From: Halomonas sp. TD01
GTDB taxonomy: Bacteria; Pseudomonadota; Gammaproteobacteria; Pseudomonadales; Halomonadaceae
Assembly (NCBI RefSeq): GCF_923868895.1
Contig: NZ_OV350343.1
Coordinates: 2,728,001 to 2,792,000 of the forward strand
Reading direction: 5' to 3'
DNA length: 64,000 bases
Made by a program: the position numbers and the translations under genes. Numbering within the stretch: position 1 is the first letter of the stretch; each line of letters starts with the position of its first letter. Shown here piece by piece: positions 1-64,000 of this stretch. The notes under the pieces are model-generated. The model had not been told where the DNA came from, searched no databases, and saw only the letters and a program-made list of their open reading frames with translations.

Positions 1-1146
1 AAGCCGCCAGCCGGCCTCGTCACGCCGCACAAGGCCTTGCGCCTGCCAAACGTCTGTCGCCGCATCAATGAGCATGGCATGGCCCTCGGTTCGGTGGGCG
101 AGGGCCTGCGCCAAACCAGGAGGAAAGGAGTTGTCCTTGAACCGTTCTGCAAGGTATCCAGACACTGCAGACTCATCTAGACCGTCAAGGGTGATCAACC
201 TGCAGTCTGGCTGCCGACTTAGTTGACCCAGCGTGGTCGCAAGCGTCCCGGCGCGGTCTAGTTCGTCATCGCGATAGCTGCCCAGAACCAGTAATCGCGC
301 CGGTGTGCGTTGCAGCCCCCAAGCGGCTAGCCAGGCGAGCGTACTAGGGTCTGCCCAGTGCAGATCCTCTAGCACCAGAACTCCAGGACGGCTACGGGTC
401 AGTCGTTCCATCAGCGCCGAGAATTCCCGCAGCATTGAGTTGTGGCGAGTACGATCCAACGCTTCGGCCTCCAAGCGACGCCCGGGGGAGTGTTGCTTGA
501 CCCAAGAGGGAGCGACGAGTGGCAGAAGCCGCGCCAGCGTGGCCTCCTCAGGTCCGACCATGAGTTGCGTCAATACATCCATCAGCAGCCCGTAGGGTTC
601 GCGTGCGCCAGGGTGAGCGATGGCCTGACCCCGAGCAATCCACAGTGGCGTGCGCTGGGGTAAACTAGCCTCAAATGCTTCCAGAAGGCGTGTTTTTCCG
701 GCTCCTGCTTCGCCCGAAATCAAAGCCATCGCCCGTCGACCATGCCTGGCGGCGGCGGCCCTTTCACTTAGGGTTTCCAGCTCCTTGTCCCGTCCGATGC
801 AGAACACTGTCGATGCCGCCACGAGATCTTCAGACGCATCGCCGATCAGCGGGATCGGACGCGTTAGCCGGTAGCCCCGGCGGCCCACTGTCTCGATTAG
901 CCTGATGTCTTGGGCGTTGTTATCCAGCATCTGGCGTAATTCGCGGATGCACTGTTTGGGTCCCGCCTCGTTACCAGGGCCGTTGCCCCATATCATGCGC
1001 CGCAAATCAGTCGTGCTGACCACTTCTCCTTGCTGCTCTATCAGTGCCACCAGTACGGACAGTGTCTTGGGGCGTAGGCGTATCTGTACTTCACCGCACT
1101 GTAGGATGCCTTCGCATAGGTTTACCTCGATATCTTCCGAAGTCAT
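1..1146 (-). CDS. Winged-helix/STAND-type ATPase transcriptional regulator (3' end cut by window edge)
   Basis: Read by hand on the minus strand: 382 codons stay open from ATG at 1146 to the window edge, so the C-terminus is missing. Residues about 20-94 look like an OmpR/CadC-type winged helix (RLRPKTLSVLVAL, then IRELRQML and a wing ending ETVGRRGYRL). Residues about 115-380 look like an AAA_16 or STAND-type ATPase, with Walker A GEAGAGKT at about 144-151 and a Walker B-like LVLEDLHWADP at about 257-267. In this family a C-terminal TPR or sensor region usually follows, beyond the edge here. It is divergent from the hydrolase gene at 1354 across about 207 bp, which suggests it controls that operon. 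The plus-strand frames over 305-1259 are shadows. The domain call is firm; ligand and target are inference. Confidence 0.85.
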   Translation of the reverse strand, partial: MTSEDIEVNLCEGILQCGEVQIRLRPKTLSVLVALIEQQGEVVSTTDLRRMIWGNGPGNEAGPKQCIRELRQMLDNNAQDIRLIETVGRRGYRLTRPIPLIGDASEDLVAASTVFCIGRDKELETLSERAAAARHGRRAMALISGEAGAGKTRLLEAFEASLPQRTPLWIARGQAIAHPGAREPYGLLMDVLTQLMVGPEEATLARLLPLVAPSWVKQHSPGRRLEAEALDRTRHNSMLREFSALMERLTRSRPGVLVLEDLHWADPSTLAWLAAWGLQRTPARLLVLGSYRDDELDRAGTLATTLGQLSRQPDCRLITLDGLDESAVSGYLAERFKDNSFPPGLAQALAHRTEGHAMLIDAATDVWQAQGLVRRDEAGWRL

Positions 1147-1243
1147 GTTTTATGGGGCCTCAAGACTTATTGCCGGAAGCCATTGCGCGTGAATGGCGGC
1201 AGCAGTTAAGTAAATGGCTTAGTAAAGCGCGAATTATACCAAT

Positions 1244-1261
1244 ATTGAACCCTAATTGAAC
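1244..1261 (+). promoter_or_regulatory. Candidate regulator site: direct repeat ATTGAAC with 11-bp period
   Basis: ATTGAAC occurs at 1244-1250 and again at 1255-1261, exactly 11 bp apart, in the spacer between the divergent regulator (start 1146) and the hydrolase gene (start 1354). OmpR/PhoB-type winged helices bind direct repeats with about one helical turn between half-sites, so this fits the neighbouring regulator. That it binds here is inference. Confidence 0.35.
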
Positions 1262-1353
1262 TTTACACTTATTTGTTTGCAATCAGAAATGAGCTATCTT
1301 CGCCTTCGAGAAAATATAAGCAAAAATGCGCACAACAGAAGAGGGGCAGGCAC

Positions 1354-2646
1354 ATGACAGTCATCCGGTTCCAACACAGAACAGCCCGCTGGTTCCGGCC
1401 CGGCCTCTCGGTTTGCACCGTGGCTTTAGCCCTCGCTGCCCCCGTTACCTCGCAGGCTCAGGATCAGTCGCAGCAGCTCTGCGTGGCCGACCCGGCTGCA
1501 GTGACGGCTCGCGCGGCCATCACGCTACCCGACACGCCGCTGCCTGAGGCCCTGTCCCGCGCCCTCGACGCTGCCGCGCGCAGGGCGTTAGACGGGGCCG
1601 CTGCGCCTGGGGTTATTGCGGGCGTTGTCACACCCGAGGGCCGCTGGAGCGGTGCTTGGGGGGGCGCGGACCCCGAAACCGATGCTGCGATGGAAGTCGG
1701 CATGCACACACGGATCGGATCGGTCACCAAGACCTTCACCGGCACCGCCCTGATGCAGTTGGCCGAGGCTGGCAAGCTATCGCTCGACGATACGATCGAC
1801 CAGTATGTGCCTGGCGTTCCCAACGGCGATATCATCACTCTGCGCCATCTAGCCAGCATGACCAGCGGCTTGCTGAGCTATACTCAGGCGGATCCCTTCC
1901 TTGATCTTTTTTTCTCAGATCCTAGCTTGCACTATACTCCGCAAGACCTGCTTGATTTTGCCTTCCCCGGCTCGCCGATCTTTGCACCAGGGGAGAAGTT
2001 CAATTATTCGAACACCAATACTGTGCTGCTGGGCCTCGTGATCGAACAGGTGACCGGGCAAGATATAGACACTGTCTTTACTTCGATGATCCTGGACCCG
2101 CTGGGCCTGACAGAGACCACCGGCCCTGACGGTGCTGCCCTCATGCCAGAACCTTATCCGCAGGGATTTACCCTGCAAGGCGATGCTGCAACGCCGGCTG
2201 CACCCTCAAACGCGACACACTGGGATCCGTCCTGGGGATGGACAGCGGGTGGAATGATCTCGACCCTCGACGACCTGCTGGTGTATGGACGCTCCCTCGG
2301 CACAGGCAAGGGCCTGCTGGGCGCTGAGGCGCAGCAGGAGCGTCTGCGGTCCTTCCCAGAGCCGGCGGGCTACGGCATCGCTATGGGGTGCGTTGACGGC
2401 TGGGTCGGCCACACAGGTGAGCTGCCCGGTTACAACACGACGGTGTTCTACGACACGACGACGGATACAACGGTAGTCGTACAGGCCAACAGCGACATCC
2501 CTTCGGGGAATTGCGGGGATGAGGACGTGCTACCGGACAACCCCGACGACCTTGCATGCAGCTCGCCCGCTAGTCGCGTGTTTGAAGCGCTATCCGTTGC
2601 CCTCGGGCATCCGTTTTCTATGACATCGACGGCCTCAGCAGAGTGA
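1354..2646 (+). CDS. Exported serine hydrolase, beta-lactamase class C/DD-peptidase fold (first copy)
   Basis: A 430-residue protein of the serine beta-lactamase-like family (class C beta-lactamases, DD-carboxypeptidases, esterases). The three active-site motifs are visible: S123-V-T-K126, Y218-S-N220 and H353-T-G355. Residues 1 to about 36 form a Sec signal peptide (positive start, hydrophobic run, cut near SQA/AQA), so it acts in the periplasm or outside. I chose ATG 1354, preceded by a GAGGGG-like ribosome site, over the open frame from 1273, because the extra 27 residues are highly charged and would precede the signal. Its stop overlaps the GTG start of the translocator gene, so the two are probably translated together. 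Paired cysteines in the mature part fit export. Family is secure; substrate (peptidoglycan, D-amino peptide or ester) cannot be told. Confidence 0.85.
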   Translation: MTVIRFQHRTARWFRPGLSVCTVALALAAPVTSQAQDQSQQLCVADPAAVTARAAITLPDTPLPEALSRALDAAARRALDGAAAPGVIAGVVTPEGRWSGAWGGADPETDAAMEVGMHTRIGSVTKTFTGTALMQLAEAGKLSLDDTIDQYVPGVPNGDIITLRHLASMTSGLLSYTQADPFLDLFFSDPSLHYTPQDLLDFAFPGSPIFAPGEKFNYSNTNTVLLGLVIEQVTGQDIDTVFTSMILDPLGLTETTGPDGAALMPEPYPQGFTLQGDAATPAAPSNATHWDPSWGWTAGGMISTLDDLLVYGRSLGTGKGLLGAEAQQERLRSFPEPAGYGIAMGCVDGWVGHTGELPGYNTTVFYDTTTDTTVVVQANSDIPSGNCGDEDVLPDNPDDLACSSPASRVFEALSVALGHPFSMTSTASAE

Positions 2647-4319
2647 GCGCGCTGACATTGCTGTTCCAGCACAGCCGTTCCTCAGCTCTCCGCTTGGGTG
2701 TTGCCGCTCTGCTTTGTGCCTGTTACGCGAGCCCAGCATTGTCGCAGGGCTTGCCAGACGTCAACCGCATCCTATCTGGGCAAACTGTTATCCTACAGCG
2801 CTACGAACCGCCGCCTCAGGTCGGCCGTGTCGCCATCGGCGTGCAGGACGAGCGCGACAGGATCGACTTAGAGCGCGCCAAAAGCATCCGTATTCGCCTG
2901 GCTTCGGTGCGCATTGATGGGGCGCGGACCCTACCTTTGTCGACGTTGACGCCGATCTGGCAGGGCCGAATCGGTGCCGAAATTACGCTGGCTGATCTTT
3001 ACCGCATGGCAGATGCTGTTGACGCGGCCTATCTCGCTGCGGGCTATTTTTCCAAGACAGTGGTGCCGGTGCAGGATTTTTCTGACGGACAGATCCGGCT
3101 GCAGGTATTTGAAGGCTATGTCGACCGCATCGAGATCAACAGTCATATTCCTGGCATCGAGACACGGTTGGCACCCTACCTGCAACGTATTCTCGACATG
3201 CATCCTATTCGGGTAAAGGCGGCCGAGCGTGAACTGTTGTTGATGAGTGATCTTGCCGGACTTTCGATTGAAGGGACTTTTGTGCGCCCCGAAGGCGCGA
3301 CGGGCGGCGGGGTGCTGCGCCTGGAGATCGGACAATATCGAAGCTCAGGAATGATCGGACTCGACAATCTGGGATCCGACACCGTTGGCCCATTACAAAT
3401 GGCCGGTGTGGTGACCTTTAACGATGTCCTGAACCAGTTCGAGACCACCAATTTGACCGGTGTCATCACACCGCAACACCTTGACCGGATGACCTTGCTT
3501 CAAATGATGCAAAGCTATCCGCTCGGATCGAACGGCCTTAACGCGGGCTACAGTTTTGTTTACCTGCGCCAACACCCCGACGGGGGAGCCGGCGCGCCGG
3601 ACATCGATGTGACATCCGCCATGGGCACGGCGTTTATGTCCTACCCGTTTCTGAGGACGCTGGACCGCTCGCTCTGGGGGCAGGCTGAACTGACGGTGCG
3701 TAACGATGACGTCGACGTTCTTGGCTCGGCCGCTGCCCGTAGCCGGATCCGCTGGGTGACGAACTCACTGCAATATAGTCAGAGCTTTGAGACATCCGAG
3801 ATCAACCTCGAAGGAGCGGTGAATCTCGGCACGAACTCGGATATTGATATGGGCGCGGTGCCGGATGATTTCCACTTTGTTACCGCCGAACTGGACTACA
3901 CACAGGCTTTCAGCGAGACGACGACAATGACATTGCTGGCTCGCGGCCAATACGCTGGCAGGCCCCTGCCGGGCGCTGTTCAGTTCGGTATTGGCGGCGA
4001 GACTTATGGCAGAGCCTTCGATAGCGGCACTATCTCTGGCGACAAAGGTGCAGCGGCCTCGGCCCAGTTAAGCCACGAGATCGATATCGGGCTAGCATTC
4101 CTGCCCACGCTTTCAACCTCGGCCTTCGTGGATTACGGCGCAGCCTGGTCCGACGACGTCACCGGACACATGTATCTTGGCTCCTATGGAGTAGGCCTTG
4201 GTGGAACGTTAGAGGAACAGCTGAATTTCCAGGTTATCGGTGCGCTTCCCTGGACCCGTTCTGACATAGTGGAAGACAAGGGGGGCAAGCTAATTTTCCA
4301 GCTGGCAATGCCATTCTAA
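2643..4319 (+). CDS. Outer-membrane translocator, TpsB/FhaC/ShlB family
   Basis: A 558-residue two-partner-secretion type transporter (type Vb, Omp85 superfamily). Residues 1-35 are a signal peptide ending ALSQ. Residues about 80-165 form a POTRA-like domain (IRLASVRIDGARTLP ... LQVFEGYVDRIEI). The rest is beta-barrel-like, with a GGETYGRAF motif near residue 450 matching the VRGY/F lid-loop motif, and it ends in LAMPF with the C-terminal phenylalanine typical of outer-membrane barrels. The start is GTG at 2643, overlapping the upstream stop by four bases. A second serine hydrolase follows 57 bp downstream. TpsB proteins normally export a large TpsA beta-helix protein with an N-terminal TPS domain; none is encoded here. 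Whether the hydrolases are its cargo is open. Confidence 0.85.
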   Translation: MSALTLLFQHSRSSALRLGVAALLCACYASPALSQGLPDVNRILSGQTVILQRYEPPPQVGRVAIGVQDERDRIDLERAKSIRIRLASVRIDGARTLPLSTLTPIWQGRIGAEITLADLYRMADAVDAAYLAAGYFSKTVVPVQDFSDGQIRLQVFEGYVDRIEINSHIPGIETRLAPYLQRILDMHPIRVKAAERELLLMSDLAGLSIEGTFVRPEGATGGGVLRLEIGQYRSSGMIGLDNLGSDTVGPLQMAGVVTFNDVLNQFETTNLTGVITPQHLDRMTLLQMMQSYPLGSNGLNAGYSFVYLRQHPDGGAGAPDIDVTSAMGTAFMSYPFLRTLDRSLWGQAELTVRNDDVDVLGSAAARSRIRWVTNSLQYSQSFETSEINLEGAVNLGTNSDIDMGAVPDDFHFVTAELDYTQAFSETTTMTLLARGQYAGRPLPGAVQFGIGGETYGRAFDSGTISGDKGAAASAQLSHEIDIGLAFLPTLSTSAFVDYGAAWSDDVTGHMYLGSYGVGLGGTLEEQLNFQVIGALPWTRSDIVEDKGGKLIFQLAMPF

Positions 4320-4376
4320 TCCGGCAGGAGGCATCGCCTCGCCCGTCGCGCTATCCATCCCACAGGAGACCCTGAT

Positions 4377-5999
4377 ATGACCGCACCGAAAGCCGCACGC
4401 CCCCTTCTGAGGTCGGCCTTGGGCATTCTAAGCGCTGCCGCAGCGTTGCTTGCACTCAATGCCCCGCTCCATGCGGGGACGCTGCCGACCATTGCCTTGC
4501 CGGACCCTGCGATCTCTCCTGCACGGGTGAACCTGTTGCCGGTGCCGCAGACGCGGATCGACGAAGCAGTCGCCTCGCTGGATGAGCTGGTGCAGGATAT
4601 GTTGGAGCGGACCGGAGTACCAGGCCTCGCCGTTGCCGTGGTGCATGGGGAAGAGACACTGCTGATGCGCGGCTGGGGGCTGCGGGCGGAGGGCGCGGAG
4701 GAACAGGTTGATGCGGATACAGTCTTTATGCTCGCTTCGTTGTCCAAATCTGTCGGAGCCACAGTGGTGGCCACACAGGTCACGGATGGGATCGTCAGTT
4801 GGGACGATCCGGTTCGCAACCACTTGCCATGGTTCGACCTGGGCGATCCGTGGGTCAGCAATCATGTCACCATCGGGGATCTCTATGCGCACCGCTCTGG
4901 TCTGCCGGATCACGCTGGTGATGATCTCGAGGATATAGGCTATGACCGTCGCGCGGTGCTGGAGCGGCTGGCGCAGCTGCCCATGGGGCAGTTCAGGGCC
5001 GATTACGCCTATACGAACTTCGGCCTGACCGCTGCGGCCGAGGCGGTAGCCACCGCAACCGGCAAGGACTGGTCAACGCTCTCGGAAGAGGCGCTCTATG
5101 GTCCGCTCGGCATGGAGGTGACCAGTTCGCGCCACTCGGATTACATGGCGCGCGATAATCGCGCGGCAAGCCATGTGCCGGATGCCAACGGCTTCAGAGT
5201 GGCAGATCTGCGCCAGCCCGATGCGCAAAGTCCGGCGGGCGGGGTTAGTTCCAGCGCGCGAGACATGGCGAAATGGATGAAACTGGTGCTCTCCACCGGG
5301 CGTTTTGAAGGGCAGCAGCTGATTGCACCCGAAGCTCTCGTGCCTGCGCTTTCGCCGCATGCCATCAGCGGCCATCCCAGTGAAGCGGCTGATCGGGCTG
5401 GCACCTATGGCTACGGCTTTGGTGTCGGCGTGCGCCCCACCGGACGCGTTGTGCTGAGCCATTCGGGCGCCTTCGCCTTTGGTGCGGCGACCTCCTATTC
5501 GATGCTGCCGGACCTAGGGCTTGGGATCATCGTGCTGACCAATGCCAGCCCCACCGGCCTCCCCGAGGCATTGACTGCCAGCTTTCTTGATCGCGCAGAG
5601 TTTGGTGTGGAACAACGCGACTGGCTAGCGGCCTACGGGCCGCGCATCGCACCGCTCTCGGCCCCGGTCGGGGATCTGTTGGGCGTGACACCTCCGGCTG
5701 AGCCCACCGAAGCCCGGCCTGCCGAAGCTTATACTGGGATCTATGACAATGCCTATTTCGGGGCGGCTGAGGTACGTGAGACCGCTGACGGCTTGGTGCT
5801 CGAGGTTGGCCCCGCACCACAGCGCCTGCGGTTGATCCACTGGGACGGCGACCGCTTTGTCGCCTTCCCGGTGACAGAGAACCAACCAGAGGGCTCGGTT
5901 TCGCAGGTCGAATTCACCATGGGCGCGGATGGGAAGGCAGAAACGATAACCGTAGAACATCTGAACGAGGCGGGCCTTGGAGAGTTTCACCGATCATGA
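4377..5999 (+). CDS. Exported serine hydrolase, beta-lactamase fold with C-terminal extension (second copy)
   Basis: A 540-residue member of the same family as the gene at 1354, but clearly diverged from it. Active-site motifs are S121-L-S-K124, Y212-T-N214 and H362-S-G364. Residues 1-33 are a signal peptide ending LHA. After the catalytic domain (to about residue 410) a separate region of about 110 residues (AYTGIYDNAYFGAAEV ...) resembles the DUF3471-type beta domain often attached to such hydrolases. A GGAGA-like ribosome site (AGGAGA near 4364) precedes ATG 4377. The gene follows the translocator on the same strand and is probably in one transcript with it. The name beta-lactamase would overstate it; esterase, DD-peptidase or D-aminopeptidase activity is equally possible. 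Confidence 0.85.
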   Translation: MTAPKAARPLLRSALGILSAAAALLALNAPLHAGTLPTIALPDPAISPARVNLLPVPQTRIDEAVASLDELVQDMLERTGVPGLAVAVVHGEETLLMRGWGLRAEGAEEQVDADTVFMLASLSKSVGATVVATQVTDGIVSWDDPVRNHLPWFDLGDPWVSNHVTIGDLYAHRSGLPDHAGDDLEDIGYDRRAVLERLAQLPMGQFRADYAYTNFGLTAAAEAVATATGKDWSTLSEEALYGPLGMEVTSSRHSDYMARDNRAASHVPDANGFRVADLRQPDAQSPAGGVSSSARDMAKWMKLVLSTGRFEGQQLIAPEALVPALSPHAISGHPSEAADRAGTYGYGFGVGVRPTGRVVLSHSGAFAFGAATSYSMLPDLGLGIIVLTNASPTGLPEALTASFLDRAEFGVEQRDWLAAYGPRIAPLSAPVGDLLGVTPPAEPTEARPAEAYTGIYDNAYFGAAEVRETADGLVLEVGPAPQRLRLIHWDGDRFVAFPVTENQPEGSVSQVEFTMGADGKAETITVEHLNEAGLGEFHRS

Positions 6000-6454
6000 C
6001 GCAGCCCAGCTGAGTGCTTCCTCCTTGGCTGGATCAGCTGCGCGGACTGTGTCGTCAGATTGTTGGGTAGGCGTCATGGCTGTTCCCTGTCTTGTCACCA
6101 ACTTCCAGCCTGCCTCCGCGAGGTCTCTTCTGGGGATATTTTCAGAAAGATAAATGGCTTCAGAAAACGGCATATAAACATAGAGAGGATAAGAAGCACT
6201 TCAGGAAAGGGGGAGGCAGTGACAAGCTCAATGAAGTGCCGCCTCCTTTACGGCTGTCCATGATCTACAACCACAGAAAAGGTGCTTGAGCATTAAGTTC
6301 AGCACTATTTCCAAAGGGCACATAAACATTTGATACAAACTTTGACCTACCTTGAGAGACAGTACATTATCGTTTGATACAAGATACGCTGGATATAATT
6401 TGGTCAGTAAGTAACTTTTATAGAAACCTTTTTTTCCAATGAGTTATAAAAATA
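6000..6454. other. Gene-free, AT-rich junction between the GC-rich block and the sensor pair
   Basis: No convincing coding frame was found on either strand; short open frames at 6060-6289 and a 27-codon minus frame at 5996-6079 lack recognisable content. Composition changes here from GC-rich to AT-rich. TTTGATACAA occurs twice, at 6329-6338 and 6373-6382, 44 bp apart, and TATAAT lies at 6394-6399. This is likely the promoter region of the gene at 6455. The repeats could be a regulator site, which is inference. Confidence 0.4.
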
Positions 6455-6938
6455 ATGAATAATATCCCGTCGTTTGGCTTACGAAAATACATATGGTGGT
6501 TACACTCAGTTTCGCTGGTTTTCTTTGCTACTATTTTACTGGCAGCTGAAGTTAAGCCCGTTCCAGGCACTTTTGCTTCTTCACAAGATGAGGCTCCTAT
6601 ATTGATGGTGGATACTCAGGAAGGACGCCGTTATATTAGCCGTGCTGACATCGAAACCTTGCCACTTTATGCTACAAATTTTCAGCATTTCAAAGGTTTG
6701 TATGGAAGTTTTGCAGGCGTATGGCTGAAAGATCTGCTCTCTGCTCAAAATATTGATGAAGCGGCAACGCTTCGTTTCATCGCTCATGACGATTACAGCG
6801 TTTTTATAAATTCAGAAGATCGTCTCAAACGGGATTATCTTCTCGTTACCCGCCTCGATGGAGAACCTCTAACGCTGACTGACTTTGGACCCACGTTGTT
6901 GATTGTCCCGGCTGAGGCAGAGTCCTTGGCCGCAGAAA

Positions 6939-8010
6939 CTGAGTGCAACACCTGAGCATTTCGCTAAGGTGTTGTCCCATGTCTTACCTCGAACTCAGTA
7001 TTGAAGAACGTGCCAGCATCCAAGTGGGTCAAGCCCAAGGGATGAGCCTTCGGCATATTGCCCAGCTCCTGGGGCGAGCTCCTTCAACCATCTCTCGTGA
7101 AATACGCCGTAACCAAATGGCCCAGAACGGTTACTGCGCCCGGTACGCCCAACGTCAGCGAGAAAAGCGTCGAGAGGTCTGTCGTCCTGCGCGTAAGCTT
7201 TTGCCAGGCACCGAGCGGTTTGATCTCATCGTGCATATGTTGCGGCGACGCTTGTCTCCCGAACAAATTAGCGGCAAGCTCAAGACGATGAAACTACCTG
7301 ATTTGCGCGATGCCTACGTCTGCCGAGAGACCATCTACACGGCCATTTATGCCTTGCCTGTTGGCCACCTTCGCAAGGAACTGATTCACTGCTTGCGACA
7401 AGGTAAAACCACACGCAAGCCTCGCCGTGGCGAAGTGGATCGACGTGGCCAGATCCCTGACATGGTCAGCATTCACTTACGTCCGCCCGAGGTCAGTAAG
7501 CGTGAAATGCCCGGCCACTGGGAAGGCGATCTGATCAAAGGTAAGAATAACGCGTCCGCGGTAGGCACCTTGGTAGAGCTTAGTAGTGGCTATCTGATCC
7601 TCGCAAAAATGGACGACGCCACCGCCACCTCCGCCGTAGCAGGCTTTAGTGCTGCTCTGAATCGAATGCCGACCACCGCTCGAAAAAGCATGACCTATGA
7701 TCAGGGGCGTGAAATGGCACAACATGCAAAAATCACTCAAGAAACCGGCGTTGCGATTTACTTTTGCGATCCCCATAGCCCCTGGCAACGTGGGGCCAAT
7801 GAGAATATCAATGGCCTTATCCGTCAATATTTACCGAAAGGAACGGACCTTTCAGTACATAGCCAGGAAGAGCTGGACGCCATTGCCTTTGAGCTGAATA
7901 TGCGACCTCGAAAACGCTTTGGATTTAAATGTCCGATAGAAGTGATGAGCGAGCTGATGGCCAAGTACCATGAAAGCCCATCAACCATCCAATGAGTGTG
8001 TTGCACTCAG
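6939..8010 (+). mobile_element. IS30-family insertion sequence, about 1072 bp
   Basis: The ends are perfect 13-bp inverted repeats: CTGAGTGCAACAC at 6939-6951 and its complement at 7998-8010. One intact transposase fills the interior. No clear 2-3 bp target duplication is seen; only a single A is shared at both junctions (6938 and 8011), and that count restores the reading frame of the interrupted gene. Intact ends and intact transposase point to a recent and possibly still mobile copy. Confidence 0.85.
6979..7995 (+). CDS. IS30-family transposase
   Basis: A 338-residue transposase that cuts and joins the ends of its own element. The N-terminal third carries helix-turn-helix motifs (IEERASIQVGQAQGMSLRHI, then GRAPSTISREIRRN). 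The rve-type catalytic core shows D184 in HWEGDLIKG, D241 in TYDQGRE and E275 in GANENINGL, a DD33E spacing typical of IS30. I chose ATG 6979 because MSYLELSIEERASI is the common family start; the frame is open from GTG 6943, inside the terminal repeat. Length is normal and there is no frameshift, so it is probably functional. Confidence 0.93.
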   Translation: MSYLELSIEERASIQVGQAQGMSLRHIAQLLGRAPSTISREIRRNQMAQNGYCARYAQRQREKRREVCRPARKLLPGTERFDLIVHMLRRRLSPEQISGKLKTMKLPDLRDAYVCRETIYTAIYALPVGHLRKELIHCLRQGKTTRKPRRGEVDRRGQIPDMVSIHLRPPEVSKREMPGHWEGDLIKGKNNASAVGTLVELSSGYLILAKMDDATATSAVAGFSAALNRMPTTARKSMTYDQGREMAQHAKITQETGVAIYFCDPHSPWQRGANENINGLIRQYLPKGTDLSVHSQEELDAIAFELNMRPRKRFGFKCPIEVMSELMAKYHESPSTIQ

Positions 8011-8090
8011 AGTCTGCATCCGCCGTCTGTTCAAGCAGGAACAGCCGACATGACCCATTGGGTCTGGTCAATTCGAGATATCATCGTCCA

Positions 8091-9215
8091 ATGAAGTTGC
8101 GGGCTATAAAGTCAATAGGCTGGAAGCTGGGGTTAGCTTTTATTCTGATAACGGGTACTTGTGCCATTGCCATAGCGTTATATGGTTTACATGTTCGTCA
8201 GCAAATGGGGTCTAATTATACTTCGCTTGTAGCAGTGATTGTACGTTCTCAGACGCATGCCGTTATGTTTCGAAACGCTTTAGAGGATTTACGCGATCAT
8301 CCTGGAGATCCTGAAGTATTTAGTCGCCTGGAGAATCTTCTGTGGCGGATACCGCAACATATTGATGGAATAAGTTTTAGTCTGCAGACTAATCTGCTTT
8401 CCGAATCAGATTATCATGCCTCTCTGGCAAGGTTACAGGATATTAAGGAGCGTCTGTCTGAGATGCGACAGCAGCTCGATGGAATTATCTTAGGTGACTC
8501 AATCGAAAAGTTTCTGTATCAAGGCCAAGTGATCGAAAACGACTTGGCTCAGGTTTACAGTACCTTTGAAGGAATGGTGCACTCAGAAGCAGCCAAGCAG
8601 CGCATTGTCATGGAGCGACTGGGGCGCACCATATCGGTGCTGGCTTTTATGACCCTGATACTGATACTAGGACTTCTGATTTCATTATTTAGACTTAAAC
8701 GCGAACACCAAAAAGTTAAGCGCCTCAGTCAGTTTGATGAGCTAACAAAATTAGGCAATCGTCGCTATTTGCTGAGCTTTGCAGAACATTGTTGTAAACA
8801 TAGCCAGCGCTCTGGTAGTCCTTTGGGCTTGATTCTTATTGATATTGACAACTTCAAGTATATAAATGACACATTTGGTCATCCTGCCGGTGATCTAATA
8901 CTTCAGGTAGTTGCGGGAGTGCTAAAAGATGAAGCTCGCAAAATAGATGTGTTAGCTCGGATTGGAGGTGAAGAGTTCTGTATACTATTACCAGATACAG
9001 ATGTTGATGGCGCCATGCAGCTAGCAGAACGGCTGCGTAAAAAAACGAGTGATCTAACACAAAAACAATTAGGCGTTGCTACCTCAGTTACAATGAGTCT
9101 AGGAGTAGCGATAGCATGTAAAAACGAAGCTACTTTTAAGCATCTTTATGCACGTGCAGACAAAGCTTTGTATCAAGCAAAAATGCATGGTCGCAACCGG
9201 ATAGAATTCGGTTAG
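8091..9215 (+). CDS. Membrane diguanylate cyclase (GGEEF)
   Basis: A 374-residue enzyme making cyclic di-GMP from two GTP. A first membrane segment (about residues 11-33) and a second (about 178-200, LILILGLLISLF) bracket a periplasmic sensor region of about 145 residues rich in predicted helix. The C-terminal GGDEF domain has the active-site loop G292-G-E-E-F296 and an intact inhibitory I-site R283-K-I-D286. The start at 8091 overlaps the stop of the interrupted upstream gene (ATGA), so I prefer it to the open frame from 7992, which begins inside the IS30 end. The periplasmic partner was probably the product of 6455; the insertion would remove the signal and may also change transcription. 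Catalytic residues look intact. Confidence 0.9.
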   Translation: MKLRAIKSIGWKLGLAFILITGTCAIAIALYGLHVRQQMGSNYTSLVAVIVRSQTHAVMFRNALEDLRDHPGDPEVFSRLENLLWRIPQHIDGISFSLQTNLLSESDYHASLARLQDIKERLSEMRQQLDGIILGDSIEKFLYQGQVIENDLAQVYSTFEGMVHSEAAKQRIVMERLGRTISVLAFMTLILILGLLISLFRLKREHQKVKRLSQFDELTKLGNRRYLLSFAEHCCKHSQRSGSPLGLILIDIDNFKYINDTFGHPAGDLILQVVAGVLKDEARKIDVLARIGGEEFCILLPDTDVDGAMQLAERLRKKTSDLTQKQLGVATSVTMSLGVAIACKNEATFKHLYARADKALYQAKMHGRNRIEFG

Positions 9216-9379
9216 GGGAAATATATAGATCATCCTGCTGCTATAGGTTTAAAAAGTAGTTTGCATTTTCTGGTTATTCCCAGAGCGGCATATAAAAATA
9301 CTCCTTTCACCAGCATCAATATTTCACCAATTTGGTGTAATAACACGCGCTATCCGCTTTGACACTTTAATCAGAGCTG

Positions 9380-9562
9380 TGTAGTGGCATAGTGAATTTG
9401 GCCGTCTAATTACAGGTGCTAATATGCACCAATAAACAAATAGATGGCAGCATGGCTAGAACGCCAAAACGTAATTTCAGCCCTGAATTCCGGCTCGAAG
9501 TAGCACAGCTGGTCGTCGTATCAGGTATGCTCTTGGCTTGCCGTTTCTGCTGCACCTGCTAA
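9380..9562 (+). pseudogene. Remnant of an IS3-like element (5' end of transposase orfA)
   Basis: ATG 9452 opens a 36-codon frame whose first 22 residues (MARTPKRNFSPEFRLEVAQL and on) match the helix-turn-helix start of IS3-type orfA transposases, then break off into unrelated sequence and stop at 9560. TGTAGTGGCATAGTGAATTT at 9380 resembles the left end of such elements. Everything downstream of about 9530 is lost, so this is a relic. The rest of the 9216-9572 spacer shows nothing else. Confidence 0.6.
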
Positions 9563-9572
9563 GGACATTGCT

Positions 9573-10052
9573 ATGCGTTTCTCAACACCGGTTGCCATTA
9601 CGTCGCTTGTGATGATGTCTACGTTAATGCTGACTACTTCGCTTCTGGCGCAGGATGCCCATATTGGCAGCGTGCGTACAGAGTTTAGGTTGATCGGACC
9701 GAACAGTACGATTGAAGTGGAGCGCTTTGACGACCCGAAAGTACAAGGGATTTCCTGCTATCTTTCCTACTCCCAAGTGGGCGGGATTTCAGGTGCGGTA
9801 GGGCTTGCTGAGGAAGCTAGCGAGGCGAGCGTGGCGTGTCGGCAAACGGGAGAGATCGTCTTCGACCCTGACGAGGTAGACGAGCAAGAGGTTGTTTTTA
9901 ACCAACGTCGATCCGCACTTTTCAAAAACATGCGCGTGGTGCGTATGCACGATGTCGAAACTGAAACCTTTGTGTATTTGACCTACAGCACCAAGCTGGT
10001 AGATGGTTCGCCTAAGAACGCAATTTCAGCGGTCAACTACGGTGAGTTTTAA
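9573..10052 (+). CDS. creA: CreA family periplasmic protein
   Basis: A 159-residue exported protein of unknown biochemical function, named from its position in the E. coli cre locus. A signal peptide of about 26 residues (ending LLAQ) is followed by the family hallmarks IGSVRTEFRLIGPNSTIEV, FDDPKVQGISCYLSY, GGISGAVGLAEEASEASVAC and a conserved RQTGEI. Two conserved cysteines (in ISCYLSY and VACRQ) could form a disulfide. AAGGA precedes ATG 9573. It stands alone on the plus strand, not next to creBCD, convergent with the CAP-domain gene six bases downstream. Confidence 0.88.
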   Translation: MRFSTPVAITSLVMMSTLMLTTSLLAQDAHIGSVRTEFRLIGPNSTIEVERFDDPKVQGISCYLSYSQVGGISGAVGLAEEASEASVACRQTGEIVFDPDEVDEQEVVFNQRRSALFKNMRVVRMHDVETETFVYLTYSTKLVDGSPKNAISAVNYGEF

Positions 10053-10058
10053 GAAGGG

Positions 10059-10652
10059 TTAGCGGGGGTGTCCCAGCACCTGTGCCCAAAAGGTGGTATA
10101 CCGCGAGTCAGCATTGTCGGCTTTTGCCATGCCCATCTCGGTGAAGGTGTCGTTCATCATATTGCTGCAATGGCTGGGGCTCTCTAACCAACCGTTAACC
10201 ACGGCAGCGACAGATGTATGCCCAGCGGCAATATTTTCACCCACCGCTTGCCATGCGTACTCTTGTTGATTGACGCGTTGCTCAACCCCTGCGCCGTCAG
10301 GATCTGAATGGCTAACGTAGTCGTTTTTGGCCATATCGTTGGCGTGCATGGCGGCAGCGGCCTCCAGTTTACAGCTCCAGGTTAACGGGCTGGCTGCTGG
10401 AAATGATTGATCACCACATTGACGGGCGTTGTTTCGTGCCTCGTTCACCCGCGTTAGCATTTCCTGTTGCTGATCAGTCAGGCCACACTCGCTGTTAGCA
10501 CTGTCACTGTTGGTACTGTCGCTATTAGTACTGTCGGCGCGGGAGTCATCATCGGCCCACGTTCCGCTGCCTATCAGCATCAGTGTTACCAGACTAAAAA
10601 GCGCCCAGTGGGTAGGGCGCTTTAAGGTGACGTTAGCCGCCGAATTTTTCAT
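10059..10652 (-). CDS. Secreted CAP-domain (SCP/PR-1-like) protein
   Basis: About 197 residues from ATG 10652 (an alternative GTG or ATG at 10676 adds eight). A signal peptide (THWALFSLVTLMLIGSGTWA) is followed by a low-complexity Ser/Asn/Asp/Thr linker built of 15-bp repeats, then a CAP domain: LTWSCKLEAAAAMHANDMAK, SHSDPDG, GENIAAGHTS, WLESPSHCSNMM and a C-terminal YTTFWAQVLG. CAP-domain proteins of bacteria are exported and of mostly unknown role; some bind sterols or cell-wall material. The start overlaps the end of the upstream gene by 20 bases, and a terminator hairpin for that gene lies inside the signal-peptide codons, which makes its expression unusual. Confidence 0.85.
   Translation of the reverse strand: MKNSAANVTLKRPTHWALFSLVTLMLIGSGTWADDDSRADSTNSDSTNSDSANSECGLTDQQQEMLTRVNEARNNARQCGDQSFPAASPLTWSCKLEAAAAMHANDMAKNDYVSHSDPDGAGVEQRVNQQEYAWQAVGENIAAGHTSVAAVVNGWLESPSHCSNMMNDTFTEMGMAKADNADSRYTTFWAQVLGHPR
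10497..10537. repeat. Tandem 15-bp repeat in the CAP-protein linker
   Basis: About three 15-bp units encode the repeated pentapeptide Ser-Thr-Asn-Ser-Asp/Asp-Ser-Ala-Asn-Ser in the linker after the signal peptide. Such units change number easily by slippage without breaking the frame. Confidence 0.7.
10596..10623 (-). terminator. Intrinsic terminator of the 10633-11121 gene, inside the CAP gene start
   Basis: On the minus strand a 9-bp perfect stem (AAAGCGCCC / GGGCGCTTT, at 10615-10623 and 10598-10606) with an 8-base loop is followed by a T run. It lies 10-37 bases after the stop of the upstream gene and within the codons of the CAP signal peptide. Confidence 0.8.
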
Positions 10653-11121
10653 TTTCGCCCATGTTGGGGGTGGCATCTTTTTTCAGATTGGCTTTCGCGA
10701 TTTCATAGAGCTGGAAGGCTTTGCTCTCTTTTGCTTTCCAGTGCTCGCCCATTTGCACGTCAATTTCTAGCAGTGCTACGTCAGGGTCGTCTTTACCTTC
10801 TGGAAACCAAGCGGCAATAAAGGGGTTCCAGTAGCGCTCAATCAGCTCGCGGTTATCGGTCAGGTTGGCTTTACCTGAAAGCGATACATAAACGCCATCT
10901 TCCTGGTCGGAGAAACTAAGGCAAACGTCGTGATCGCTTTCTGTTTCAAATACCTTTTCGGCGCTGCGTCGTGTGAAGAACCACAGCTTGCCATCATACT
11001 CGTCTTGCACTAGGTGCATGGGGCGCGCTCGTGGAACCTCGTTATCCAACGTCACCAACATACCTACTTTAATATCCTTGATCATCTTCCAGATTTTCTG
11101 CTTATGCTCCGGGCTGGACAT
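10633..11121 (-). CDS. Pyridoxamine 5'-phosphate oxidase-like flavin-binding protein (general stress protein 26 type)
   Basis: A 162-residue single-domain split-barrel protein like B. subtilis GSP26. Visible family features are the N-terminal helix HKQKIWKMIKDIKVGMLVTL, the RARPMHLVQDEYDGKLWFFT core, and YVSLSGKANLTDNRELIERY with the WNPFIAAWFPEG stretch. Members bind FMN, FAD or F420 and are thought to act as stress-related oxidoreductases; the true substrate is unknown. It is followed by its own terminator at 10596-10623. Start ATG 11121 gives the usual length. Confidence 0.88.
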   Translation of the reverse strand: MSSPEHKQKIWKMIKDIKVGMLVTLDNEVPRARPMHLVQDEYDGKLWFFTRRSAEKVFETESDHDVCLSFSDQEDGVYVSLSGKANLTDNRELIERYWNPFIAAWFPEGKDDPDVALLEIDVQMGEHWKAKESKAFQLYEIAKANLKKDATPNMGENEKFGG

Positions 11122-11519
11122 AGCGTCACACTCCTTATGTTTTCAAGAACAACATGTTTTCAAGAACGACAGTTTCAAGATGCCGATTTTGATCCATCTT
11201 CGTTGACAAGAATTTATACCAAAGCTGTCTGAGGTGATTCGCTTTTTGTACAAATCCTGTTAGCAGCCTAGTCATCATTTTCGATGTCATCAAATATCTC
11301 TGCACTTTTTTATGTATATGTTAAAAATATATTTTGACGTTTTTTTTAAATGTAGATATTTTTGTTGGTCATTACGTTTGATACTGCCTATCTGAAAAAT
11401 GAAAAAGCTGGCTCGGTAGTGCTTTCGGAAGTACAGGCAATGGCGTTGTAGTGAGTTCGTGGGAGGCGCGGCCAGCGTTCGAGAGCAAGCTCTAATGTCA
11501 TGGCAAAAAGGAAAACAAG
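11122..11519. other. Gene-free spacer with a 17-bp tandem duplication
   Basis: No supported gene. ATGTTTTCAAGAACAAC at 11137-11153 is repeated as ATGTTTTCAAGAACGAC at 11154-11170, with a third, shorter copy (AGTTTCAAGA) after it. The middle (11300-11400) is very AT-rich and probably holds the gabD promoter. The minus frame at 11290-11556 has no recognisable content. Confidence 0.5.
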
Positions 11520-12965
11520 ATGAGTAAGTTACCCGATATTTTGATACCTGACGCATTTATTGGCGGAGAGTGGTGCGGTGCTGAAAAGCGCTTTGCGGTC
11601 ACTAACCCTGCAAATGGTGAGCTATTAGCAGAAGTTCCAGACCTGGATGCGGATGGTGCACGAGCAGCGGTTGCCGCAGCGGAGGCAGCAGGACCTGGCT
11701 GGAAAAAGCGTACAGCGAAAGAGCGTGCGACGCTGTTGCGCGCCTGGTTCGATGCCATCATGGCGCACCAAGAAGACTTGGCTCGGCTAATGACGTTGGA
11801 GCAGGGCAAGCCGCTGGCAGAATCCCGGGGTGAAGTGGCCTATGGCGCATCATTTGTCGAATTTTATGCCGAAGAGTCCAAGCGCATGGCAGGTGAAACC
11901 TTGCCGGGTCATGGTGTCGATAAACGCATTCTGGTGTTTCGCGAACCCATTGGCGTTGTGGCCGCTGTTACGCCCTGGAACTTCCCGCTGGCTATGATCA
12001 CTCGTAAGTGCGCCCCCGCTTTAGCAGCAGGCTGTACGGTGGTGATCAAACCTGCAGAAGCAACGCCTCTAACGGCGTTGGCAGTGGCGCGCTTGGCTGA
12101 GCTCGCTGGCTTGCCCGCTGGGGTGATCAATGTGGTCACTGCCAGCCAGCCTGCACCGATAGGGGAGGTGCTAACCACCGATCCCCGCGTGCGTAAGTTC
12201 TCTTTCACAGGCTCCACACCTGTTGGTAAAAAGCTGCTCGCTCAATGTGCAGGTACGGTCAAAAAAGTATCGTTGGAGTTAGGTGGTAACGCACCTTTCA
12301 TCGTGTTTGATGACGCCGACCTAGACGCCGCCGTTGAGGGTGCTGTTGCCTCCAAGTATCGCAATTCTGGCCAGACCTGCGTCTGTACGAACCGCTTCTT
12401 GGTTCAGAGTGGCGTTTACGACGTTTTTGTCGAAAAGCTGGCTAAGCGCGTGGCGCAACTGAACGTGGGCAATGGGCTGGATGAAGGCGTTATGCAAGGC
12501 CCGTTGATCAATCAGGCCGCAGTTGAAAAGGTCGAGTCCCACATTGCTGATGCGATGGAAAAGGGTGGGCGGTTGGTCTGTGGTGGCAAGCCTCACACGT
12601 TGGGCGGCACGTTCTTCGAGCCAACGATTATTGCTGATGTGACCGACAACATGCGGGTTGCCCGTGAAGAGACGTTTGGCCCCTTAGCGCCTGTGTTCCG
12701 TTTCGAGACGGATGACGAAGCCATTGCCATGGCGAATGCGACTGAGTTCGGGCTAGCAGCCTACTTTTATGCACGTGACTACCGCAGGATTTGGCACGTC
12801 ATGGAAGGGCTGGAGTACGGCATGGTGGCGGTTAACGAAGGAATTCTGTCTACCGAGCTAGCGCCCTTTGGTGGGGTGAAAGAGTCCGGGCTGGGCCGTG
12901 AAGGCTCACGTCATGGCCTTGATGAATTTACCGAGTTGAAATACGTCTGTGTTGGCGGCCTGTAA
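11520..12965 (+). CDS. gabD: Succinate-semialdehyde dehydrogenase (NAD(P)+)
   Basis: A 481-residue aldehyde dehydrogenase that oxidises succinate semialdehyde to succinate, the second step of GABA breakdown. Catalytic E253 lies in LELGGNAP and the nucleophile C287 in NSGQTCVCTNR; both the second cysteine and the length are typical of GabD. Coenzyme-binding motifs TPWNFPLAMITRK and FTGSTPVG are present, and the end ESGLGREGSRHGLDEFTELK fits the family. AAGGA precedes ATG 11520. gabT follows after 34 bp on the same strand, so the two form an operon. The alternative glutarate-semialdehyde dehydrogenase (davD) is very similar and cannot be excluded. Confidence 0.93.
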   Translation: MSKLPDILIPDAFIGGEWCGAEKRFAVTNPANGELLAEVPDLDADGARAAVAAAEAAGPGWKKRTAKERATLLRAWFDAIMAHQEDLARLMTLEQGKPLAESRGEVAYGASFVEFYAEESKRMAGETLPGHGVDKRILVFREPIGVVAAVTPWNFPLAMITRKCAPALAAGCTVVIKPAEATPLTALAVARLAELAGLPAGVINVVTASQPAPIGEVLTTDPRVRKFSFTGSTPVGKKLLAQCAGTVKKVSLELGGNAPFIVFDDADLDAAVEGAVASKYRNSGQTCVCTNRFLVQSGVYDVFVEKLAKRVAQLNVGNGLDEGVMQGPLINQAAVEKVESHIADAMEKGGRLVCGGKPHTLGGTFFEPTIIADVTDNMRVAREETFGPLAPVFRFETDDEAIAMANATEFGLAAYFYARDYRRIWHVMEGLEYGMVAVNEGILSTELAPFGGVKESGLGREGSRHGLDEFTELKYVCVGGL

Positions 12966-12999
12966 GCGATTTTCACTAATTTAATAAGGAAAGCAGTAA

Positions 13000-14277
13000 A
13001 TGAAAATGAGCAATGCACAGCTGAATGAGCTTAAACAAAAATATGTCGCTAATGGTGCCGCCAGCCCCGCAACCCAATTCGCTGACCGTGCTGAGAACGC
13101 GATTATCTGGGATGCGGATGGTAACCGTATTATTGATTTCGCGGGCGGTATTGGCGTGCTTAATATTGGCCATTGTCACCCGAAGGTAGTCGAGGCTGTT
13201 CGTGAGCAGTTAGGTCGAGTGATGCACACGTGCCAGACCGTCATTCCCTACGAAGGCTACGTTAAAGTGGCTGAGAAGCTCAGTCAGCTTACCCCTGTGC
13301 GCGGTCATGCCAAAGTCATGCTCGTCAACTCTGGGGCTGAAGCGCTAGAGAACGCTGTGAAGGTGGCCCGTGCCGCCACAGGTAAGAATAACGTCATCTG
13401 CTTTGATGGTGGCTACCATGGCCGTACGTTTATGACCATGGCCATGAACGGAAAAGTGGCGCCTTACTCGGCTGACTTCGGCAGCATGCCTGGCAATGTG
13501 TTCCGTGCGCCTTATCCGGTTCCTTTCCATGGGGTGAGTGAAGAAGACGCTCTTCGCGGCCTTAAAATGACCCTTAAGACCGATGCCAATCCGAAGGACA
13601 CCGCCGCTATCGTCATTGAGCCTGTGTTGGGTGAAGGTGGGTTCTATCCTGCACCGGCCAGCTTCCTTAAAGCGGTGCGTGAAATTTGCGACGAGCACGG
13701 CATGCTGATGATTGTCGATGAGGTTCAGTCAGGTTTTGGCCGCACCGGCAAATTGTTTGCTATTGAACATAGTGGCGTTCAGCCGGATATCATTACCATG
13801 GCCAAAAGCATGGCGGGGGGCATGCCAATCTCCGCGCTGGTAGGTACGGCTGAGCATATGGATGCATCAGGCCCTAACTCTTTGGGTGGCACCTATTCGG
13901 GCAGCCCCGTTTCTTGCGCTGCTGTTTTAGCCGTGCTTGAAGTGCTGGAAGAGGAAAAAATTCTTGAGAAAAGCCAGGCCTTAGGAGAAGTGCTGGGGCA
14001 GCGTTTTACTCAGTGGCAGCAACGTTTTGCGTGTGTAGAAAATGTACGTCATTTAGGCTCTATGGCGGCATTGGATATTGTTTCAGCTGGCCAAGAACCG
14101 GATGCAGAACTGGCCGCAGCAATGTGTAAGCGCGCACGCGAGAAGGGTCTTATCCTGCTTTCGTGTGGGCTTTACGGTAATACAATCCGCTTCTTAATGC
14201 CGGTCACTATTGAAGACTCGATACTTGAAGAAGGCTTGGCGATTGTTGAAGCGTTGCTGGAAGAGCTTACGGCGTAG
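13000..14277 (+). CDS. gabT: 4-aminobutyrate aminotransferase
   Basis: A 425-residue class III PLP aminotransferase that moves the amino group of GABA to 2-oxoglutarate, giving succinate semialdehyde and glutamate. The PLP lysine is K269 in ITMAKSMAGGMP, with the conserved DEVQSGFGRTG before it and GGTYSGSPVSCAAVLAVLE after it. AAGGAAA lies nine bases before ATG 13000. It sits directly after gabD and before a strong terminator, so gabDT is a two-gene unit. Activity on 5-aminovalerate (davT) is possible in the same enzyme. Confidence 0.93.
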   Translation: MKMSNAQLNELKQKYVANGAASPATQFADRAENAIIWDADGNRIIDFAGGIGVLNIGHCHPKVVEAVREQLGRVMHTCQTVIPYEGYVKVAEKLSQLTPVRGHAKVMLVNSGAEALENAVKVARAATGKNNVICFDGGYHGRTFMTMAMNGKVAPYSADFGSMPGNVFRAPYPVPFHGVSEEDALRGLKMTLKTDANPKDTAAIVIEPVLGEGGFYPAPASFLKAVREICDEHGMLMIVDEVQSGFGRTGKLFAIEHSGVQPDIITMAKSMAGGMPISALVGTAEHMDASGPNSLGGTYSGSPVSCAAVLAVLEVLEEEKILEKSQALGEVLGQRFTQWQQRFACVENVRHLGSMAALDIVSAGQEPDAELAAAMCKRAREKGLILLSCGLYGNTIRFLMPVTIEDSILEEGLAIVEALLEELTA

Positions 14278-14334
14278 CGTCTGATGCTTGTGGGTTATTT
14301 AAGCCCTGATTTAAGTCCTTACATATGATGATAG

Positions 14335-14367
14335 AAGCCGGTGCAGCTAGTCTGCATCGGCTTTTTT
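14335..14367 (+). terminator. Intrinsic terminator after gabDT
   Basis: A 12-bp stem with one G-T wobble (AAGCCGGTGCAG / CTGCATCGGCTT) and a 5-base loop is followed by TTTTTT. It closes the gabDT unit and separates it from the regulator gene. Confidence 0.88.
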
Positions 14368-14470
14368 ATTTCTTATTGCACTGAGTTATTGAGTGCGCGG
14401 GGTTGAGCACATTCAAACAGGTGTTACAAATTGTGCTATGATTTTTACCCACTTTGCGAAATGCATACTC

Positions 14471-15181
14471 ATGAATTCATCATTCTTCCCAGACGAAACG
14501 GCAGATGCCAAGGAAAACTTGGGTATTCGTGCCTATAAGCTACTTAAGATAGACATTATTAAAGGCATTTTTCAGCCTGACGAAAAATTGCGTATGAGTG
14601 TTCTTAAAGCGCGCTATGAACTGGGTATTGGTCCTCTGCGAGAAGCACTTTCCCAGCTTGTTGCTGAGCATTTAGTGGTGGCCATTAGCCAGCGTGGCTA
14701 TCGTGTGGCACCCATGTCGCTCGCTGAGCTTAAAGATATTTATGATGCCCGTGCGCAGGTCGAAGCCATGATGTTGGGGCTTGCGATAGAGCGTGGCGAT
14801 GATGCCTGGGAAGCCAATATTCTGGCAAAGTCTTATCAATTAGCAAAGCTGACAGAAATGAGCTCGTCAGAAGGGCTGTTAGATATTTGGGACAGACGGC
14901 ATAGTGATTTTCACACTGCCATGGTAGCTGGCTGCAACTCCCCTCATTTGATGAAAGTGCGCGCTGGGCTATTTGATAAAGTTCAGCGCTACCGCTTTTT
15001 GTGGCTTAAGGAAACCGTGTTTTCTGCTCAGGCCCTTGAAGCAAAACGCCAAGAGCATGCCGCTTTAGTAGACGCCACGCTTGAGCGTCGGAAAGATAAA
15101 GCAGTGTCGTTGATGCACGAACACTTGATGTCCCCTGTGCCTATTATTACACAGGTGATGCGTCAACAAGGCGTGGCATAA
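14471..15181 (+). CDS. csiR: GntR-family (FCD) regulator, probably of the gab genes
   Basis: A 236-residue regulator. The N-terminal winged helix (about residues 15-80) has LKIDIIKGIFQPDEKLRMSV, LGIGPLREALSQLVAEHLVV and the GYRVAPMS wing end. The C-terminal FCD domain has the expected helices and metal/ligand residues (DIYDARAQVEAMML, HSDFHTAMVAGC, EHAALVDATL). Position next to gabDT and likeness to CsiR/GabC of E. coli, which represses the csiD-gab genes, support the name; the effector is inferred. I chose ATG 14471, as the open frame from 14393 adds 26 residues before the conserved start. A terminator follows at 15219. Confidence 0.75.
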   Translation: MNSSFFPDETADAKENLGIRAYKLLKIDIIKGIFQPDEKLRMSVLKARYELGIGPLREALSQLVAEHLVVAISQRGYRVAPMSLAELKDIYDARAQVEAMMLGLAIERGDDAWEANILAKSYQLAKLTEMSSSEGLLDIWDRRHSDFHTAMVAGCNSPHLMKVRAGLFDKVQRYRFLWLKETVFSAQALEAKRQEHAALVDATLERRKDKAVSLMHEHLMSPVPIITQVMRQQGVA

Positions 15182-15218
15182 GGCAAGGCAAAAGAAGGGA
15201 TCGAAGAAAGAATAAAAG

Positions 15219-15245
15219 AAAAGGCCCTAATGATTAGGGCCTTTT
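15219..15245. terminator. Bidirectional terminator between csiR and the TRAP operon
   Basis: A perfect 12-bp stem AAAAGGCCCTAA / TTAGGGCCTTTT with a 3-base loop and A/T runs on both sides. It serves the convergent csiR (plus) and dctM-like gene (minus, ends 15284). Confidence 0.88.
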
Positions 15246-15283
15246 GGGTTGAGTTTCTGTCTATAGCCGTTTGATACGTTTGT

Positions 15284-16603
15284 TTAGAACAGTAGGTTGG
15301 GTAGCCACAGCGCAATACTTGGAAATAGTACGATAAGAGCTAAACCAATTATTTGCAGAGCAACATAAGGCAGCGCCGAACGATAGATATCGACAATAGT
15401 AATAGACTTTGGTGCGACTGATCGCATATAGAACAGGTTATACCCAAAGGGTGGTGTCAGATAAGCGGATTGCATACTTATAATGAACAGCACCGCAAAC
15501 CAGGTAGTATCGAACCCTAAGTCACGTACGATCGGCACATAAAGCGGAATCGTGATGAACAGGATCGCAAAGTCATCCAGAAACATGCCAAGCGCAAAAA
15601 AGCTAACCAGCATGATGATGATGACGGTATAGGGTGACAGCGCGAAGTCATCGATAAAATCACTGACGATCATACCTGCGCCCAAGCCCATATAAATACG
15701 GCTAAAGAACACCGCTGCAATGGCAATCCAAAGCAACATACCCGTTATTTTGGTCGTGCTGAGCATTGCGTAACGTAGAAGGCTCCAATTAAGCCGGCCC
15801 CTTAGCGCCGCAATAAGCATTGCACCGCCTGCCCCCACTGCTGAAGCTTCAGAAGGTGAGGTGACCCCTCCGATGATGCAGCCCAGTACGGCGGTGACCA
15901 AAAGGCCAGGAGCAATAACATGGCGTAAAGAGATCAGCTTTTCTTTGGCGCTAAAACGTTCTTCTACTGGCGCTGCGGGGCCTAAGGCAGGATTTATGCG
16001 GCAGCGTATCAATATATACGCCATGTAAATACCGGCCAGCATTAGGCCAGGTACTAAGCCCGCAGCAAATAGCTTTCCTACGGATTCGCGAGCAAGAAAC
16101 GCATAGACAATCATTAAGATACTGGGTGGGATCAAAAAGCCTAGTGCGCCACCTGCCATGATAGTACCGGTGACAAGCCGCTTGTGATAACCGCGCTTAA
16201 GCATTGCTGGCAATGCAATGATCCCTAAGCTGACGGTAGCAGCCCCTGAAACACCCGCCATGGCAGCGATAAGGGCGCAAATAAGAATGGTGCCAATCCC
16301 AAGTCCGCCTGGAAGGCTCCCCATTAGCTTATGCATCATTTCGAAGAGATCATCTGTAATGCCGGAGCGTTCCAGTACCAATCCCATAAAGATGAAGAGC
16401 GGGAGGGCCACCAGGAGAAAGTTATCCATGGTGCTATATGCCGATGATAACAAGAAGTCCAAGCCCCCAGGACCAAACATCATGTAGGCACTTCCCATGC
16501 CCGATATCATCAATGCCCACGCTAGCGGAGCACCTATTGCCATTAGGACGATCATGGAGAGAAACATGATCGCCGTAATTATCATGGGGTCTAAATTTAA
16601 CAT
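15284..16603 (-). CDS. dctM: TRAP transporter large permease (DctM family)
   Basis: A 439-residue integral membrane protein with about 12 hydrophobic segments, the ion-driven channel subunit of a tripartite TRAP transporter. Family motifs include MALPLFIFMGLVLERSGI-like VALPLFIFMGLVLERSG, GGALGFLIPPSILMIVYAFL and a late FLDDFAILFITIPLYVPIV. It works with the DctQ-like and DctP-like proteins encoded upstream (minus strand, P-Q-M order). The 219-bp gap to dctQ is unusually long and holds decayed tandem repeats. The substrate cannot be deduced from sequence; C4-dicarboxylates, sialic acid, amino acids and other acids are all known for the family. Confidence 0.92.
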   Translation of the reverse strand: MLNLDPMIITAIMFLSMIVLMAIGAPLAWALMISGMGSAYMMFGPGGLDFLLSSAYSTMDNFLLVALPLFIFMGLVLERSGITDDLFEMMHKLMGSLPGGLGIGTILICALIAAMAGVSGAATVSLGIIALPAMLKRGYHKRLVTGTIMAGGALGFLIPPSILMIVYAFLARESVGKLFAAGLVPGLMLAGIYMAYILIRCRINPALGPAAPVEERFSAKEKLISLRHVIAPGLLVTAVLGCIIGGVTSPSEASAVGAGGAMLIAALRGRLNWSLLRYAMLSTTKITGMLLWIAIAAVFFSRIYMGLGAGMIVSDFIDDFALSPYTVIIIMLVSFFALGMFLDDFAILFITIPLYVPIVRDLGFDTTWFAVLFIISMQSAYLTPPFGYNLFYMRSVAPKSITIVDIYRSALPYVALQIIGLALIVLFPSIALWLPNLLF

Positions 16604-16694
16604 AGGGATACCCTTTGCATAGCATACCCAGGAGGATGTGCCGGGGTGTGTCTCTTATTTTTCACGGTAAAGCCACGTTGAAATAGAGCGAGGG

Positions 16695-16780
16695 TTAAGC
16701 AGCACGATGTTTAAGCAGTCCGTTGTTCAAGCAGCGCTAGTAAACACAACGACTAAACGGGGCTTATAAACGGGGCTTAT
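16695..16780. repeat. Decayed short tandem duplications between dctQ and dctM
   Basis: TTAAGCAG recurs at 16695, 16711 and (as TTCAAGCAG) 16726, giving 15-16 bp units. AAACGGGGCTTAT is then exactly doubled at 16755-16767 and 16768-16780. The spacer shows no gene. Confidence 0.65.
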
Positions 16781-16822
16781 AAACTTGAGCTAAGTCTAGG
16801 CTTAAACAACGCCAGGCTGTCT

Positions 16823-17365
16823 TTAATCAGCGTCGCTAATGTCGTCTCGCGGATCGTCATAGGGAATGCCAAGTAAACGCACGATGGCCCGCACTAGCTC
16901 TGCTACGCTCTGAAGAATTAGAAATCCAACGGCGATTGGAATGGTCGCTTTTATCGGCCAGAGCGGTGGACGCCAGATGCTACGGTTGGAATACTCGCCG
17001 ATTAGCCAGGAGCGGTGGGCGAATTCCACGGCCATAGTGAAAAATATGCTCAGCACCAAAATGCCTAGTGAAAACACAATCACGTCACAGAACGCTTGCG
17101 TGCGCATAGGCAGCAGGCGATAGATGACATCACTTCGCACATGGCTTTGGTGGCGGAGGGTATAGCTGCCAGCCAGGATACTCAGCGCACCGAAGAACAT
17201 CGTCGCTAGTTCGTGCCCCCACACAGTGGGGGCATTGAGTATATAGCGAGCGACTACTTCATAGAGCAGTACACCGATAATACCTAGCGTCAGCCAGGCG
17301 GTGACTCGTCCGACCCAGTCGGAAAGCCCATCCTGAAAACGTAGATATCGGCTGATCTTACTCAC
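16823..17365 (-). CDS. dctQ: TRAP transporter small permease (DctQ family)
   Basis: A 180-residue membrane protein with four hydrophobic segments. It has the family pattern near the second segment (VARYILNAPTVWGHELATMFFGALSILAGS) followed by SHVRSDVIYRLL. It couples the periplasmic binding protein to the large permease. Its start overlaps the end of the dctP gene (17358) by eight bases, so the two are translated together. The C-terminal tail is acidic (DDPRDDISDAD). Confidence 0.9.
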   Translation of the reverse strand: MSKISRYLRFQDGLSDWVGRVTAWLTLGIIGVLLYEVVARYILNAPTVWGHELATMFFGALSILAGSYTLRHQSHVRSDVIYRLLPMRTQAFCDVIVFSLGILVLSIFFTMAVEFAHRSWLIGEYSNRSIWRPPLWPIKATIPIAVGFLILQSVAELVRAIVRLLGIPYDDPRDDISDAD

Positions 17366-18377
17366 TCAGTCGTCCTTGCGCTTTGGCGTTGTTGATTAAG
17401 ATTTCAACGGCTTTTGCGTTTCGCTCAGAGCGGGCTGCCTCTTCTTCCCAAATTGGCAAGGATGCTTCGGCTAGACGTTGCGAGTCTTCTTCCGGCAGCG
17501 TGGCGAATTCAAACAGCTCACCTTCATCGATGATGCGTTGGTTGCCTTCTTCAAGCCAGTTGTGAACGTCGTCCAGATACTGAGCCAATTCATCTACCAA
17601 AATTTGCTGCTGTTCTTCGCTCATACGTTCCCAGGAGTTGGGATTGATGAACGCGTTTTCTGTCCAGCCTGGGTTGAGTAAGTTGATATCGGTGTAGTAC
17701 CCCGCCACTTCATTAATTCGCAGCTGTTCGTACTCTACAGGGCCACCGTAAACGGCTCCGTCAATAACGCCAGTCGAGAGTGCTACGTAGAGCTCTTCAC
17801 CGGGAATAAAGGCCGTTGGGATATCGAATTTTTCCAGCACCGTTGCAATGGAGCTGGTTGCGCGGATGCGCATGCTGGATAGATCTTCCAGACTAGTGAC
17901 AGGCTCTCGGGTGACTAAGCCATAATCGCTACCAAAGCCACGGCCAATCAGTTTGACGCCTTGTTCTGCGTAAGCTTCAGCGATGAGTTCATCAAGACCT
18001 TGATTGGCAAATATGTCACGAGCTTCTTCAACGTTTACCCAAGCTCCAGGGAGACCCCCTTCGATAGTGCCGATGCCAACGGTGCCAGGCCAATAGCTAC
18101 CAACACCGTGGCCGATATCGATGCTCCCACGGGCTACGGCTTCGACAAACTGATCGCTGCTAACCAGCTCGCCACCACGGAAGAATTGTATGTTGATGGT
18201 GCCATCACTTGCTTCACTTACCCGGTCCCGCAAGTCAGCTGCTATATGATCAACTTCGGTGCCATAAAACGTATGCATGCGTAAACGAACAGTATCTGCA
18301 TAGAGCGCTTGGCTAGCCATGATGGAAGCGGCGATGGAGGTCGCAAGAGCGCATTTCACGGATGTTGAGAGCTTCAT
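17358..18377 (-). CDS. dctP: TRAP transporter periplasmic binding protein (DctP family)
   Basis: A 339-residue exported protein that captures the TRAP substrate. A signal peptide of about 27 residues (ending ALYA) is followed by the DctP fold: LRMHTFYGTEVDHIAADLRD, SIDIGHGVGSYWPGT and the substrate-carboxylate-binding arginine region LSSMRIRATSSIATVLEKF. GALYVALSTGVIDGAVYGG-like sequence (LYVALSTGVIDGAVYGGPVEY) is also typical. It is the first gene of the P-Q-M unit; its promoter must lie in the 550-bp spacer shared with the divergent racemase. The neighbouring periplasmic racemase and GABA genes hint at an amino-acid-like or organic acid substrate, but that is guesswork. Confidence 0.9.
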   Translation of the reverse strand: MKLSTSVKCALATSIAASIMASQALYADTVRLRMHTFYGTEVDHIAADLRDRVSEASDGTINIQFFRGGELVSSDQFVEAVARGSIDIGHGVGSYWPGTVGIGTIEGGLPGAWVNVEEARDIFANQGLDELIAEAYAEQGVKLIGRGFGSDYGLVTREPVTSLEDLSSMRIRATSSIATVLEKFDIPTAFIPGEELYVALSTGVIDGAVYGGPVEYEQLRINEVAGYYTDINLLNPGWTENAFINPNSWERMSEEQQQILVDELAQYLDDVHNWLEEGNQRIIDEGELFEFATLPEEDSQRLAEASLPIWEEEAARSERNAKAVEILINNAKAQGRLSE

Positions 18378-18924
18378 AAAACCTCTTTGTTGGTAGCGTT
18401 TAGAGTTATAGAGGGCATCAATGTTTCTATTTCGAAACGATGTTGCACCTCCAGTTTAATCACACGCGCGGTGGTCATGCCATAAAAAATTTCTATAAAA
18501 TCGTCTAACATCAACATTTTTACGATACGTTGATTAACAGTTAACCAGGTATTATTCGTGTCGCGACATGATTTTTAATATTTTTTTCAAAGAGTTAGTG
18601 TTTTAAAAAGCAAGTATTGTTGGCCAAGCTCATGCTCGAAACGTTGATAAAAGGTGTAGCCAACCACTCGTTGAGTCTGTTATTGGCCAAATCTTAGGTT
18701 AGACGGCACTTGAGATGGCGCTTGAGACGTCACTTGATGCATGGTTAAAGTAATCTTAGCTTAAGTATTTGGAAGCACGCTAGAGAAGGGGACTTGCGTC
18801 AGTTTATTGCGTCCTAGTACTGCTTTTTTTAATAAACGCGGCACGCGCTATCGTTAAGAATTGTTAGGGCAGGTTAGTGTGAGCAGTGGGTTTTTAACAA
18901 TGAAAACTAATCAAGGATTTGATA
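18378..18924. other. Long divergent spacer between dctP and the racemase
   Basis: No gene was found in these 547 bp. Three 12-bp tandem units (ACGGCACTTGAG, ATGGCGCTTGAG, ACGTCACTTGAT) lie at 18703-18738. The stretch must hold the promoters of both divergent genes; TTTTTTTAATAA-type AT-rich segments near 18480-18600 are candidates, with no site clear enough to name. Confidence 0.45.
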
Positions 18925-20178
18925 ATGAAATATCCACTAACCCTGTTAGCTGCCGCTGTTGCTGCCACCGTTACCACTACAAGCTATGCGGCGCCGTTGC
19001 TTAGCGACCAGGCATTGCTGGTTGATAGCCCTGAGCACTTGAGTGCCAATGCCTGGGTGGAAATCTCGCAATCGGCTTTTGAAGGGAACGTTCGTGGTGT
19101 TCAGGAACTGCTGGGCGAAGAAGCGGACCTTTGCGCCATTATGAAGGCCGATGCTTATGGTCATGGCATTGCTAATTTAATGCCTTCCGTGATCGCGTTA
19201 GGCATTCCTTGTATTGGTGTGGCAAGTAATGAAGAAGCCCGCGTTGTTAGGGCGGCTGGCTTCGATGGACGTTTAATGCGCGTCCGTAGTGCGACACCTG
19301 AAGAGGTGCGCGGCGCATTCGATTACGACATGGAAGAGCTGTTCGGGGATATAACAGCCGCGCGCCAAGCGGCCAGCGATGCGGCTGAGGCAGGAGTGAC
19401 ACTGCGCTATCATTTAGGCCTGAATGCGGGCGGCATGGGGCGTAATGGTATGGCGCTTGATAGTGAAGCAGGTCGCCAGGAAGCCTTAGAGCTGCAAGGC
19501 TTAGCATCGTTGGAATTGGTGGGCATCATGACCCACTTTGCCTTTGAGGATGAGGACTTTGTCCGCCAAGGGTTGGAAGTATTTCACGAGCAAAGTGATT
19601 GGTTAATCGAGACCGCAAACCTGGACCGTGATGGGTTAATTCTTCATGCCGCCAACTCGTTTGCCACCATGGAAGTGCCTGAAGCACGCCTTGATATGGT
19701 GCGTCCGGGTGGCTTGCTCTATGGAGATCTACCCCATTATGAGCAGTTCAAGCCAGTAATGTCGTTTCGCACGCGGGTAGCGTCTGTCAACGATTACGCG
19801 CAAGGCAGCGGGGTTGGTTACGATAACGTGAGGGTGTTGGAGCGCGATAGCTTATTGGCGAATTTGCCAGTTGGTTATTCTGATGGCTATCGGCGTGTTT
19901 TCACAGACGCCGCCTTTGTTCTGGTCAACGGTGAGCGAGTACCGGTCATGGGTAAAGTGTCAATGAACACGACCATGGTCGATGTTACGGATGTGGAGGG
20001 AGTTGCGCCGGGTGATGAAGTGGTGCTTTACGGGCTCCAGGGCGAGGAGCGAATCACGATTGGTGAACTTGAAGACCTCAATGGTGCGTTACTCGCCGAC
20101 CTTTATACGGTATGGGGAAACTCCAACCCGAAGGTGTTGCGTCCAAGTGATAGCGATATGAATAGCAATAACGAGTAA
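18925..20178 (+). CDS. Periplasmic broad-specificity amino-acid racemase (alanine racemase fold)
   Basis: A 417-residue PLP enzyme that interconverts L- and D-amino acids. A signal peptide of about 23 residues (ending SYA) sends it to the periplasm, which separates it from cytosolic Alr/DadX and fits the Bsr group of Vibrio and Pseudomonas. The PLP lysine is K74 in CAIMKADAYGHG; the second catalytic base is Y299 in GVGYDNVRV. The C-terminal beta domain has GKVSMNTTMVDVTD and ends LADLYTVWGNSNPKVLR. The start ATG 18925 has AAGGA eight bases upstream; the open frame from TTG 18919 is less likely. A strong hairpin terminator follows. Released D-amino acids may affect cell wall or signalling; this is family knowledge, not shown here. 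Confidence 0.88.
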   Translation: MKYPLTLLAAAVAATVTTTSYAAPLLSDQALLVDSPEHLSANAWVEISQSAFEGNVRGVQELLGEEADLCAIMKADAYGHGIANLMPSVIALGIPCIGVASNEEARVVRAAGFDGRLMRVRSATPEEVRGAFDYDMEELFGDITAARQAASDAAEAGVTLRYHLGLNAGGMGRNGMALDSEAGRQEALELQGLASLELVGIMTHFAFEDEDFVRQGLEVFHEQSDWLIETANLDRDGLILHAANSFATMEVPEARLDMVRPGGLLYGDLPHYEQFKPVMSFRTRVASVNDYAQGSGVGYDNVRVLERDSLLANLPVGYSDGYRRVFTDAAFVLVNGERVPVMGKVSMNTTMVDVTDVEGVAPGDEVVLYGLQGEERITIGELEDLNGALLADLYTVWGNSNPKVLRPSDSDMNSNNE

Positions 20179-20220
20179 TTACCGCTAATAAAGACAGTGA
20201 TGTACTAGCGTTTATTGACG

Positions 20221-20252
20221 AAACTACCCCGCTCATTCGAGCGGGGTAGTTT
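20221..20252. terminator. Terminator hairpin after the racemase gene
   Basis: A perfect 14-bp stem (AAACTACCCCGCTC / GAGCGGGGTAGTTT) with a 4-base loop, followed by GGTTTT on the plus strand. It may also end the convergent hut transcript, which stops coding at 20297. Confidence 0.85.
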
Positions 20253-20296
20253 GGTTTTGGGGGAAAGTCATTGCTGTAAAAATATGGGGTTGCGCG

Positions 20297-21643
20297 TCAT
20301 AGGATCATGGCGGCTATCCACCCAAAGGCAATCAGCGGGATGTTGTAGTGCAAGAAGGTCGGTACAACGCTGTCCCAGATATGGTCGTGCTGGCCGTCAG
20401 CATTGAGACCGGCGGTCGGGCCAAGCGTCGAATCGGAGGCGGGTGAGCCTGCATCGCCCAAGGCGGCCGCGGTACCTACCAGCGCGACGGTGGCCAGCGG
20501 TGAAAAGCCAAAATTCAGCGCAAGCGGTACGTAAAGTGAGGCGATGATGGGAATCGTCGAGAAAGAAGAGCCGATACCCATGGTAATGAAAAGGCCCACA
20601 AGCAGCATAATTAGCGCTGCCAAGCCTTTGTTATCACCAATTATTTCTGTGGAGCTGCTTACTAGCGCTTCAACCTCTCCACTGGCCTGCATCACACTGG
20701 CAAATCCCGCTGCGGTAATCATAATGAACCCGACCAGGGCCATCATGCGCATACCTTCGGTAAAAATGCCGTCCTGTTCGTGCCAGCGGAAAACGCCACT
20801 TAGTGAAAGCAGAGCAAAGCCAAAGATACCACCCAGCACCATCGAACCGGTGTAGAGCTGAACGACCACGGTTCCAACCAGTGCTATCGCCAGCACGGCT
20901 TTTTGCCAACCTTTCAAATGCTGGGCTGCTTCTGCTGGGGTTTCATTACCCTTGGCAAGGTCGCGGTCTTGGTAGTTACGCCCTTTGCGATAGCTAAACA
21001 ATACCGCTACGGCCAGGCCTAATGCCATGCCTCCAATAGGTATCACCATCGCCATGGGCACCATCTGGCGGGTGATTTCCAATCCAAATTCGGCACCGCT
21101 TTCATTCAGGTTGGTGAGCAAAATGTCGTTCAGAAAGATAGCGCCGAAGCCCACTGGTAACAGCATATAGGGGGCAGTAATACCGAAGGTAATTACGCAG
21201 GCCACCAGGCGGCGGTCGAGCTGAAGGTGGTTCATCAGTTTCAGTAACGGTGGTACCAGCACAGGAATGAAGGCAATGTGAACCGGAATAAGGTTCTGAG
21301 AACTGACCGCCGCGGCTAGCAAGGCGGCTAGTAAGGTATAGGTCACCATGCGGCGGCTGCTGCCGGAATCATCCACATGAAAACGCGCAATGGCACGGTT
21401 TGCCATTACTTCGGTGATGCCTGAACGTGAGAGTGCGACGGCGAAAGCGCCCAGCACGGCATAGGCCAGTGCCACCGTGGCACCGTTGCCAAGGCCGTCG
21501 TTAAAGGCATCAAGGATGGCATTGACGGGCATGCCTGCATAAAGCCCACCGACCAATGTAGCGACGATTAAGGCAAAGACAACGGAAACGCGAGCCAAGC
21601 TGAGGCTGACCATCACTAAAATGGCCAAAACGATAGCATTCAT
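20297..21643 (-). CDS. NhaC/YuiF-type transporter, probable histidine uptake carrier
   Basis: A 448-residue protein with about 11 hydrophobic segments of the ion transporter superfamily, often labelled Na+/H+ antiporter (YuiF type). Visible landmarks include the start ILVMVSLSLARVSVVFALIV, SQNLIPVHIAFIPVLVPPLL and FSTIPIIASLYVPLAL with GTAAALGDAGSPASDSTLGPT near the end. It is the last gene of the hut operon, 123 bp after hutH, and relatives in hut clusters are thought to import histidine, so I favour that role over plain sodium/proton exchange. Biochemical proof for this subfamily is limited. The spacer before it contains three decayed 16-bp repeats (21665-21712). Confidence 0.75.
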   Translation of the reverse strand: MNAIVLAILVMVSLSLARVSVVFALIVATLVGGLYAGMPVNAILDAFNDGLGNGATVALAYAVLGAFAVALSRSGITEVMANRAIARFHVDDSGSSRRMVTYTLLAALLAAAVSSQNLIPVHIAFIPVLVPPLLKLMNHLQLDRRLVACVITFGITAPYMLLPVGFGAIFLNDILLTNLNESGAEFGLEITRQMVPMAMVIPIGGMALGLAVAVLFSYRKGRNYQDRDLAKGNETPAEAAQHLKGWQKAVLAIALVGTVVVQLYTGSMVLGGIFGFALLSLSGVFRWHEQDGIFTEGMRMMALVGFIMITAAGFASVMQASGEVEALVSSSTEIIGDNKGLAALIMLLVGLFITMGIGSSFSTIPIIASLYVPLALNFGFSPLATVALVGTAAALGDAGSPASDSTLGPTAGLNADGQHDHIWDSVVPTFLHYNIPLIAFGWIAAMIL

Positions 21644-21664
21644 GAATAGCTACTCTTGTCGTTA

Positions 21665-21712
21665 GAATTGGATTTAGCTGGAATTAGATTTAGCTTTAAT
21701 TGGGCTTAGTTG
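21665..21712. repeat. Decayed 16-bp tandem repeat upstream of the hut transporter gene
   Basis: Three 16-bp units, GAATTGGATTTAGCTG, GAATTAGATTTAGCTT and TAATTGGGCTTAGTTG, lie head to tail in the hutH-transporter spacer. The function is unknown. Confidence 0.65.
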
Positions 21713-21766
21713 AGATTGAATGCAGTGGAACCCCGCAGCCTGTTGCTGCGGGATAGAAAAAGCCGC

Positions 21767-23302
21767 TTAGTGCTGGCTTGGTAGGGTGCCAGGCCGAAGC
21801 AGGTGGCTTAGTGTTCTGGCGGCTAATAGGTCGCTGGCTGCTTCAATGTCTGGGGCAAAGAAGCGATCCTGGTCGTAATGGGTAACATGCTTACGCAGCA
21901 ACTGTTTGGCTTGTTCCAGTGGCTCGGTGGTGTTTAAACCGTGGCGCATATCGAGCCCTTGGCAAGCACTTAGCCATTCGATCGCGAGAATGCCACGCAC
22001 GTTATCGGCCATTTCCCATAACCGCTTGCCCGCCGCCGGTGCCATGGAAACGTGATCTTCCTGGTTGGCTGAGGTGGGCAGGCTGTCTACGCTATGCGGA
22101 TGCGCCAACGCTTTGTTTTCGCTGGCCAGGGCGGCTGCTGTGACTTGGGCAATCATAAACCCGGAGTTGACGCCGCCTTTTTCGACCAGGAAGGGCGGCA
22201 GCTGGGACATGTGCTTGTCCATCATCAAGGAGATGCGTCGTTCCGCCAGCGAACCGATTTCAGCGATGGCAAGCGCCAGGTTGTCGGCAGCCATGGCGAC
22301 CGGCTCGGCGTGGAAGTTACCACCGGAGATAATGTCGTCGGTATCTTCAAACACCAATGGGTTGTCGGATACCGCGTTGACTTCAACCGCCAGTATGTCG
22401 GCAACATGGCGAATTTGAGTCAGTGCTGCCCCCATTACCTGCGGCTGACAGCGCAGGGAGTAAGGATCCTGCACTCTATCGCAGTTGGCGTGGGAGTCGC
22501 CGATGTCGCTGGTTTCGCCGAGCAGATGCCGATAAGCCGCCGCTGCGTCGATTTGGCCGCGTTGGCCACGCACTTCATGAATGCGCGCATCGAACGGCGA
22601 GCGCGAGCCTAACGTGGCTTCAACCGTCAGGGAGCCGCAGACCGTGGCGGCGGCATACAGGTCTTCGGCATCGAACAGGCCGCGTAGCGCGTAAGCGGTT
22701 GATACCTGGGTGCCGTTGAGCAGTGCCAAGCCCTCTTTGGGAGCCAGCGCAATGGGGCTAAGACCGGCGACTTTGAGCGCTTCCTCAGCGGAGAGCCATT
22801 CGCCTTTGTATCGCGCTTTGCCTTCACCAATCAGTACCACACTCATGTGGGCCAGCGGCGCAAGATCACCGGAGGCTCCCACCGAGCCTTTTAGCGGAAT
22901 ATGCGGATACACCTCGGCGTTGATCAAGGCGATCAGCGCATCGAGGACTTCCCGGCGAATGCCGGAAAAGCCCCTCGCCAGGCTGTTAACCTTAAGCACC
23001 ATGATGAGCCGTACAAGGCTGTCATCCATCGCAGCGCCCACGCCGGTGGCATGGGAGAGCACTAGTGAACGTTGCAGCGCTTCCAGGTCTTCATCGGCGA
23101 TACGTGTTTGAGCAAGCAGCCCAAACCCAGTGTTAATGCCGTAGACCGTGCGGTTCTCGTCGACCACACGGTTGACGCAATCCACGCTTTTTTGAATGGC
23201 TTCGTCAGCACTGCTTGGCAGGCTAACCTTGACCGGTGATTGAAAGACCTGGCGCGCCTGCGCCAGTGTCATTTTGCCGGGCTGAATATCAAGGTGGGGC
23301 AT
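21767..23302 (-). CDS. hutH: Histidine ammonia-lyase
   Basis: A 511-residue enzyme turning L-histidine into trans-urocanate and ammonia, the first step of histidine use. The self-made MIO cofactor triad A143-S144-G145 lies in [14 protein letters not shown]. Other conserved sites are [11 protein letters not shown] (catalytic Tyr), the NGTQVSTAY loop and [14 protein letters not shown]. Length is normal. It lies 29 bp after hutU in the order hutI-hutG-hutU-hutH. The start ATG 23302 has AAGGAG (complement of CTCCTT at 23309) just upstream. Confidence 0.97.
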
Positions 23303-23331
23303 GATTCGTACTCCTTGTCGTTGTTAAATGT

Positions 23332-25011
23332 CTAGCGGTTCAGCATCGGCAAATCGAGGCCGTTTTCACGGGCAGATTCTTTAGCGATTTCGTAGCCTGC
23401 ATCGGCGTGGCGCATAACGCCAGTACCTGGGTCGTTACGCAGCACGCGGCCAAGGCGTGCGTGGGCATCATCGGTGCCGTCGGCGACAATAACCACACCC
23501 GAGTGCTGGGAGTAGCCCATGCCGACACCGCCACCGTGGTGTAGCGATACCCAAGTGGCACCACCGGCGGTGTTAAGTAGGGCATTCAACAGCGGCCAGT
23601 CGGAGACGGCGTCAGAGCCATCCATCATCGACTCGGTCTCGCGGTTGGGGCTCGCCACAGAGCCGGAATCCAGGTGGTCGCGACCGATAACCACCGGTGC
23701 TTTAAGCTCGCCGTTTTTGACCATCTCGTTAAAGGCTTGGCCAAGACGAGCGCGATCTTTCAGGCCGACCCAGCAGATACGTGCCGGAAGACCTTGGAAG
23801 CTGATGCGTTCCCGCGCCATATCCAGCCAGTTGTGCAGGTGCGGGTCGTCGGGGATCAGCTCTTTGACTTTCTGGTCGGTTTTGTAAATATCTTCTGGGT
23901 CGCCGGATAGCGCCGCCCAGCGGAACGGGCCAATTCCCTGGCAGAATAAAGGACGGATATAGGCTGGCACAAAGCCGGGGAAATCGAAGGCATTCGTCAC
24001 GCCTTCTTCTTGAGCCATCTGACGAATATTGTTGCCATAATCGAAAGTCGGCACGCCCATTTTCTGGAAGTCGAGCATGGCTTGAACATGCACTGCCATC
24101 GACTGCTTGGCGGCTTTAACGGTGGCTTGGGGTTGTGATTTACCACGGGCGACGTACTCTTCCCAGGTCCAGCCTGCCGGCAAGTAGCCGTGTAGCGGAT
24201 CGTGGGCGCTGGTTTGGTCAGTCACCATATCGGGCTTCACGCCGCGCTTGACCAGTTCAGGCAGTACATCTGCCGCGTTGGCACACAGGCCAATTGAGAT
24301 GGCTTTACCTTCGGCTGTATAGCGCTCAATCCGCGCCAGTGCATCGTCAAGATCGTCGGCTTGCTCATCCAGGTAGCGGGTGCGCAGACGGAAATCGATG
24401 CTGGTTTGCTGGCACTCGATATTCAGCGAGCAGGCACCGGCCAGGGTGGCAGCCAGCGGTTGTGCGCCACCCATGCCGCCAAGGCCAGCAGTGAGAATCC
24501 AGCGCCCCTTTAGGTTGCCGTCGAAGTGTTGGCGGCCCGCTTCAACAAAGGTTTCATAGGTGCCTTGAACAATGCCTTGAGAGCCGATGTAAATCCAGGA
24601 ACCTGCGGTCATCTGGCCATACATCATCAGACCCTTGCGATCCAGCTCATTGAAGTGTTCCCAGTTGGCCCAGGCGGGCACCAGGTTGGAGTTGGCAATG
24701 AGTACTCGCGGGGCGTCTTTATGGGTCTCAAATACACCTACCGGTTTGCCGGACTGCACCAGTAAGGTTTGCGTGTCTTCCAGTCGCTGGAGCGTCTCAA
24801 CAATTTTGTCGTAGCACTCCCAGTCACGGGCGGCGCGGCCAATGCCGCCATACACCACCAGATCTTCGGGGCGTTCAGCCACGTCAGGGTGGAGGTTGTT
24901 CATCAGCATGCGCATTGGCGCTTCGGTCAGCCAGCTTTTGCAGCTGAGTTGGCTGCCGGTGGGGGCTGCAATCTTACGGGATGCGTCGTGACGTTTATCG
25001 TTCGCTAACAT
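23332..25011 (-). CDS. hutU: Urocanate hydratase
   Basis: A 559-residue NAD+-containing enzyme that hydrates urocanate to 4-imidazolone-5-propionate, the second step of the pathway. Conserved stretches include [25 protein letters not shown] start, [39 protein letters not shown] for NAD binding, and [20 protein letters not shown] with the essential cysteine. AGAGGAG before ATG 25011 and the normal family length support this start. A 93-bp AT-rich spacer with short decayed repeats separates it from hutG. Confidence 0.97.
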
Positions 25012-25040
25012 GGCGAGACTCCTCTGGTGTGGCGGTTTGT

Positions 25041-25096
25041 TGTTAGTTGATTAGTTATTGGCTAGTGATGGATTGGTTATTAATTGAATAATTGAT
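25041..25096. repeat. Decayed short repeats upstream of hutU
   Basis: Variants of GTTAGTTGATTAGTTATTGG recur in the hutG-hutU spacer with a period of about 14-16 bp. Copies are degenerate, so the exact unit is uncertain. Confidence 0.4.
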
Positions 25097-25104
25097 TCAG
25101 GACG

Positions 25105-26094
25105 CTAGGTGTCGAGCGCCAACTGAAAGACAAGCCGGGCTGCCGCGCGGGCGGTACGGCTATCGATATCGTGAGCGGGATTTAGCTCGGCTAGATCGGC
25201 TAAGCGAAGCTTGCCGCTGTCGCGGATGGCTTCAATCAGCGGTTCAATCAACGCAAGTGAGACGCCCCGAGCGGCAGGGGCGCTGACCCCAGGGGCTTCC
25301 CCAGCGGGCAACACATCCAGGTCGATGGTCAGGTAGAGATGATCACAGCGCACCATGAAGCGCTCTAGGTCGCGCTGAATGCGCTCAAGGTGTGCCGCTT
25401 GAAAGTCCCGGTCTTCACGAACCATGACGCCGAGTTGTGCGGCACGGTTAAACAGGGCGCGGGTGTTGGCAGCGCGGCTTACGCCTAAGCAGGCGTAGCG
25501 AAATGGCCAGCCGCGTTGGGCGCATTGATCGGCAATCTGCGTAAAGGGGGTGCCCGAAGAACGCACGTGGGAGGGGGCGCGTAAATCGAAGTGGGCATCA
25601 AAATTGATAATGCCGATGCGCGGGGCCTTCTCACCGTTGTCAGCGAGATGCTGGGCAAGCCCCAGCCAGCTGCCGTAGGCCACCTCATGGCCACCACCCA
25701 GCACAATGGGGAAATGCTCCGCCTTAAGCAGCGCCGATACGTGATCGGCGAGGGCCTGTTGGGCTGTTTCTAAGGCATCGCCTTCGCAGCGCACATTCCC
25801 CGCATCGTAGGCTGGCCCTGTGCGGTGCCAGGCCAGCGGTGCCAACGCTTTACGCAGTGCCGAAGGGCCTTGTGCGGCGCCGGTGCGGCCCTGGTTTCTG
25901 GCAACACCTGCATCGCTTTCAAAACCTAATAAGGCACAGCCCGGCGCTGCCGTTTCACTCAACGGCTGAATTTTCTGATGCCAGCGCTCGCTGTTGGGCT
26001 CTGGATCTGTACGGCCCGCCCAGAGTGACATATCGAGGGCTGTCTCGACGGATGTACTGGTAAACGTACTGGTAGAGGCGCTGTTAATTGCCAT
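25105..26094 (-). CDS. hutG: Formimidoylglutamase
   Basis: A 329-residue ureohydrolase (arginase fold) that splits N-formimino-L-glutamate into glutamate and formamide. Manganese-binding signatures are all visible: [19 protein letters not shown] (DxHxD type) and [19 protein letters not shown] place the start at ATG 26094, with GGGAGCG upstream, overlapping the end of hutI by 11 bases; the open frame from 26202 would add 36 residues not seen in the family. The presence of this enzyme, and no HutF gene, indicates the four-step formamide-producing route. Confidence 0.94.
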
Positions 26095-27298
26095 GGGTAA
26101 GCGCTCCCTGGAATAAACGCTGACGAAGGCGCCCAGGCTGCACGGCGTAAGCGAGCTCAGCTGGCGCATCGATATCCCATACGCAGACGTCGGCTTCTGC
26201 ACCTTCGTGGATGAGCCCTTTCCCCGCTAGCCCTAGTGCAGTTGCCCCGTGGGCCGTCATGCCTGACAACGCTTCCTGGGGTGTCAGGCGGAAAAGTGTA
26301 CAGGCCAGGTTGAGCATTAGCGTGGGCATAAATAGTGGGGAGCTGCCGGGGTTGGCGTCGGTAGCCACCGCCATTGGAACGCCAGCGTTGCGCAGGGCGG
26401 CGATAGGCGGTTGTTGCGTTTCACGTAAGGTATGGAATGCGCCGGGCAGTATGACCGCCACGCTACCTGCCTCACGCATGGCGGCGATGCCAGTGTCATC
26501 CAGGTATTCAATGTGGTCAGCAGACAGCGCACCGTGGCGAGCGGCCATGGCCGTTCCCCCCAGGTTAGAGAGCTGCTCGGCGTGGGCCTTAATGGGTAGG
26601 CCATGGGCCTTGGCGGCTTTAAACACTCGCTCGCACTGTTCCACCGAGAAGGCGATCTTTTCGCAGAAAACATCAACCGCATCGGCCAGTCCTGCGGCCA
26701 CTGCGGCGGGGATCATCTCCTGGCAGACCAAGTCGATATAGCCGTCGCTGTCATCCTTGTACTCTGGGGGAAGGGCATGAGCACCCAGCAGCGTAGTGAC
26801 TATTTTTACGGGCAGCATCTTGCCGAGGCGACGCGCGACGCGCAGCATCTTGAGTTCATCTTTGACGGTTAGCCCGTAGCCAGACTTGATCTCTACGGTG
26901 GTAACGCCGTCGGCAATCAGCGCTTCAAGACGCGGTTTAGCGAGCCTTAACAACTCATCTTCACTAGCTTCGCGCGTAGCGCGAACGGTGCTGAGAATAC
27001 CGCCGCCGCGTTTAGCGATCTCCTCATAACTAGCCCCTTCAAGCCGCGCTTCAAACTCTTCAGCGCGCGAGCCGCCAAACACAAGGTGAGTGTGGCAATC
27101 CACGAGACCTGGTGTCATCACGCCACCGCTACCCATCTCAATGCAGTTTTCGGCGAGCTGCTCGTCGAACTCACTCATGGGCGACAAGGAGATGATGTGT
27201 GCTCCCTCGGTGATAACGGCCATGCGGTCAGGCAATGTCCGCAGGCCATCGAAGACGCTGATATCGCGCCAGAGGCGACGATCCGTTGAATTCGTCAT
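26084..27298 (-). CDS. hutI: Imidazolonepropionase
   Basis: A 404-residue amidohydrolase opening the ring of 4-imidazolone-5-propionate to give N-formimino-L-glutamate, the third step. Metal-binding and active-site motifs are [18 protein letters not shown] near residue 70, [10 protein letters not shown], and [13 protein letters not shown]; these match HutI. GGAGCTCC before ATG 27298 gives a good ribosome site. It is the first gene of the minus-strand hut operon, and a HutC-type palindrome (27343-27365) lies about 50 bp upstream. Confidence 0.96.
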
Positions 27299-27342
27299 GA
27301 GGAGCTCCTTTCAAAGGCGACTTTCAAAAATTTATCTTCAAA

Positions 27343-27365
27343 CCTTAATGTATATACAATTAAGG
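27343..27365. promoter_or_regulatory. HutC operator upstream of hutI
   Basis: CCTTAATGTATATACAATTAAGG is given here only by its ends: a 23-bp near-palindrome centred on GTATATAC, 45 bp before the hutI start. HutC of pseudomonads binds TGTATATACA-like palindromes, and its urocanate ligand releases it. Similar cores appear before the divergent gene and before hutC itself. Confidence 0.75.
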
Positions 27366-27559
27366 TCAATATGAGAGGATTCGTCAAGATGGTTGTTACA
27401 AAATAATGTGAAAGATGCAACACGTGAAAAGGAGGGTTGTTATATTTTTGTTTTTACAAACAATTGTTTATGTATTTTTTTATTTTGATAAAGCGTGTTT
27501 TTAGAGTGATTGGTTAGACTAATGTCTACTTATATTGATTGGAGGATGGTCTTCAATTG

Positions 27560-27583
27560 ATGTGTATATGTATATACATTAAG
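27560..27583. promoter_or_regulatory. Second HutC-type operator, before the yjiH-like gene
   Basis: The perfect palindrome ATGTATATACAT lies at 27568-27579, with a further TGTGTATATG overlapping at 27561-27570. It is 57 bp or more before the divergent gene at 27640, so this gene too is likely controlled by HutC. Confidence 0.7.
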
Positions 27584-27639
27584 TGTTGAAGATGCGTGGA
27601 AGGCTCACTAAACGCTGTCACACAACAAGAGGCATGCTC

Positions 27640-28962
27640 ATGCTCCCCCCAAATACAACAACCCATCAGCGGCCCAGTGCCGCGCTGATTCTCAAACTGT
27701 TTCTGCCAAGTGCACTGGGGATATTGATTTTCTTCGTGCCTGTTGAAATAGGAGGCCGCAGCACTATATTGCTCGATCATATGGTGACCGGTGCCCGACG
27801 CTGGTTAGGTGATGCTAGTGGCTTTTATGCGCTGGCGCTGATTGTCGCCGGTGCTGCGTACCCGCTGATTCGAGGCTACTGGAATCGTAATGTTACCGAG
27901 CGCATTTTTACCGCACTAAAATTACTTGGGGTAATTGCCGCTCTGATGGCGCTGACCGGCTGGGGGCCTGCCTTTCTGCATGAACCGGATATGCTGCCTT
28001 TCCTGTTTGATAAGCTGGTGATTCCGGTAGGTTTGATTGTTCCCATTGGCGCGATTTTTCTCGCTTTGTTGATCAGCTATGGGTTGCTTGAGCTTATTGG
28101 TGTACTGGTTCAGCCGGTGATGCGGCCCATTTGGCGAACGCCAGGACGTTCGGCTATCGATGCGGTTGCCTCATTCGTGGGTAGCTACTCTATTGGCCTA
28201 TTGATTACCAACCGGGTGTATCAGGCAGGGCAGTATTCAGCGCGCGAGGCCGCCATTATCGCCACGGGGTTCTCTACCGTATCGGCAACGTTTATGATCA
28301 TCGTGGCGCGCACGCTGGACTTAATGGCGGTATGGAACCTGTATTTTTGGCTAACGTTGTTGATCACGTTTATTGTCACGGCCGTAACCGTTCGCTTACC
28401 GCCACTATCCGGTATGGATGACAGTGCTGACGATGGTGAACCAGCGGCGGTGGCAGGTAAACGGTTGCTGACGGCATGGCAAACCGGGCTGGAAGTAGCT
28501 GCCCGAGCGCCCGCATTGCATAAAAGTGTCGCGATCAACTTTAAAGAGGGGTTAGTGATGGCGATTAGCATCCTACCCTCTATCATGTCGGTTGGTTTGC
28601 TGGGATTGCTTGCGGCTAAATACACGCCACTGTTTGAGTGGTTAGGCTGGTTTTTCTACCCCTTCGTGGCGGTATGGGGCATTGCTGATGCTGCAGCACT
28701 TGCACAGGCATCCGCTGCAGGTCTTGCTGAGATGTTTTTACCGGCGCTGTTGATGGCAGAAGCGGAATTTGTGTCGCGTTTTGCTGCAGGCGTGGTATCG
28801 GTATCTTCGGTGTTGTTCTTCTCAGCCTCAATTCCTTGCATCCTTTCTACGAGTATTCCGCTTTCCGTAGGGCGCATGGTCGTGGTGTGGTTTATTCGCG
28901 TTGCATTAAGCCTGATGCTCGCCATACCAACAGGCTATTTTGTGCAAGCCCTTATCAGCTAA
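27640..28962 (+). CDS. YjiH-type membrane protein with nucleoside-recognition (Gate) domain, HutC-controlled
   Basis: A 440-residue membrane protein with about ten hydrophobic segments, related to E. coli YjiH and the Gate/nucleoside-recognition family. Sequence marks include LFLPSALGILIFFVPVEIGG near the start, VASFVGSYSIGLLITNRVY and AAIIATGFSTVSATFMIIVART. The function of the family is unsettled; members have been proposed as transporters. It is divergent from hutI and convergent with hutC, and has its own operator, so it belongs to the histidine regulon and may carry histidine, urocanate or a product. I chose ATG 27640, seven bases after AAGAGG; ATG 27634 and GTG 27583 are alternatives. 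Confidence 0.8.
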   Translation: MLPPNTTTHQRPSAALILKLFLPSALGILIFFVPVEIGGRSTILLDHMVTGARRWLGDASGFYALALIVAGAAYPLIRGYWNRNVTERIFTALKLLGVIAALMALTGWGPAFLHEPDMLPFLFDKLVIPVGLIVPIGAIFLALLISYGLLELIGVLVQPVMRPIWRTPGRSAIDAVASFVGSYSIGLLITNRVYQAGQYSAREAAIIATGFSTVSATFMIIVARTLDLMAVWNLYFWLTLLITFIVTAVTVRLPPLSGMDDSADDGEPAAVAGKRLLTAWQTGLEVAARAPALHKSVAINFKEGLVMAISILPSIMSVGLLGLLAAKYTPLFEWLGWFFYPFVAVWGIADAAALAQASAAGLAEMFLPALLMAEAEFVSRFAAGVVSVSSVLFFSASIPCILSTSIPLSVGRMVVVWFIRVALSLMLAIPTGYFVQALIS

Positions 28963-28966
28963 GCCA

Positions 28967-29683
28967 TTATGATGCTTGGCGATGCACCGAGGAACGCAGC
29001 TTGTAGCGGTCGCCTGGGTGCAGTAGGCGGGCATAGCTGATGAGCTGTTCGCCTGACCAGGTACGCCGAACCATGCTCAGGCAGGGGGTTGAGGTATCGA
29101 TAGTTAGCCAGTCGGCGGTTTGTTGATCGACGAGCACGGCTTCAACGATGTGTTCTACGTCAGTAATCGGGCAGGCCGCTACCAATATTTCGTTGGGTGT
29201 ATGTACCGAAAAGTCACTCTTTAGATAATTGGGTACCCAGCGGGGGTTAACATAGCGGTTTTCAAGCTGAATGGGTGTGTCGTTTTCCAAGTGCACGAGC
29301 AGTGTCTGAAACACGCGACTGCCAAGACGCACGCCCAAGCGCAAAGCGATTTCGTCATCAGCTTCAATGGCTTCACAGACGAGTACGCGATTACTGTAAT
29401 GGTGCCCCCTGAAGCGGACTTCATCGGCAATGTTGTACACCTCGACCAGAGACGACTCTGCCTTGCGATCTGTTACAAAGGTGCCTAGCCCTGGCTGGCG
29501 TGTAAGGTAGCCTTTTTGGACGAGATCACGAATCGCTTTATTGGCTGTCATTCGGCTTACCCCAAAATCTCGGGCAAGCTGCTCTTCGGGAGGGATCTGG
29601 TGGTGTGCTGGCCAGGCACCGCCCTGGATTTTCTCTAGCAGGTGCTGCTGTATTTGCAGGTAAAGCGGGGGAGCGCTGGTCAT
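28967..29683 (-). CDS. hutC: Histidine utilisation repressor, GntR family with UTRA domain
   Basis: A 238-residue regulator that represses the hut genes and lets go when urocanate binds. The N-terminal winged helix shows IQQHLLEKIQGGAWPAHHQI, EEQLARDFGVSRMTANKAIR and GYLTRQPGLGTFVTD. The UTRA ligand domain has HYSNRVLVCEAIEADDEIA and the TPIQLENRYVN and WLTIDTSTPCLSMVRRTWS motifs typical of HutC. A TGTCTATACA-type site (29707-29718) upstream suggests it also represses itself. It ends four bases from the end of the yjiH-like gene; no clear terminator sits between them. Confidence 0.92.
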   Translation of the reverse strand: MTSAPPLYLQIQQHLLEKIQGGAWPAHHQIPPEEQLARDFGVSRMTANKAIRDLVQKGYLTRQPGLGTFVTDRKAESSLVEVYNIADEVRFRGHHYSNRVLVCEAIEADDEIALRLGVRLGSRVFQTLLVHLENDTPIQLENRYVNPRWVPNYLKSDFSVHTPNEILVAACPITDVEHIVEAVLVDQQTADWLTIDTSTPCLSMVRRTWSGEQLISYARLLHPGDRYKLRSSVHRQAS

Positions 29684-29703
29684 GACGTGCCTTTCAAATG
29701 AAT

Positions 29704-29719
29704 CTAATGTCTATACATA
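29704..29719. promoter_or_regulatory. HutC-type operator upstream of hutC
   Basis: The palindrome ATGTCTATACAT at 29707-29718 lies 24 bp before the hutC start and matches the TGTATATACA core with one change, pointing to autoregulation. Confidence 0.6.
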
Positions 29720-29832
29720 TCCAGTGTACCTTGTGCGAAGGCTGAGAGCATCCTGTTGCTGATGGCACGCCGGGTCAGAAAGGCCCGGCGGCAACGCATT
29801 TTTATCGCTGGTGATGGTCGTTCATGGCTGCG

Positions 29833-31119
29833 TTAAGGTGTATGCAGTTCTACACGCAGTGGTTCTAGAGCCATCCGGACGTTCTCAAAGCTGTAGCGAT
29901 CTAGCGTCATGTCCTGACTCCAGTAGCCTTGGGTTTGCTCGTCTTGGCTAAAAACGATCCGAAGTCCTTGGTTTTCGTCGCCTACTAGCAGCGAAGTGAC
30001 TTGTTCGGTGGCTGAATTATCTAGCAGGTCAAAGCCAATAAGTTCCTGCAAGTTGCGGTTGGCGCTCAGCAAGCCACTCTGCAGGCTCACAGGGACATCG
30101 AAATACTCATTCCCCGAGGTTTCATAAGCACCTTCGCGAACGTGATATTCACCACTTTCAGGTAGGTAGCGATCACCCGGTAGTAAATAGCCTAGGCGAA
30201 CGTTTTCTACACTGATTGGAAATCCTGATGAAGGGCGAGTCGCTTCGCTGGTATCCACTAGTGTTATGCCCCCACTGCCTGCCACTTGCCACTCGTCGTT
30301 ATCAACAATGAGCGCGGTGCCTTCATCAATGCCGATGCCTAGTGGCTGTCCATCTTCATGCTCTAGCATCACGGCTAGCAGTCGGCCAAGACGGGCTTTG
30401 CGGTCGAAGTGTTGGTCGATCAGCCCGGCTTCGAAAAAGCCTAATCCTGGGCGTACAACGGCAGGGCCAAACTCTTGATTATTCATGCTCTCATAGTCAT
30501 CACTGAACCCCTTAAAAAGGGCGCCTTGACTATCGCCACCTGCGAGCATGGAGGAAGACATAATTGCTGCCCCAGCGCTGGTGCCTGCCAGAACGCCACC
30601 CCGTGAATGGAAGTCACGTATAGCGGCGAGCACTGGCGTATCGCTACCATCTTCCTCCAGTAGCACTGCGGTGATGCGGGTTTGATCGCCGCCTAGGAAC
30701 CAGATGGCATCTAGCTCGTCGATAGAAGCAGCCAGTTCTTCATCACGACCATTGTCTACCCACTCTGATTCATCAACGTCTTCGGTCCGTTTGTCATCGT
30801 TAACCGCTAGTGGAAGCAGGCGAATGTTCTCTTCTGCAAGACCAAGGCGAGTGAACGCCTCAACAATTTTGCCATAGTTGCCGGAAATATTGCCGGTAGC
30901 AGCGGGTACGACGCCAAGGCGAATGTCGGCGGCGGATTTGTCGATGGGGTTGATGACCGCTTGGAAGATATCTTGGTGGCTCTCTTGTAAGAAACCACCT
31001 GCAATAATGAGCGCCCCGGGTGAGTCAGCAAAAGCTGCTTGGCTGCTGATTAATGCACCACCCAGTGAGAGGGCGAGTAGGGAGTGTTTCAGGGTACGGC
31101 GCGTCGTGATAGTCGACAT
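29833..31119 (-). CDS. Exported cyanophycinase-like peptidase (family S51)
   Basis: A 428-residue serine peptidase of the S51 family, which breaks cyanophycin (poly-Asp with Arg side chains) into beta-Asp-Arg dipeptides. A signal peptide (about residues 1-31, ending AFA) shows export, as in the extracellular CphE group. The nucleophile S181 sits in LAGTSAGAAIM; other marks are IIAGGFLQES, IWFLGGDQTRI and IGIDEGTALIVD. A C-terminal region of about 120 residues lies beyond the core domain. No cyanophycin synthetase gene is in the window, so the substrate would come from outside. It sits beside hutC but has no visible HutC site, so it is probably separate. Confidence 0.85.
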   Translation of the reverse strand: MSTITTRRTLKHSLLALSLGGALISSQAAFADSPGALIIAGGFLQESHQDIFQAVINPIDKSAADIRLGVVPAATGNISGNYGKIVEAFTRLGLAEENIRLLPLAVNDDKRTEDVDESEWVDNGRDEELAASIDELDAIWFLGGDQTRITAVLLEEDGSDTPVLAAIRDFHSRGGVLAGTSAGAAIMSSSMLAGGDSQGALFKGFSDDYESMNNQEFGPAVVRPGLGFFEAGLIDQHFDRKARLGRLLAVMLEHEDGQPLGIGIDEGTALIVDNDEWQVAGSGGITLVDTSEATRPSSGFPISVENVRLGYLLPGDRYLPESGEYHVREGAYETSGNEYFDVPVSLQSGLLSANRNLQELIGFDLLDNSATEQVTSLLVGDENQGLRIVFSQDEQTQGYWSQDMTLDRYSFENVRMALEPLRVELHTP

Positions 31120-31530
31120 GAATAAATTCCTTAATCGATACGTCTGATTTCGTCAGCAATTGACGAGCTCGGGAAAATCTGATGACGGATCGATCAGGCT
31201 ATTCGTTATACCACTCGCTGAGAGCAGTACGGGTGAGGGGGTAAGCACCTGTGCGCACTACCGCATCTACCCAGCGGCTACGTAAAAGCCGATAGGTCTG
31301 CGATAACAATGACAGGTAATCGTGCGACATGGGGGAACACTTCTTATCGTTTTTTTCAAAGCTACCACTGCTGCCTGGTGTTTAGCAAACGCTTAGCGAT
31401 ATTGTCGGAAGCGGGTGCCAAGATGTGTGATGCTCTGAATAACGGTTCGTTATTATTGTTAATATGCTGTCTCTTATTCACTAGTAATCGTGAGCGATAT
31501 CAGAACAAACCGCTGAGCTGAGGAGTTTTT
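31120..31530. other. Gene-free divergent spacer between cyanophycinase and cdhR
   Basis: No supported gene in about 410 bp; the frame at 31309-31521 lacks family features. It carries the promoters of the two divergent genes. TTAGCGATATTG and TGAGCGATATCA near 31400 and 31490 look alike but are too few to call a site. Confidence 0.4.
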
Positions 31531-32502
31531 TTGCGCCTGAACTATTCTGGTCCACTGCCTGAGCGCGTTGGTTTTTTATTGCTACCGCGCTTTTCAATGA
31601 TGGCGTTTTTTTCTGCGGTGGAGCCGCTACGCATTGCCAATCGTATTAGTGGCCAAACGTTGTTTGAGTGGACGCTATTTAGTCGTGATGGTGAGCCTGT
31701 CACCGCAAGCAATGGTATGACGCTATTAGTCGATCAGCCGATGGGCGAGGGTCTCGACCTACCATCGTTGGCGGTGTGTAGCGGCTTTGAGCCTGAAGAT
31801 CATTTAAGCCGAGCGCTCATTTCATGGCTGCATCGGCTTGATCAAGCGGGATGTGCCCTGGGTGGGTTGGACACCGGAGGCTTTATATTAGCAGCCGCCC
31901 AATTGCTGAAGGGTGAGCGGGTCACCTTGCACTGGGAAAGCTTGCCGGTATTCCGTGAGCGTTTTCCAACGATTGAAACAACCGATGAGTTGTTTGAGAT
32001 CGGGGAGCGGCGTTTTTCCTGTGCGGGTGGTGCCGCTGCCATGGACATGGCCTTAGCTGTGATCGCCAGGCGTCACGGAACCAAGCTGGCGGTTGATGTT
32101 TCCGAGCAGCTTATTCACGAGCGTTTACGTAGCCGTAGCGATCAGCAGCGAATGTCGCTAGCTCAGCGTTTAGGCACCCACAATCGGCGTTTGGTCGAGG
32201 CCGTTGCACTGATGGAGAGGCATCTAGAAGAGCCTCTTCCATTGGCTGATATTGCCCACCGGAGTGGGGTGTCATCTCGCCAGTTACAGCGGCTTTTTGA
32301 ACAGCACTTGAATGTATCTCCTCGCCAGTGGTATCAGCAACTTCGTTTACGCCGTGCCCAGCGGTTGTTGACGGAGACCGATATGAGCGTACTTGCCATA
32401 GGTGTGGCCTGTGGCTTTACTTCTAGTTCGAGCTTTGCCCGTGCGTTCCGTGCACACTTTGGCCGCTCACCGATTGAAGCGCGCCAACAAGCAGATAGTT
32501 GA
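31531..32502 (+). CDS. cdhR: GATase1/AraC-type regulator of carnitine use
   Basis: A 323-residue activator with an N-terminal DJ-1/PfpI-like ligand domain (about 1-190: ERVGFLLLPRFSMMAFFSAVEPLRIANR) and a C-terminal AraC domain (about 215-320) with both helix-turn-helix motifs: LADIAHRSGVSSRQLQRLF and AIGVACGFTSSSSFARAFRAHFG. This is the GbdR/CdhR/SouR class that senses quaternary amines in pseudomonads. Placement directly before caiX and near cdhABC supports CdhR. The start is TTG 31531, with GAGGAG seven bases upstream; an AUG in this position is lacking. Confidence 0.8.
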   Translation: MRLNYSGPLPERVGFLLLPRFSMMAFFSAVEPLRIANRISGQTLFEWTLFSRDGEPVTASNGMTLLVDQPMGEGLDLPSLAVCSGFEPEDHLSRALISWLHRLDQAGCALGGLDTGGFILAAAQLLKGERVTLHWESLPVFRERFPTIETTDELFEIGERRFSCAGGAAAMDMALAVIARRHGTKLAVDVSEQLIHERLRSRSDQQRMSLAQRLGTHNRRLVEAVALMERHLEEPLPLADIAHRSGVSSRQLQRLFEQHLNVSPRQWYQQLRLRRAQRLLTETDMSVLAIGVACGFTSSSSFARAFRAHFGRSPIEARQQADS

Positions 32503-32613
32503 GTGTTCTCGAAGCGAATGTCGCTTTGTGCGTAAGTAATGTCGCTTAGTGTCGTTTCTGCTGCGGCTTAGCAGGCAAACTGATGTCGTATATTGATAAA
32601 AGAGGACATTACA

Positions 32614-33561
32614 ATGAAGAACGCGCACGGTGGTTTAAAGAGTATTTACACGCTTGGCGCCGCAGGACTGGCAGCGCTTACGATTGCTGGTCCTGCCGCC
32701 GCTGAACTTGACGAAGTAAGTTTGGGCGTTCCCCCTTGGCCAGGTGTCACCGTGAAATCTGAAGTGGCAGCGCAACTCATGGAAGCCATGGGCTATCAAA
32801 CACGCCAACGTGGTTTGGCCGTGAGCGTGATTCTTGAAGGGCTAGCGCGTAACGATGTGGATGTTTATCTAGGAGGCTGGTATCCGGTGCAAACCGATAT
32901 GGTTGAGCCACTGGTTGCTGATAATAAAATTGAAAAGCTGGTCTCCAATATCCAGGGGGCGAACTCTGGCCTGGTTGTCCCTCAGTACGTTTATGATGCC
33001 GGTGTGACATCGGTGGCCGACCTGGACGCCTACCGTGACCGTTTCGACGGTGATATTCAGGGCATCGAGGCGGGCACCGGGATTAACACGGCCATTCTGG
33101 CGGCTATTGATAATGACATTGCAGGCTTAGGAGACTGGCGTCTGCGTGAAAGTTCCACCGCCGCTATGTTGGCGCAGGCAGAGCAAAAAATGGCGAATGA
33201 AGAGTGGGTGACCTTTGTTGGTTGGGAGCCCCACTGGATGAACGTCAGTTTCGACATAGCTTATCTGGATGACGCCGATGAGGCGGGCATTGCTCAAATT
33301 GAGAGCACTGTTTGGACCATCGTTCCGGCCAATATGGCCGAAGATGATCCCCAACTGCATCGTTTTCTTTCACAGTATGTAGTGGATATTGAGGATCAAA
33401 ACGCGTGGGTGCATGACTACAGCTATGAGGATCGTCCCGCCGACGAGGTAGCGTCTGAGTGGATTAGTGCTAATTTAGACACGGTAGAGACATGGCTGGA
33501 TGGCGTGACGAGCAAAGATGGGCAGCCAGCGATACAGGCGGTACGTTCGACTTACCAGTAA
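32614..33561 (+). CDS. caiX: Carnitine/betaine-binding periplasmic protein
   Basis: A 315-residue OpuAC/ProX-type binding protein with a signal peptide of about 30 residues (ending AAA). The two-domain fold shows VSLGVPPWPGVTVKSEVAAQ, DVYLGGWYPVQTDMVEPL and EEWVTFVGWEPHWMN, where tryptophans commonly form the cage around the trimethylammonium group. No ABC permease or ATPase gene is nearby, so like CaiX of Pseudomonas it may serve a permease encoded elsewhere. AGAGGA precedes ATG 32614. It is followed by cdhR-independent convergent transcription; the end overlaps the hydrolase gene by ten bases. Confidence 0.85.
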   Translation: MKNAHGGLKSIYTLGAAGLAALTIAGPAAAELDEVSLGVPPWPGVTVKSEVAAQLMEAMGYQTRQRGLAVSVILEGLARNDVDVYLGGWYPVQTDMVEPLVADNKIEKLVSNIQGANSGLVVPQYVYDAGVTSVADLDAYRDRFDGDIQGIEAGTGINTAILAAIDNDIAGLGDWRLRESSTAAMLAQAEQKMANEEWVTFVGWEPHWMNVSFDIAYLDDADEAGIAQIESTVWTIVPANMAEDDPQLHRFLSQYVVDIEDQNAWVHDYSYEDRPADEVASEWISANLDTVETWLDGVTSKDGQPAIQAVRSTYQ

Positions 33562-34385
33562 CCAATATTTCGTGTTAACCGTTTGTTAAGCGCTTGGCAA
33601 AAATCTTGCCAAGCGCTTTGCATTTCAGGCAGGTTCGCGTGGGCATGTAATGCCGCATGAACCATGTTTTTTGCACAGCGATAGCCTACCGGCATACCGT
33701 TGTTCCTCCAGGCCGCAATGGCTTTTTCGAGCGGTGCGGTCAAAGGGTCGTGCTCAACTGAAAGAACCTCAATCTGCGTTTCCGGTGGAAGTGTATCGAC
33801 ATGGTTCCCAATCCACGGGCAGTAGGGAATGAGTGACAGGACATCGTGTCGGCTAAGTAACGGCGCATCGGCCCCCAGCGTCTGCTGGTTTAGTTTGCCG
33901 ACCGGCGGATAGATGAGTCCTAGGGGCACGGGACGGTGCAGTAAGGGCGCTAAATCTATGGCTATGCGACCGCCAGCGCTGTCACCTACCACTGCGATGG
34001 GCTTTATAACCTCAGCGACCTTGAGGCAGTCTTCTAGCATGTTGTGGTAGCCCGCCTCCGGCGCTAAGCGATAGCTGACACTGATAACGTGGCGCTTTAG
34101 CTGCTCTGCAAGGCTTGCTGCAACGCCATGATGGCTGTCAATAGACCCCAGGGTAAATCCTCCCCCGTGAATGTATAGCACTTGGCCAGACTGAGCGGAT
34201 GCAGGGATAAAGTGTCGGAGGGCTAAGCTTTTCCAGGTTTCGTCAGTGATTGTCATGCCTGACGGATTAGGCGGCGCAAACGTTTGGCATAATTGATCGT
34301 AACGTTGGCGTGCCACTGCAGGAGAGCCATTTTCGATATCTTTTAAGCCCGCATCGAAGCGGGTTATAAAAGCGTTAATGCCCAT
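33552..34385 (-). CDS. Alpha/beta hydrolase, HSL-like; candidate short-chain acylcarnitine hydrolase
   Basis: A 277-residue serine hydrolase of the hormone-sensitive-lipase-like group. The oxyanion motif HGGGFTLGS, nucleophile elbow GDSAGG, a possible acid in SVEHDPLTAPLE and histidine in MVHAALH are visible. In P. aeruginosa a lipolytic enzyme encoded beside caiX-cdhCAB (HocS) frees carnitine from short acylcarnitines, so the context suggests the same task. I chose ATG 34385 (TGGAG upstream); GTG 34397 is possible. It is transcribed toward caiX and the two ends overlap by ten bases. Confidence 0.7.
   Translation of the reverse strand: MGINAFITRFDAGLKDIENGSPAVARQRYDQLCQTFAPPNPSGMTITDETWKSLALRHFIPASAQSGQVLYIHGGGFTLGSIDSHHGVAASLAEQLKRHVISVSYRLAPEAGYHNMLEDCLKVAEVIKPIAVVGDSAGGRIAIDLAPLLHRPVPLGLIYPPVGKLNQQTLGADAPLLSRHDVLSLIPYCPWIGNHVDTLPPETQIEVLSVEHDPLTAPLEKAIAAWRNNGMPVGYRCAKNMVHAALHAHANLPEMQSAWQDFCQALNKRLTRNIGYW
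33588..33618 (+). terminator. Terminator of caiX inside the end of the hydrolase gene
   Basis: A perfect 13-bp stem (AAGCGCTTGGCAA / TTGCCAAGCGCTT), loop AAATC, followed by TGCATTT. It lies 27 bp after the caiX stop and overlaps the last 20 codons of the convergent hydrolase gene. Confidence 0.8.
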
Positions 34386-34489
34386 TAGTGGCTCCACCAG
34401 TAAGTCGTTGCTGCGTTGGTTTGATGCTGTCTCTCACTGACAATCAGGCGCTGCCGTTAAGCACGCCTGATGTCATCGGGATGGTTAGA

Positions 34490-36091
34490 TCAGCGTCTTT
34501 TGCGTCGTGCATCGAGCGTCTCGCGGAATAGCGAAAGTAGTACACCTGCGGTCATCACGAGCACAACAACACTTAGCGGTAAGGCAGCAGCAATAAGCGC
34601 TGTTTGCAGTGCGTTCAGGCCTCCGGCAACCAACAACACTGCCGCCACTAAACCAATGACCACGCCCCAGAAAATGCGGAAGCGCTTGGGTGGCTCACTG
34701 TCGCCTAGTGACAAAATGGTGGTTAGTACCAAGGTGCCGGAGTCTGAAGAGGTGACAAACCAGCTCATCAGCAGGAAGACCATCATGGCGGAGAGTATCC
34801 AGCCAAACGTGCCGCTTCCGACAATGCCATCAGCCGTGGCAAACAGTGCTGAGGGCAGGTTCCAGGCGTTAACAAGCTCGATAATACCGGCGCTGCCAGG
34901 GCCACCCGTTGCATAAAGCTCCTGATGCATGGCGTTGCCGCCGAAAATGATTAGCCAAATGAAGATGATCAGGGTAGGGACTAACAGGACGCCAAGCACA
35001 AACTCACGCAAAGTGCGGCCCTTGGAAATGCGGGCGATGAACAGCCCGACAAAGGGAGCCCAGGCCAGCCACCAGCCCCAATAGAAGATTGTCCAGCCCT
35101 GTTGCCAAGTGGTTGTTCCTGTCTCATCTGCGTACCAAAGTCCCATGGGAATGACGTTGATAGCGTAGTCTAGCAAGGTCTCGCCAAACGCCATGATTAG
35201 CCACAGCGTGGGTCCGCCAATGAGAAAAATCCCCACCACGACCAATGACACCCAAATGTTCATTTCAGAAATAAGTCGAATACCGCCGCGCACGCCAGTC
35301 ACTGCGGAAAGTATTGAGATAACTGAAATGCCGGCGATGAGCATCAGCTGAGTATTTAGCCCAGGATCGATACCCACAAGTCGCTCTAAACCGACGGCCA
35401 TCTGGCTGACCCCAAGCCCCAGCGACGTAGCTACACCAAAGACGCAGCCCAGCACACCGAGGATATCGAAGAGGTGGCCGATAGGGCCAAAGATACGTTC
35501 ACCTATAAAGGGGTAAAGCGCTGAGCGCAGTGCGAGAGGCAATCCTTTGCGATAAGCGAAATAAGCCAGCGACATACCGACGATCACATAAATAGCCCAA
35601 CCGTGAAGCCCCCAGTGAAAAACGGTAACGCGTAATGCATCAATAGCGCGTTCGTAGCCAATGGAAGTGGCTCCCGCCATGTCTGCATGGGGGTTGTTGG
35701 GGTAGCCAAACGCGCCGGTATCGTCAAGATAAAAGATTGGCTCAGCGACGCCAAAAAACAGGATGCCAATGCCGATACCCGCAGAGAAGAGCATTGCAAA
35801 CCACGCAAAGTTGCTGAACTCGGGGCGGCTGTCGTCGGGGCCGAGCCGTATGCTGCCATAGCGGCTGAAGACAATAAAAGCACATACCACTAGTAGTAGC
35901 ATGACGGTAACTAGGTAGTAGCCGCTGAAAGTGCTTTCAATCCAGGTGCGTGTTGCACCAAATACACTGCTGGCTATATCTGAGCCAAGCCCAGTAAAAA
36001 GTACGAAGAGCAGCACTAGGCCGCTAGCAGTAAGTGTCATGCCTTTGTGCATGCCTTGGAAGAAACCGCCTTGTGCCAGCTCAGTCACCAT
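34490..36091 (-). CDS. BCCT-family transporter, probable carnitine/betaine uptake
   Basis: A 533-residue carrier with 12 membrane segments of the betaine-choline-carnitine family (sodium- or proton-coupled uptake of trimethylammonium compounds). The signature tryptophan box is visible in GWTIFYWGWWLAWAPFVGLF followed by IARISKGRTLREF. The region FAWFAMLFSAGIGIGILFFG and the HWGLHGWAIYVIVGMSLAYF helix are also typical. Short tails argue for a transporter less devoted to osmotic sensing. Placement in the carnitine cluster suggests carnitine as substrate; betaine or choline is possible. Start ATG 36091; no strong upstream promoter was identified. Confidence 0.88.
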   Translation of the reverse strand: MVTELAQGGFFQGMHKGMTLTASGLVLLFVLFTGLGSDIASSVFGATRTWIESTFSGYYLVTVMLLLVVCAFIVFSRYGSIRLGPDDSRPEFSNFAWFAMLFSAGIGIGILFFGVAEPIFYLDDTGAFGYPNNPHADMAGATSIGYERAIDALRVTVFHWGLHGWAIYVIVGMSLAYFAYRKGLPLALRSALYPFIGERIFGPIGHLFDILGVLGCVFGVATSLGLGVSQMAVGLERLVGIDPGLNTQLMLIAGISVISILSAVTGVRGGIRLISEMNIWVSLVVVGIFLIGGPTLWLIMAFGETLLDYAINVIPMGLWYADETGTTTWQQGWTIFYWGWWLAWAPFVGLFIARISKGRTLREFVLGVLLVPTLIIFIWLIIFGGNAMHQELYATGGPGSAGIIELVNAWNLPSALFATADGIVGSGTFGWILSAMMVFLLMSWFVTSSDSGTLVLTTILSLGDSEPPKRFRIFWGVVIGLVAAVLLVAGGLNALQTALIAAALPLSVVVLVMTAGVLLSLFRETLDARRKRR

Positions 36092-36218
36092 GTAGTCAGT
36101 GCTGAGCTCGACCTTAGGTGAGCTGTTGTGCGAAGGCGGATTGGGACGATGGGGGGGAGTTGGCGTAGCGATATTCTTATCCTCATGGGCCGGGCGTCGG
36201 GCCGGCAGTCCCGATCAG

Positions 36219-36250
36219 CCGTCCGGGTTAGCGGACGGTTCTTGTTTTTT
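36219..36250 (+). terminator. Plus-strand terminator-like hairpin between cdhB and the BCCT gene
   Basis: CCGTCCG / CGGACGG stem (36219-36225 and 36232-36238), 6-base loop, then TTCTTGTTTTTT. Its T run reads on the plus strand although both flanking genes are on the minus strand, so it would stop antisense reading or act only as a processing stem. Confidence 0.55.
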
Positions 36251-36260
36251 CACTGAGGCT

Positions 36261-36716
36261 TCAACGACGTATAGCGATAGTGCGGCTCGCCAACTCCGGC
36301 CAGGCCGAAGGGGCGGCTTGAGGCAGAGCCGCAACAGTTTCCTCAATGGGGGCCGGGAACGGCGCGGGGCGACCGGTGTTGCTGTCAATGCCCATCAGCA
36401 TCTGCTCGCTGGTGGCTAGCAGGTTGCCTGCTTCATCATTCAGCTTGAAAAAGACATGCAGGCGCTTGTTATCGCGATCCAACAGGGTCAGTTCTACGCT
36501 TAGTGGCTGCCCTTCGTGGGCCTCGCGGCGATAACAGAGGTGCGTCTCAAGGGTGTAAATCGTGTAGCCGTGGCGTGCCCGGCCTGCGGTATCTAAGCCG
36601 ATATGTTCCATCAAAGCTTCTACTGCCAGCGAGAATACACGGGCATACTCGGCATCGTTCATATGGCCGTTGTAATCGACCCATCCCGAATTGACGCGGC
36701 TTTCTAAAATCACCAT
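36261..36716 (-). CDS. cdhB: Betainyl-CoA thioesterase
   Basis: A 151-residue hot-dog fold thioesterase. It starts with the family pattern VNSGWVDYNGHMNDAEYARVF, where the aspartate and asparagine line the active site, followed by YTLETHLCYRREAHEGQPLSV. In the carnitine route it hydrolyses betainyl-CoA to glycine betaine and CoA. Its start overlaps the stop of cdhA (TGATG), so cdhC-cdhA-cdhB are translated as one unit. The name rests on the neighbourhood; the fold alone would only say acyl-CoA thioesterase. Confidence 0.85.
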   Translation of the reverse strand: MVILESRVNSGWVDYNGHMNDAEYARVFSLAVEALMEHIGLDTAGRARHGYTIYTLETHLCYRREAHEGQPLSVELTLLDRDNKRLHVFFKLNDEAGNLLATSEQMLMGIDSNTGRPAPFPAPIEETVAALPQAAPSAWPELASRTIAIRR

Positions 36717-37672
36717 CAGATACGTCCTTCCAAGCCTTCGGCTTCAGGCCAATATTTTTGTACTAGGCCGAGTAGCTCCACCAGAAAGTCATCACGGCGG
36801 CTGTCAAGCTCGGCCACCGAGCGTCCTGCGGCCTGGTGTTCACAGCCTGCCACCACACGATCAATAAGTTCGTTGGTAAGCTCAGGAGCTTCAAGCTTTG
36901 TCCACGGTAGTTTTAGCGCCGGACCGAATTGCTCCAACATATGGCGCATGCCCGGCTCGCCGCCAGCCAAATGGAAGGTGAGGAAAGTGCCCATCAGTGA
37001 CCAGCGAAGGCCACAGCCATAGACCACCGCCGCGTCTATCTCTTCGGTAGTGGCGACGCCGTCGTTGACTAGGTGCAGCGCCTCGCGCCAAAGCGCTTCC
37101 ATCAGGCGGTCTGCAATATGCCCCTCAATTTCCCGGCGCACCACCAGTGGTCGCATGGCAAGTGCTTGATAGTGATCGTGGGCGCGTGCTAACTCGTCAG
37201 GCGCGGTCGCTTCACCGCCAACGAGCTCCACTAGCGGTAGCAGATAGACCGGATTAAAGGGATGAGCCACGATAACTCGCCCAGGAGCATTGTGGCAGTC
37301 TTGCTGCAAGTCGCTGGGTTTATAGCCGGATGTGGAAGAGCCGATAATGACGTGCTTTTCCGCAGCTGAATCCAGCGCCGCAAGCATTTCGCGCTTAAGC
37401 TCAAGTCGCTCAGGTACGTTTTCCTGAATTAAGTCAGCGCCAATAACCGCCTCTTCTACGCTATCGACGAACCGTAAGCGTTTTGGGTTAGCGCCTTCTG
37501 CCAAGCCAAGACGTTGTAAAGAGGGCCAGGCATTGTCAATAAAGGCACGCGTGCGTTCGGGTGCATTGGGGTCTGGGTCAAAGGCCACGACATCCCAGCC
37601 TTGTGCCAAGGCGCGAGCAATCCAGCCATTGCCAATGACGCCGGTTCCTATCACGCTAAGTTGGCGGCTCAT
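36716..37672 (-). CDS. cdhA: L-carnitine dehydrogenase
   Basis: A 318-residue NAD+-dependent dehydrogenase of the 3-hydroxyacyl-CoA dehydrogenase family that oxidises L-carnitine to 3-dehydrocarnitine. The NAD-binding start reads IGTGVIGNGWIARALAQGWD with a following acidic residue (VVAFDPDP). ENVPERLELKREMLAALD and IGSSTSGYKPSDLQ, HPFNPVYLLPLVELVGG are typical of the group. The overlaps with cdhC (ATGA) and cdhB (TGATG) fit translational coupling. Length 318 matches single-domain carnitine dehydrogenases rather than fused forms. Confidence 0.9.
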   Translation of the reverse strand: MSRQLSVIGTGVIGNGWIARALAQGWDVVAFDPDPNAPERTRAFIDNAWPSLQRLGLAEGANPKRLRFVDSVEEAVIGADLIQENVPERLELKREMLAALDSAAEKHVIIGSSTSGYKPSDLQQDCHNAPGRVIVAHPFNPVYLLPLVELVGGEATAPDELARAHDHYQALAMRPLVVRREIEGHIADRLMEALWREALHLVNDGVATTEEIDAAVVYGCGLRWSLMGTFLTFHLAGGEPGMRHMLEQFGPALKLPWTKLEAPELTNELIDRVVAGCEHQAAGRSVAELDSRRDDFLVELLGLVQKYWPEAEGLEGRI

Positions 37673-38580
37673 ACGTCACCTCCCGTGCTGATATTCCCGG
37701 TGTGTGGATCGCGTAGGGACAGGTGAGCGCGTGTCTCTGCAGGTGTCATTATTCGGGCGCCAAGGTTCGCAATCAGAGTGGCGGCATGTTCTACCAGTTG
37801 GCCGTTAGTGGCCAGGATGCCTTTTTTCAGAAAGAGATTATCTTCAAGGCCAACGCGCGCATGGCCGCCTAGTAGTACCGCTTGAGCTGCCATGGGCATC
37901 TGGTGGCGTCCAATACCGAAGGCTGCCCACTGAGCGTTTTCCGGCAGCTTATTGCGCATGGTTAGCATGGTTTCGGTGTCGGCTTCAGCCCCCCAGGGAA
38001 TGCCCAGGCAGAGCTGGTAAAGAGGGGTGCCCTCAATTAGCCCTTCTTGCTGTAACTGGCGGGCGAACCTCACGTGACCTAAGTCAAAACACTCTAGCTC
38101 CGGTTTGACGCCAGCAGCTTGTACCAAGCGGGCGTGTTCGCGTAGCCAGTTGGCGGGGTTTACGTAGACCATATCGCCAAAGTTGAGGCTGCCGCAATCT
38201 AGGGTGCAGAGCTCAGGCAAGAGTTCGCCTATCGGCTCGTGGCGCTGGGCGGGCGTTTGAATGTCCGTGCCGGGGCCACCGCGGGTGGGATCCTGAGCGT
38301 CAGGAATCCAATCGCCGCCTCCACCGGCGGTAATGTTCATGACGATATCCACCTCGGCCTCGCGCACACGCTGCATCACCTCACGAAAATGCTCGAGAGA
38401 GTGGCTGATGCCGCCGGTTTTAGGGTCACGTACATGGATATGTGCCACGCTGGCACCGGCTTTTGCGGCGTCAATACAGTCGTTCGCGATCTGTTCGGGC
38501 GTGATAGGAACATTGGGGTTCTTGCTTGTGGTGTCACCTGCGCCGGTGACAGCACAGGTCAAAATAACGTTGCGGTTCAT
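37669..38580 (-). CDS. cdhC: 3-dehydrocarnitine cleavage enzyme (BKACE family)
   Basis: A 303-residue beta-keto acid cleavage enzyme (DUF849) that uses acetyl-CoA to split 3-dehydrocarnitine into betainyl-CoA and acetoacetate. Zinc ligands lie in VAHIHVRDPKTG (His-x-His) and later in ELECFDLGH. Other family stretches are VILTCAVTGAGDTTSKNPNVP at the start and PWGAEADTETMLTM. It is the first gene of the cdhCAB unit. The spacer to the divergent amidase is only about 126 bp. BKACE enzymes differ in substrate; the neighbourhood decides the call. Confidence 0.9.
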   Translation of the reverse strand: MNRNVILTCAVTGAGDTTSKNPNVPITPEQIANDCIDAAKAGASVAHIHVRDPKTGGISHSLEHFREVMQRVREAEVDIVMNITAGGGGDWIPDAQDPTRGGPGTDIQTPAQRHEPIGELLPELCTLDCGSLNFGDMVYVNPANWLREHARLVQAAGVKPELECFDLGHVRFARQLQQEGLIEGTPLYQLCLGIPWGAEADTETMLTMRNKLPENAQWAAFGIGRHQMPMAAQAVLLGGHARVGLEDNLFLKKGILATNGQLVEHAATLIANLGARIMTPAETRAHLSLRDPHTGNISTGGDV

Positions 38581-38655
38581 TGGCCGCTCCTTGACAGTAG
38601 CGATGGAAAACGTACTTAAGTATGGCGAGATAGCGAGATAGCGATTGTCATTAAG

Positions 38656-38686
38656 CGACGCTAGATGCGCATAAAGCGTCGTTTTT
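38656..38686 (+). terminator. Terminator-like hairpin in the amidase leader (possible attenuator)
   Basis: CGACGCT / AGCGTCG stem (38656-38662, 38675-38681), 12-base loop, then TTTTT. It lies just before the ribosome site of the amidase gene, where nothing upstream on the plus strand needs ending. Confidence 0.5.
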
Positions 38687-38706
38687 AATTAAACGGAGTT
38701 AATGCG

Positions 38707-40203
38707 ATGCAACTTGAGGACTACCAGAAGTACGACGCCACCGGTCTTGCTGAACTCATTCGCCGCCGAGACGTCAGCCAGACTGAGGTATTCGACGCGG
38801 CGGTGACTGCGATTGAAACGCTTAACCCATCTCTTCATGCGGTGGTTAGAACGCGCTTCGACAAAGCGAAACACGAGCGTGACCAAGTGTCGGGAAGCTC
38901 GATATTTGCTGGTGTCCCAACGTTAAGTAAAGATCTATTGATGGCATTAGCGGGTGAGCCGCTGGCATTCGGAAGTTCATCATTATCAGCGTGGTGCCCC
39001 AAAGAAGACTCGCTGCTTATCCGTCGTGTGCGGGAGGCAGGGCTAGTGCTGGTTGGACAAACGGCCACGCCGGAATTAGGGCTGATGGGGATTACGGAAC
39101 CCAAGGCATTTCCCCATCCGCAAAACCCATGCCGAAAGGGCTATTCCCCCGGCGGATCAAGCGGTGGTGCCGCAGCGGCGGTCGCTAGCGGGATGGTGCC
39201 TATTGCGCTGGCAGGCGATGGCGGTGGTTCTATCCGCATTCCCGCCAGTTATTGTGGTTTGTTCGGTTTTAAACCTTCCCGCGGGCGGGTGCCGCTTGCG
39301 CCTGCCCATGGCGAAGTGTGGCAGGGCGCGGTGGTCGAGCACGCCATCACCCGTAGCGTGCGCGATAGTGCAGCGTTGCTAGAACAGATTAACGGCATGG
39401 CGCCTTCTGGGCCTTACCCCGTACCGCGGGAAACGGGCTATGTGGATGCCTTATCAGCCTCCTCTAAGCCACTACGCATCGCCGTGTCGCTGGGTAATTT
39501 TTTAAGTTACGGACTGGATACCCAATTAAGTGCAGAGGTGAAAATAGCGGTTGAGAAGGCCGCAAAGGCACTGGCCGACATGGGGCACGAGGTGGAGTGG
39601 TGTGACCCACCGGTTGATGGAGAAGCCTTGGCCGATAGTTATCTGACGCTCTACCTTGGCCATTTAGCCGCTGACCTTCAGTGGGTAAGCCAGCAAACCG
39701 GTGTGCCGGTGCATCGGTTAGCCATTGAGCCGTCTACCCGCGCCGTTGGTAGGCTGGGCGCTAAGCTTTCGGCGAGGGATTACGAGCTAGCCAAGCGCTA
39801 TTGGCATACGGCCGCTGAGCAGATGAGCCAGTTTCACCAGCGCTATGATGCCTTGGTGTTACCTGTTGCGGCAGATACTGCCCCAGCGATAGGGGAACTT
39901 TACCCCTCTGCGTCTCGCGAGCGATTAATGTCGTTGTTAGCCATTCCAGGTCTGCCATCACTGGCGCTAAAGGCAGGGATGCTGAAACACTTGGCAGTGG
40001 ATGCGCTTAGCCGTACCCCGTTTACGCAACTGGCGAACCTTACCGGCCAGCCTGCTATGTCAGTGCCGTTCCATGTGGCGGCTAATGGGTTGCCCGTTGG
40101 CGTGCAAGTGGTGGGGCGTCTTGGTGAGGATAAGCAACTGCTACAGCTGGCGGCTGCGATGGAACAGCATGATGATTGGCAGTGTCGTGTATCCACAGCC
40201 TAG
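38707..40203 (+). CDS. Amidase-signature family enzyme
   Basis: A 498-residue amidase with the Ser-cis-Ser-Lys triad: K75 in PTLSKDLL, S151 in SPGGSSGG and S175 in [10 protein letters not shown]. It splits carboxamides into acid and ammonia; the family spans fatty-amide, peptide and tRNA amidotransferase enzymes. No GatB or GatC gene is nearby, so it is not GatA. GGAG lies nine bases before ATG 38707. Divergent from cdhC, it may feed amide-bearing compounds into the carnitine pathway (carnitinamide is a conceivable substrate), but that is inference. Confidence 0.85.
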
Positions 40204-40307
40204 GCGGGCTGCGTGGTGTAGAGCTTGCGGTGCGGCAGTCAAAGAGAGGAAAATCAGCGGCATGATAGCGTAAAAAGCAGATTGTTTTTCCAAAGGATAA
40301 TAGGCAA

Positions 40308-41516
40308 ATGCAAACAACGACGTTAGCGATGGATAAAGGCGGTGTGGAGTTAGGATCAAACCTTCTATCAGGCGTCAGCTTGCCCGCCGCAGTGGTGCAT
40401 GAAGGCCCACTGACGCATAACGTCGCGTGGATGCAGCGATTCGCTGACGCTCATGGTGCTTACTTGGCACCCCATGGCAAAACGACCATGGCACCTGCGC
40501 TTTTTCAGCGTCAGCTGCAGGCGGGGGCATGGGGCATCACTTTGGCGACCGCGCCCCAGTGTCGTGCTGCCTACGCTAACGGTGTGACCCGATTGATAAT
40601 GGCGAATCAGTTGGTCGGCCAAGCTAATATGGCCATCATCGCTAGCCTGCTTGAGCAGGGTGCGACGTTTTACTGTGTAGTCGATAGCCAAGAGAACGTA
40701 AGCCAGTTGGGACGCTTTTTTGCCGAGAGAGGATTGACGCTAGCAGTGCTAATTGAGGTGGGTGTGCCCGGAGGACGTTGTGGCTGTCGCAGCAAGCAGC
40801 AGATTCTATCACTCGCGGAAGCCATTGCTAATGAGCCCGCGCTCTCACTGGCGGGGCTAGAAGGCTATGAAGGTGTGGTGCACGGCGATAACCCGGAGAC
40901 CTGTGTTCGTGCTTATGCCAAGCAGTTAGTGGAAGTGGCAGTGGAACTTGAGGCCGCTGGACGTTTTTCGGAGGCGAATCCTATGGTCACTGCATCAGGT
41001 TCCGCCTGGTATGACGTGATTGCAGAAGCCTTTGACGGCGCACCGCTACAGGGGCGATTTACCCCAGTGCTACGCCCTGGTTGCTACGTCGTCCACGATC
41101 ATGGCCTTTATCGTGAAGCGCAATCTGCAGTACTAAAACGTCGGCCGGATCTGCAGCAGGGGCTTGAGCCAGCCTTGGAAGTCTTTGCTCAAGTGCAGTC
41201 GCTGCCGGAACCTGAGCTTGCTATTGTGGCGCTCGGTAAGCGCGATATCGGCCACGACCAGTTCCCCATTGCTTTACAGCGTTTCCGGGAGGGAAGTGAG
41301 CTCTCGCATCCATTGTCGGTCGCTGGCTGGGAAGTGACGAAGCTGATGGATCAGCACACGTTTGTGCGCCTTCCTGAAGCGGCTCAGGATGTTGAGGTTG
41401 GTGATATCGTCGCGTTTGGCGCCTCCCATCCCTGTTTGACCTTTGATAAGTGGCGCCAGCTACTGCTAGTAGATGACAAGTTAAACGTGAAAGAGCATTT
41501 GGCCACTTACTTTTAA
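40308..41516 (+). CDS. DSD1-like PLP enzyme (D-serine/D-threonine dehydratase or aldolase family)
   Basis: A 402-residue fold-type III PLP enzyme. PLP lysine K58 lies in APHGKTTMAP. The C-terminal D-serine dehydratase-like domain ends with FGASHPCLTFDKW, where histidine and cysteine are the usual zinc ligands. Related enzymes are D-serine dehydratase (Dsd1), D-threonine aldolase and 3-hydroxy-D-aspartate aldolase. It follows the amidase by 104 bp and may share its transcript. Sequence does not settle which reaction it performs. Confidence 0.8.
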   Translation: MQTTTLAMDKGGVELGSNLLSGVSLPAAVVHEGPLTHNVAWMQRFADAHGAYLAPHGKTTMAPALFQRQLQAGAWGITLATAPQCRAAYANGVTRLIMANQLVGQANMAIIASLLEQGATFYCVVDSQENVSQLGRFFAERGLTLAVLIEVGVPGGRCGCRSKQQILSLAEAIANEPALSLAGLEGYEGVVHGDNPETCVRAYAKQLVEVAVELEAAGRFSEANPMVTASGSAWYDVIAEAFDGAPLQGRFTPVLRPGCYVVHDHGLYREAQSAVLKRRPDLQQGLEPALEVFAQVQSLPEPELAIVALGKRDIGHDQFPIALQRFREGSELSHPLSVAGWEVTKLMDQHTFVRLPEAAQDVEVGDIVAFGASHPCLTFDKWRQLLLVDDKLNVKEHLATYF

Positions 41517-41605
41517 ATGTGGCTCGAACAGTAGGCGACTAGGCAAGCCTTCTACTCTTAGGCAGGTTAAACTACGCGGCTTTGAATCAACGCTTGGCGC
41601 CATGC

Positions 41606-42469
41606 ATGCATCCAATTAATACATCAACAAGCCATATTTCAAAAAGTTGTACTTCAAAAAGCTATGAGTTAACTCAAGCAGGAGATCGCTATTTCGACGG
41701 TCTGGTCGATAAGTTCTCCCGTTCGCTTTATCAAGCGCCCCGTGGCGAGCTGCGCCTGGCGATGCTGGATTATTTGTTGCCGCAAATGCTGCGCCTCACA
41801 GAGCAGCCTGTGCTTGATGTGGGTGGTGGTTTAGGACAACTTTCAGGGTGGTTTGCTGAGCGTGGACACGCGGTGACCATGGCAGAGCCTTCCCAGGATA
41901 TGTTGGCCCATGCCAGCGCGTGGCATGCCGAGCGACGTGCCGCAGGTGCCTGGCTGCCAGAACAGCTTCGCTATCTTGCCGCGCCACTTCAGTTGTTGCC
42001 GCAGCAAGCCCCTGGGCCTTGGTCGCTGATTACTTGCCATGCCGTATTGGAGTGGGTGGGTGAGCCTGAGCAGGCTGTGCAAACGCTAGCGAGTCTTCTC
42101 GCCCCTGGTGGGCAGTTAAGTTTGATGGTGTTTAACCGCGATGCGTTGCGTTTCTCCAACGTCATCAAAGGCAACTTAAAAAAAGCGCTTAGCGACCAGC
42201 TTGAGGGCAAAGGTAAGCGACAGCGGTTAACGCCTATCTCACCGGTTACCCACGACGAAGTGTGCCAGTGGGGGGCGGATAACGGCCTGATCATGGAGGC
42301 CGTTGCCGGGATACGAATTTTTCAGGATTATTTACGCCATCCTTCTGCAGAGGAGAGTGATCAGGCAACGCTGCTGGCGCTCGAAAAGCAGTATTGTCGC
42401 CAAGACCCTCACTGGCGGCTAGGCCGCTATTTACTTTATACTTTTACCAAACCCGAGGCTGATGTATGA
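41606..42469 (+). CDS. cmoM: tRNA 5-carboxymethoxyuridine methyltransferase
   Basis: A 287-residue SAM-dependent enzyme that methylates cmo5U34 to mcmo5U34 in some tRNAs. SAM-binding motif I is VLDVGGGLGQLSGWFAERGH, and the tail HPSAEESDQATLLALEKQYC with WRLGRYLLYTFTKP is the family C-terminus (E. coli SmtA/CmoM). The N-terminus is uncertain: ATG 41606 is the first fair start, the open frame from TTG 41582 has no better ribosome site, and the first 25 residues carry an SKS-type repeat from a 15-bp duplication. The stop overlaps the start of rsmC (ATGA). Confidence 0.85.
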   Translation: MHPINTSTSHISKSCTSKSYELTQAGDRYFDGLVDKFSRSLYQAPRGELRLAMLDYLLPQMLRLTEQPVLDVGGGLGQLSGWFAERGHAVTMAEPSQDMLAHASAWHAERRAAGAWLPEQLRYLAAPLQLLPQQAPGPWSLITCHAVLEWVGEPEQAVQTLASLLAPGGQLSLMVFNRDALRFSNVIKGNLKKALSDQLEGKGKRQRLTPISPVTHDEVCQWGADNGLIMEAVAGIRIFQDYLRHPSAEESDQATLLALEKQYCRQDPHWRLGRYLLYTFTKPEADV

Positions 42470-43455
42470 GCGCTCAACTGCCCGCTTGCCAACTTCTTGA
42501 ACGTTTCTATGGCCAATCGGCTAATTTATGGCCTGTTGCGCCGCCTGCAGATGCGTGGTTGCAAGCGCATTCCACGGCGATGATAAGTGATCATGTGGCG
42601 CTGCGTGAGCAGTGGGTGGCCGGTGGTAAAGCAGCCGCCAGCCCGTTTGATGCTCCGTTTGTCGAGCAGGCTGGGCAGGTAGTGCTGTTCTGGCCGAAAG
42701 CCCATCAACTGGGGATTTGGTGGCTAACATGGCTATGCCACGTGCTGCCTGAAAACACCCCAGTCGACGTTGTAGGCGAGCACCAGGGCGGCATTAAGCG
42801 TGTGCCAAAAATACTCAGCGAGTTGGGCATGCGCTGCGATAAGCTCGATAACGCGCGGCGTTGCTCACTGTTTGCCACTCGCACGATAGCGATGGAGCAG
42901 CCGGACAATGCGTGGCAAACCTTTGAAGCGCTAGATTTAAAACTGGTGAGTCATCCTGGCGTCTTTGGGCACGGCAAGGTCGATGAAGGCACGCGTTTAA
43001 TGCTGGAAAGCATTGAGGCTAGCTTGCCCAAAAAGCCCCTCAACGTGCTGGATGTGGGCTGCGGCGACGGCATTATCAGTGCTTGGCTTGCCGAGCGAGG
43101 CCATCAGGTCACCGCCGTGGATGTCAGTGCGTTTGCAGCGGAAGCGTGTCGCCGAACGCTAGCAGCCAATCAACTGAGTGGTCAGGTGCTTGAGAGCGAC
43201 GTTTATTCAGCGCTTGAAGGTGAGCAGTTTGATCTGATCATTAGCAATCCGCCGTTTCATCAGGAGCGAGAGATTACCTATGGCCCGAGTCAGCGCTTGA
43301 TCAGCGAGGCCCCTGCGCATTTACGTGCGGGGGGGCGTCTGGTGATCGTTGCGAACGGCTTTTTGCCTTATCCCGATCACTTGCAGCGGGTGTTTCAAGA
43401 CTTTGAAACACTGGCAGATAATCGGCGCTTTAAAGTATATCTGGCCGGTAAATAG
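42466..43455 (+). CDS. rsmC: 16S rRNA (guanine-1207-N2)-methyltransferase
   Basis: A 329-residue enzyme with two methyltransferase folds in line; the C-terminal one is active. It has VLDVGCGDGIISAWLAERGH for SAM binding and the catalytic ISNPPFHQ motif, followed by HLRAGGRLVIVANGFLPY. The N-terminal half (about 1-165) is the degenerate copy that holds the RNA. The start overlaps cmoM's stop, so the two are translated together. Confidence 0.93.
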   Translation: MSAQLPACQLLERFYGQSANLWPVAPPADAWLQAHSTAMISDHVALREQWVAGGKAAASPFDAPFVEQAGQVVLFWPKAHQLGIWWLTWLCHVLPENTPVDVVGEHQGGIKRVPKILSELGMRCDKLDNARRCSLFATRTIAMEQPDNAWQTFEALDLKLVSHPGVFGHGKVDEGTRLMLESIEASLPKKPLNVLDVGCGDGIISAWLAERGHQVTAVDVSAFAAEACRRTLAANQLSGQVLESDVYSALEGEQFDLIISNPPFHQEREITYGPSQRLISEAPAHLRAGGRLVIVANGFLPYPDHLQRVFQDFETLADNRRFKVYLAGK

Positions 43456-43569
43456 CAGCGCATTTATCTTTCTTTGCATTTCCCTTATTGATCACCGCTT
43501 ATGCTGCTATTTGCGTCTATGATGCCAATAGTGAGCCGCGCTTCGGCTTCACGTGTGAAGGGGATGGAA

Positions 43570-44298
43570 ATGACAGGAAACGTTCGTACGACGGCCATTA
43601 TAGGCAGTGCGTTGATCTTGGGCGGTTTGCTGGCGCTGGGTTTAGTGTGGGGAGGCAGTTACTTCAAAGGGGCTGCTGAGGTTTGGCAGCAATCTTCACG
43701 CAGCGTCACTGTACGTGGCTTGGCCGAGCGCGAAGTGGCGGCGGATATGGTGCTATGGCCACTTAATTATACTGTTAATGCCAATTCGCTTTCTGACTTA
43801 GAGCAGCAACTTTCCAGCAATGAGCAGTTGATTCGCCAATTTCTGGATGCCCGTGGTTTCGATATGGGCAACGTAAGCGTAACGCCACCACGTATCACTG
43901 ATCAATTCAGCAATATGTATGGTGGCGAGCGCCCAGATGAGCGTTATCGTGCTGAGGCCACGTTGCTGCTGCGTACTGATGATGTCAGTGGTGTGATAGA
44001 TGCAGTGCCCCAAGCCACTGCCTTGGTACGTCAAGGCGTGCTGCTATCGCCTAGCTACGAATACCGGACCGAGTTTTTGTTTACGGGTCTAGACGCGATC
44101 AAGCCTGAAATGATTGCTGAAGCGACTGCTGATGCGCGCAATGCAGCTCAGCAGTTTGCCGAAGATTCCGGTAGCGGTGTAGGGGGAATACGCCAAGCGA
44201 CCCAGGGCTACTTTTCTATTGAGGATCTTGATAGCTATACACCCCACATCAAACGAATCAGAGTCGTCACCACGGTAGATTACTCGTTAGAAGAGTAG
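43570..44298 (+). CDS. SIMPL-domain (DUF541) membrane-anchored protein
   Basis: A 242-residue protein with one N-terminal membrane segment (about 8-27) and a SIMPL domain outside (SRSVTVRGLAEREVAADMVLW start, then YTVNAN and EATADARNAAQQFAEDSG). Members include E. coli YggE, with links to oxidative stress; their mechanism is unknown. I place the start at ATG 43570 after GAAGGGG; the open frame from 43501 adds 23 residues. It is convergent with greB. Confidence 0.8.
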   Translation: MTGNVRTTAIIGSALILGGLLALGLVWGGSYFKGAAEVWQQSSRSVTVRGLAEREVAADMVLWPLNYTVNANSLSDLEQQLSSNEQLIRQFLDARGFDMGNVSVTPPRITDQFSNMYGGERPDERYRAEATLLLRTDDVSGVIDAVPQATALVRQGVLLSPSYEYRTEFLFTGLDAIKPEMIAEATADARNAAQQFAEDSGSGVGGIRQATQGYFSIEDLDSYTPHIKRIRVVTTVDYSLEE

Positions 44299-44323
44299 AC
44301 CTATCGCCTTAAGTAGACGGTGA

Positions 44324-44857
44324 TCACATGCCCGGATATCGAATTGTCGTGATGGTGTAGAACGTTTCGCCATTGGGCGTGAGCACCGTAATGTCATCGT
44401 CTACTTCTTTCCCCAGCAGTGCTTTGGCCATGGGGGCATCGATACTGATCCAGCGTTTTTTTGTATCGATTTCGTCGTGGCCAACAATTCTGAGATGAAC
44501 TTGCTCGCCGTTTTCATCTTCCAGACTCACATACGCGCCAAAAAAAACCTTACTGGTGTCAGCGGGCAGACGGTCAACAATTTGCAGTTCGTCTAAACGT
44601 TTCGTTAGGTAGCCAATACGAGCAATAACGCGATTTAACTCTTTTTTGTTATAGGTGTAATCGGCATTTTCACTGCGGTCACCCTGGGCGGCGGCTTCAC
44701 CGACTTTGGCCGAAATGGCAGGGCGTTTAACCCGCGCTAGGTGATCCAAGACAGCGCGCAGACGAGCCGCACCCTCTGCAGTGATCAGGTTGCTCTTAGG
44801 TTCTTGGCGCGGGTCTTTCGCTGGGTCGCGCCAGCGCGTCATATTTCGGCCTTTCAT
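44324..44857 (-). CDS. greB: Transcript cleavage factor GreB
   Basis: A 177-residue protein that enters the RNA polymerase channel and stimulates cleavage of backtracked RNA. The N-terminal coiled coil (about 25-95) carries the acidic tip GDRSENADYTYNKKELNRV, and the C-terminal domain has FFGAYVSLEDENGEQVHLRI and the DAPMAKALLGKEVDDDI stretch. The basic patch of the tip region supports GreB over GreA. AGGAGGTG nine bases upstream decides for ATG 44857 over the frame beginning at 44884. Confidence 0.94.
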   Translation of the reverse strand: MKGRNMTRWRDPAKDPRQEPKSNLITAEGAARLRAVLDHLARVKRPAISAKVGEAAAQGDRSENADYTYNKKELNRVIARIGYLTKRLDELQIVDRLPADTSKVFFGAYVSLEDENGEQVHLRIVGHDEIDTKKRWISIDAPMAKALLGKEVDDDITVLTPNGETFYTITTIRYPGM

Positions 44858-45036
44858 TGCGTTTTTCACCTCCTCAAAGAGCACCAGCTTACGCTAATGG
44901 CAGTGTTGTTCACAAAGCGCTTATTAATTGGCGATTCATTCAAACGTTCGTTACATTATGAGGGTGGCTGATTTAAGGCCCCACAACTAAACGTATGACT
45001 TGTTAGAAAAGCACAAAAATAACCCAGGAGCTTATT

Positions 45037-45681
45037 ATGCGCACATCCCCTTTTTCTCGTTTACTCATTGCCGCTGCGTTAGGCAGCACGCTGTCACTTG
45101 CCCCGTTAAGCGCGTTGGCTTATGAAGGTCAGGTTTTCTCGCTTAAAAACCGCTGGGAACACACGGTCACTGAGATGCCTGCTAACGAGCGCGAGAGTAC
45201 CCTAAAAGCGCTGGTCAGTGAGGCTGAGCAACTGGCTAGCCAGCACCCTGATCAAGCAGAGGTACTGATCTGGCAGGGCATTGTGTTGGCTTCTTACGCA
45301 CGTGAACGTGGTGGACTTGGTGCATTAGGTACCGCAGGCGATGCTCGCGATGTGCTGGAGCGGGCCATTGAGATTGACCCGCAAGGCGGTAATGGCTCGG
45401 CCTATGTCACACTAGGTGCACTTTATGACCGTGCACCAGGCAGGCCGTTAGGCTTTGGTAACAGCGATACCGCAGAACGCATGTTTCAGCGCGCACTAGA
45501 GATCCGCCCAGACGGTATTGATGTGAACTATTACTACGCGGCGTTCTTGAAAGAAGAAGGGAATACCCAAGCTGCTCGCGAGCATGCCCAGCGCGCGGTA
45601 AACGGTACTGCACGCGAGAACCGTCAAACATCTGATGAAGCGCTGCGCCGGGATGCTGAGGTGTTACTCGGCGAGCTGTAG
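45037..45681 (+). CDS. Exported TPR-repeat protein
   Basis: A 214-residue protein with a signal peptide of about 28 residues (ending ALA) and three or four tetratricopeptide-like helices: AEVLIWQGIVLASYARERGG, AYVTLGALYDRAPG and NYYYAAFLKEEGNTQAAREH. TPR proteins hold other proteins together; no enzyme motif is seen. CCAGGAG upstream of ATG 45037 gives a good ribosome site. It stands alone, 100 bp before nudF. Confidence 0.78.
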   Translation: MRTSPFSRLLIAAALGSTLSLAPLSALAYEGQVFSLKNRWEHTVTEMPANERESTLKALVSEAEQLASQHPDQAEVLIWQGIVLASYARERGGLGALGTAGDARDVLERAIEIDPQGGNGSAYVTLGALYDRAPGRPLGFGNSDTAERMFQRALEIRPDGIDVNYYYAAFLKEEGNTQAAREHAQRAVNGTARENRQTSDEALRRDAEVLLGEL

Positions 45682-45781
45682 CCGCTTCACCAAAGCTTAT
45701 AGCGCTAAGGTTGATAGGCGTATTGGCATTCCCAGTAGTAAGCATTGATAATAGAACGATTGTTAACACTGGGAGTGCTAC

Positions 45782-46462
45782 ATGGCATCTAGCCCTAATT
45801 CATTAGTGCCCGATGCGTCAGCGCCGCCTCAGTTAGGCCGAGACGATGTCGAGCTTATTCAGCGTGAGACCCTTTATCAGGGTTTTTTTCGCTTGGAAGC
45901 GCTAGAGCTTCGTCATCGTCTCTTTGAAGGCGGCTGGAGCGGGACGATGCGCCGTGAGGTGCATAACCGCTTCGACGCTGTTGGCGTGCTGCTTTACGAT
46001 CCAGCTCGTGACGCCTTAGTGCTCGTCGAGCAGTTTCGCGCTGGCGCGATTGACGACCCGCTTTCTCCTTGGAAGTTAGAGTTGGTGGCGGGGTTGGCAG
46101 ATAAAAACGAGTCCCTTGAAGATGTTGCCCGCCGTGAAGCCATGGAAGAGTCAGGCTGTCAGGTCGGCGCGTTGACCAAATTGCACACCTACTACCCCAG
46201 CCCGGGTGCGTGTAACGAACGCGTGACACTCTTTTGTGGTTTAGTTGATACCCAGGGAATGGGGGGCATTCATGGGCTAGATGATGAGCACGAAGATATC
46301 CGTGTTCACGTGGTAACTTTTCCGACGGCATGGGAACTCCTGGAGCAGGGAAGACTCGACAACGCCATGTGTTTGATTGGGCTACATTGGTTAGCGAGCC
46401 AACGCGCTTCGCTGCGTGCCGCTTCTTATCGAGCTGCGATAAGTCCTAGTAGCAAGCCCTGA
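45782..46462 (+). CDS. nudF: ADP-ribose pyrophosphatase (Nudix)
   Basis: A 226-residue Nudix hydrolase that splits ADP-ribose to AMP and ribose 5-phosphate. The Nudix box is G-LADKN-E-SLEDVAR-REAMEE-SGC, matching GX5EX7REUXEEXGU. The upstream GVLLYDPARDALVLVEQFR and downstream YPSPGACNERVTLFCG are typical of the NudF group. It leads into a spacer of 15-bp repeats and then yqiB-cpdA, the gene order found in many gammaproteobacteria (nudF-yqiB-cpdA). Confidence 0.92.
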   Translation: MASSPNSLVPDASAPPQLGRDDVELIQRETLYQGFFRLEALELRHRLFEGGWSGTMRREVHNRFDAVGVLLYDPARDALVLVEQFRAGAIDDPLSPWKLELVAGLADKNESLEDVARREAMEESGCQVGALTKLHTYYPSPGACNERVTLFCGLVDTQGMGGIHGLDDEHEDIRVHVVTFPTAWELLEQGRLDNAMCLIGLHWLASQRASLRAASYRAAISPSSKP

Positions 46463-46520
46463 GAACAAGCCCTGGTAAAAAAGGCTTTGGTAACAAGGGC
46501 TCTGGTAACAAGGGCTTAGG
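46451..46520. repeat. 15-bp tandem repeat in the nudF-yqiB spacer
   Basis: Four to five imperfect units built on CAAGGGCTCTGGTAA (one is 13 bp) run from the last nudF codons to 30 bp before yqiB. Some copies keep AAGGGC-type and TAACAAGGGC steps, giving possible small stems; no function is evident. Confidence 0.75.
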
Positions 46521-46546
46521 CCAAGCGAATCTTAAAAGGAGTGAAC

Positions 46547-46993
46547 ATGGCTAGAACCGCCTATGTCACCGATTTAAAGTCTCTGCAAGGCGAATGCAGC
46601 GCCAACTATATGCGCATGCTTCGTTTGGTAGGTGATATGGAAAGTGGCCAGCGACGCGATATCGCGTTGCATGGCGACGACCAGCATTTCGGCGATTTAC
46701 ATCTCAAAATTCTCGAGCAGGCGCCTTATACCACGATGGTGGAGGTGACCCAGAGTGGGCCGCTGGACGCCGTTATCGAAGGCCCCAGAATGCGTGTCCA
46801 TCTCTACCACGATGTGCGCATGGCAGAAGTGACCGATTTTCAGCGTGAACGCCACTTTAGCGGCCGCTATCGTTATCCGAATGCAAGAATGCACCAGCCA
46901 GATGAGAAGCTGCAGCTTAATCGCTTTCTGGGCGAGTGGCTGGCGCACGGCTTAGCCCATGGGCATGCCTATGATATGCCGGAGTTACCCTGA
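46547..46993 (+). CDS. yqiB: YqiB family protein (DUF1249)
   Basis: A 148-residue soluble protein of unknown function, conserved between nudF and cpdA. Family marks are LKSLQGECSANYMRMLRLVGD at the start and FSGRYRYPNARMHQPDEKLQ with FLGEWLAHGLAHG near the end. AGGAG before ATG 46547 decides the start (the open frame from GTG 46541 adds two residues). Its stop overlaps the start of cpdA (TGATG). Confidence 0.88.
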   Translation: MARTAYVTDLKSLQGECSANYMRMLRLVGDMESGQRRDIALHGDDQHFGDLHLKILEQAPYTTMVEVTQSGPLDAVIEGPRMRVHLYHDVRMAEVTDFQRERHFSGRYRYPNARMHQPDEKLQLNRFLGEWLAHGLAHGHAYDMPELP

Positions 46994-47727
46994 TGCGACT
47001 GGTTCAGATTACCGATTCGCACCTTCATGCCGATAAAGAGGCTCGTTCACGAGCGGGGATCCCATTTCGGCAGTTCGAGCGTGTGTTGGAAGCGGTGATT
47101 GCTGAGCGGCCTGATATCGTCGTATTCAGCGGTGATGTGAGCCAAGACGAAACGGCTGCTTCTTATACATTGGCGTGCCAAGCGTTGGCATCGTTGCCGT
47201 GCCCATGGTTCTGGATTCCTGGCAATCACGATCAGCTAGCCTTCATGCAAGCGGAGCACACTCTGGTGGAAGAGGTCGACCTAGCGCAGTGGCGGTTACT
47301 GTTGTTGGATACCCATGTGGAAGGTCAGCCGTATGGCGAATTAGGTGCCGAGCGCTTAAACGCACTGGCTGAGCGTCTAGAAGAAGATGATCGCCCAACC
47401 TTGATTGTGATGCACCACCCCCCCGTTGATGTGGGCGCTGTGTGGATGGACGCGATTGGCCTTCAGGATCGCGATGCGTTTTGGCAACTGTTACACGGTT
47501 GCCCTCAGGTTAAAATTATTCTGTTTGGCCATGCACACCAAGCCTACGCCCAGCCACACCGTACCGAGGATATCGAGATTGACGTCTATGGCTGTCCCGC
47601 CATTGCGGACCAGTTCTTACCCGGCGCTGAGCAGTTTGCGATTGATGAAGCTTCTCGGCCCGGCTATCGAATTATTGACCTCCATGGCAGTGAATGGCAG
47701 ACCTGGGTGGAGCGTGTCGTTGTGTGA
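46993..47727 (+). CDS. cpdA: 3',5'-cyclic AMP phosphodiesterase
   Basis: A 244-residue metallophosphoesterase that hydrolyses cAMP to AMP. All metal-binding motifs are present: ITDSHLHAD, VFSGDVSQDE, IPGNHDQ, VMHHPPVDVG and LFGHAHQA. Translational coupling to yqiB, with nudF upstream, matches the E. coli arrangement and supports the name. Confidence 0.93.
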   Translation: MRLVQITDSHLHADKEARSRAGIPFRQFERVLEAVIAERPDIVVFSGDVSQDETAASYTLACQALASLPCPWFWIPGNHDQLAFMQAEHTLVEEVDLAQWRLLLLDTHVEGQPYGELGAERLNALAERLEEDDRPTLIVMHHPPVDVGAVWMDAIGLQDRDAFWQLLHGCPQVKIILFGHAHQAYAQPHRTEDIEIDVYGCPAIADQFLPGAEQFAIDEASRPGYRIIDLHGSEWQTWVERVVV

Positions 47728-47906
47728 TGTCACTCCTGTTACGACACGGTTAGGCAATAAAGATATAAAAAGATAGTTATTAATTCTTTTGGGTTATTAT
47801 TAACTCGGCGTTACCCTACTCTCAAATAACCGTCTTTCGGCAACGCTACCGTCAGGCGGCAAATAGCGTTTGCACGTGCAAGCACCGTTTTGTGAGGGAG
47901 TAGGTA

Positions 47907-48866
47907 ATGAACCAGTTTTCTGCGCCGTCGGCGTCCCAGCGTGAGGTGCCTGTCGCACCTGATGCGGCACGCTTGACCCACCTAAAGCAGCTAGAAGCTG
48001 AATCGATCCACATTATCCGGGAAGTCGCCGCTGAGTTTAGTAACCCGGTCATGATGTACTCCATCGGTAAAGACTCCTCGGTAATGCTGCACTTGGCGCG
48101 TAAAGCATTCTACCCAGGGACACCGCCATTCCCTTTGATGCATGTGGACACCACCTGGAAGTTTCGTGAAATGATCGAGTTTCGTAACCGCATGGCAGAA
48201 GAAGCGGGAATGGAGCTGATTGTGCATACCAATGAAGAGGGGCGGGCCGCCAATATCAACCCCTTCGACCACGGTAGTGCTAAATATACCGATATCATGA
48301 AAACCCAGGCGCTGAAACAAGCGCTCGATAAACATGGCTTTGATGCGGCCTTTGGTGGTGCGCGTCGTGATGAGGAAGCCTCACGGGCTAAAGAGCGTGT
48401 CTACTCCTTCCGCGATAAATACCACCGCTGGGATCCGAAAAGTCAGCGTCCTGAGCTTTGGAATGTATATAACGCCAACGTTAACAAGGGCGAGTCAATT
48501 CGCGTCTTCCCACTTTCGAATTGGACAGAGCTCGATATCTGGCAGTACATCTATCTTGAGTCTATTCCGATTGTACCGCTTTACTACGCCGCCAAGCGTC
48601 CGGTAGTTGAGCGTGATGGCATGCAGGTTATGGTTGACGATGATCGCTTGCCCCTGGCACCAGGTGAAGTGCCTGAAGAGAAGTTTGTGCGCTTCAGGAC
48701 GCTGGGCTGTTACCCACTGACCGGTGCCGTGGAATCAACGGCGGCCACGCTACCCGAGATTATTCAAGAGATGCTGTTGACCAAAACCAGTGAACGCAGT
48801 GGCCGTGCCATTGACCGTGACCAGGTCGGTTCAATGGAGAAGAAAAAGCGCGAGGGGTACTTCTAA
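47907..48866 (+). CDS. cysD: Sulfate adenylyltransferase small subunit
   Basis: A 319-residue PP-loop ATP-sulfurylase subunit that makes adenosine 5'-phosphosulfate from sulfate and ATP. Conserved marks are [36 protein letters not shown] and [28 protein letters not shown] lies before ATG 47907. It overlaps cysN by one base (TAATG). The 179-bp upstream spacer has AT-rich stretches (GTTATTATTAAC) where a CysB-type activator might bind, not provable here. Confidence 0.96.
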
Positions 48867-50305
48867 TGGCTCATCAATCCAATTTAATTGCTGACAATAT
48901 CGAGCAGTACCTTCACGAGCACGAAAACAAAGACCTACTGCGTTTTATCACTTGTGGCAGCGTTGATGACGGTAAATCCACGCTGATCGGGCGACTGCTG
49001 CACGACTCTAAAATGATCTTTGAAGATCAACTGGCGGCGATTACCCAAGCGTCTAAAACCAGTGGCACTACTGGTGATACGGTTGATTTGGCGCTGTTGG
49101 TGGATGGCTTGCAGTCAGAGCGAGAGCAGGGTATTACCATTGATGTTGCTTATCGCTTCTTCTCCACCGAAAAGCGTAAGTTCATCATTGCTGATACTCC
49201 AGGGCATGAGCAGTACACCCGCAATATGGCCACGGGCGCTTCAACGGCAAGCCTAGCGATTATTTTGATTGATGCGCGTTATGGAGTGCAGACTCAAACC
49301 CGTCGCCATAGCTTTATTGCCGACTTGCTGGGCATTCAGCACTTGGTGATTGCGGTAAATAAAATGGACTTGGTGGAGGTCTCCGAGCAGCGCTTCAACG
49401 AGATTGTTGATGAATACCGTGCATTTGCCACCAACCTTAGTGCGCCGGATATCCGCTTTGTACCGATGTCGGCACTGAACGGCGACAACGTAGTTAATCC
49501 CAGTGATCAGACGCCCTGGTATTTCGGTGCAGGCTATGAAGGCAAAACGCTGATTGAACTGCTGGAAAGTGTTGAAATCAGTCGTGACCAAAACCTCACT
49601 GATTTACGCCTTCCGGTTCAGTACGTTAATCGCCCGAATCTGGATTTTCGTGGTTATTGCGGCACCTTGGCGGCAGGCATTCTACACCCAGGCCAAGAAG
49701 TGAAAGCGCTGCCATCGGGTAAAACGTCACGGGTTGAGCGAATAGTAACGTTTGACGGCGACTTAAGCGCCGCTTATCCAGGACAGGCAATTACCGTTAC
49801 CCTGGAAGATGAGATTGATATTTCCCGCGGTGATTGGATTGTCAGTGCGGATGCTGACTTACCTCTCTCTAATGCGTTCATGGCGGATATCGTATGGATG
49901 CATGAAGATGCACTAACACCGGGCAAGCTTTATGACTTTAAGCTCGCCACCCGCGATCTGTCGGGTCAGGTAAGTGATATCGAGTACCAAATCGACGTCA
50001 ATACGCTTGAAAGACACGCCACGGATTCGCTGGTCTTAAATGCGATTGCACGCTGCGAGGTAGAGTTAACGGCTGCGATTCCAGTGGATGACTATCGCAC
50101 AAGCCCTGGCACAGGTAGCTTTATCATCATTGACAGACTGACCAACGTAACGGTTGGCGCTGGCATGATTCGTGGGACAGCCGATGTACGCGAGCAGGCC
50201 AGCGGCGCTACCGATTGGGCAGCCTTTGAGCGTGATTTGAACGCGCTAGTGCGTAAGCATTTTCCGCATTGGGAAGCGAAGGACGTGCGCGATTTGCTGC
50301 GCTAG
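48866..50305 (+). CDS. cysN: Sulfate adenylyltransferase large subunit (GTPase)
   Basis: A 479-residue GTPase of the EF-Tu class that drives CysD. G motifs: [15 protein letters not shown] (P-loop), [24 protein letters not shown] and a SAL-type motif in [10 protein letters not shown]. Domains 2 and 3 follow to the end at residue 479. There is no C-terminal APS kinase (CysC) fusion, so the kinase must be encoded elsewhere. A terminator follows at 50347. Confidence 0.96.
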
Positions 50306-50346
50306 CCTAGTACTTTATTTAAATTTAGTACGTTAGCAGAATCAAG

Positions 50347-50379
50347 AAGCCGCCTTGGTCATTGAGATCAAGGCGGCTT
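50347..50379. terminator. Terminator between cysN and tupA
   Basis: AAGCCGCCTTGGTC / GATCAAGGCGGCTT stem with one G-T wobble and a 5-base loop, A/T-rich on both sides. It lies between convergent cysN and tupA and can serve both. Confidence 0.8.
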
Positions 50380-50396
50380 CTACGTTTGGGGCGGTG

Positions 50397-51239
50397 CTAC
50401 TGTGTGTTAGACAAAGACTGCGCGTTAGGGAAAAACAGCGGTTGGCCGTTGACGTCAAAATCGGCAATCGCTTGCTGTCCTTCTTCAGACACCAACCACT
50501 GGTGCCACTGGGCCGCTAAATCATGCTTCAAGTGCGGGTGCTGCTCTTCAGAAAGAAGAAGAGTGCCGTACTGATTAAACAGTGCAGTGTCGCCTTCAAA
50601 CAGTAGCGTTAAGTCTTGCGGATTTTCAAACGCCACCCAGGTCGCACGATCAGTGAACGTGTAGGCGTTCATGCCTGCAGCGGTGTTTAGGGTTGGCCCC
50701 ATACCGCTACCTAACTCGCGGTACCATGCTCCTTGAGGGGTGATCTCCGCGTCTTCCCATAAGCGCAGTTCGGCGCGGTTGGTACCGCTATCATCCCCTC
50801 GGGATGCAAAGGGTGATTCGCTTTCCGCGATACGCACCAACGCCTCGACGACGCTGTCACTACTGCTAATGCCGGCGGGGTCGTCACTTGGCCCGACAAC
50901 CACAAAGTCGTTATACATCACGTCCTGGCGCTCGCTGGCGTAGCCATCGGCGACAAACTGCTCTTCACCCGTCGTATCATGCACCAGCAAGCTGTCGGCG
51001 TCCCCCCGCCGGGCAATCTCAAACGCTTGCCCTGTCCCGACGGCAACCACGCGAACGCTAATGCCCGTGGCGTCGGTGAAGGTCGGAATAATCGCGTCAA
51101 ATAGCCCTGAGTTCTCAGTCGATGTCGTCGACGCTAGGGTAATGAAATTATCATCAGCGAGTAGCGAGGCGCTCCACGAGAGGCCTGCTAGTCCTGAGGT
51201 TAATAAGCTGGCGGTAGCTAACGTTGTGTTTTTTTTCAT
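50397..51239 (-). CDS. tupA: Tungstate-binding periplasmic protein
   Basis: A 280-residue binding protein with a signal peptide (about 1-27, ending LLADD). It has the TupA oxoanion site LASTTSTENSGLFDAIIP, VVGPSDDPAGISSSDSV and FASRGDDSGTNRAELRLWE with YTFTDRATWVAF. The TTSTxxSG pattern separates tungstate TupA from molybdate ModA. I chose ATG 51239; the open frame from 51314 adds 25 residues lacking a signal. It is the last gene of a tupB-tupC-tupA order, unlike the usual tupA-tupB-tupC. Confidence 0.88.
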   Translation of the reverse strand: MKKNTTLATASLLTSGLAGLSWSASLLADDNFITLASTTSTENSGLFDAIIPTFTDATGISVRVVAVGTGQAFEIARRGDADSLLVHDTTGEEQFVADGYASERQDVMYNDFVVVGPSDDPAGISSSDSVVEALVRIAESESPFASRGDDSGTNRAELRLWEDAEITPQGAWYRELGSGMGPTLNTAAGMNAYTFTDRATWVAFENPQDLTLLFEGDTALFNQYGTLLLSEEQHPHLKHDLAAQWHQWLVSEEGQQAIADFDVNGQPLFFPNAQSLSNTQ

Positions 51240-51255
51240 AAGGCTGCTCTCGGGA

Positions 51256-51987
51256 TTACCAAACAAGTTCGCCGCGAAGAAAGGCTCCCGCTTGGGTGGA
51301 AGCTGGCGTTTCAAAAAAGCGATGGGCTGGTGTGTGCTCTAGCACTTGGCCGCCATACATAAACACCACCTCATCAGCTAGGCGGCGGGCTTGATGCAAA
51401 TCGTGGGTGGTCATAATGATGCGCGTGCCATTGTGATGAAATTCATTCACCGCATCTTCAACCGCCTTGATAGCGGCAGGGTCAAGGGCAGAAGTGGGCT
51501 CATCTAAAAACAGCACGGCAGGATTGAGTAGCCAGGCACGAGCAAGCGCAAGGCGCTGCTGCTCGCCGCCGGAGAGCACCCTGGCTGGGCGCTTCGCAAG
51601 GGTGGCTAAACCAAATTTATCGAGTGCCTGCAGGGCGATGTGTTTGCGCTGCCGACGCGGCACTCCATTGACCGCCAGAGCATAGGTCAGGTTATCGATT
51701 GCCGAGCGGCGCAGCAGTACCGGACGCTGAAACACCATGGCTTGGGCGGGCGGCTTTTCTTGCCAATGAATGTTGCCACTGCTAGGGCTTAGCAGACCGT
51801 GAGCCAAGCGCATTAACAGGCTCTTTCCCGCGCCGTTGGGGCCCATAATGAGCGTGCGTTGGCAGCCTGATAACGTCAGCGTGGTGGGGGCAAGTAGCTG
51901 ATGACCACGATGCTCAAAGCTGACCTGCTCAAAATGTAGTGCAGGCACGGCCGTCAAAAGAGACGGTGGAAAAACCGACGCGTTCAT
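51256..51987 (-). CDS. tupC: Tungstate ABC transporter ATPase
   Basis: A 243-residue ABC ATPase with Walker A MGPNGAGKS, the signature LSGGEQQRLALARA, Walker B AVLFLDEPTSALDP and the H-loop TTHDLHQA. It drives uptake with TupB and TupA. Its start overlaps the tupB stop by four bases and tupA follows after 16 bp, so the three genes form a unit. Confidence 0.9.
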   Translation of the reverse strand: MNASVFPPSLLTAVPALHFEQVSFEHRGHQLLAPTTLTLSGCQRTLIMGPNGAGKSLLMRLAHGLLSPSSGNIHWQEKPPAQAMVFQRPVLLRRSAIDNLTYALAVNGVPRRQRKHIALQALDKFGLATLAKRPARVLSGGEQQRLALARAWLLNPAVLFLDEPTSALDPAAIKAVEDAVNEFHHNGTRIIMTTHDLHQARRLADEVVFMYGGQVLEHTPAHRFFETPASTQAGAFLRGELVW

Positions 51988-52688
51988 CCTAACCGCCTCT
52001 TGGCCGTCTCAATGACCATGTGGGCCAACGCATTAATCAGTGTCACAAGGCTAAGCAGCACAATGCCCAAACCCAGCGCGAGGGGTAGGTTGCCTTTACT
52101 GGTTTCCAACACAATGCTGGTGGTCATCACACGGGTGACGCCATCGATATTGCCACCGACAATCATCACTGCACCCACTTCAGCGCTGGCGCGACCAAAG
52201 CCTGCGAGTATTACGGTTAAGAGCCCGAAACGCGCGTCCCACAGCAGAGTAGGCATCATGCGTAGCGGCTTCAGGCCAAGAGAGCGCAGCTGTTCGGCAT
52301 ACTCGTTATGCAGTGTCTCTACTTGTTGGCGAGTAAGCGCGGCAATAATCGGAAACACTAAGATGGTTTGTGCAATGACCATAGCCGTCGGCGTAAACAG
52401 CAGCCCAAACTGACCTAGCGGCCCTGCGCGGGAAAGCAGCAGGTAAACACATAGCCCAGCGACCACTGGGGGAAGGCCCATGAGCGCGTTGAGCAGCACA
52501 ATCAACGCATTGCGGCCAGGGAAGCGCCAAAGGGCGAGTGCAGCGCCTAGTGGTAATGCCAGTGCACTAGCAAGCAGTACGGCAATCAGTGATACCTGCA
52601 GTGACAGCGTCACGATAGCGATTAGCCCCTGATCCATGCCCAGAATCAATGCAAACGCTGTGTAAAAGGGGTTATCACTTGGGGACAT
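51984..52688 (-). CDS. tupB: Tungstate ABC transporter permease
   Basis: A 234-residue permease with five membrane segments. The cytoplasmic coupling loop EYAEQLRSLGLKPLRMMPTL and GFGRASAEVGAVMIVGGNIDG are characteristic. AAGGGTG before ATG 52688 favours this start over GTG 52700. It is the first gene of the tup unit; its promoter region is shared with the divergent regulator. Confidence 0.88.
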   Translation of the reverse strand: MSPSDNPFYTAFALILGMDQGLIAIVTLSLQVSLIAVLLASALALPLGAALALWRFPGRNALIVLLNALMGLPPVVAGLCVYLLLSRAGPLGQFGLLFTPTAMVIAQTILVFPIIAALTRQQVETLHNEYAEQLRSLGLKPLRMMPTLLWDARFGLLTVILAGFGRASAEVGAVMIVGGNIDGVTRVMTTSIVLETSKGNLPLALGLGIVLLSLVTLINALAHMVIETAKRRLG

Positions 52689-52700
52689 TGCCGTTCGCAC

Positions 52701-52853
52701 CCTTGTTTTTGTTATTCAGCATCGTTTTTTAACAGCCGACATCATGTGTGTTCAATCACCTTAGGTGCTTCAGCTAGCATAATGTACGCAAACTTGATGT
52801 AATGCACTTTGTCCTGAAATATATGCAGCTGTATGCAGTAAATTGCGAGGCGC
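52701..52853. promoter_or_regulatory. Divergent control region of tupBCA and its regulator
   Basis: TATGCAG occurs twice, ten bases apart, in ATATGCAGCTGTATGCAG at about 52822-52840, next to GCAGCTG. It is close to the regulator start and is a candidate operator. AT-rich stretches around 52770-52820 may hold promoters. Tungstate control is inferred from context. Confidence 0.4.
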
Positions 52854-53741
52854 ATGAGCATGTTAAAGGAATTCCTTACTACGGCAGAGGTGGCCGACTA
52901 CCTGCGCTTAAAAGAGCGAAAGGTGTATGACTTGGTGCGCCAGGGCCAGATACCTTGTAGCCGCGCCACCGGAAAATTGCTCTTTCCTCGTCAGCATATC
53001 GATATGTGGGTGCTTAGCCATTTAGAAGGTGACCAGGCGCAGCGTTCACCATTGCCTTGGATAGTGGCGGGTAGCCAAGACCCATTGTTGGAGTGGGCGG
53101 TTCGCGAAAGCGGTAGTGATTTGGCCTCGCTGTGCCACGGCAGTGGCGATGGCCTGCGCCGCTTGCTGGAAGGTAAAGCCATGCTGGCAGGTATTCACTT
53201 ACTCAACTTCGAATCCGGGCGCTATAACGAGCCAGCTGCATTGGGGCTAGGCGGAGTGCGGGATTTAATCGTGTTGCATTGGGCGAAGCGCCAGCAAGGC
53301 CTGCTGGTGGCGCCTGGTAACCCACGGGGTATTCAGTCGCTCAATGATATTTCTCGGCAGCAGGTTACGCTTGCCCACCGTCAGCCTGATGCAGGTGCGG
53401 CGCAGTTACTGCGTTGTCTGCTACAGAGGTCAGCAATTGAGCCGGGCACTCTTAACTGGGCAACCAATGTCTCGTTAAGCGAAGATGACTTGGCGCTAGC
53501 TATTGCTCAGGGCGAAGCAGATGTGGGACTTGGGGTGGAGGCGGCTGCCCATCGCCAGCACATAGAGTTTATACCGCTAATCGAAGAGTCATTTGATTTG
53601 GTGATGCACCGGCGTAGCTACTTTGAACCTGCCCTACAGGCGCTTATCGCGTTTACTCGCCAGGAGCGCTTTACCCAACGGGCGAGGGCTTTGCGAGGCT
53701 ATAATGTGAGCGGCTTGGGAGAAGTGCTGTACAACGCTTAG
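52854..53741 (+). CDS. Helix-turn-helix regulator with periplasmic-binding-like domain, probable tungstate/molybdate sensor
   Basis: A 295-residue protein. Residues about 5-55 are an excisionase/MerR-like DNA-binding domain (LTTAEVADYLRLKERKVYDL, then ATGKLLFPRQHIDMW). Residues about 65-290 resemble the PBP-like domain (PF12727) related to oxoanion-binding proteins (GSQDPLLEWAVRESG, GIHLLNFESGRYNEPAALG, GEADVGLGVEAAAH). It is divergent from tupBCA, so it is likely to sense tungstate or molybdate and control these genes. It is not ModE, whose fold differs. ATG 52854 and ATG 52860 are both possible. Confidence 0.82.
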   Translation: MSMLKEFLTTAEVADYLRLKERKVYDLVRQGQIPCSRATGKLLFPRQHIDMWVLSHLEGDQAQRSPLPWIVAGSQDPLLEWAVRESGSDLASLCHGSGDGLRRLLEGKAMLAGIHLLNFESGRYNEPAALGLGGVRDLIVLHWAKRQQGLLVAPGNPRGIQSLNDISRQQVTLAHRQPDAGAAQLLRCLLQRSAIEPGTLNWATNVSLSEDDLALAIAQGEADVGLGVEAAAHRQHIEFIPLIEESFDLVMHRRSYFEPALQALIAFTRQERFTQRARALRGYNVSGLGEVLYNA

Positions 53742-53904
53742 CAATATGACCTCTAGCGGTTGAGGGACACCATCCGTTACGCCACACTGGTTATCGTTTA
53801 GCCATTTAACTGAGTCATCACAGGAAGTGAATAATGTTTGGAATGACGCAAAATATAGCGGTTGCCGATGACGTGAGTGAGTGTTTCTTGGGTGGGTGCC
53901 AATA

Positions 53905-55023
53905 ATGGCGTGGTATCACCCGTGGGTAAGTTTTGCCAAGCGGTTGGCTCATGTGGTGGCAAAGCCGATGAAGCGCGACAGCGGTCATGGGGGCATGATG
54001 GTGCATCCCTATCGCGGCTACGGCTCTCAGCAGGAAGTGTTTGTCATGGGGCGTGTGTTTCGTCAGGCCGCACTAGGCCGGGCGATACCTCGGCGGGGTA
54101 TGTTACGGGACACCGCAGACGTGGCCCGGCGTATCTTTCGGCGCGGCCTCGCTAATGCCAAAGTGGATATACGCATTGGTGATAACCAGCTGTGCTTGAT
54201 AACTGACCGTGATGGCTACTTTGATGCTCACCTGCCGATTAGTACCGCGTTACCGGTCGATGTTTCCTGGCATCGCGCCGATATTATGGTTCATGCAGAC
54301 GGCCACTCGACAATCCGCACCAGCGTTGAGGTTTACGTGCCGCCTCCTGAGGCAGACCTGCTGGTTATCAGTGATATTGACGACACCGTCATGTTCACCG
54401 GTGTCGCCGAAAAGTTCAAAATGCTGTATCGCCTGTTTGTCCGTAAACCTCATCGCCGTACAGCCTTTCCTGGGGTTGCGTCGCTTTATCAAGCGCTGTA
54501 TCGCGGGCAAACCGAGAAAGCAGAGCGGCCTATTTTGTATGTTTCCCGAGGGCCCTGGGCAATCTATGAGATGCTGGAAACCTTCTTTCAGCTTAACCGA
54601 ATTCCTGTCGGCCCTATTTTATTCCTACGCGAGTGGGGGATATCCCTGCGTCGCCCCTGGCCACGGCGAGCTGAAGCCCACAAGCGCGATTTAATCGACC
54701 GCATGTTAACGCTCTATCATGATATGCCCTGTATTTTGATCGGCGATAGCGGCCAACACGATCCAGAGGTTTATACTGAGGTAGTGAAGGCTTATCCCAC
54801 GCGCATCAAAGCGATCTATATTCGCAGGGTAGATAAAGATCCCCAGCGGGAACAAGCTATTCAGCGGTTGCGGGAGGAGCTTGCTCATATCGATTGTGAA
54901 TTAGTGCTTGCTGCTGACAGCGTTTTGATCGCCGAGCATGCCTACGCCAAAGGCGACATTTCTGCCAGAGGGCTACAGGCTGTGCAACGCGATGTAGACG
55001 CGCATCACAATGACCCTGAATAG
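53905..55023 (+). CDS. App1-like phosphatidate phosphatase (DUF2183, HAD-like)
   Basis: A 372-residue protein with the HAD-type motif VISDIDDTVMFTGVA near residue 155, the SRGPWAIYEMLETFF stretch and ILIGDSGQHDPEVYTEVV. Yeast App1 removes phosphate from phosphatidate; bacterial members are poorly studied, and this one has no signal peptide. The N-terminal part (about 1-150) includes a beta-rich domain (FRRGLANAKVDIRIGDNQ). I chose ATG 53905; the open frame from GTG 53881 lacks a better ribosome site. Confidence 0.83.
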   Translation: MAWYHPWVSFAKRLAHVVAKPMKRDSGHGGMMVHPYRGYGSQQEVFVMGRVFRQAALGRAIPRRGMLRDTADVARRIFRRGLANAKVDIRIGDNQLCLITDRDGYFDAHLPISTALPVDVSWHRADIMVHADGHSTIRTSVEVYVPPPEADLLVISDIDDTVMFTGVAEKFKMLYRLFVRKPHRRTAFPGVASLYQALYRGQTEKAERPILYVSRGPWAIYEMLETFFQLNRIPVGPILFLREWGISLRRPWPRRAEAHKRDLIDRMLTLYHDMPCILIGDSGQHDPEVYTEVVKAYPTRIKAIYIRRVDKDPQREQAIQRLREELAHIDCELVLAADSVLIAEHAYAKGDISARGLQAVQRDVDAHHNDPE

Positions 55024-55106
55024 TTGCAGGTGAGTGCGCCTATTTTGTGCTCATGGTAAAACTAAACACGGGTTAGCGGGTCGTTAATTTAGGTTCTTAA
55101 TCAGCG

Positions 55107-55793
55107 GTGAGTGTGATCATGGTCATTGTGTTAATTGTATTGGCGCTGGCCATTTTTGTTCTGCCTAATCTATGGGCAAAATGGGTGTTAAAACGCCACA
55201 CTCGTGGGCGGGATGATTACCCGGGCACCGGCGCGGAACTTGCCGAGCACCTGCTGCGGCGCTTGGGTGTTGAAGGCGTGACAGTAGAGCGCACCGAATT
55301 TGGCGATCATTACGACCCGGAATCGCGCTGCGTACGCCTTACCCCGGACCACTATGATGGCCGCTCGCTGACGGCGGTGACCGTTGCAGCCCACGAGGTC
55401 GGACATGCTATTCAACATCATGAGGGCTACGCGCCGCTGCTAGCTCGTAGCCGCTTGGTACAAGTGGCGCAAAAGGCAGAAAAGCTAGGTGCTATTTTAA
55501 TGATGGCAGCGCCGTTTCTGTTTGTACTCACACGGCTGCCGGGTGGGCTGGCAGCGGTCATCGCCATGGCAGTCATCAGTTTTGGTACCGCCGCGCTGGT
55601 GCACCTGGTGACGCTGCCTGTCGAGTTTGATGCTAGTTTTAACCGCGCGCTGCCGCTGCTTAAAGAGTACGTGCCACCCTATGATATGCCGGGTGCTCGC
55701 CATGTACTTACCGCCTGTGCGTTCACCTACGTCGCTGCTTCGTTGGCCAGCGTGATGAATCTTGGTCGCTGGCTGGTGATTTTGCGGCGTTGA
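55107..55793 (+). CDS. YugP-type membrane zinc metallopeptidase
   Basis: A 228-residue membrane protein with an N-terminal segment (VIVLIVLALAIFVLPNLW) and further hydrophobic segments from about 130 on. The catalytic HExxH-like motif is AAHEVGHAIQHHEGY, followed by RSRLV. Members (PF04298, B. subtilis YugP) are putative proteases of unknown substrate. GTG 55107 and ATG 55119 are possible starts. A hairpin terminator follows the stop. Confidence 0.85.
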   Translation: MSVIMVIVLIVLALAIFVLPNLWAKWVLKRHTRGRDDYPGTGAELAEHLLRRLGVEGVTVERTEFGDHYDPESRCVRLTPDHYDGRSLTAVTVAAHEVGHAIQHHEGYAPLLARSRLVQVAQKAEKLGAILMMAAPFLFVLTRLPGGLAAVIAMAVISFGTAALVHLVTLPVEFDASFNRALPLLKEYVPPYDMPGARHVLTACAFTYVAASLASVMNLGRWLVILRR

Positions 55794-55820
55794 GATTTGG
55801 GTAGTCTAAATGAGTAACGA

Positions 55821-55847
55821 AAAAGCCGCTCTGTTTGAGCGGCTTTT
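55821..55847. terminator. Terminator after the YugP-like gene
   Basis: A perfect 11-bp stem AAAAGCCGCTC / GAGCGGCTTTT with a 5-base loop. It lies between convergent genes and can serve both (the GlsB/YeaQ gene ends at 55875). Confidence 0.85.
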
Positions 55848-55874
55848 CAGCGTTGTGCGTTGGATGCAGACAAA

Positions 55875-56129
55875 TTACTTCTTGATCATCCGGTAGCCAG
55901 CCAACAATACCAATGCACCTACAATAGCGGTCACAAAACTGCCAAAGCTAAAGTCACCCATGGTGCCAAGCCCAACCAGTGAGCCGATCCAGCCGCCAAC
56001 GAATGCGCCGGCGATACCGAGTAGAATAGTAATGATAAGGCCACCTGGATCTTTACCAGGCATAATTACTTTTGCAATAACACCGGCGATAAGGCCGAAC
56101 AAAATCCACGCTAAAAAACCCATCTTCAC
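55875..56129 (-). CDS. GlsB/YeaQ/YmgE family small membrane protein
   Basis: An 84-residue protein with three hydrophobic segments, starting MGFLAWILFGLIAGVIAKVI and containing MPGKDPGGLIITILLGIAGA and a glycine-rich GGWIGSL. Members are membrane proteins linked to general stress, of unknown mechanism. The gene is short but has the full family length. A 15-bp repeat array lies upstream. Confidence 0.9.
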   Translation of the reverse strand: MKMGFLAWILFGLIAGVIAKVIMPGKDPGGLIITILLGIAGAFVGGWIGSLVGLGTMGDFSFGSFVTAIVGALVLLAGYRMIKK

Positions 56130-56174
56130 TCCTCGATGTTCTGTTAGTGAGCTTGTGCCGACAAGAACCGCTCA

Positions 56175-56264
56175 GTCGTTATGAGCTATGTCGTTACTAG
56201 CCATGTCATTATGAACTAGGACATTACTGGCTATGTAATTAAGAACTGTTTCATTAAAATCAGT
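56175..56264. repeat. 15-bp tandem repeat upstream of the GlsB/YeaQ gene
   Basis: Six head-to-tail 15-bp units: GTCGTTATGAGCTAT, GTCGTTACTAGCCAT, GTCATTATGAACTAG, GACATTACTGGCTAT, GTAATTAAGAACTGT and TTCATTAAAATCAGT. Odd and even units resemble each other more, so a 30-bp pair was probably copied. The array lies within 50-140 bp upstream of the gene at 56129, where the promoter should be. Confidence 0.85.
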
Positions 56265-56295
56265 TTTGCCTAAAATACGACATAACGTATCCGCA

Positions 56296-57303
56296 TTAGT
56301 TTCGATTGGCGATGATTACCGCCCGTCGTGGGGCGGGATAGCCTTCAATGGTGCGTGTTGGGTCGCTGGGGTCGAGGAAATCCGCTAGCGATTGATAGGT
56401 CATCCACTCAGTTGAGCGCTGCTCGTCAAGTGTTGTTACCGCTTCGTCGACCACTCGCACATTGGTAAAACCACACCGCTCCAGCCAGTGGCATAGCGCT
56501 TTTGAAGAGGGTAGGAAGTAGACATTAGGCATGGCAGCATAGCGTTCGCCAGGCACAAACACGGTTTGCTCATCGCCTTCAACGACCAGCGTTTCTAACA
56601 CCAGCTCGCCGCCGGGGGCTAGCGCCTCTTTTAGCTGCTGCAAATGCTCAAGTGGTGAAGGGCGATGGTAGAGCACGCCCATGGAAAATACCGTATCGAA
56701 AAAGCCTAGCTTTTCTGGTACTTCTTCAATGCCTACCGGCAGAAACTGCGTGCGGCCACCGTCGGCATCGCCAACGAAGTGGCGCACTGCCTGAAACTGC
56801 CAATAAAAGCGTGGCGAAGGGTCTATGACCAGCACAAAAGCTGCGCCTTCACCAGTCATGCGCCAGGCGTGGTAGCCGCTGCCACCGCCAACATCTAACA
56901 CCTTACGGTACTTAAGCGGCGCGAGATGCGGAGCAACTCTTTGCCATTTCCAGTCGGAGCGCCATTCGGTGTCAATATCGATGCCGCCCAGTCGGAAGGG
57001 GCCTTTGCGCCAGGGGGATAGTTTGCGCAGTAGGTTAAAGCACTGGCGCTTCTGGCTATCGCTCAAAGCGACATCAATGCTCACCGTGTCGCTGGTGAGA
57101 TCGACGTGGCGCTCCTCGGGCAGAGCAGGTAGTTTGGCAACCGCTTTCTCCCAAGCGGACAGGTCGCCATGGCGCTGGCGATCTAATCCATTGGCCAACT
57201 GCTCTGGCAGCTTGGCAAGCCAGGGTGTCAGTGTGGCATCCTGACTGGCTTGATCTAAAAATGCCTGATAAAGCGCGCGATGATCGTCGGGTAACAGCGG
57301 CAC
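56296..57303 (-). CDS. cmoB: tRNA U34 carboxymethyltransferase
   Basis: A 335-residue enzyme that transfers a carboxymethyl group from carboxy-SAM to 5-hydroxyuridine 34 of tRNA, giving cmo5U. SAM-type motif VLDVGGGSGYHAWRMTGEGA and the family stretches GPFRLGGIDIDTEWRSDWKW, FSMGVLYHRPSPLEHLQQLK and MPNVYFLPS are present. It lies two bases after cmoA on the same strand; CmoA supplies its carboxy-SAM. Confidence 0.95.
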   Translation of the reverse strand: MPLLPDDHRALYQAFLDQASQDATLTPWLAKLPEQLANGLDRQRHGDLSAWEKAVAKLPALPEERHVDLTSDTVSIDVALSDSQKRQCFNLLRKLSPWRKGPFRLGGIDIDTEWRSDWKWQRVAPHLAPLKYRKVLDVGGGSGYHAWRMTGEGAAFVLVIDPSPRFYWQFQAVRHFVGDADGGRTQFLPVGIEEVPEKLGFFDTVFSMGVLYHRPSPLEHLQQLKEALAPGGELVLETLVVEGDEQTVFVPGERYAAMPNVYFLPSSKALCHWLERCGFTNVRVVDEAVTTLDEQRSTEWMTYQSLADFLDPSDPTRTIEGYPAPRRAVIIANRN

Positions 57304-57304
57304 C

Positions 57305-58048
57305 TTAATCCTCCTTGAAGGCGATCAGCGAGGTAAAGTTCAAGTACTGGAACCAGGTCATGGAGCGGGGGAAGCCCGCTTGGGCTAAGCGGCCATGCAA
57401 GGCATCAAGTGTGTCGGGAATCAGCACGTTTTCCAGCGCGGTGCGTTTTTGGCTGATTTCCATATCGCTGTAGCCATTGGCGCGCTTGAAGTCATGGTAG
57501 CGCTCGACTCGCCAGGCATTGTCCCGCTCATCGGCATCGATGGTTTTCTCCGACAAAATCAGCACGCCGCCTGGTTCAAGGGCGTCGTAAAGCCGCTTTA
57601 ACAGCGCATCGCGATCAGCGGGGGGTAGAAACTGCAGCGTAAAATTAAGAATGATCATGCCGGAAGGTGCATAATCAAGGGTGCGTATGTCGGCCTCCTT
57701 GATCTGCATGGCGTGGTCTGGGCACTCTTCCAAAAAAGTCTGTTTGGCCCTAGCTACCATGGCGGGCGAAAGATCCACTCCAGTATAGCGAAAGGCATCG
57801 GCGGGGAGTGCGCCAGCCAGCGCCAGGCCTGATGCGCCCAGCGAGCAGCCTAGGTCGTAAACATGAGCGCCGTGGCGCAGATGGCGTTGGGCAATTAAGC
57901 TCAACATGCCGAGGATTTGCCCGTAACCGGGCACCGAACGGCGGATCATATCAGGGAAGCACGCAACGACCTGTTCGTCGAAGGAGAACCTTGCCACCTT
58001 ATCTAAGGGTGTTGAAAAGATAGCGTCGCGGTAAGATGCATCACTCAT
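57305..58048 (-). CDS. cmoA: Carboxy-S-adenosyl-L-methionine synthase
   Basis: A 247-residue enzyme making carboxy-SAM from SAM and prephenate. Motif GCSLGASGLALAG binds SAM; SVPGYGQILGMLSLIAQRH, LNFTLQFLPPADRDALL and LSEKTIDADERDNAWRVERY are family hallmarks. I chose ATG 58048 (MSDASYRDAIFSTPLDKVA, the usual start); the open frame to 58162 runs into the pgi promoter region. Confidence 0.95.
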   Translation of the reverse strand: MSDASYRDAIFSTPLDKVARFSFDEQVVACFPDMIRRSVPGYGQILGMLSLIAQRHLRHGAHVYDLGCSLGASGLALAGALPADAFRYTGVDLSPAMVARAKQTFLEECPDHAMQIKEADIRTLDYAPSGMIILNFTLQFLPPADRDALLKRLYDALEPGGVLILSEKTIDADERDNAWRVERYHDFKRANGYSDMEISQKRTALENVLIPDTLDALHGRLAQAGFPRSMTWFQYLNFTSLIAFKED

Positions 58049-58162
58049 GGGCAAGCCAGGATTATTAATGAGGCTGCGTAGTTTACGCGCCCTTGATACA
58101 CCAGAACAGGCCTGTTTATAACAGATTCCTGCTGCATGGAATGACGCCACAGGAGAAGGCAT

Positions 58163-59857
58163 ATGGCTTCAGCAACACGCACAACCCCCGATACGCTACC
58201 CGCATGGCAGACGTTGAAGCATCATGCTGAAGCGCTACAGCACGTACACTTAAAAAACTTGTTCGGTGATGACGACAGTCGCTGGGTGAACTTCACTCGT
58301 CAGGTAGCCGGACTGACCTTGGATTTATCCAAACAGCGCTGGGATGATGACACCCTTGAACATTTGCTCGCGTTGGCGCACGAAGCGGGTATGCCTGGGG
58401 CGATTGATGCACTGCTAAGTGGGAAACGTGTAAACGTCAGTGAAAATCGCCCGGCGCTACATACGGCCTTACGGTTACCTGCTGATGCCACACTTGAGGT
58501 AGAAGGGGAAGATGTGGTGGCCGCTGTGCACGAGAGCCTTGCCCAGATGGAACACTTGGTGCAGCGACTGCAAGCGGGGCAGTGGCGTGGTGCAACCGGC
58601 AAACCTATCCGCCATGTGGTGAATTTAGGTGTTGGTGGTTCGGATCTTGGCCCGTTAATGGTCACCCATGCGCTGGCGGATTATCGGCCAAAAGAGGGGC
58701 AGCCATTGGACGTACACTTTGCGTCTACCATGGATGGCTCCCAACTGGCGGATTATCTAAGTCGTTTTAATCCAGAAACAACTCTGTTCGTTTTATCGTC
58801 CAAGTCGTTTACCACCATCGACACGCTTTCCAATGCTAATACGGCCAAAGACTGGTTGTTAGGAAAGCTCTCGGCACATGGTGATCTCCCCAGTGCAGCA
58901 CCATTGAGCGCAGAGTTGATTGTTCGCCAGCACTTCATTGGTGTATCGGCGAGCCCTGAAAAGATGAGTGAATGGGGTATTTCCCCAGACCACCAACTGA
59001 TGTTCTGGGACTGGGTCGGTGGGCGTTACTCTTTGTGGGGCACCATCGGCCTACCGATTGCGCTTGTCGTTGGCATGGATAACTTCCGCGAACTGTTGGC
59101 GGGGGCCCATGCCATGGACTGCCACTTCCGTGATGCGCCAATGGAAGACAACCTACCAGTGCTACTGGGGTTAGCTGGTATCTGGAACGTCAATTTCCTG
59201 GATATTCGTGCCCACTCGATACTGCCTTACGATGGGCGTTTGGAATACTTTGCTGCCTATCTTGAACAGCTTGAGATGGAGTCCAACGGTAAGTCGGTGA
59301 CTCGCCAAGGCCAGGCAGTTAACTACTCGACCTGCCCAGTGCTGTGGGGGCAACTTGGCCCCAACGCTCAACACGCCTTTTATCAGTTACTTCACCAAGG
59401 CACCCAGCCGGTCGTGTGCGATTTTATCGCGCCGCTGAAGCGCTACGATGAGGTGGAAGACCCAGATACACGTCGCCATCTAAAAGCGCAGCACCGGTTG
59501 GCTCTGGCTAACTGTTTTGCCCAGTCGCGGGTTTTGATGCTGGGGGATGACGCCCTGGATGATGATGGCCCCCGCCCGGAGCATAAGCGCTACCGCGGCA
59601 ACCAGCCCTCTACGACGGTACTGCTAGATAAGCTAACACCCTTCACCCTGGGCGCTCTGATAGCCCTGTATGAACACAAAGTGTTTGTTCAGGCGGTCAT
59701 TTGGGATATCAATCCATTTGATCAGTGGGGCGTTGAACTGGGCAAAAAAATTGCCACCGACACCCAGGCGATAATTGATGGAGAGGGTGATATTTCCCGC
59801 ATGGATGTTTCCAGCCGTGGCTTGATTGAGGCGTTTTGGGCGGCAGAACAGGAATAG
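58163..59857 (+). CDS. pgi: Glucose-6-phosphate isomerase
   Basis: A 564-residue enzyme interconverting glucose 6-phosphate and fructose 6-phosphate. Sugar-phosphate site SSKSFTTIDTLSNA, IGVSASPEKMSEWGI with VGGRYSLWGTIGLP, the catalytic-region EHKVFVQAVIWDINPFDQWG and GSDLGPLMV are all intact. AGGAGA precedes ATG 58163. It is divergent from cmoA across about 115 bp. Confidence 0.96.
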   Translation: MASATRTTPDTLPAWQTLKHHAEALQHVHLKNLFGDDDSRWVNFTRQVAGLTLDLSKQRWDDDTLEHLLALAHEAGMPGAIDALLSGKRVNVSENRPALHTALRLPADATLEVEGEDVVAAVHESLAQMEHLVQRLQAGQWRGATGKPIRHVVNLGVGGSDLGPLMVTHALADYRPKEGQPLDVHFASTMDGSQLADYLSRFNPETTLFVLSSKSFTTIDTLSNANTAKDWLLGKLSAHGDLPSAAPLSAELIVRQHFIGVSASPEKMSEWGISPDHQLMFWDWVGGRYSLWGTIGLPIALVVGMDNFRELLAGAHAMDCHFRDAPMEDNLPVLLGLAGIWNVNFLDIRAHSILPYDGRLEYFAAYLEQLEMESNGKSVTRQGQAVNYSTCPVLWGQLGPNAQHAFYQLLHQGTQPVVCDFIAPLKRYDEVEDPDTRRHLKAQHRLALANCFAQSRVLMLGDDALDDDGPRPEHKRYRGNQPSTTVLLDKLTPFTLGALIALYEHKVFVQAVIWDINPFDQWGVELGKKIATDTQAIIDGEGDISRMDVSSRGLIEAFWAAEQE

Positions 59858-59963
59858 TACGCTACCCCGATTGTCATGGCTGGATATACAGCTTTTTGCT
59901 TTTCCGCTATCCTGTGCTCCTTTGTCGGAGGCTTGTCGCGCTTTGAAGCAGTAGGTTTAATGA

Positions 59964-61916
<1,953 letters not shown>

Positions 61917-62085
61917 TTACACCTATAGAGGCGCCATCAGCCTAATCGTAACGACCAGAAGCGTGAAGCCAACCCGTCAGGTAGACGTTAACAGGCATTA
62001 TTACAGTGCCGTGCTATTTGGCCGATAGTTGAATATGTAGCTTATTACATACTAAGACGCGTACAAAACGCTCATAGACAGGGGA

Positions 62086-64000
62086 ATGGCTTTGTTCAAC
62101 ACAATCTCTCGGCAGTTAACGTTGTCTGCAGTGGTGTTAACACTACTGATGGCTGTCAGTATTTACGGCGTAATGGCATGGCGCGGTCAGCCGCTGGTGA
62201 TCGATGCAAGTCAGTCACTAATTGAGCGTACCGGCGGCTCTATTGTGAATGCACTGAATGGCCAGTTGGCTCGCGTTGAGGGGAATACCTCTAGTTTAGC
62301 AGCGCTAGCCGAGTCGCTTCCTCAAGATGAAGCGATTTACCAGCAAGCACTGCCAAATGTGGTCGATGATAACGGCAATATGACGATTGCTGGAGGCGGT
62401 ATCTGGCCTGAGCCGGGCGCTTTTTCACCAGGGGTAGAGCGCTTCAGCTTCTTCTGGGCACGTAATACCCAGGGAGAGCTGGAGTTCCTGGATGATTATA
62501 ACGCGAGCACTATTGCGCCTTACCACGACGAAGCATGGTACAGCAGCGCCCGGAATGCGACGCCAGGGCAGTGTGTTTGGTCTGCCGCTTACCGCGACCC
62601 AGCGACAGGGGTTGCCATGGTGACCTGTAGCGTTCCGTATTATATCGATGGCGCTTTTTCAGGGGTGGCCACCATTGATATGCAGCTAGGCGGCGTGGCT
62701 GAGTTTCTTGCAGAAAACGGCGGCGGTACAGGCGGTTACGCTTTCGTGCTGGATAAAGAGCGCAATGTGATTGATCTGCCGGGCGTTGAGCAGTCCTCGG
62801 ATGAGATGCAGGGTTTATCTGACGTTGTCCGCGATATGCCCTGGCTTCAGCCTGTTGTTGCGGCGATGAGTGCTGGCCATGAACAGGCCAGTATCGAAAG
62901 CGCAGGCGTGTTAGCAGAACCTGCTGAAGTACGTTTGTTTGACATGCCGCGTACGGGGTGGACGCTTGGATTAGTAACCCCTAGCGAACAAGTCACGGCT
63001 TTGGCACGTACGCTAACACGTGATCTACTGCTATTTATTGTCCCCTTGCTGGCACTCTTACTGGGGCTTGGATGGTGGGGTGGTCGTATTTTGCTGGCGC
63101 AAATACGCAGTACTACTCGTCAAATTGATCAGTTGGGTCAGGATAACTCGAGTCGAGAGCTAACGATCTATCGCGAGGATGAGATTGGTGAACTGCGCCG
63201 TGCTGTTAATCGATACTCGGAGAAGCTGCAGCAACTATTTGGTGACGTGCGGAGCGTGGCAGATGCTATCGCCAGCGAATCCACTGAAATAGCGGCAGGC
63301 AATACCGAGCTTTCTAGCCGAACAGAGCAGCAGGCGGCTTCTCTTCAGGAGACGTCATCAACGATGGAAGAGATGGCGACTACGGTGAAGCGAAACGCTG
63401 ACAACGCTCAAGAGGCAGACCTGAGGGCGAAAGAATCAGCGGATAAAGTAAAGCGCGGCGGCCAACAGGTATCGAGACTGGCGCAATCCATGGAAGCGAT
63501 CAACGAAAGCTCTGTTGAAGTCGCTTCAATTGTTCAAGTGATCGAAAATATTGCCTTTCAAACCAATATATTAGCGCTGAATGCCTCGGTAGAAGCAGCG
63601 CGTGCAGGTGAGCACGGAAGAGGGTTTGCGGTTGTTGCCAGTGAAGTGCGTGAGCTTGCCTCGCGCAGTGCGGCGTCGGCCAGGAATATTAATGGGCTGA
63701 TCAAAACCACGTCTGAGCAGATTGCGACTGGCAGCGGTTATGCTCAAGAGGCTGAGTCCGCTATGAAAGAGATTGTGGTGGCGATTGAAGAAGTAACGGC
63801 ACGTATTAGCGAAATCAGCCAAGCTTCCAGCGAACAAACCAACGGCATTGACGAGATCAACCGTGCGGTAACGCAAATGGATACAGTGACCCAGCAAAAT
63901 GCGGGCTTGGTTAGCCAGGCCGCAGGGGCTGCTAATGAACTGTCGTTACAGGCTCAGCGCTTAAAAGGCTTGCTAGATGAGTTTCACGGCGGTGCGCAGG
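62086..64000 (+). CDS. Methyl-accepting chemotaxis protein (3' end cut by window edge)
   Basis: Read by hand: 638 complete codons stay open from ATG 62086 (GGGGAA just upstream) to the window edge. A first membrane segment (about 10-32) is followed by a large periplasmic region like dCache_1 (about 35-300: FWARNTQGELEFLDDYN, YRDPATGVAMVTCSVPYYIDG). A second membrane segment lies near 312-337 (LLLFIVPLLALLLGLGWWG), then HAMP, then the signalling coiled coil with FQTNILALNASVEAARAGEH and GRGFAVVASEVRELASRSAA. It signals to CheA through CheW. Ligand unknown. The end, with any CheR-binding tail, is beyond the window. Confidence 0.92.
   Translation, partial: MALFNTISRQLTLSAVVLTLLMAVSIYGVMAWRGQPLVIDASQSLIERTGGSIVNALNGQLARVEGNTSSLAALAESLPQDEAIYQQALPNVVDDNGNMTIAGGGIWPEPGAFSPGVERFSFFWARNTQGELEFLDDYNASTIAPYHDEAWYSSARNATPGQCVWSAAYRDPATGVAMVTCSVPYYIDGAFSGVATIDMQLGGVAEFLAENGGGTGGYAFVLDKERNVIDLPGVEQSSDEMQGLSDVVRDMPWLQPVVAAMSAGHEQASIESAGVLAEPAEVRLFDMPRTGWTLGLVTPSEQVTALARTLTRDLLLFIVPLLALLLGLGWWGGRILLAQIRSTTRQIDQLGQDNSSRELTIYREDEIGELRRAVNRYSEKLQQLFGDVRSVADAIASESTEIAAGNTELSSRTEQQAASLQETSSTMEEMATTVKRNADNAQEADLRAKESADKVKRGGQQVSRLAQSMEAINESSVEVASIVQVIENIAFQTNILALNASVEAARAGEHGRGFAVVASEVRELASRSAASARNINGLIKTTSEQIATGSGYAQEAESAMKEIVVAIEEVTARISEISQASSEQTNGIDEINRAVTQMDTVTQQNAGLVSQAAGAANELSLQAQRLKGLLDEFHGGAQ

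Follow-up and report, generated by a model that had tools for sequence, protein, structure and literature searches.

Exported S12 serine hydrolases are encoded beside a clade of TpsB-type outer-membrane proteins

Main finding

The gene for an exported serine hydrolase of the S12 family and the gene for a TpsB-type outer-membrane translocator, found together in Halomonas sp. TD01, form one conserved unit in a TpsB clade that spans two proteobacterial classes, and their pairing is not accidental. An S12 gene directly adjoins tpsB on the same strand in 15 of the 19 clade genes, versus none of 74 other TpsB genes in the flanks scanned (Fisher 5e-14, a statistic that ignores relatedness and overstates independence, because the loci are related and those of G238 and G239 are near-copies). 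A dedicated exoprotein with a TPS domain is what defines the TpsB family. In this clade, the core would be a TpsB-fold outer-membrane protein and an exported S12 enzyme that takes the place of this exoprotein.

Organization of the locus

The locus occupies positions 1 to 5999 of the window, i.e., the entire 64,000-nucleotide stretch analysed. Its open reading frames, gene order, overlap and gap are all as first described, with a regulator gene (REG) on the minus strand followed by H1, tpsB and H2 on the plus strand. The tpsB gene (2643..4319, 558 aa) lies between the two hydrolase genes, overlapping H1 by 4 bases (2643-2646) and separated from H2 by 57 bp (4320-4376), and the domains of its product, POTRA_2 (PF08479, 53.5 bits) and ShlB (PF03865, 59.6 bits), both above cut-off, agree with the original prediction of an FhaC/ShlB-type translocator.

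The two exported serine hydrolases with intact SxxK, YxN and HxG motifs were likewise recovered. H1 (1354..2646, 430 aa) and H2 (4377..5999, 540 aa, with a C-terminal DUF3471 domain) both match PF00144 above cut-off, with 186 and 199 bits, respectively, and both have a Sec-like signal. The start of H1 common to its relatives is the ATG at 1354, and not the upstream TTG at 1273. All six motifs could be located on the plus strand: SVTK (1720..1731, residues 123-126, the catalytic motif), YSN (2005..2013, residues 218-220) and HTG (2410..2418, residues 353-355) in H1, and SLSK (4737..4748, residues 121-124), YTN (5010..5018, residues 212-214) and HSG (5460..5468, residues 362-364) in H2. S123 and K126 of H1 are invariant in all 41 rows of alignment A2. 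Against the class C beta-lactamase model (NF033085, cut-off 415 bits), H1 and H2 score 62.1 and 69 bits, both below cut-off.

The best fold matches of the H1 model are alkaline D-peptidase (4y7p), D-stereospecific hydrolases, including a Streptomyces amidohydrolase (3wwx), and the R61 DD-peptidase. H1 has the predicted fold and the three motifs in common with these S12 enzymes, at about 30% identity, but differs in that its gene is coupled to that of an outer-membrane protein. Peptides containing D-amino acids are thus, judging from the modelled fold, the likeliest substrates of H1, in keeping with the proposal that the locus acts on cell-wall or D-peptide substrates.

The large regulator proposed on the opposite strand is confirmed as a 910-aa protein with Trans_reg_C (winged-helix) and AAA_16 ATPase domains, and with a Walker A-type sequence, GEAGAGKT, at residue 145. 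The window contains its first 382 codons (1..1146, minus strand) and the remainder lies to the left (full gene at L002:14414-17146). REG resembles HilA/CadC-like and STAND-type regulators in combining a winged helix with an AAA ATPase, and we take its architecture to be of the STAND type, but it scores far below all the NCBIfam cut-offs listed. In the divergent intergenic region between REG and H1 (1147..1353), an alignment of eight loci revealed a partly conserved block (1233-1262, TTATACC..ATTGAAC), which includes two copies of ATTGAAC 11 bp apart in the window, whereas the relatives retain one copy or variants. From its sequence, this block is a candidate operator.

Conservation of the hydrolase-TpsB pair

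A tree of 88 TpsB proteins places the 18 hydrolase-adjacent sequences, without exception, in one clade of 38 rows (SH-aLRT 100). The tree omitted 26 of the 93 distinct genome TpsB rows (those below 190 bits) and included 16 of the 63 matches of one search, of which alignment A1 included 41; three further genes (L137-L139, 313-361 bits), absent from the tree, were placed outside the clade by score only. The control scan for hydrolases used a home-made profile of H1/H2 kin (E<=1e-5) and covered, at most loci, no more than about 1.5 kb of flank. The PF00144 search over 69 genomes covered the matches listed, and in larger genome searches the best few candidates per genome were scored.

The identity and position of the hydrolase vary. 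H1 is upstream of tpsB in 12 loci, whereas in G927 and G928 kin of H2 take the upstream position, and in G752 another S12 gene is found downstream. The plasmid locus of Mesorhizobium has a 720-aa protein with PG_binding_1 and S12 domains upstream of tpsB, and its neighbours include an M23 peptidase and two AmpH genes. Among 124 plasmid records with a match, we inspected seven: one corresponds to the G866 locus, in three an S12 gene lies beside a further clade TpsB (downstream of tpsB in the two Martelella plasmids), one, from Paracoccus seriniphilus, has an unannotated, incomplete tpsB of the clade kind and no hydrolase that could be found up to 9 kb away, and those of Azospirillum and Thalassospira have ordinary TpsBs with no S12 neighbour. 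Of the genome loci, G548 and G926 have a clade TpsB without an adjacent hydrolase, at G842:C16 just the tail of H1 remains, and at G240:C23 the hydrolases are about 3.5-5 kb distant. Conversely, H1 is present without TpsB at G842:C30.

The proposal of a hydrolase-translocator-hydrolase unit with its own regulator is therefore supported, as a conserved gene set, for the hydrolase-TpsB core and not for H2 and REG, which vary between loci. The comparison suggested for it, whether the four genes stay together elsewhere, goes against the four-gene order outside Halomonadaceae and in favour of the hydrolase-TpsB pair. The full four-gene order was found in five Halomonadaceae loci only, REG was found with 12 of the 19 clade TpsB genes, and H2 is replaced in one locus, apart from tpsB in others and the sole adjacent hydrolase in G927 and G928. 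H2 may be an accessory or alternative partner of TpsB. A patatin gene at the position of H2 in H. halocynthiae was considered as a PlpD-like part and rejected; the match starts at residue 109 of the reading frame, and the likely start, judged by eye, has no signal peptide. The gene set is mobile and horizontally spread, with a GC content of 0.58-0.64 versus 0.53 around it, flanks that differ between species, and copies on plasmids. Carriage by phages was rejected, as no match was found in phages or viral contigs.

We found no description of a TpsB-S12 hydrolase pairing in a literature search.

Absence of a TPS-domain exoprotein

As originally noted, the usual TpsA is missing: PF05860 was absent within 15 kb in all 19 clade loci, some of which are on contigs with less than 15 kb per side. 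The same absence is observed in 31 of 58 ordinary TpsB places, so that it was rejected as a mark of the clade alone, and the informative trait is the adjacency of the hydrolase. A TpsA gene just outside the window was also excluded, since the sole PF05860 match of the genome (E<=1e-5; C1:3876076) is 1.15 Mb away, with its own tpsB beside it.

Nor is a TPS-like N-terminus hidden in H1. In the alignment and the structure model, the protein consists of a signal region, a short helix and the S12 domain, with neither a TPS domain nor a beta-helix found in the model, and its alignment with Subtercola and Arthrobacter homologues covers the entire mature protein, with no extra segment.

The TpsB protein itself resembles FhaC/CdiB-type transporters of two-partner secretion (type Vb). 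Its AlphaFold2 model (pLDDT 86.4) has an N-terminal plug helix (residues 40-53), two POTRA domains and a predicted 16-stranded barrel (strands counted by eye), and its best Foldseek matches are CdiB (6wim, 6wil) and FhaC (4ql0). It differs from these systems in having a compact S12 hydrolase as neighbour instead of a cognate TpsA with an N-terminal TPS domain, and in features specific to the clade. Q47, in the plug/linker, is found in 37 of 38 clade rows versus 1 of 50 others. In the lid lock, formed by the Arg of the L6 (V/I)RG(Y/F) motif and an Asp in strand 13 (R457 and D497 in the window), the Asp is kept in 37 of 38 clade rows and the Arg in 17, being replaced in 21 of 38 versus 7 of 50 others. 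Since the helix, two POTRAs and 16 strands are retained, TpsB may still translocate.

Possible roles of the pair

Quite probably, the hydrolase is dedicated to TpsB as its partner, and the two meet on the periplasmic side, at the POTRA/plug-linker face. As the best explanation we tentatively favour, from the combined analysis, a periplasmic hydrolase docked on the POTRA domains, in a manner similar to PlpD. The hydrolase would be exported by its Sec-like signal (Tat-type in some relatives), fold in the periplasm and dock on the barrel's POTRAs, forming an enzyme/Omp85 pair in trans; peptides containing D-amino acids, from own or foreign peptidoglycan fragments, would be cut at the outer membrane, REG would switch the gene set on, and H2 would broaden the substrate range. 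PlpD (patatin-Omp85, type Vd) likewise combines an Omp85 barrel with a serine hydrolase, and its patatin domain remains in the periplasm beside the POTRA domain, by which it is possibly held (PMC11116518). In the present case there are two separate genes rather than a single polypeptide, the hydrolase is of the S12 type (PF00144) and not a patatin, and the barrel is of the TpsB type with two POTRAs. Besides the pairing itself, which persists while hydrolase subfamily and side change, docking is favoured by the D-peptidase-like fold of H1, by the traits that speak against threading, and by the clade-specific Q47 of the plug/linker. The clade loci that lack an adjacent hydrolase, and the H1 gene at G842:C30 without TpsB, count against it, as do the retained transporter parts.

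Docking is at least as likely as secretion of the hydrolase, which is possible but doubtful: TpsB would thread H1 and/or H2 to the surface or medium through a non-TPS signal, and D-peptides or foreign peptidoglycan would be cut outside. Gene coupling and the clade-wide pairing favour this alternative, as do the preserved transporter architecture and the recurrence of the 4-base H1/TpsB overlap in four other Halomonadaceae loci (L004-L007). In addition, two named H1 homologues at 62% are actinobacterial, and several homologues have N-termini that are lipobox-like by eye; in cells with one membrane, those proteins would sit on the outer face. Against secretion, all known TpsA share a TPS domain of about 250 residues, according to PMC5422565, whereas H1 has no added segment. 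Tat-type signals (SRRHFL, SRRGLL, SRRSLL) in the adjacent S12 proteins of Martelella and G927/G928 imply that, in these two lineages, the hydrolase is folded, which argues against threading, although these calls, like those of lipoboxes, are pattern matches, and a loose RRx pattern matches 22 of 120 H2 relatives. The cysteines speak against secretion less clearly. Type V cargos have few cysteines, positioned close together, according to PMC8151025, whereas H1 has four conserved ones (43, 346, 387 and 402); this disulfide argument is soft, because no more than 15 residues separate two of them and, among 120 relatives, 35 carry three. H2 has no cysteine and could be threaded, but 107 of 113 H2 relatives, which come from other or unassigned gene contexts, lack cysteine too, so that this feature carries no signal and was rejected as a mark of secretion.

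An uptake role, in which TpsB would serve small products or substrates (D-amino-acid peptides, muropeptides) as a pore or receptor and soluble periplasmic hydrolases would belong to the same pathway without direct contact, is unlikely. The peptidoglycan-binding S12, AmpH and M23 neighbours in Mesorhizobium and the predicted D-specific fold of H1 are consistent with such a role, but by eye we noticed no transporter gene shared among the loci, and TpsB proteins are not known to have a small-molecule role. Still less probable is that a distant TpsA is the true partner of TpsB, and that the hydrolases simply share the islands of the latter. The mobility of the cassette would suit such hitch-hiking; however, 15 of the 17 genomes carrying the 19 loci have no PF05860 match (E<=1e-5), the exceptions being G000 and G548, with one elsewhere, the one in G000 being accompanied by its own tpsB, and the pairing persists while the hydrolase subfamilies change.

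Implications

On balance, we consider that this TpsB branch no longer follows the TPS-domain rule and deals with compact serine hydrolases instead, either as a secretion variety or as an enzyme-docking Omp85 pair. Of the 22 clade places (19 genome and 3 plasmid), 18 have an S12 gene directly beside the transporter gene and in none was a TPS domain found nearby, and annotations such as "haemolysin secretion/activation protein" can therefore mislead. If the proposal is true, the clade would represent an undescribed variety of type V secretion, with an enzyme cargo lacking a TPS domain, or an Omp85 pair encoded by separate genes, with exchangeable hydrolases. In either case it offers a small, testable system for what TpsB barrels recognise besides the TPS domain, and for whether periplasmic enzymes can dock on Omp85 proteins, as shown for the fused domain of PlpD.

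Locus organization and predicted proteins

The window spans C1:2728001-2792000 in a genome of one contig (4.14 Mb) whose nearest named relatives, judged by the TpsB of the window, are Halomonas/Vreelandella. A winged-helix/AAA_16 regulator (REG; Pfam Trans_reg_C and AAA_16) on the reverse strand is separated by a divergent region of 207 bp from three forward-strand genes, coding for the exported S12 serine hydrolase H1 (1354-2646; PF00144), the outer-membrane protein TpsB (2643-4319; POTRA_2 and ShlB), which overlaps H1 by four bases, and, 57 bp beyond it, a second hydrolase, H2 (4377-5999; PF00144 and DUF3471). The SxxK, YxN and HxG motifs are kept in both hydrolases. The genes and motifs originally predicted are correct, with two refinements: REG (1-1146) is truncated by the window edge, its full length being 910 aa (extracted locus L002:14414-17146), and H1 starts at 1354.

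The AlphaFold2 model of TpsB (42-row alignment, pLDDT 86.4) has a helix spanning residues 40-53, a pair of POTRA-like units and a barrel whose strands, counted by eye, number 16, and its top Foldseek matches are CdiB (6wim, 6wil) and FhaC. In the H1 model (pLDDT 85.3), low-confidence residues 1-38 precede a single S12 domain, whose best fold matches are alkaline D-peptidase, dHy1, a Streptomyces D-stereospecific amidohydrolase and R61 DD-peptidase, with D-amino-acid amidase ranking lower; the sequence search was consistent with these D-peptidase-type matches. Both H1 and H2, the latter from a large and common family (6124 matches), score far under the class C beta-lactamase cut-off.

Further along the window, a transposase gene (6932-8017; rve and HTH_38), which we take to be IS30-type, lies between 20-bp inverted repeats (90%) and is neighboured by Oxidored_molyb-like (6455-6955) and GGDEF-like (7992-9215) genes, which in H. 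alkaliantarctica (L006:11583-13240) adjoin directly, without a transposase.

The hydrolase and TpsB pair is the constant unit

A TpsB alignment profile was used to search the window's family (201 genomes), its phylum (398), the Chachezhania antarctica family (295), the order of genome G548 (61) and two classes (355 and 372 genomes), sets that partly overlap, as well as eight additional genomes, the sources of the loci of the nearest TpsB relatives; in the larger sets, scores cover the best few candidates per genome. Among the matches listed the scores are bimodal, with 19 places at 439 bits or above and the remainder at or below 361. At 15 of these 19 places an S12 gene immediately adjoins tpsB on the same strand: H1 upstream (the window's genome G000, G192, G196, G234, G235, G237, G238, G239, G815, contig C1 of G240, G866 and G842:C23), H2 kin upstream (G927, G928) or another S12 downstream (G752). 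At G842:C16 the H1 tail alone remains, in frame with tpsB; in L110:8690-10627 the H1 C-terminal remnant continues into tpsB as an open frame of 645 codons. At G240:C23 REG adjoins tpsB and the hydrolases lie ~3.5-5 kb off, and G548 and G926 have no hydrolase beside tpsB. The hydrolase-less tpsB genes of L116 and L117 adjoin, in both genomes, a lactate-permease gene on the opposite strand. No hydrolase was found in the examined flanks of 74 other distinct TpsB sequences (0/74).

The pair also occurs on plasmids. Two from Martelella carry TpsB then S12, with a LuxR-type gene upstream, and one from Mesorhizobium (L128:4717-12401) carries a peptidoglycan-directed set, in which TpsB follows a 720-aa multi-domain PG-binding hydrolase (PG_binding_1 and S12) and precedes two AmpH genes and an M23 peptidase gene. 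The La6 plasmid locus is the same as that of G866, and a Paracoccus seriniphilus plasmid holds an incomplete, unannotated clade tpsB (L130:9001-9534), with no hydrolase found within 9 kb.

The original prediction had treated all four genes as one set. The pair of hydrolase and TpsB is indeed constant, whereas the complete REG-H1-TpsB-H2 order is found in five loci (G000, G192, G196, G235, G237). REG is present at 12 of 19 loci (6/6 Halomonadaceae, G238, G239, G815, G866, G842:C23, G240:C23); it was not seen at G240:C1, G842:C16, G752, G548, G926, G927 or G928, and none is annotated next to the Martelella or Mesorhizobium pairs. H. halocynthiae has a patatin gene at the H2 position, and in Pelagivirga and G815 a ~1010-aa cytochrome-like gene intervenes between tpsB and H2. 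Given this variation in REG and H2, the four-gene order is a local arrangement. The ~1010-aa Rhodobacterales protein (L009:10053-13085, L113:5523-8588) gives weak cytochrome/P460-like matches.

TpsB phylogeny and distribution

In a tree of 88 TpsB rows, all 18 hydrolase-adjacent rows fall in a single 38-row clade (SH-aLRT 100, stem 0.81), together with 16 rows without context information, two special cases (G842:C16, G240:C23) and two hydrolase-less rows. Of the next-best scorers outside it, two adjoin open frames that by their length would suit a TpsA (L137, 2332 codons; L139, 2252) and one adjoins a frame of 252 codons (L138).

A TPS domain of ~250 residues is described as common to all TpsA proteins in the review PMC5422565. 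PF05860, its Pfam family, was found within 15 kb of 0/19 clade loci, some on contigs spanning less, versus 27 of 58 ordinary TpsB places (17 within 1.5 kb); since about half of the ordinary TpsBs thus lack a partner in the same search, this absence alone is weak evidence. The TPS protein of G000 adjoins a separate TpsB (325 bits to PF03865); this region, G000:C1 ~3.87-3.88 Mb (L124), is an ordinary two-partner system, with an ESPR-signal TPS-domain protein (7543-aa frame) and its own TpsB. Among the full-text matches listed, with few subscription papers, no report pairs TpsB with an S12 hydrolase, and a term search of the main text of the superfamily survey PMC4104836 returned neither 'lactamase' nor 'hydrolase'.

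The clade occurs in 3 of the 201 genomes of the window's family, the window's included. The GC content of the cassette (0.58-0.64, against 0.53 in the surroundings), flanking genes that vary by eye among Halomonas species, and the 79-89% identity of Roseovarius/Pelagivirga proteins to those of the window together point to horizontal spread, probably from GC-richer alphaproteobacteria.

Possible role of TpsB

Tat-type signals export proteins that are already folded, and such signals are found by pattern match on the Martelella and G927/G928 hydrolases, which argues against secretion of the hydrolase through TpsB, a route that would require an unfolded partner. Nor does H1 have an extra domain relative to its Subtercola and Arthrobacter homologues, and it has four conserved cysteines (43, 346, 387, 402), including a pair spaced by 15 residues (four in 76 of 120 relatives, three in 35, five in 9), while T5SS cargos are described as having few, closely spaced cysteines (PMC8151025). 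The intact transporter architecture of TpsB and the Sec-type signal of the Cys-free window H2 speak for secretion, which we rate somewhat below the competing reading. We tentatively favour that reading, docking of a folded periplasmic hydrolase on TpsB, for which PlpD offers a precedent, its patatin domain being located next to the POTRA domain on the periplasmic side (PMC11116518).

The TpsB sequences suggest that the branch is altered: the plug/linker residue Q47 is present in 37/38 clade rows versus 1/50 others, and the L6 arginine, whose FhaC counterpart keeps the lid locked onto an Asp (PMC4490367), is lost in 21/38 versus 7/50, the window TpsB retaining it. Judging from fold and gene neighbours, the enzymes may act on D-peptides or peptidoglycan fragments. 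The dependence between the partners is one-sided: H1 exists without TpsB (G842:C30), with relatives also in actinobacteria, and the clade TpsB is rarely found without a hydrolase, as would be expected if TpsB serves the hydrolase.
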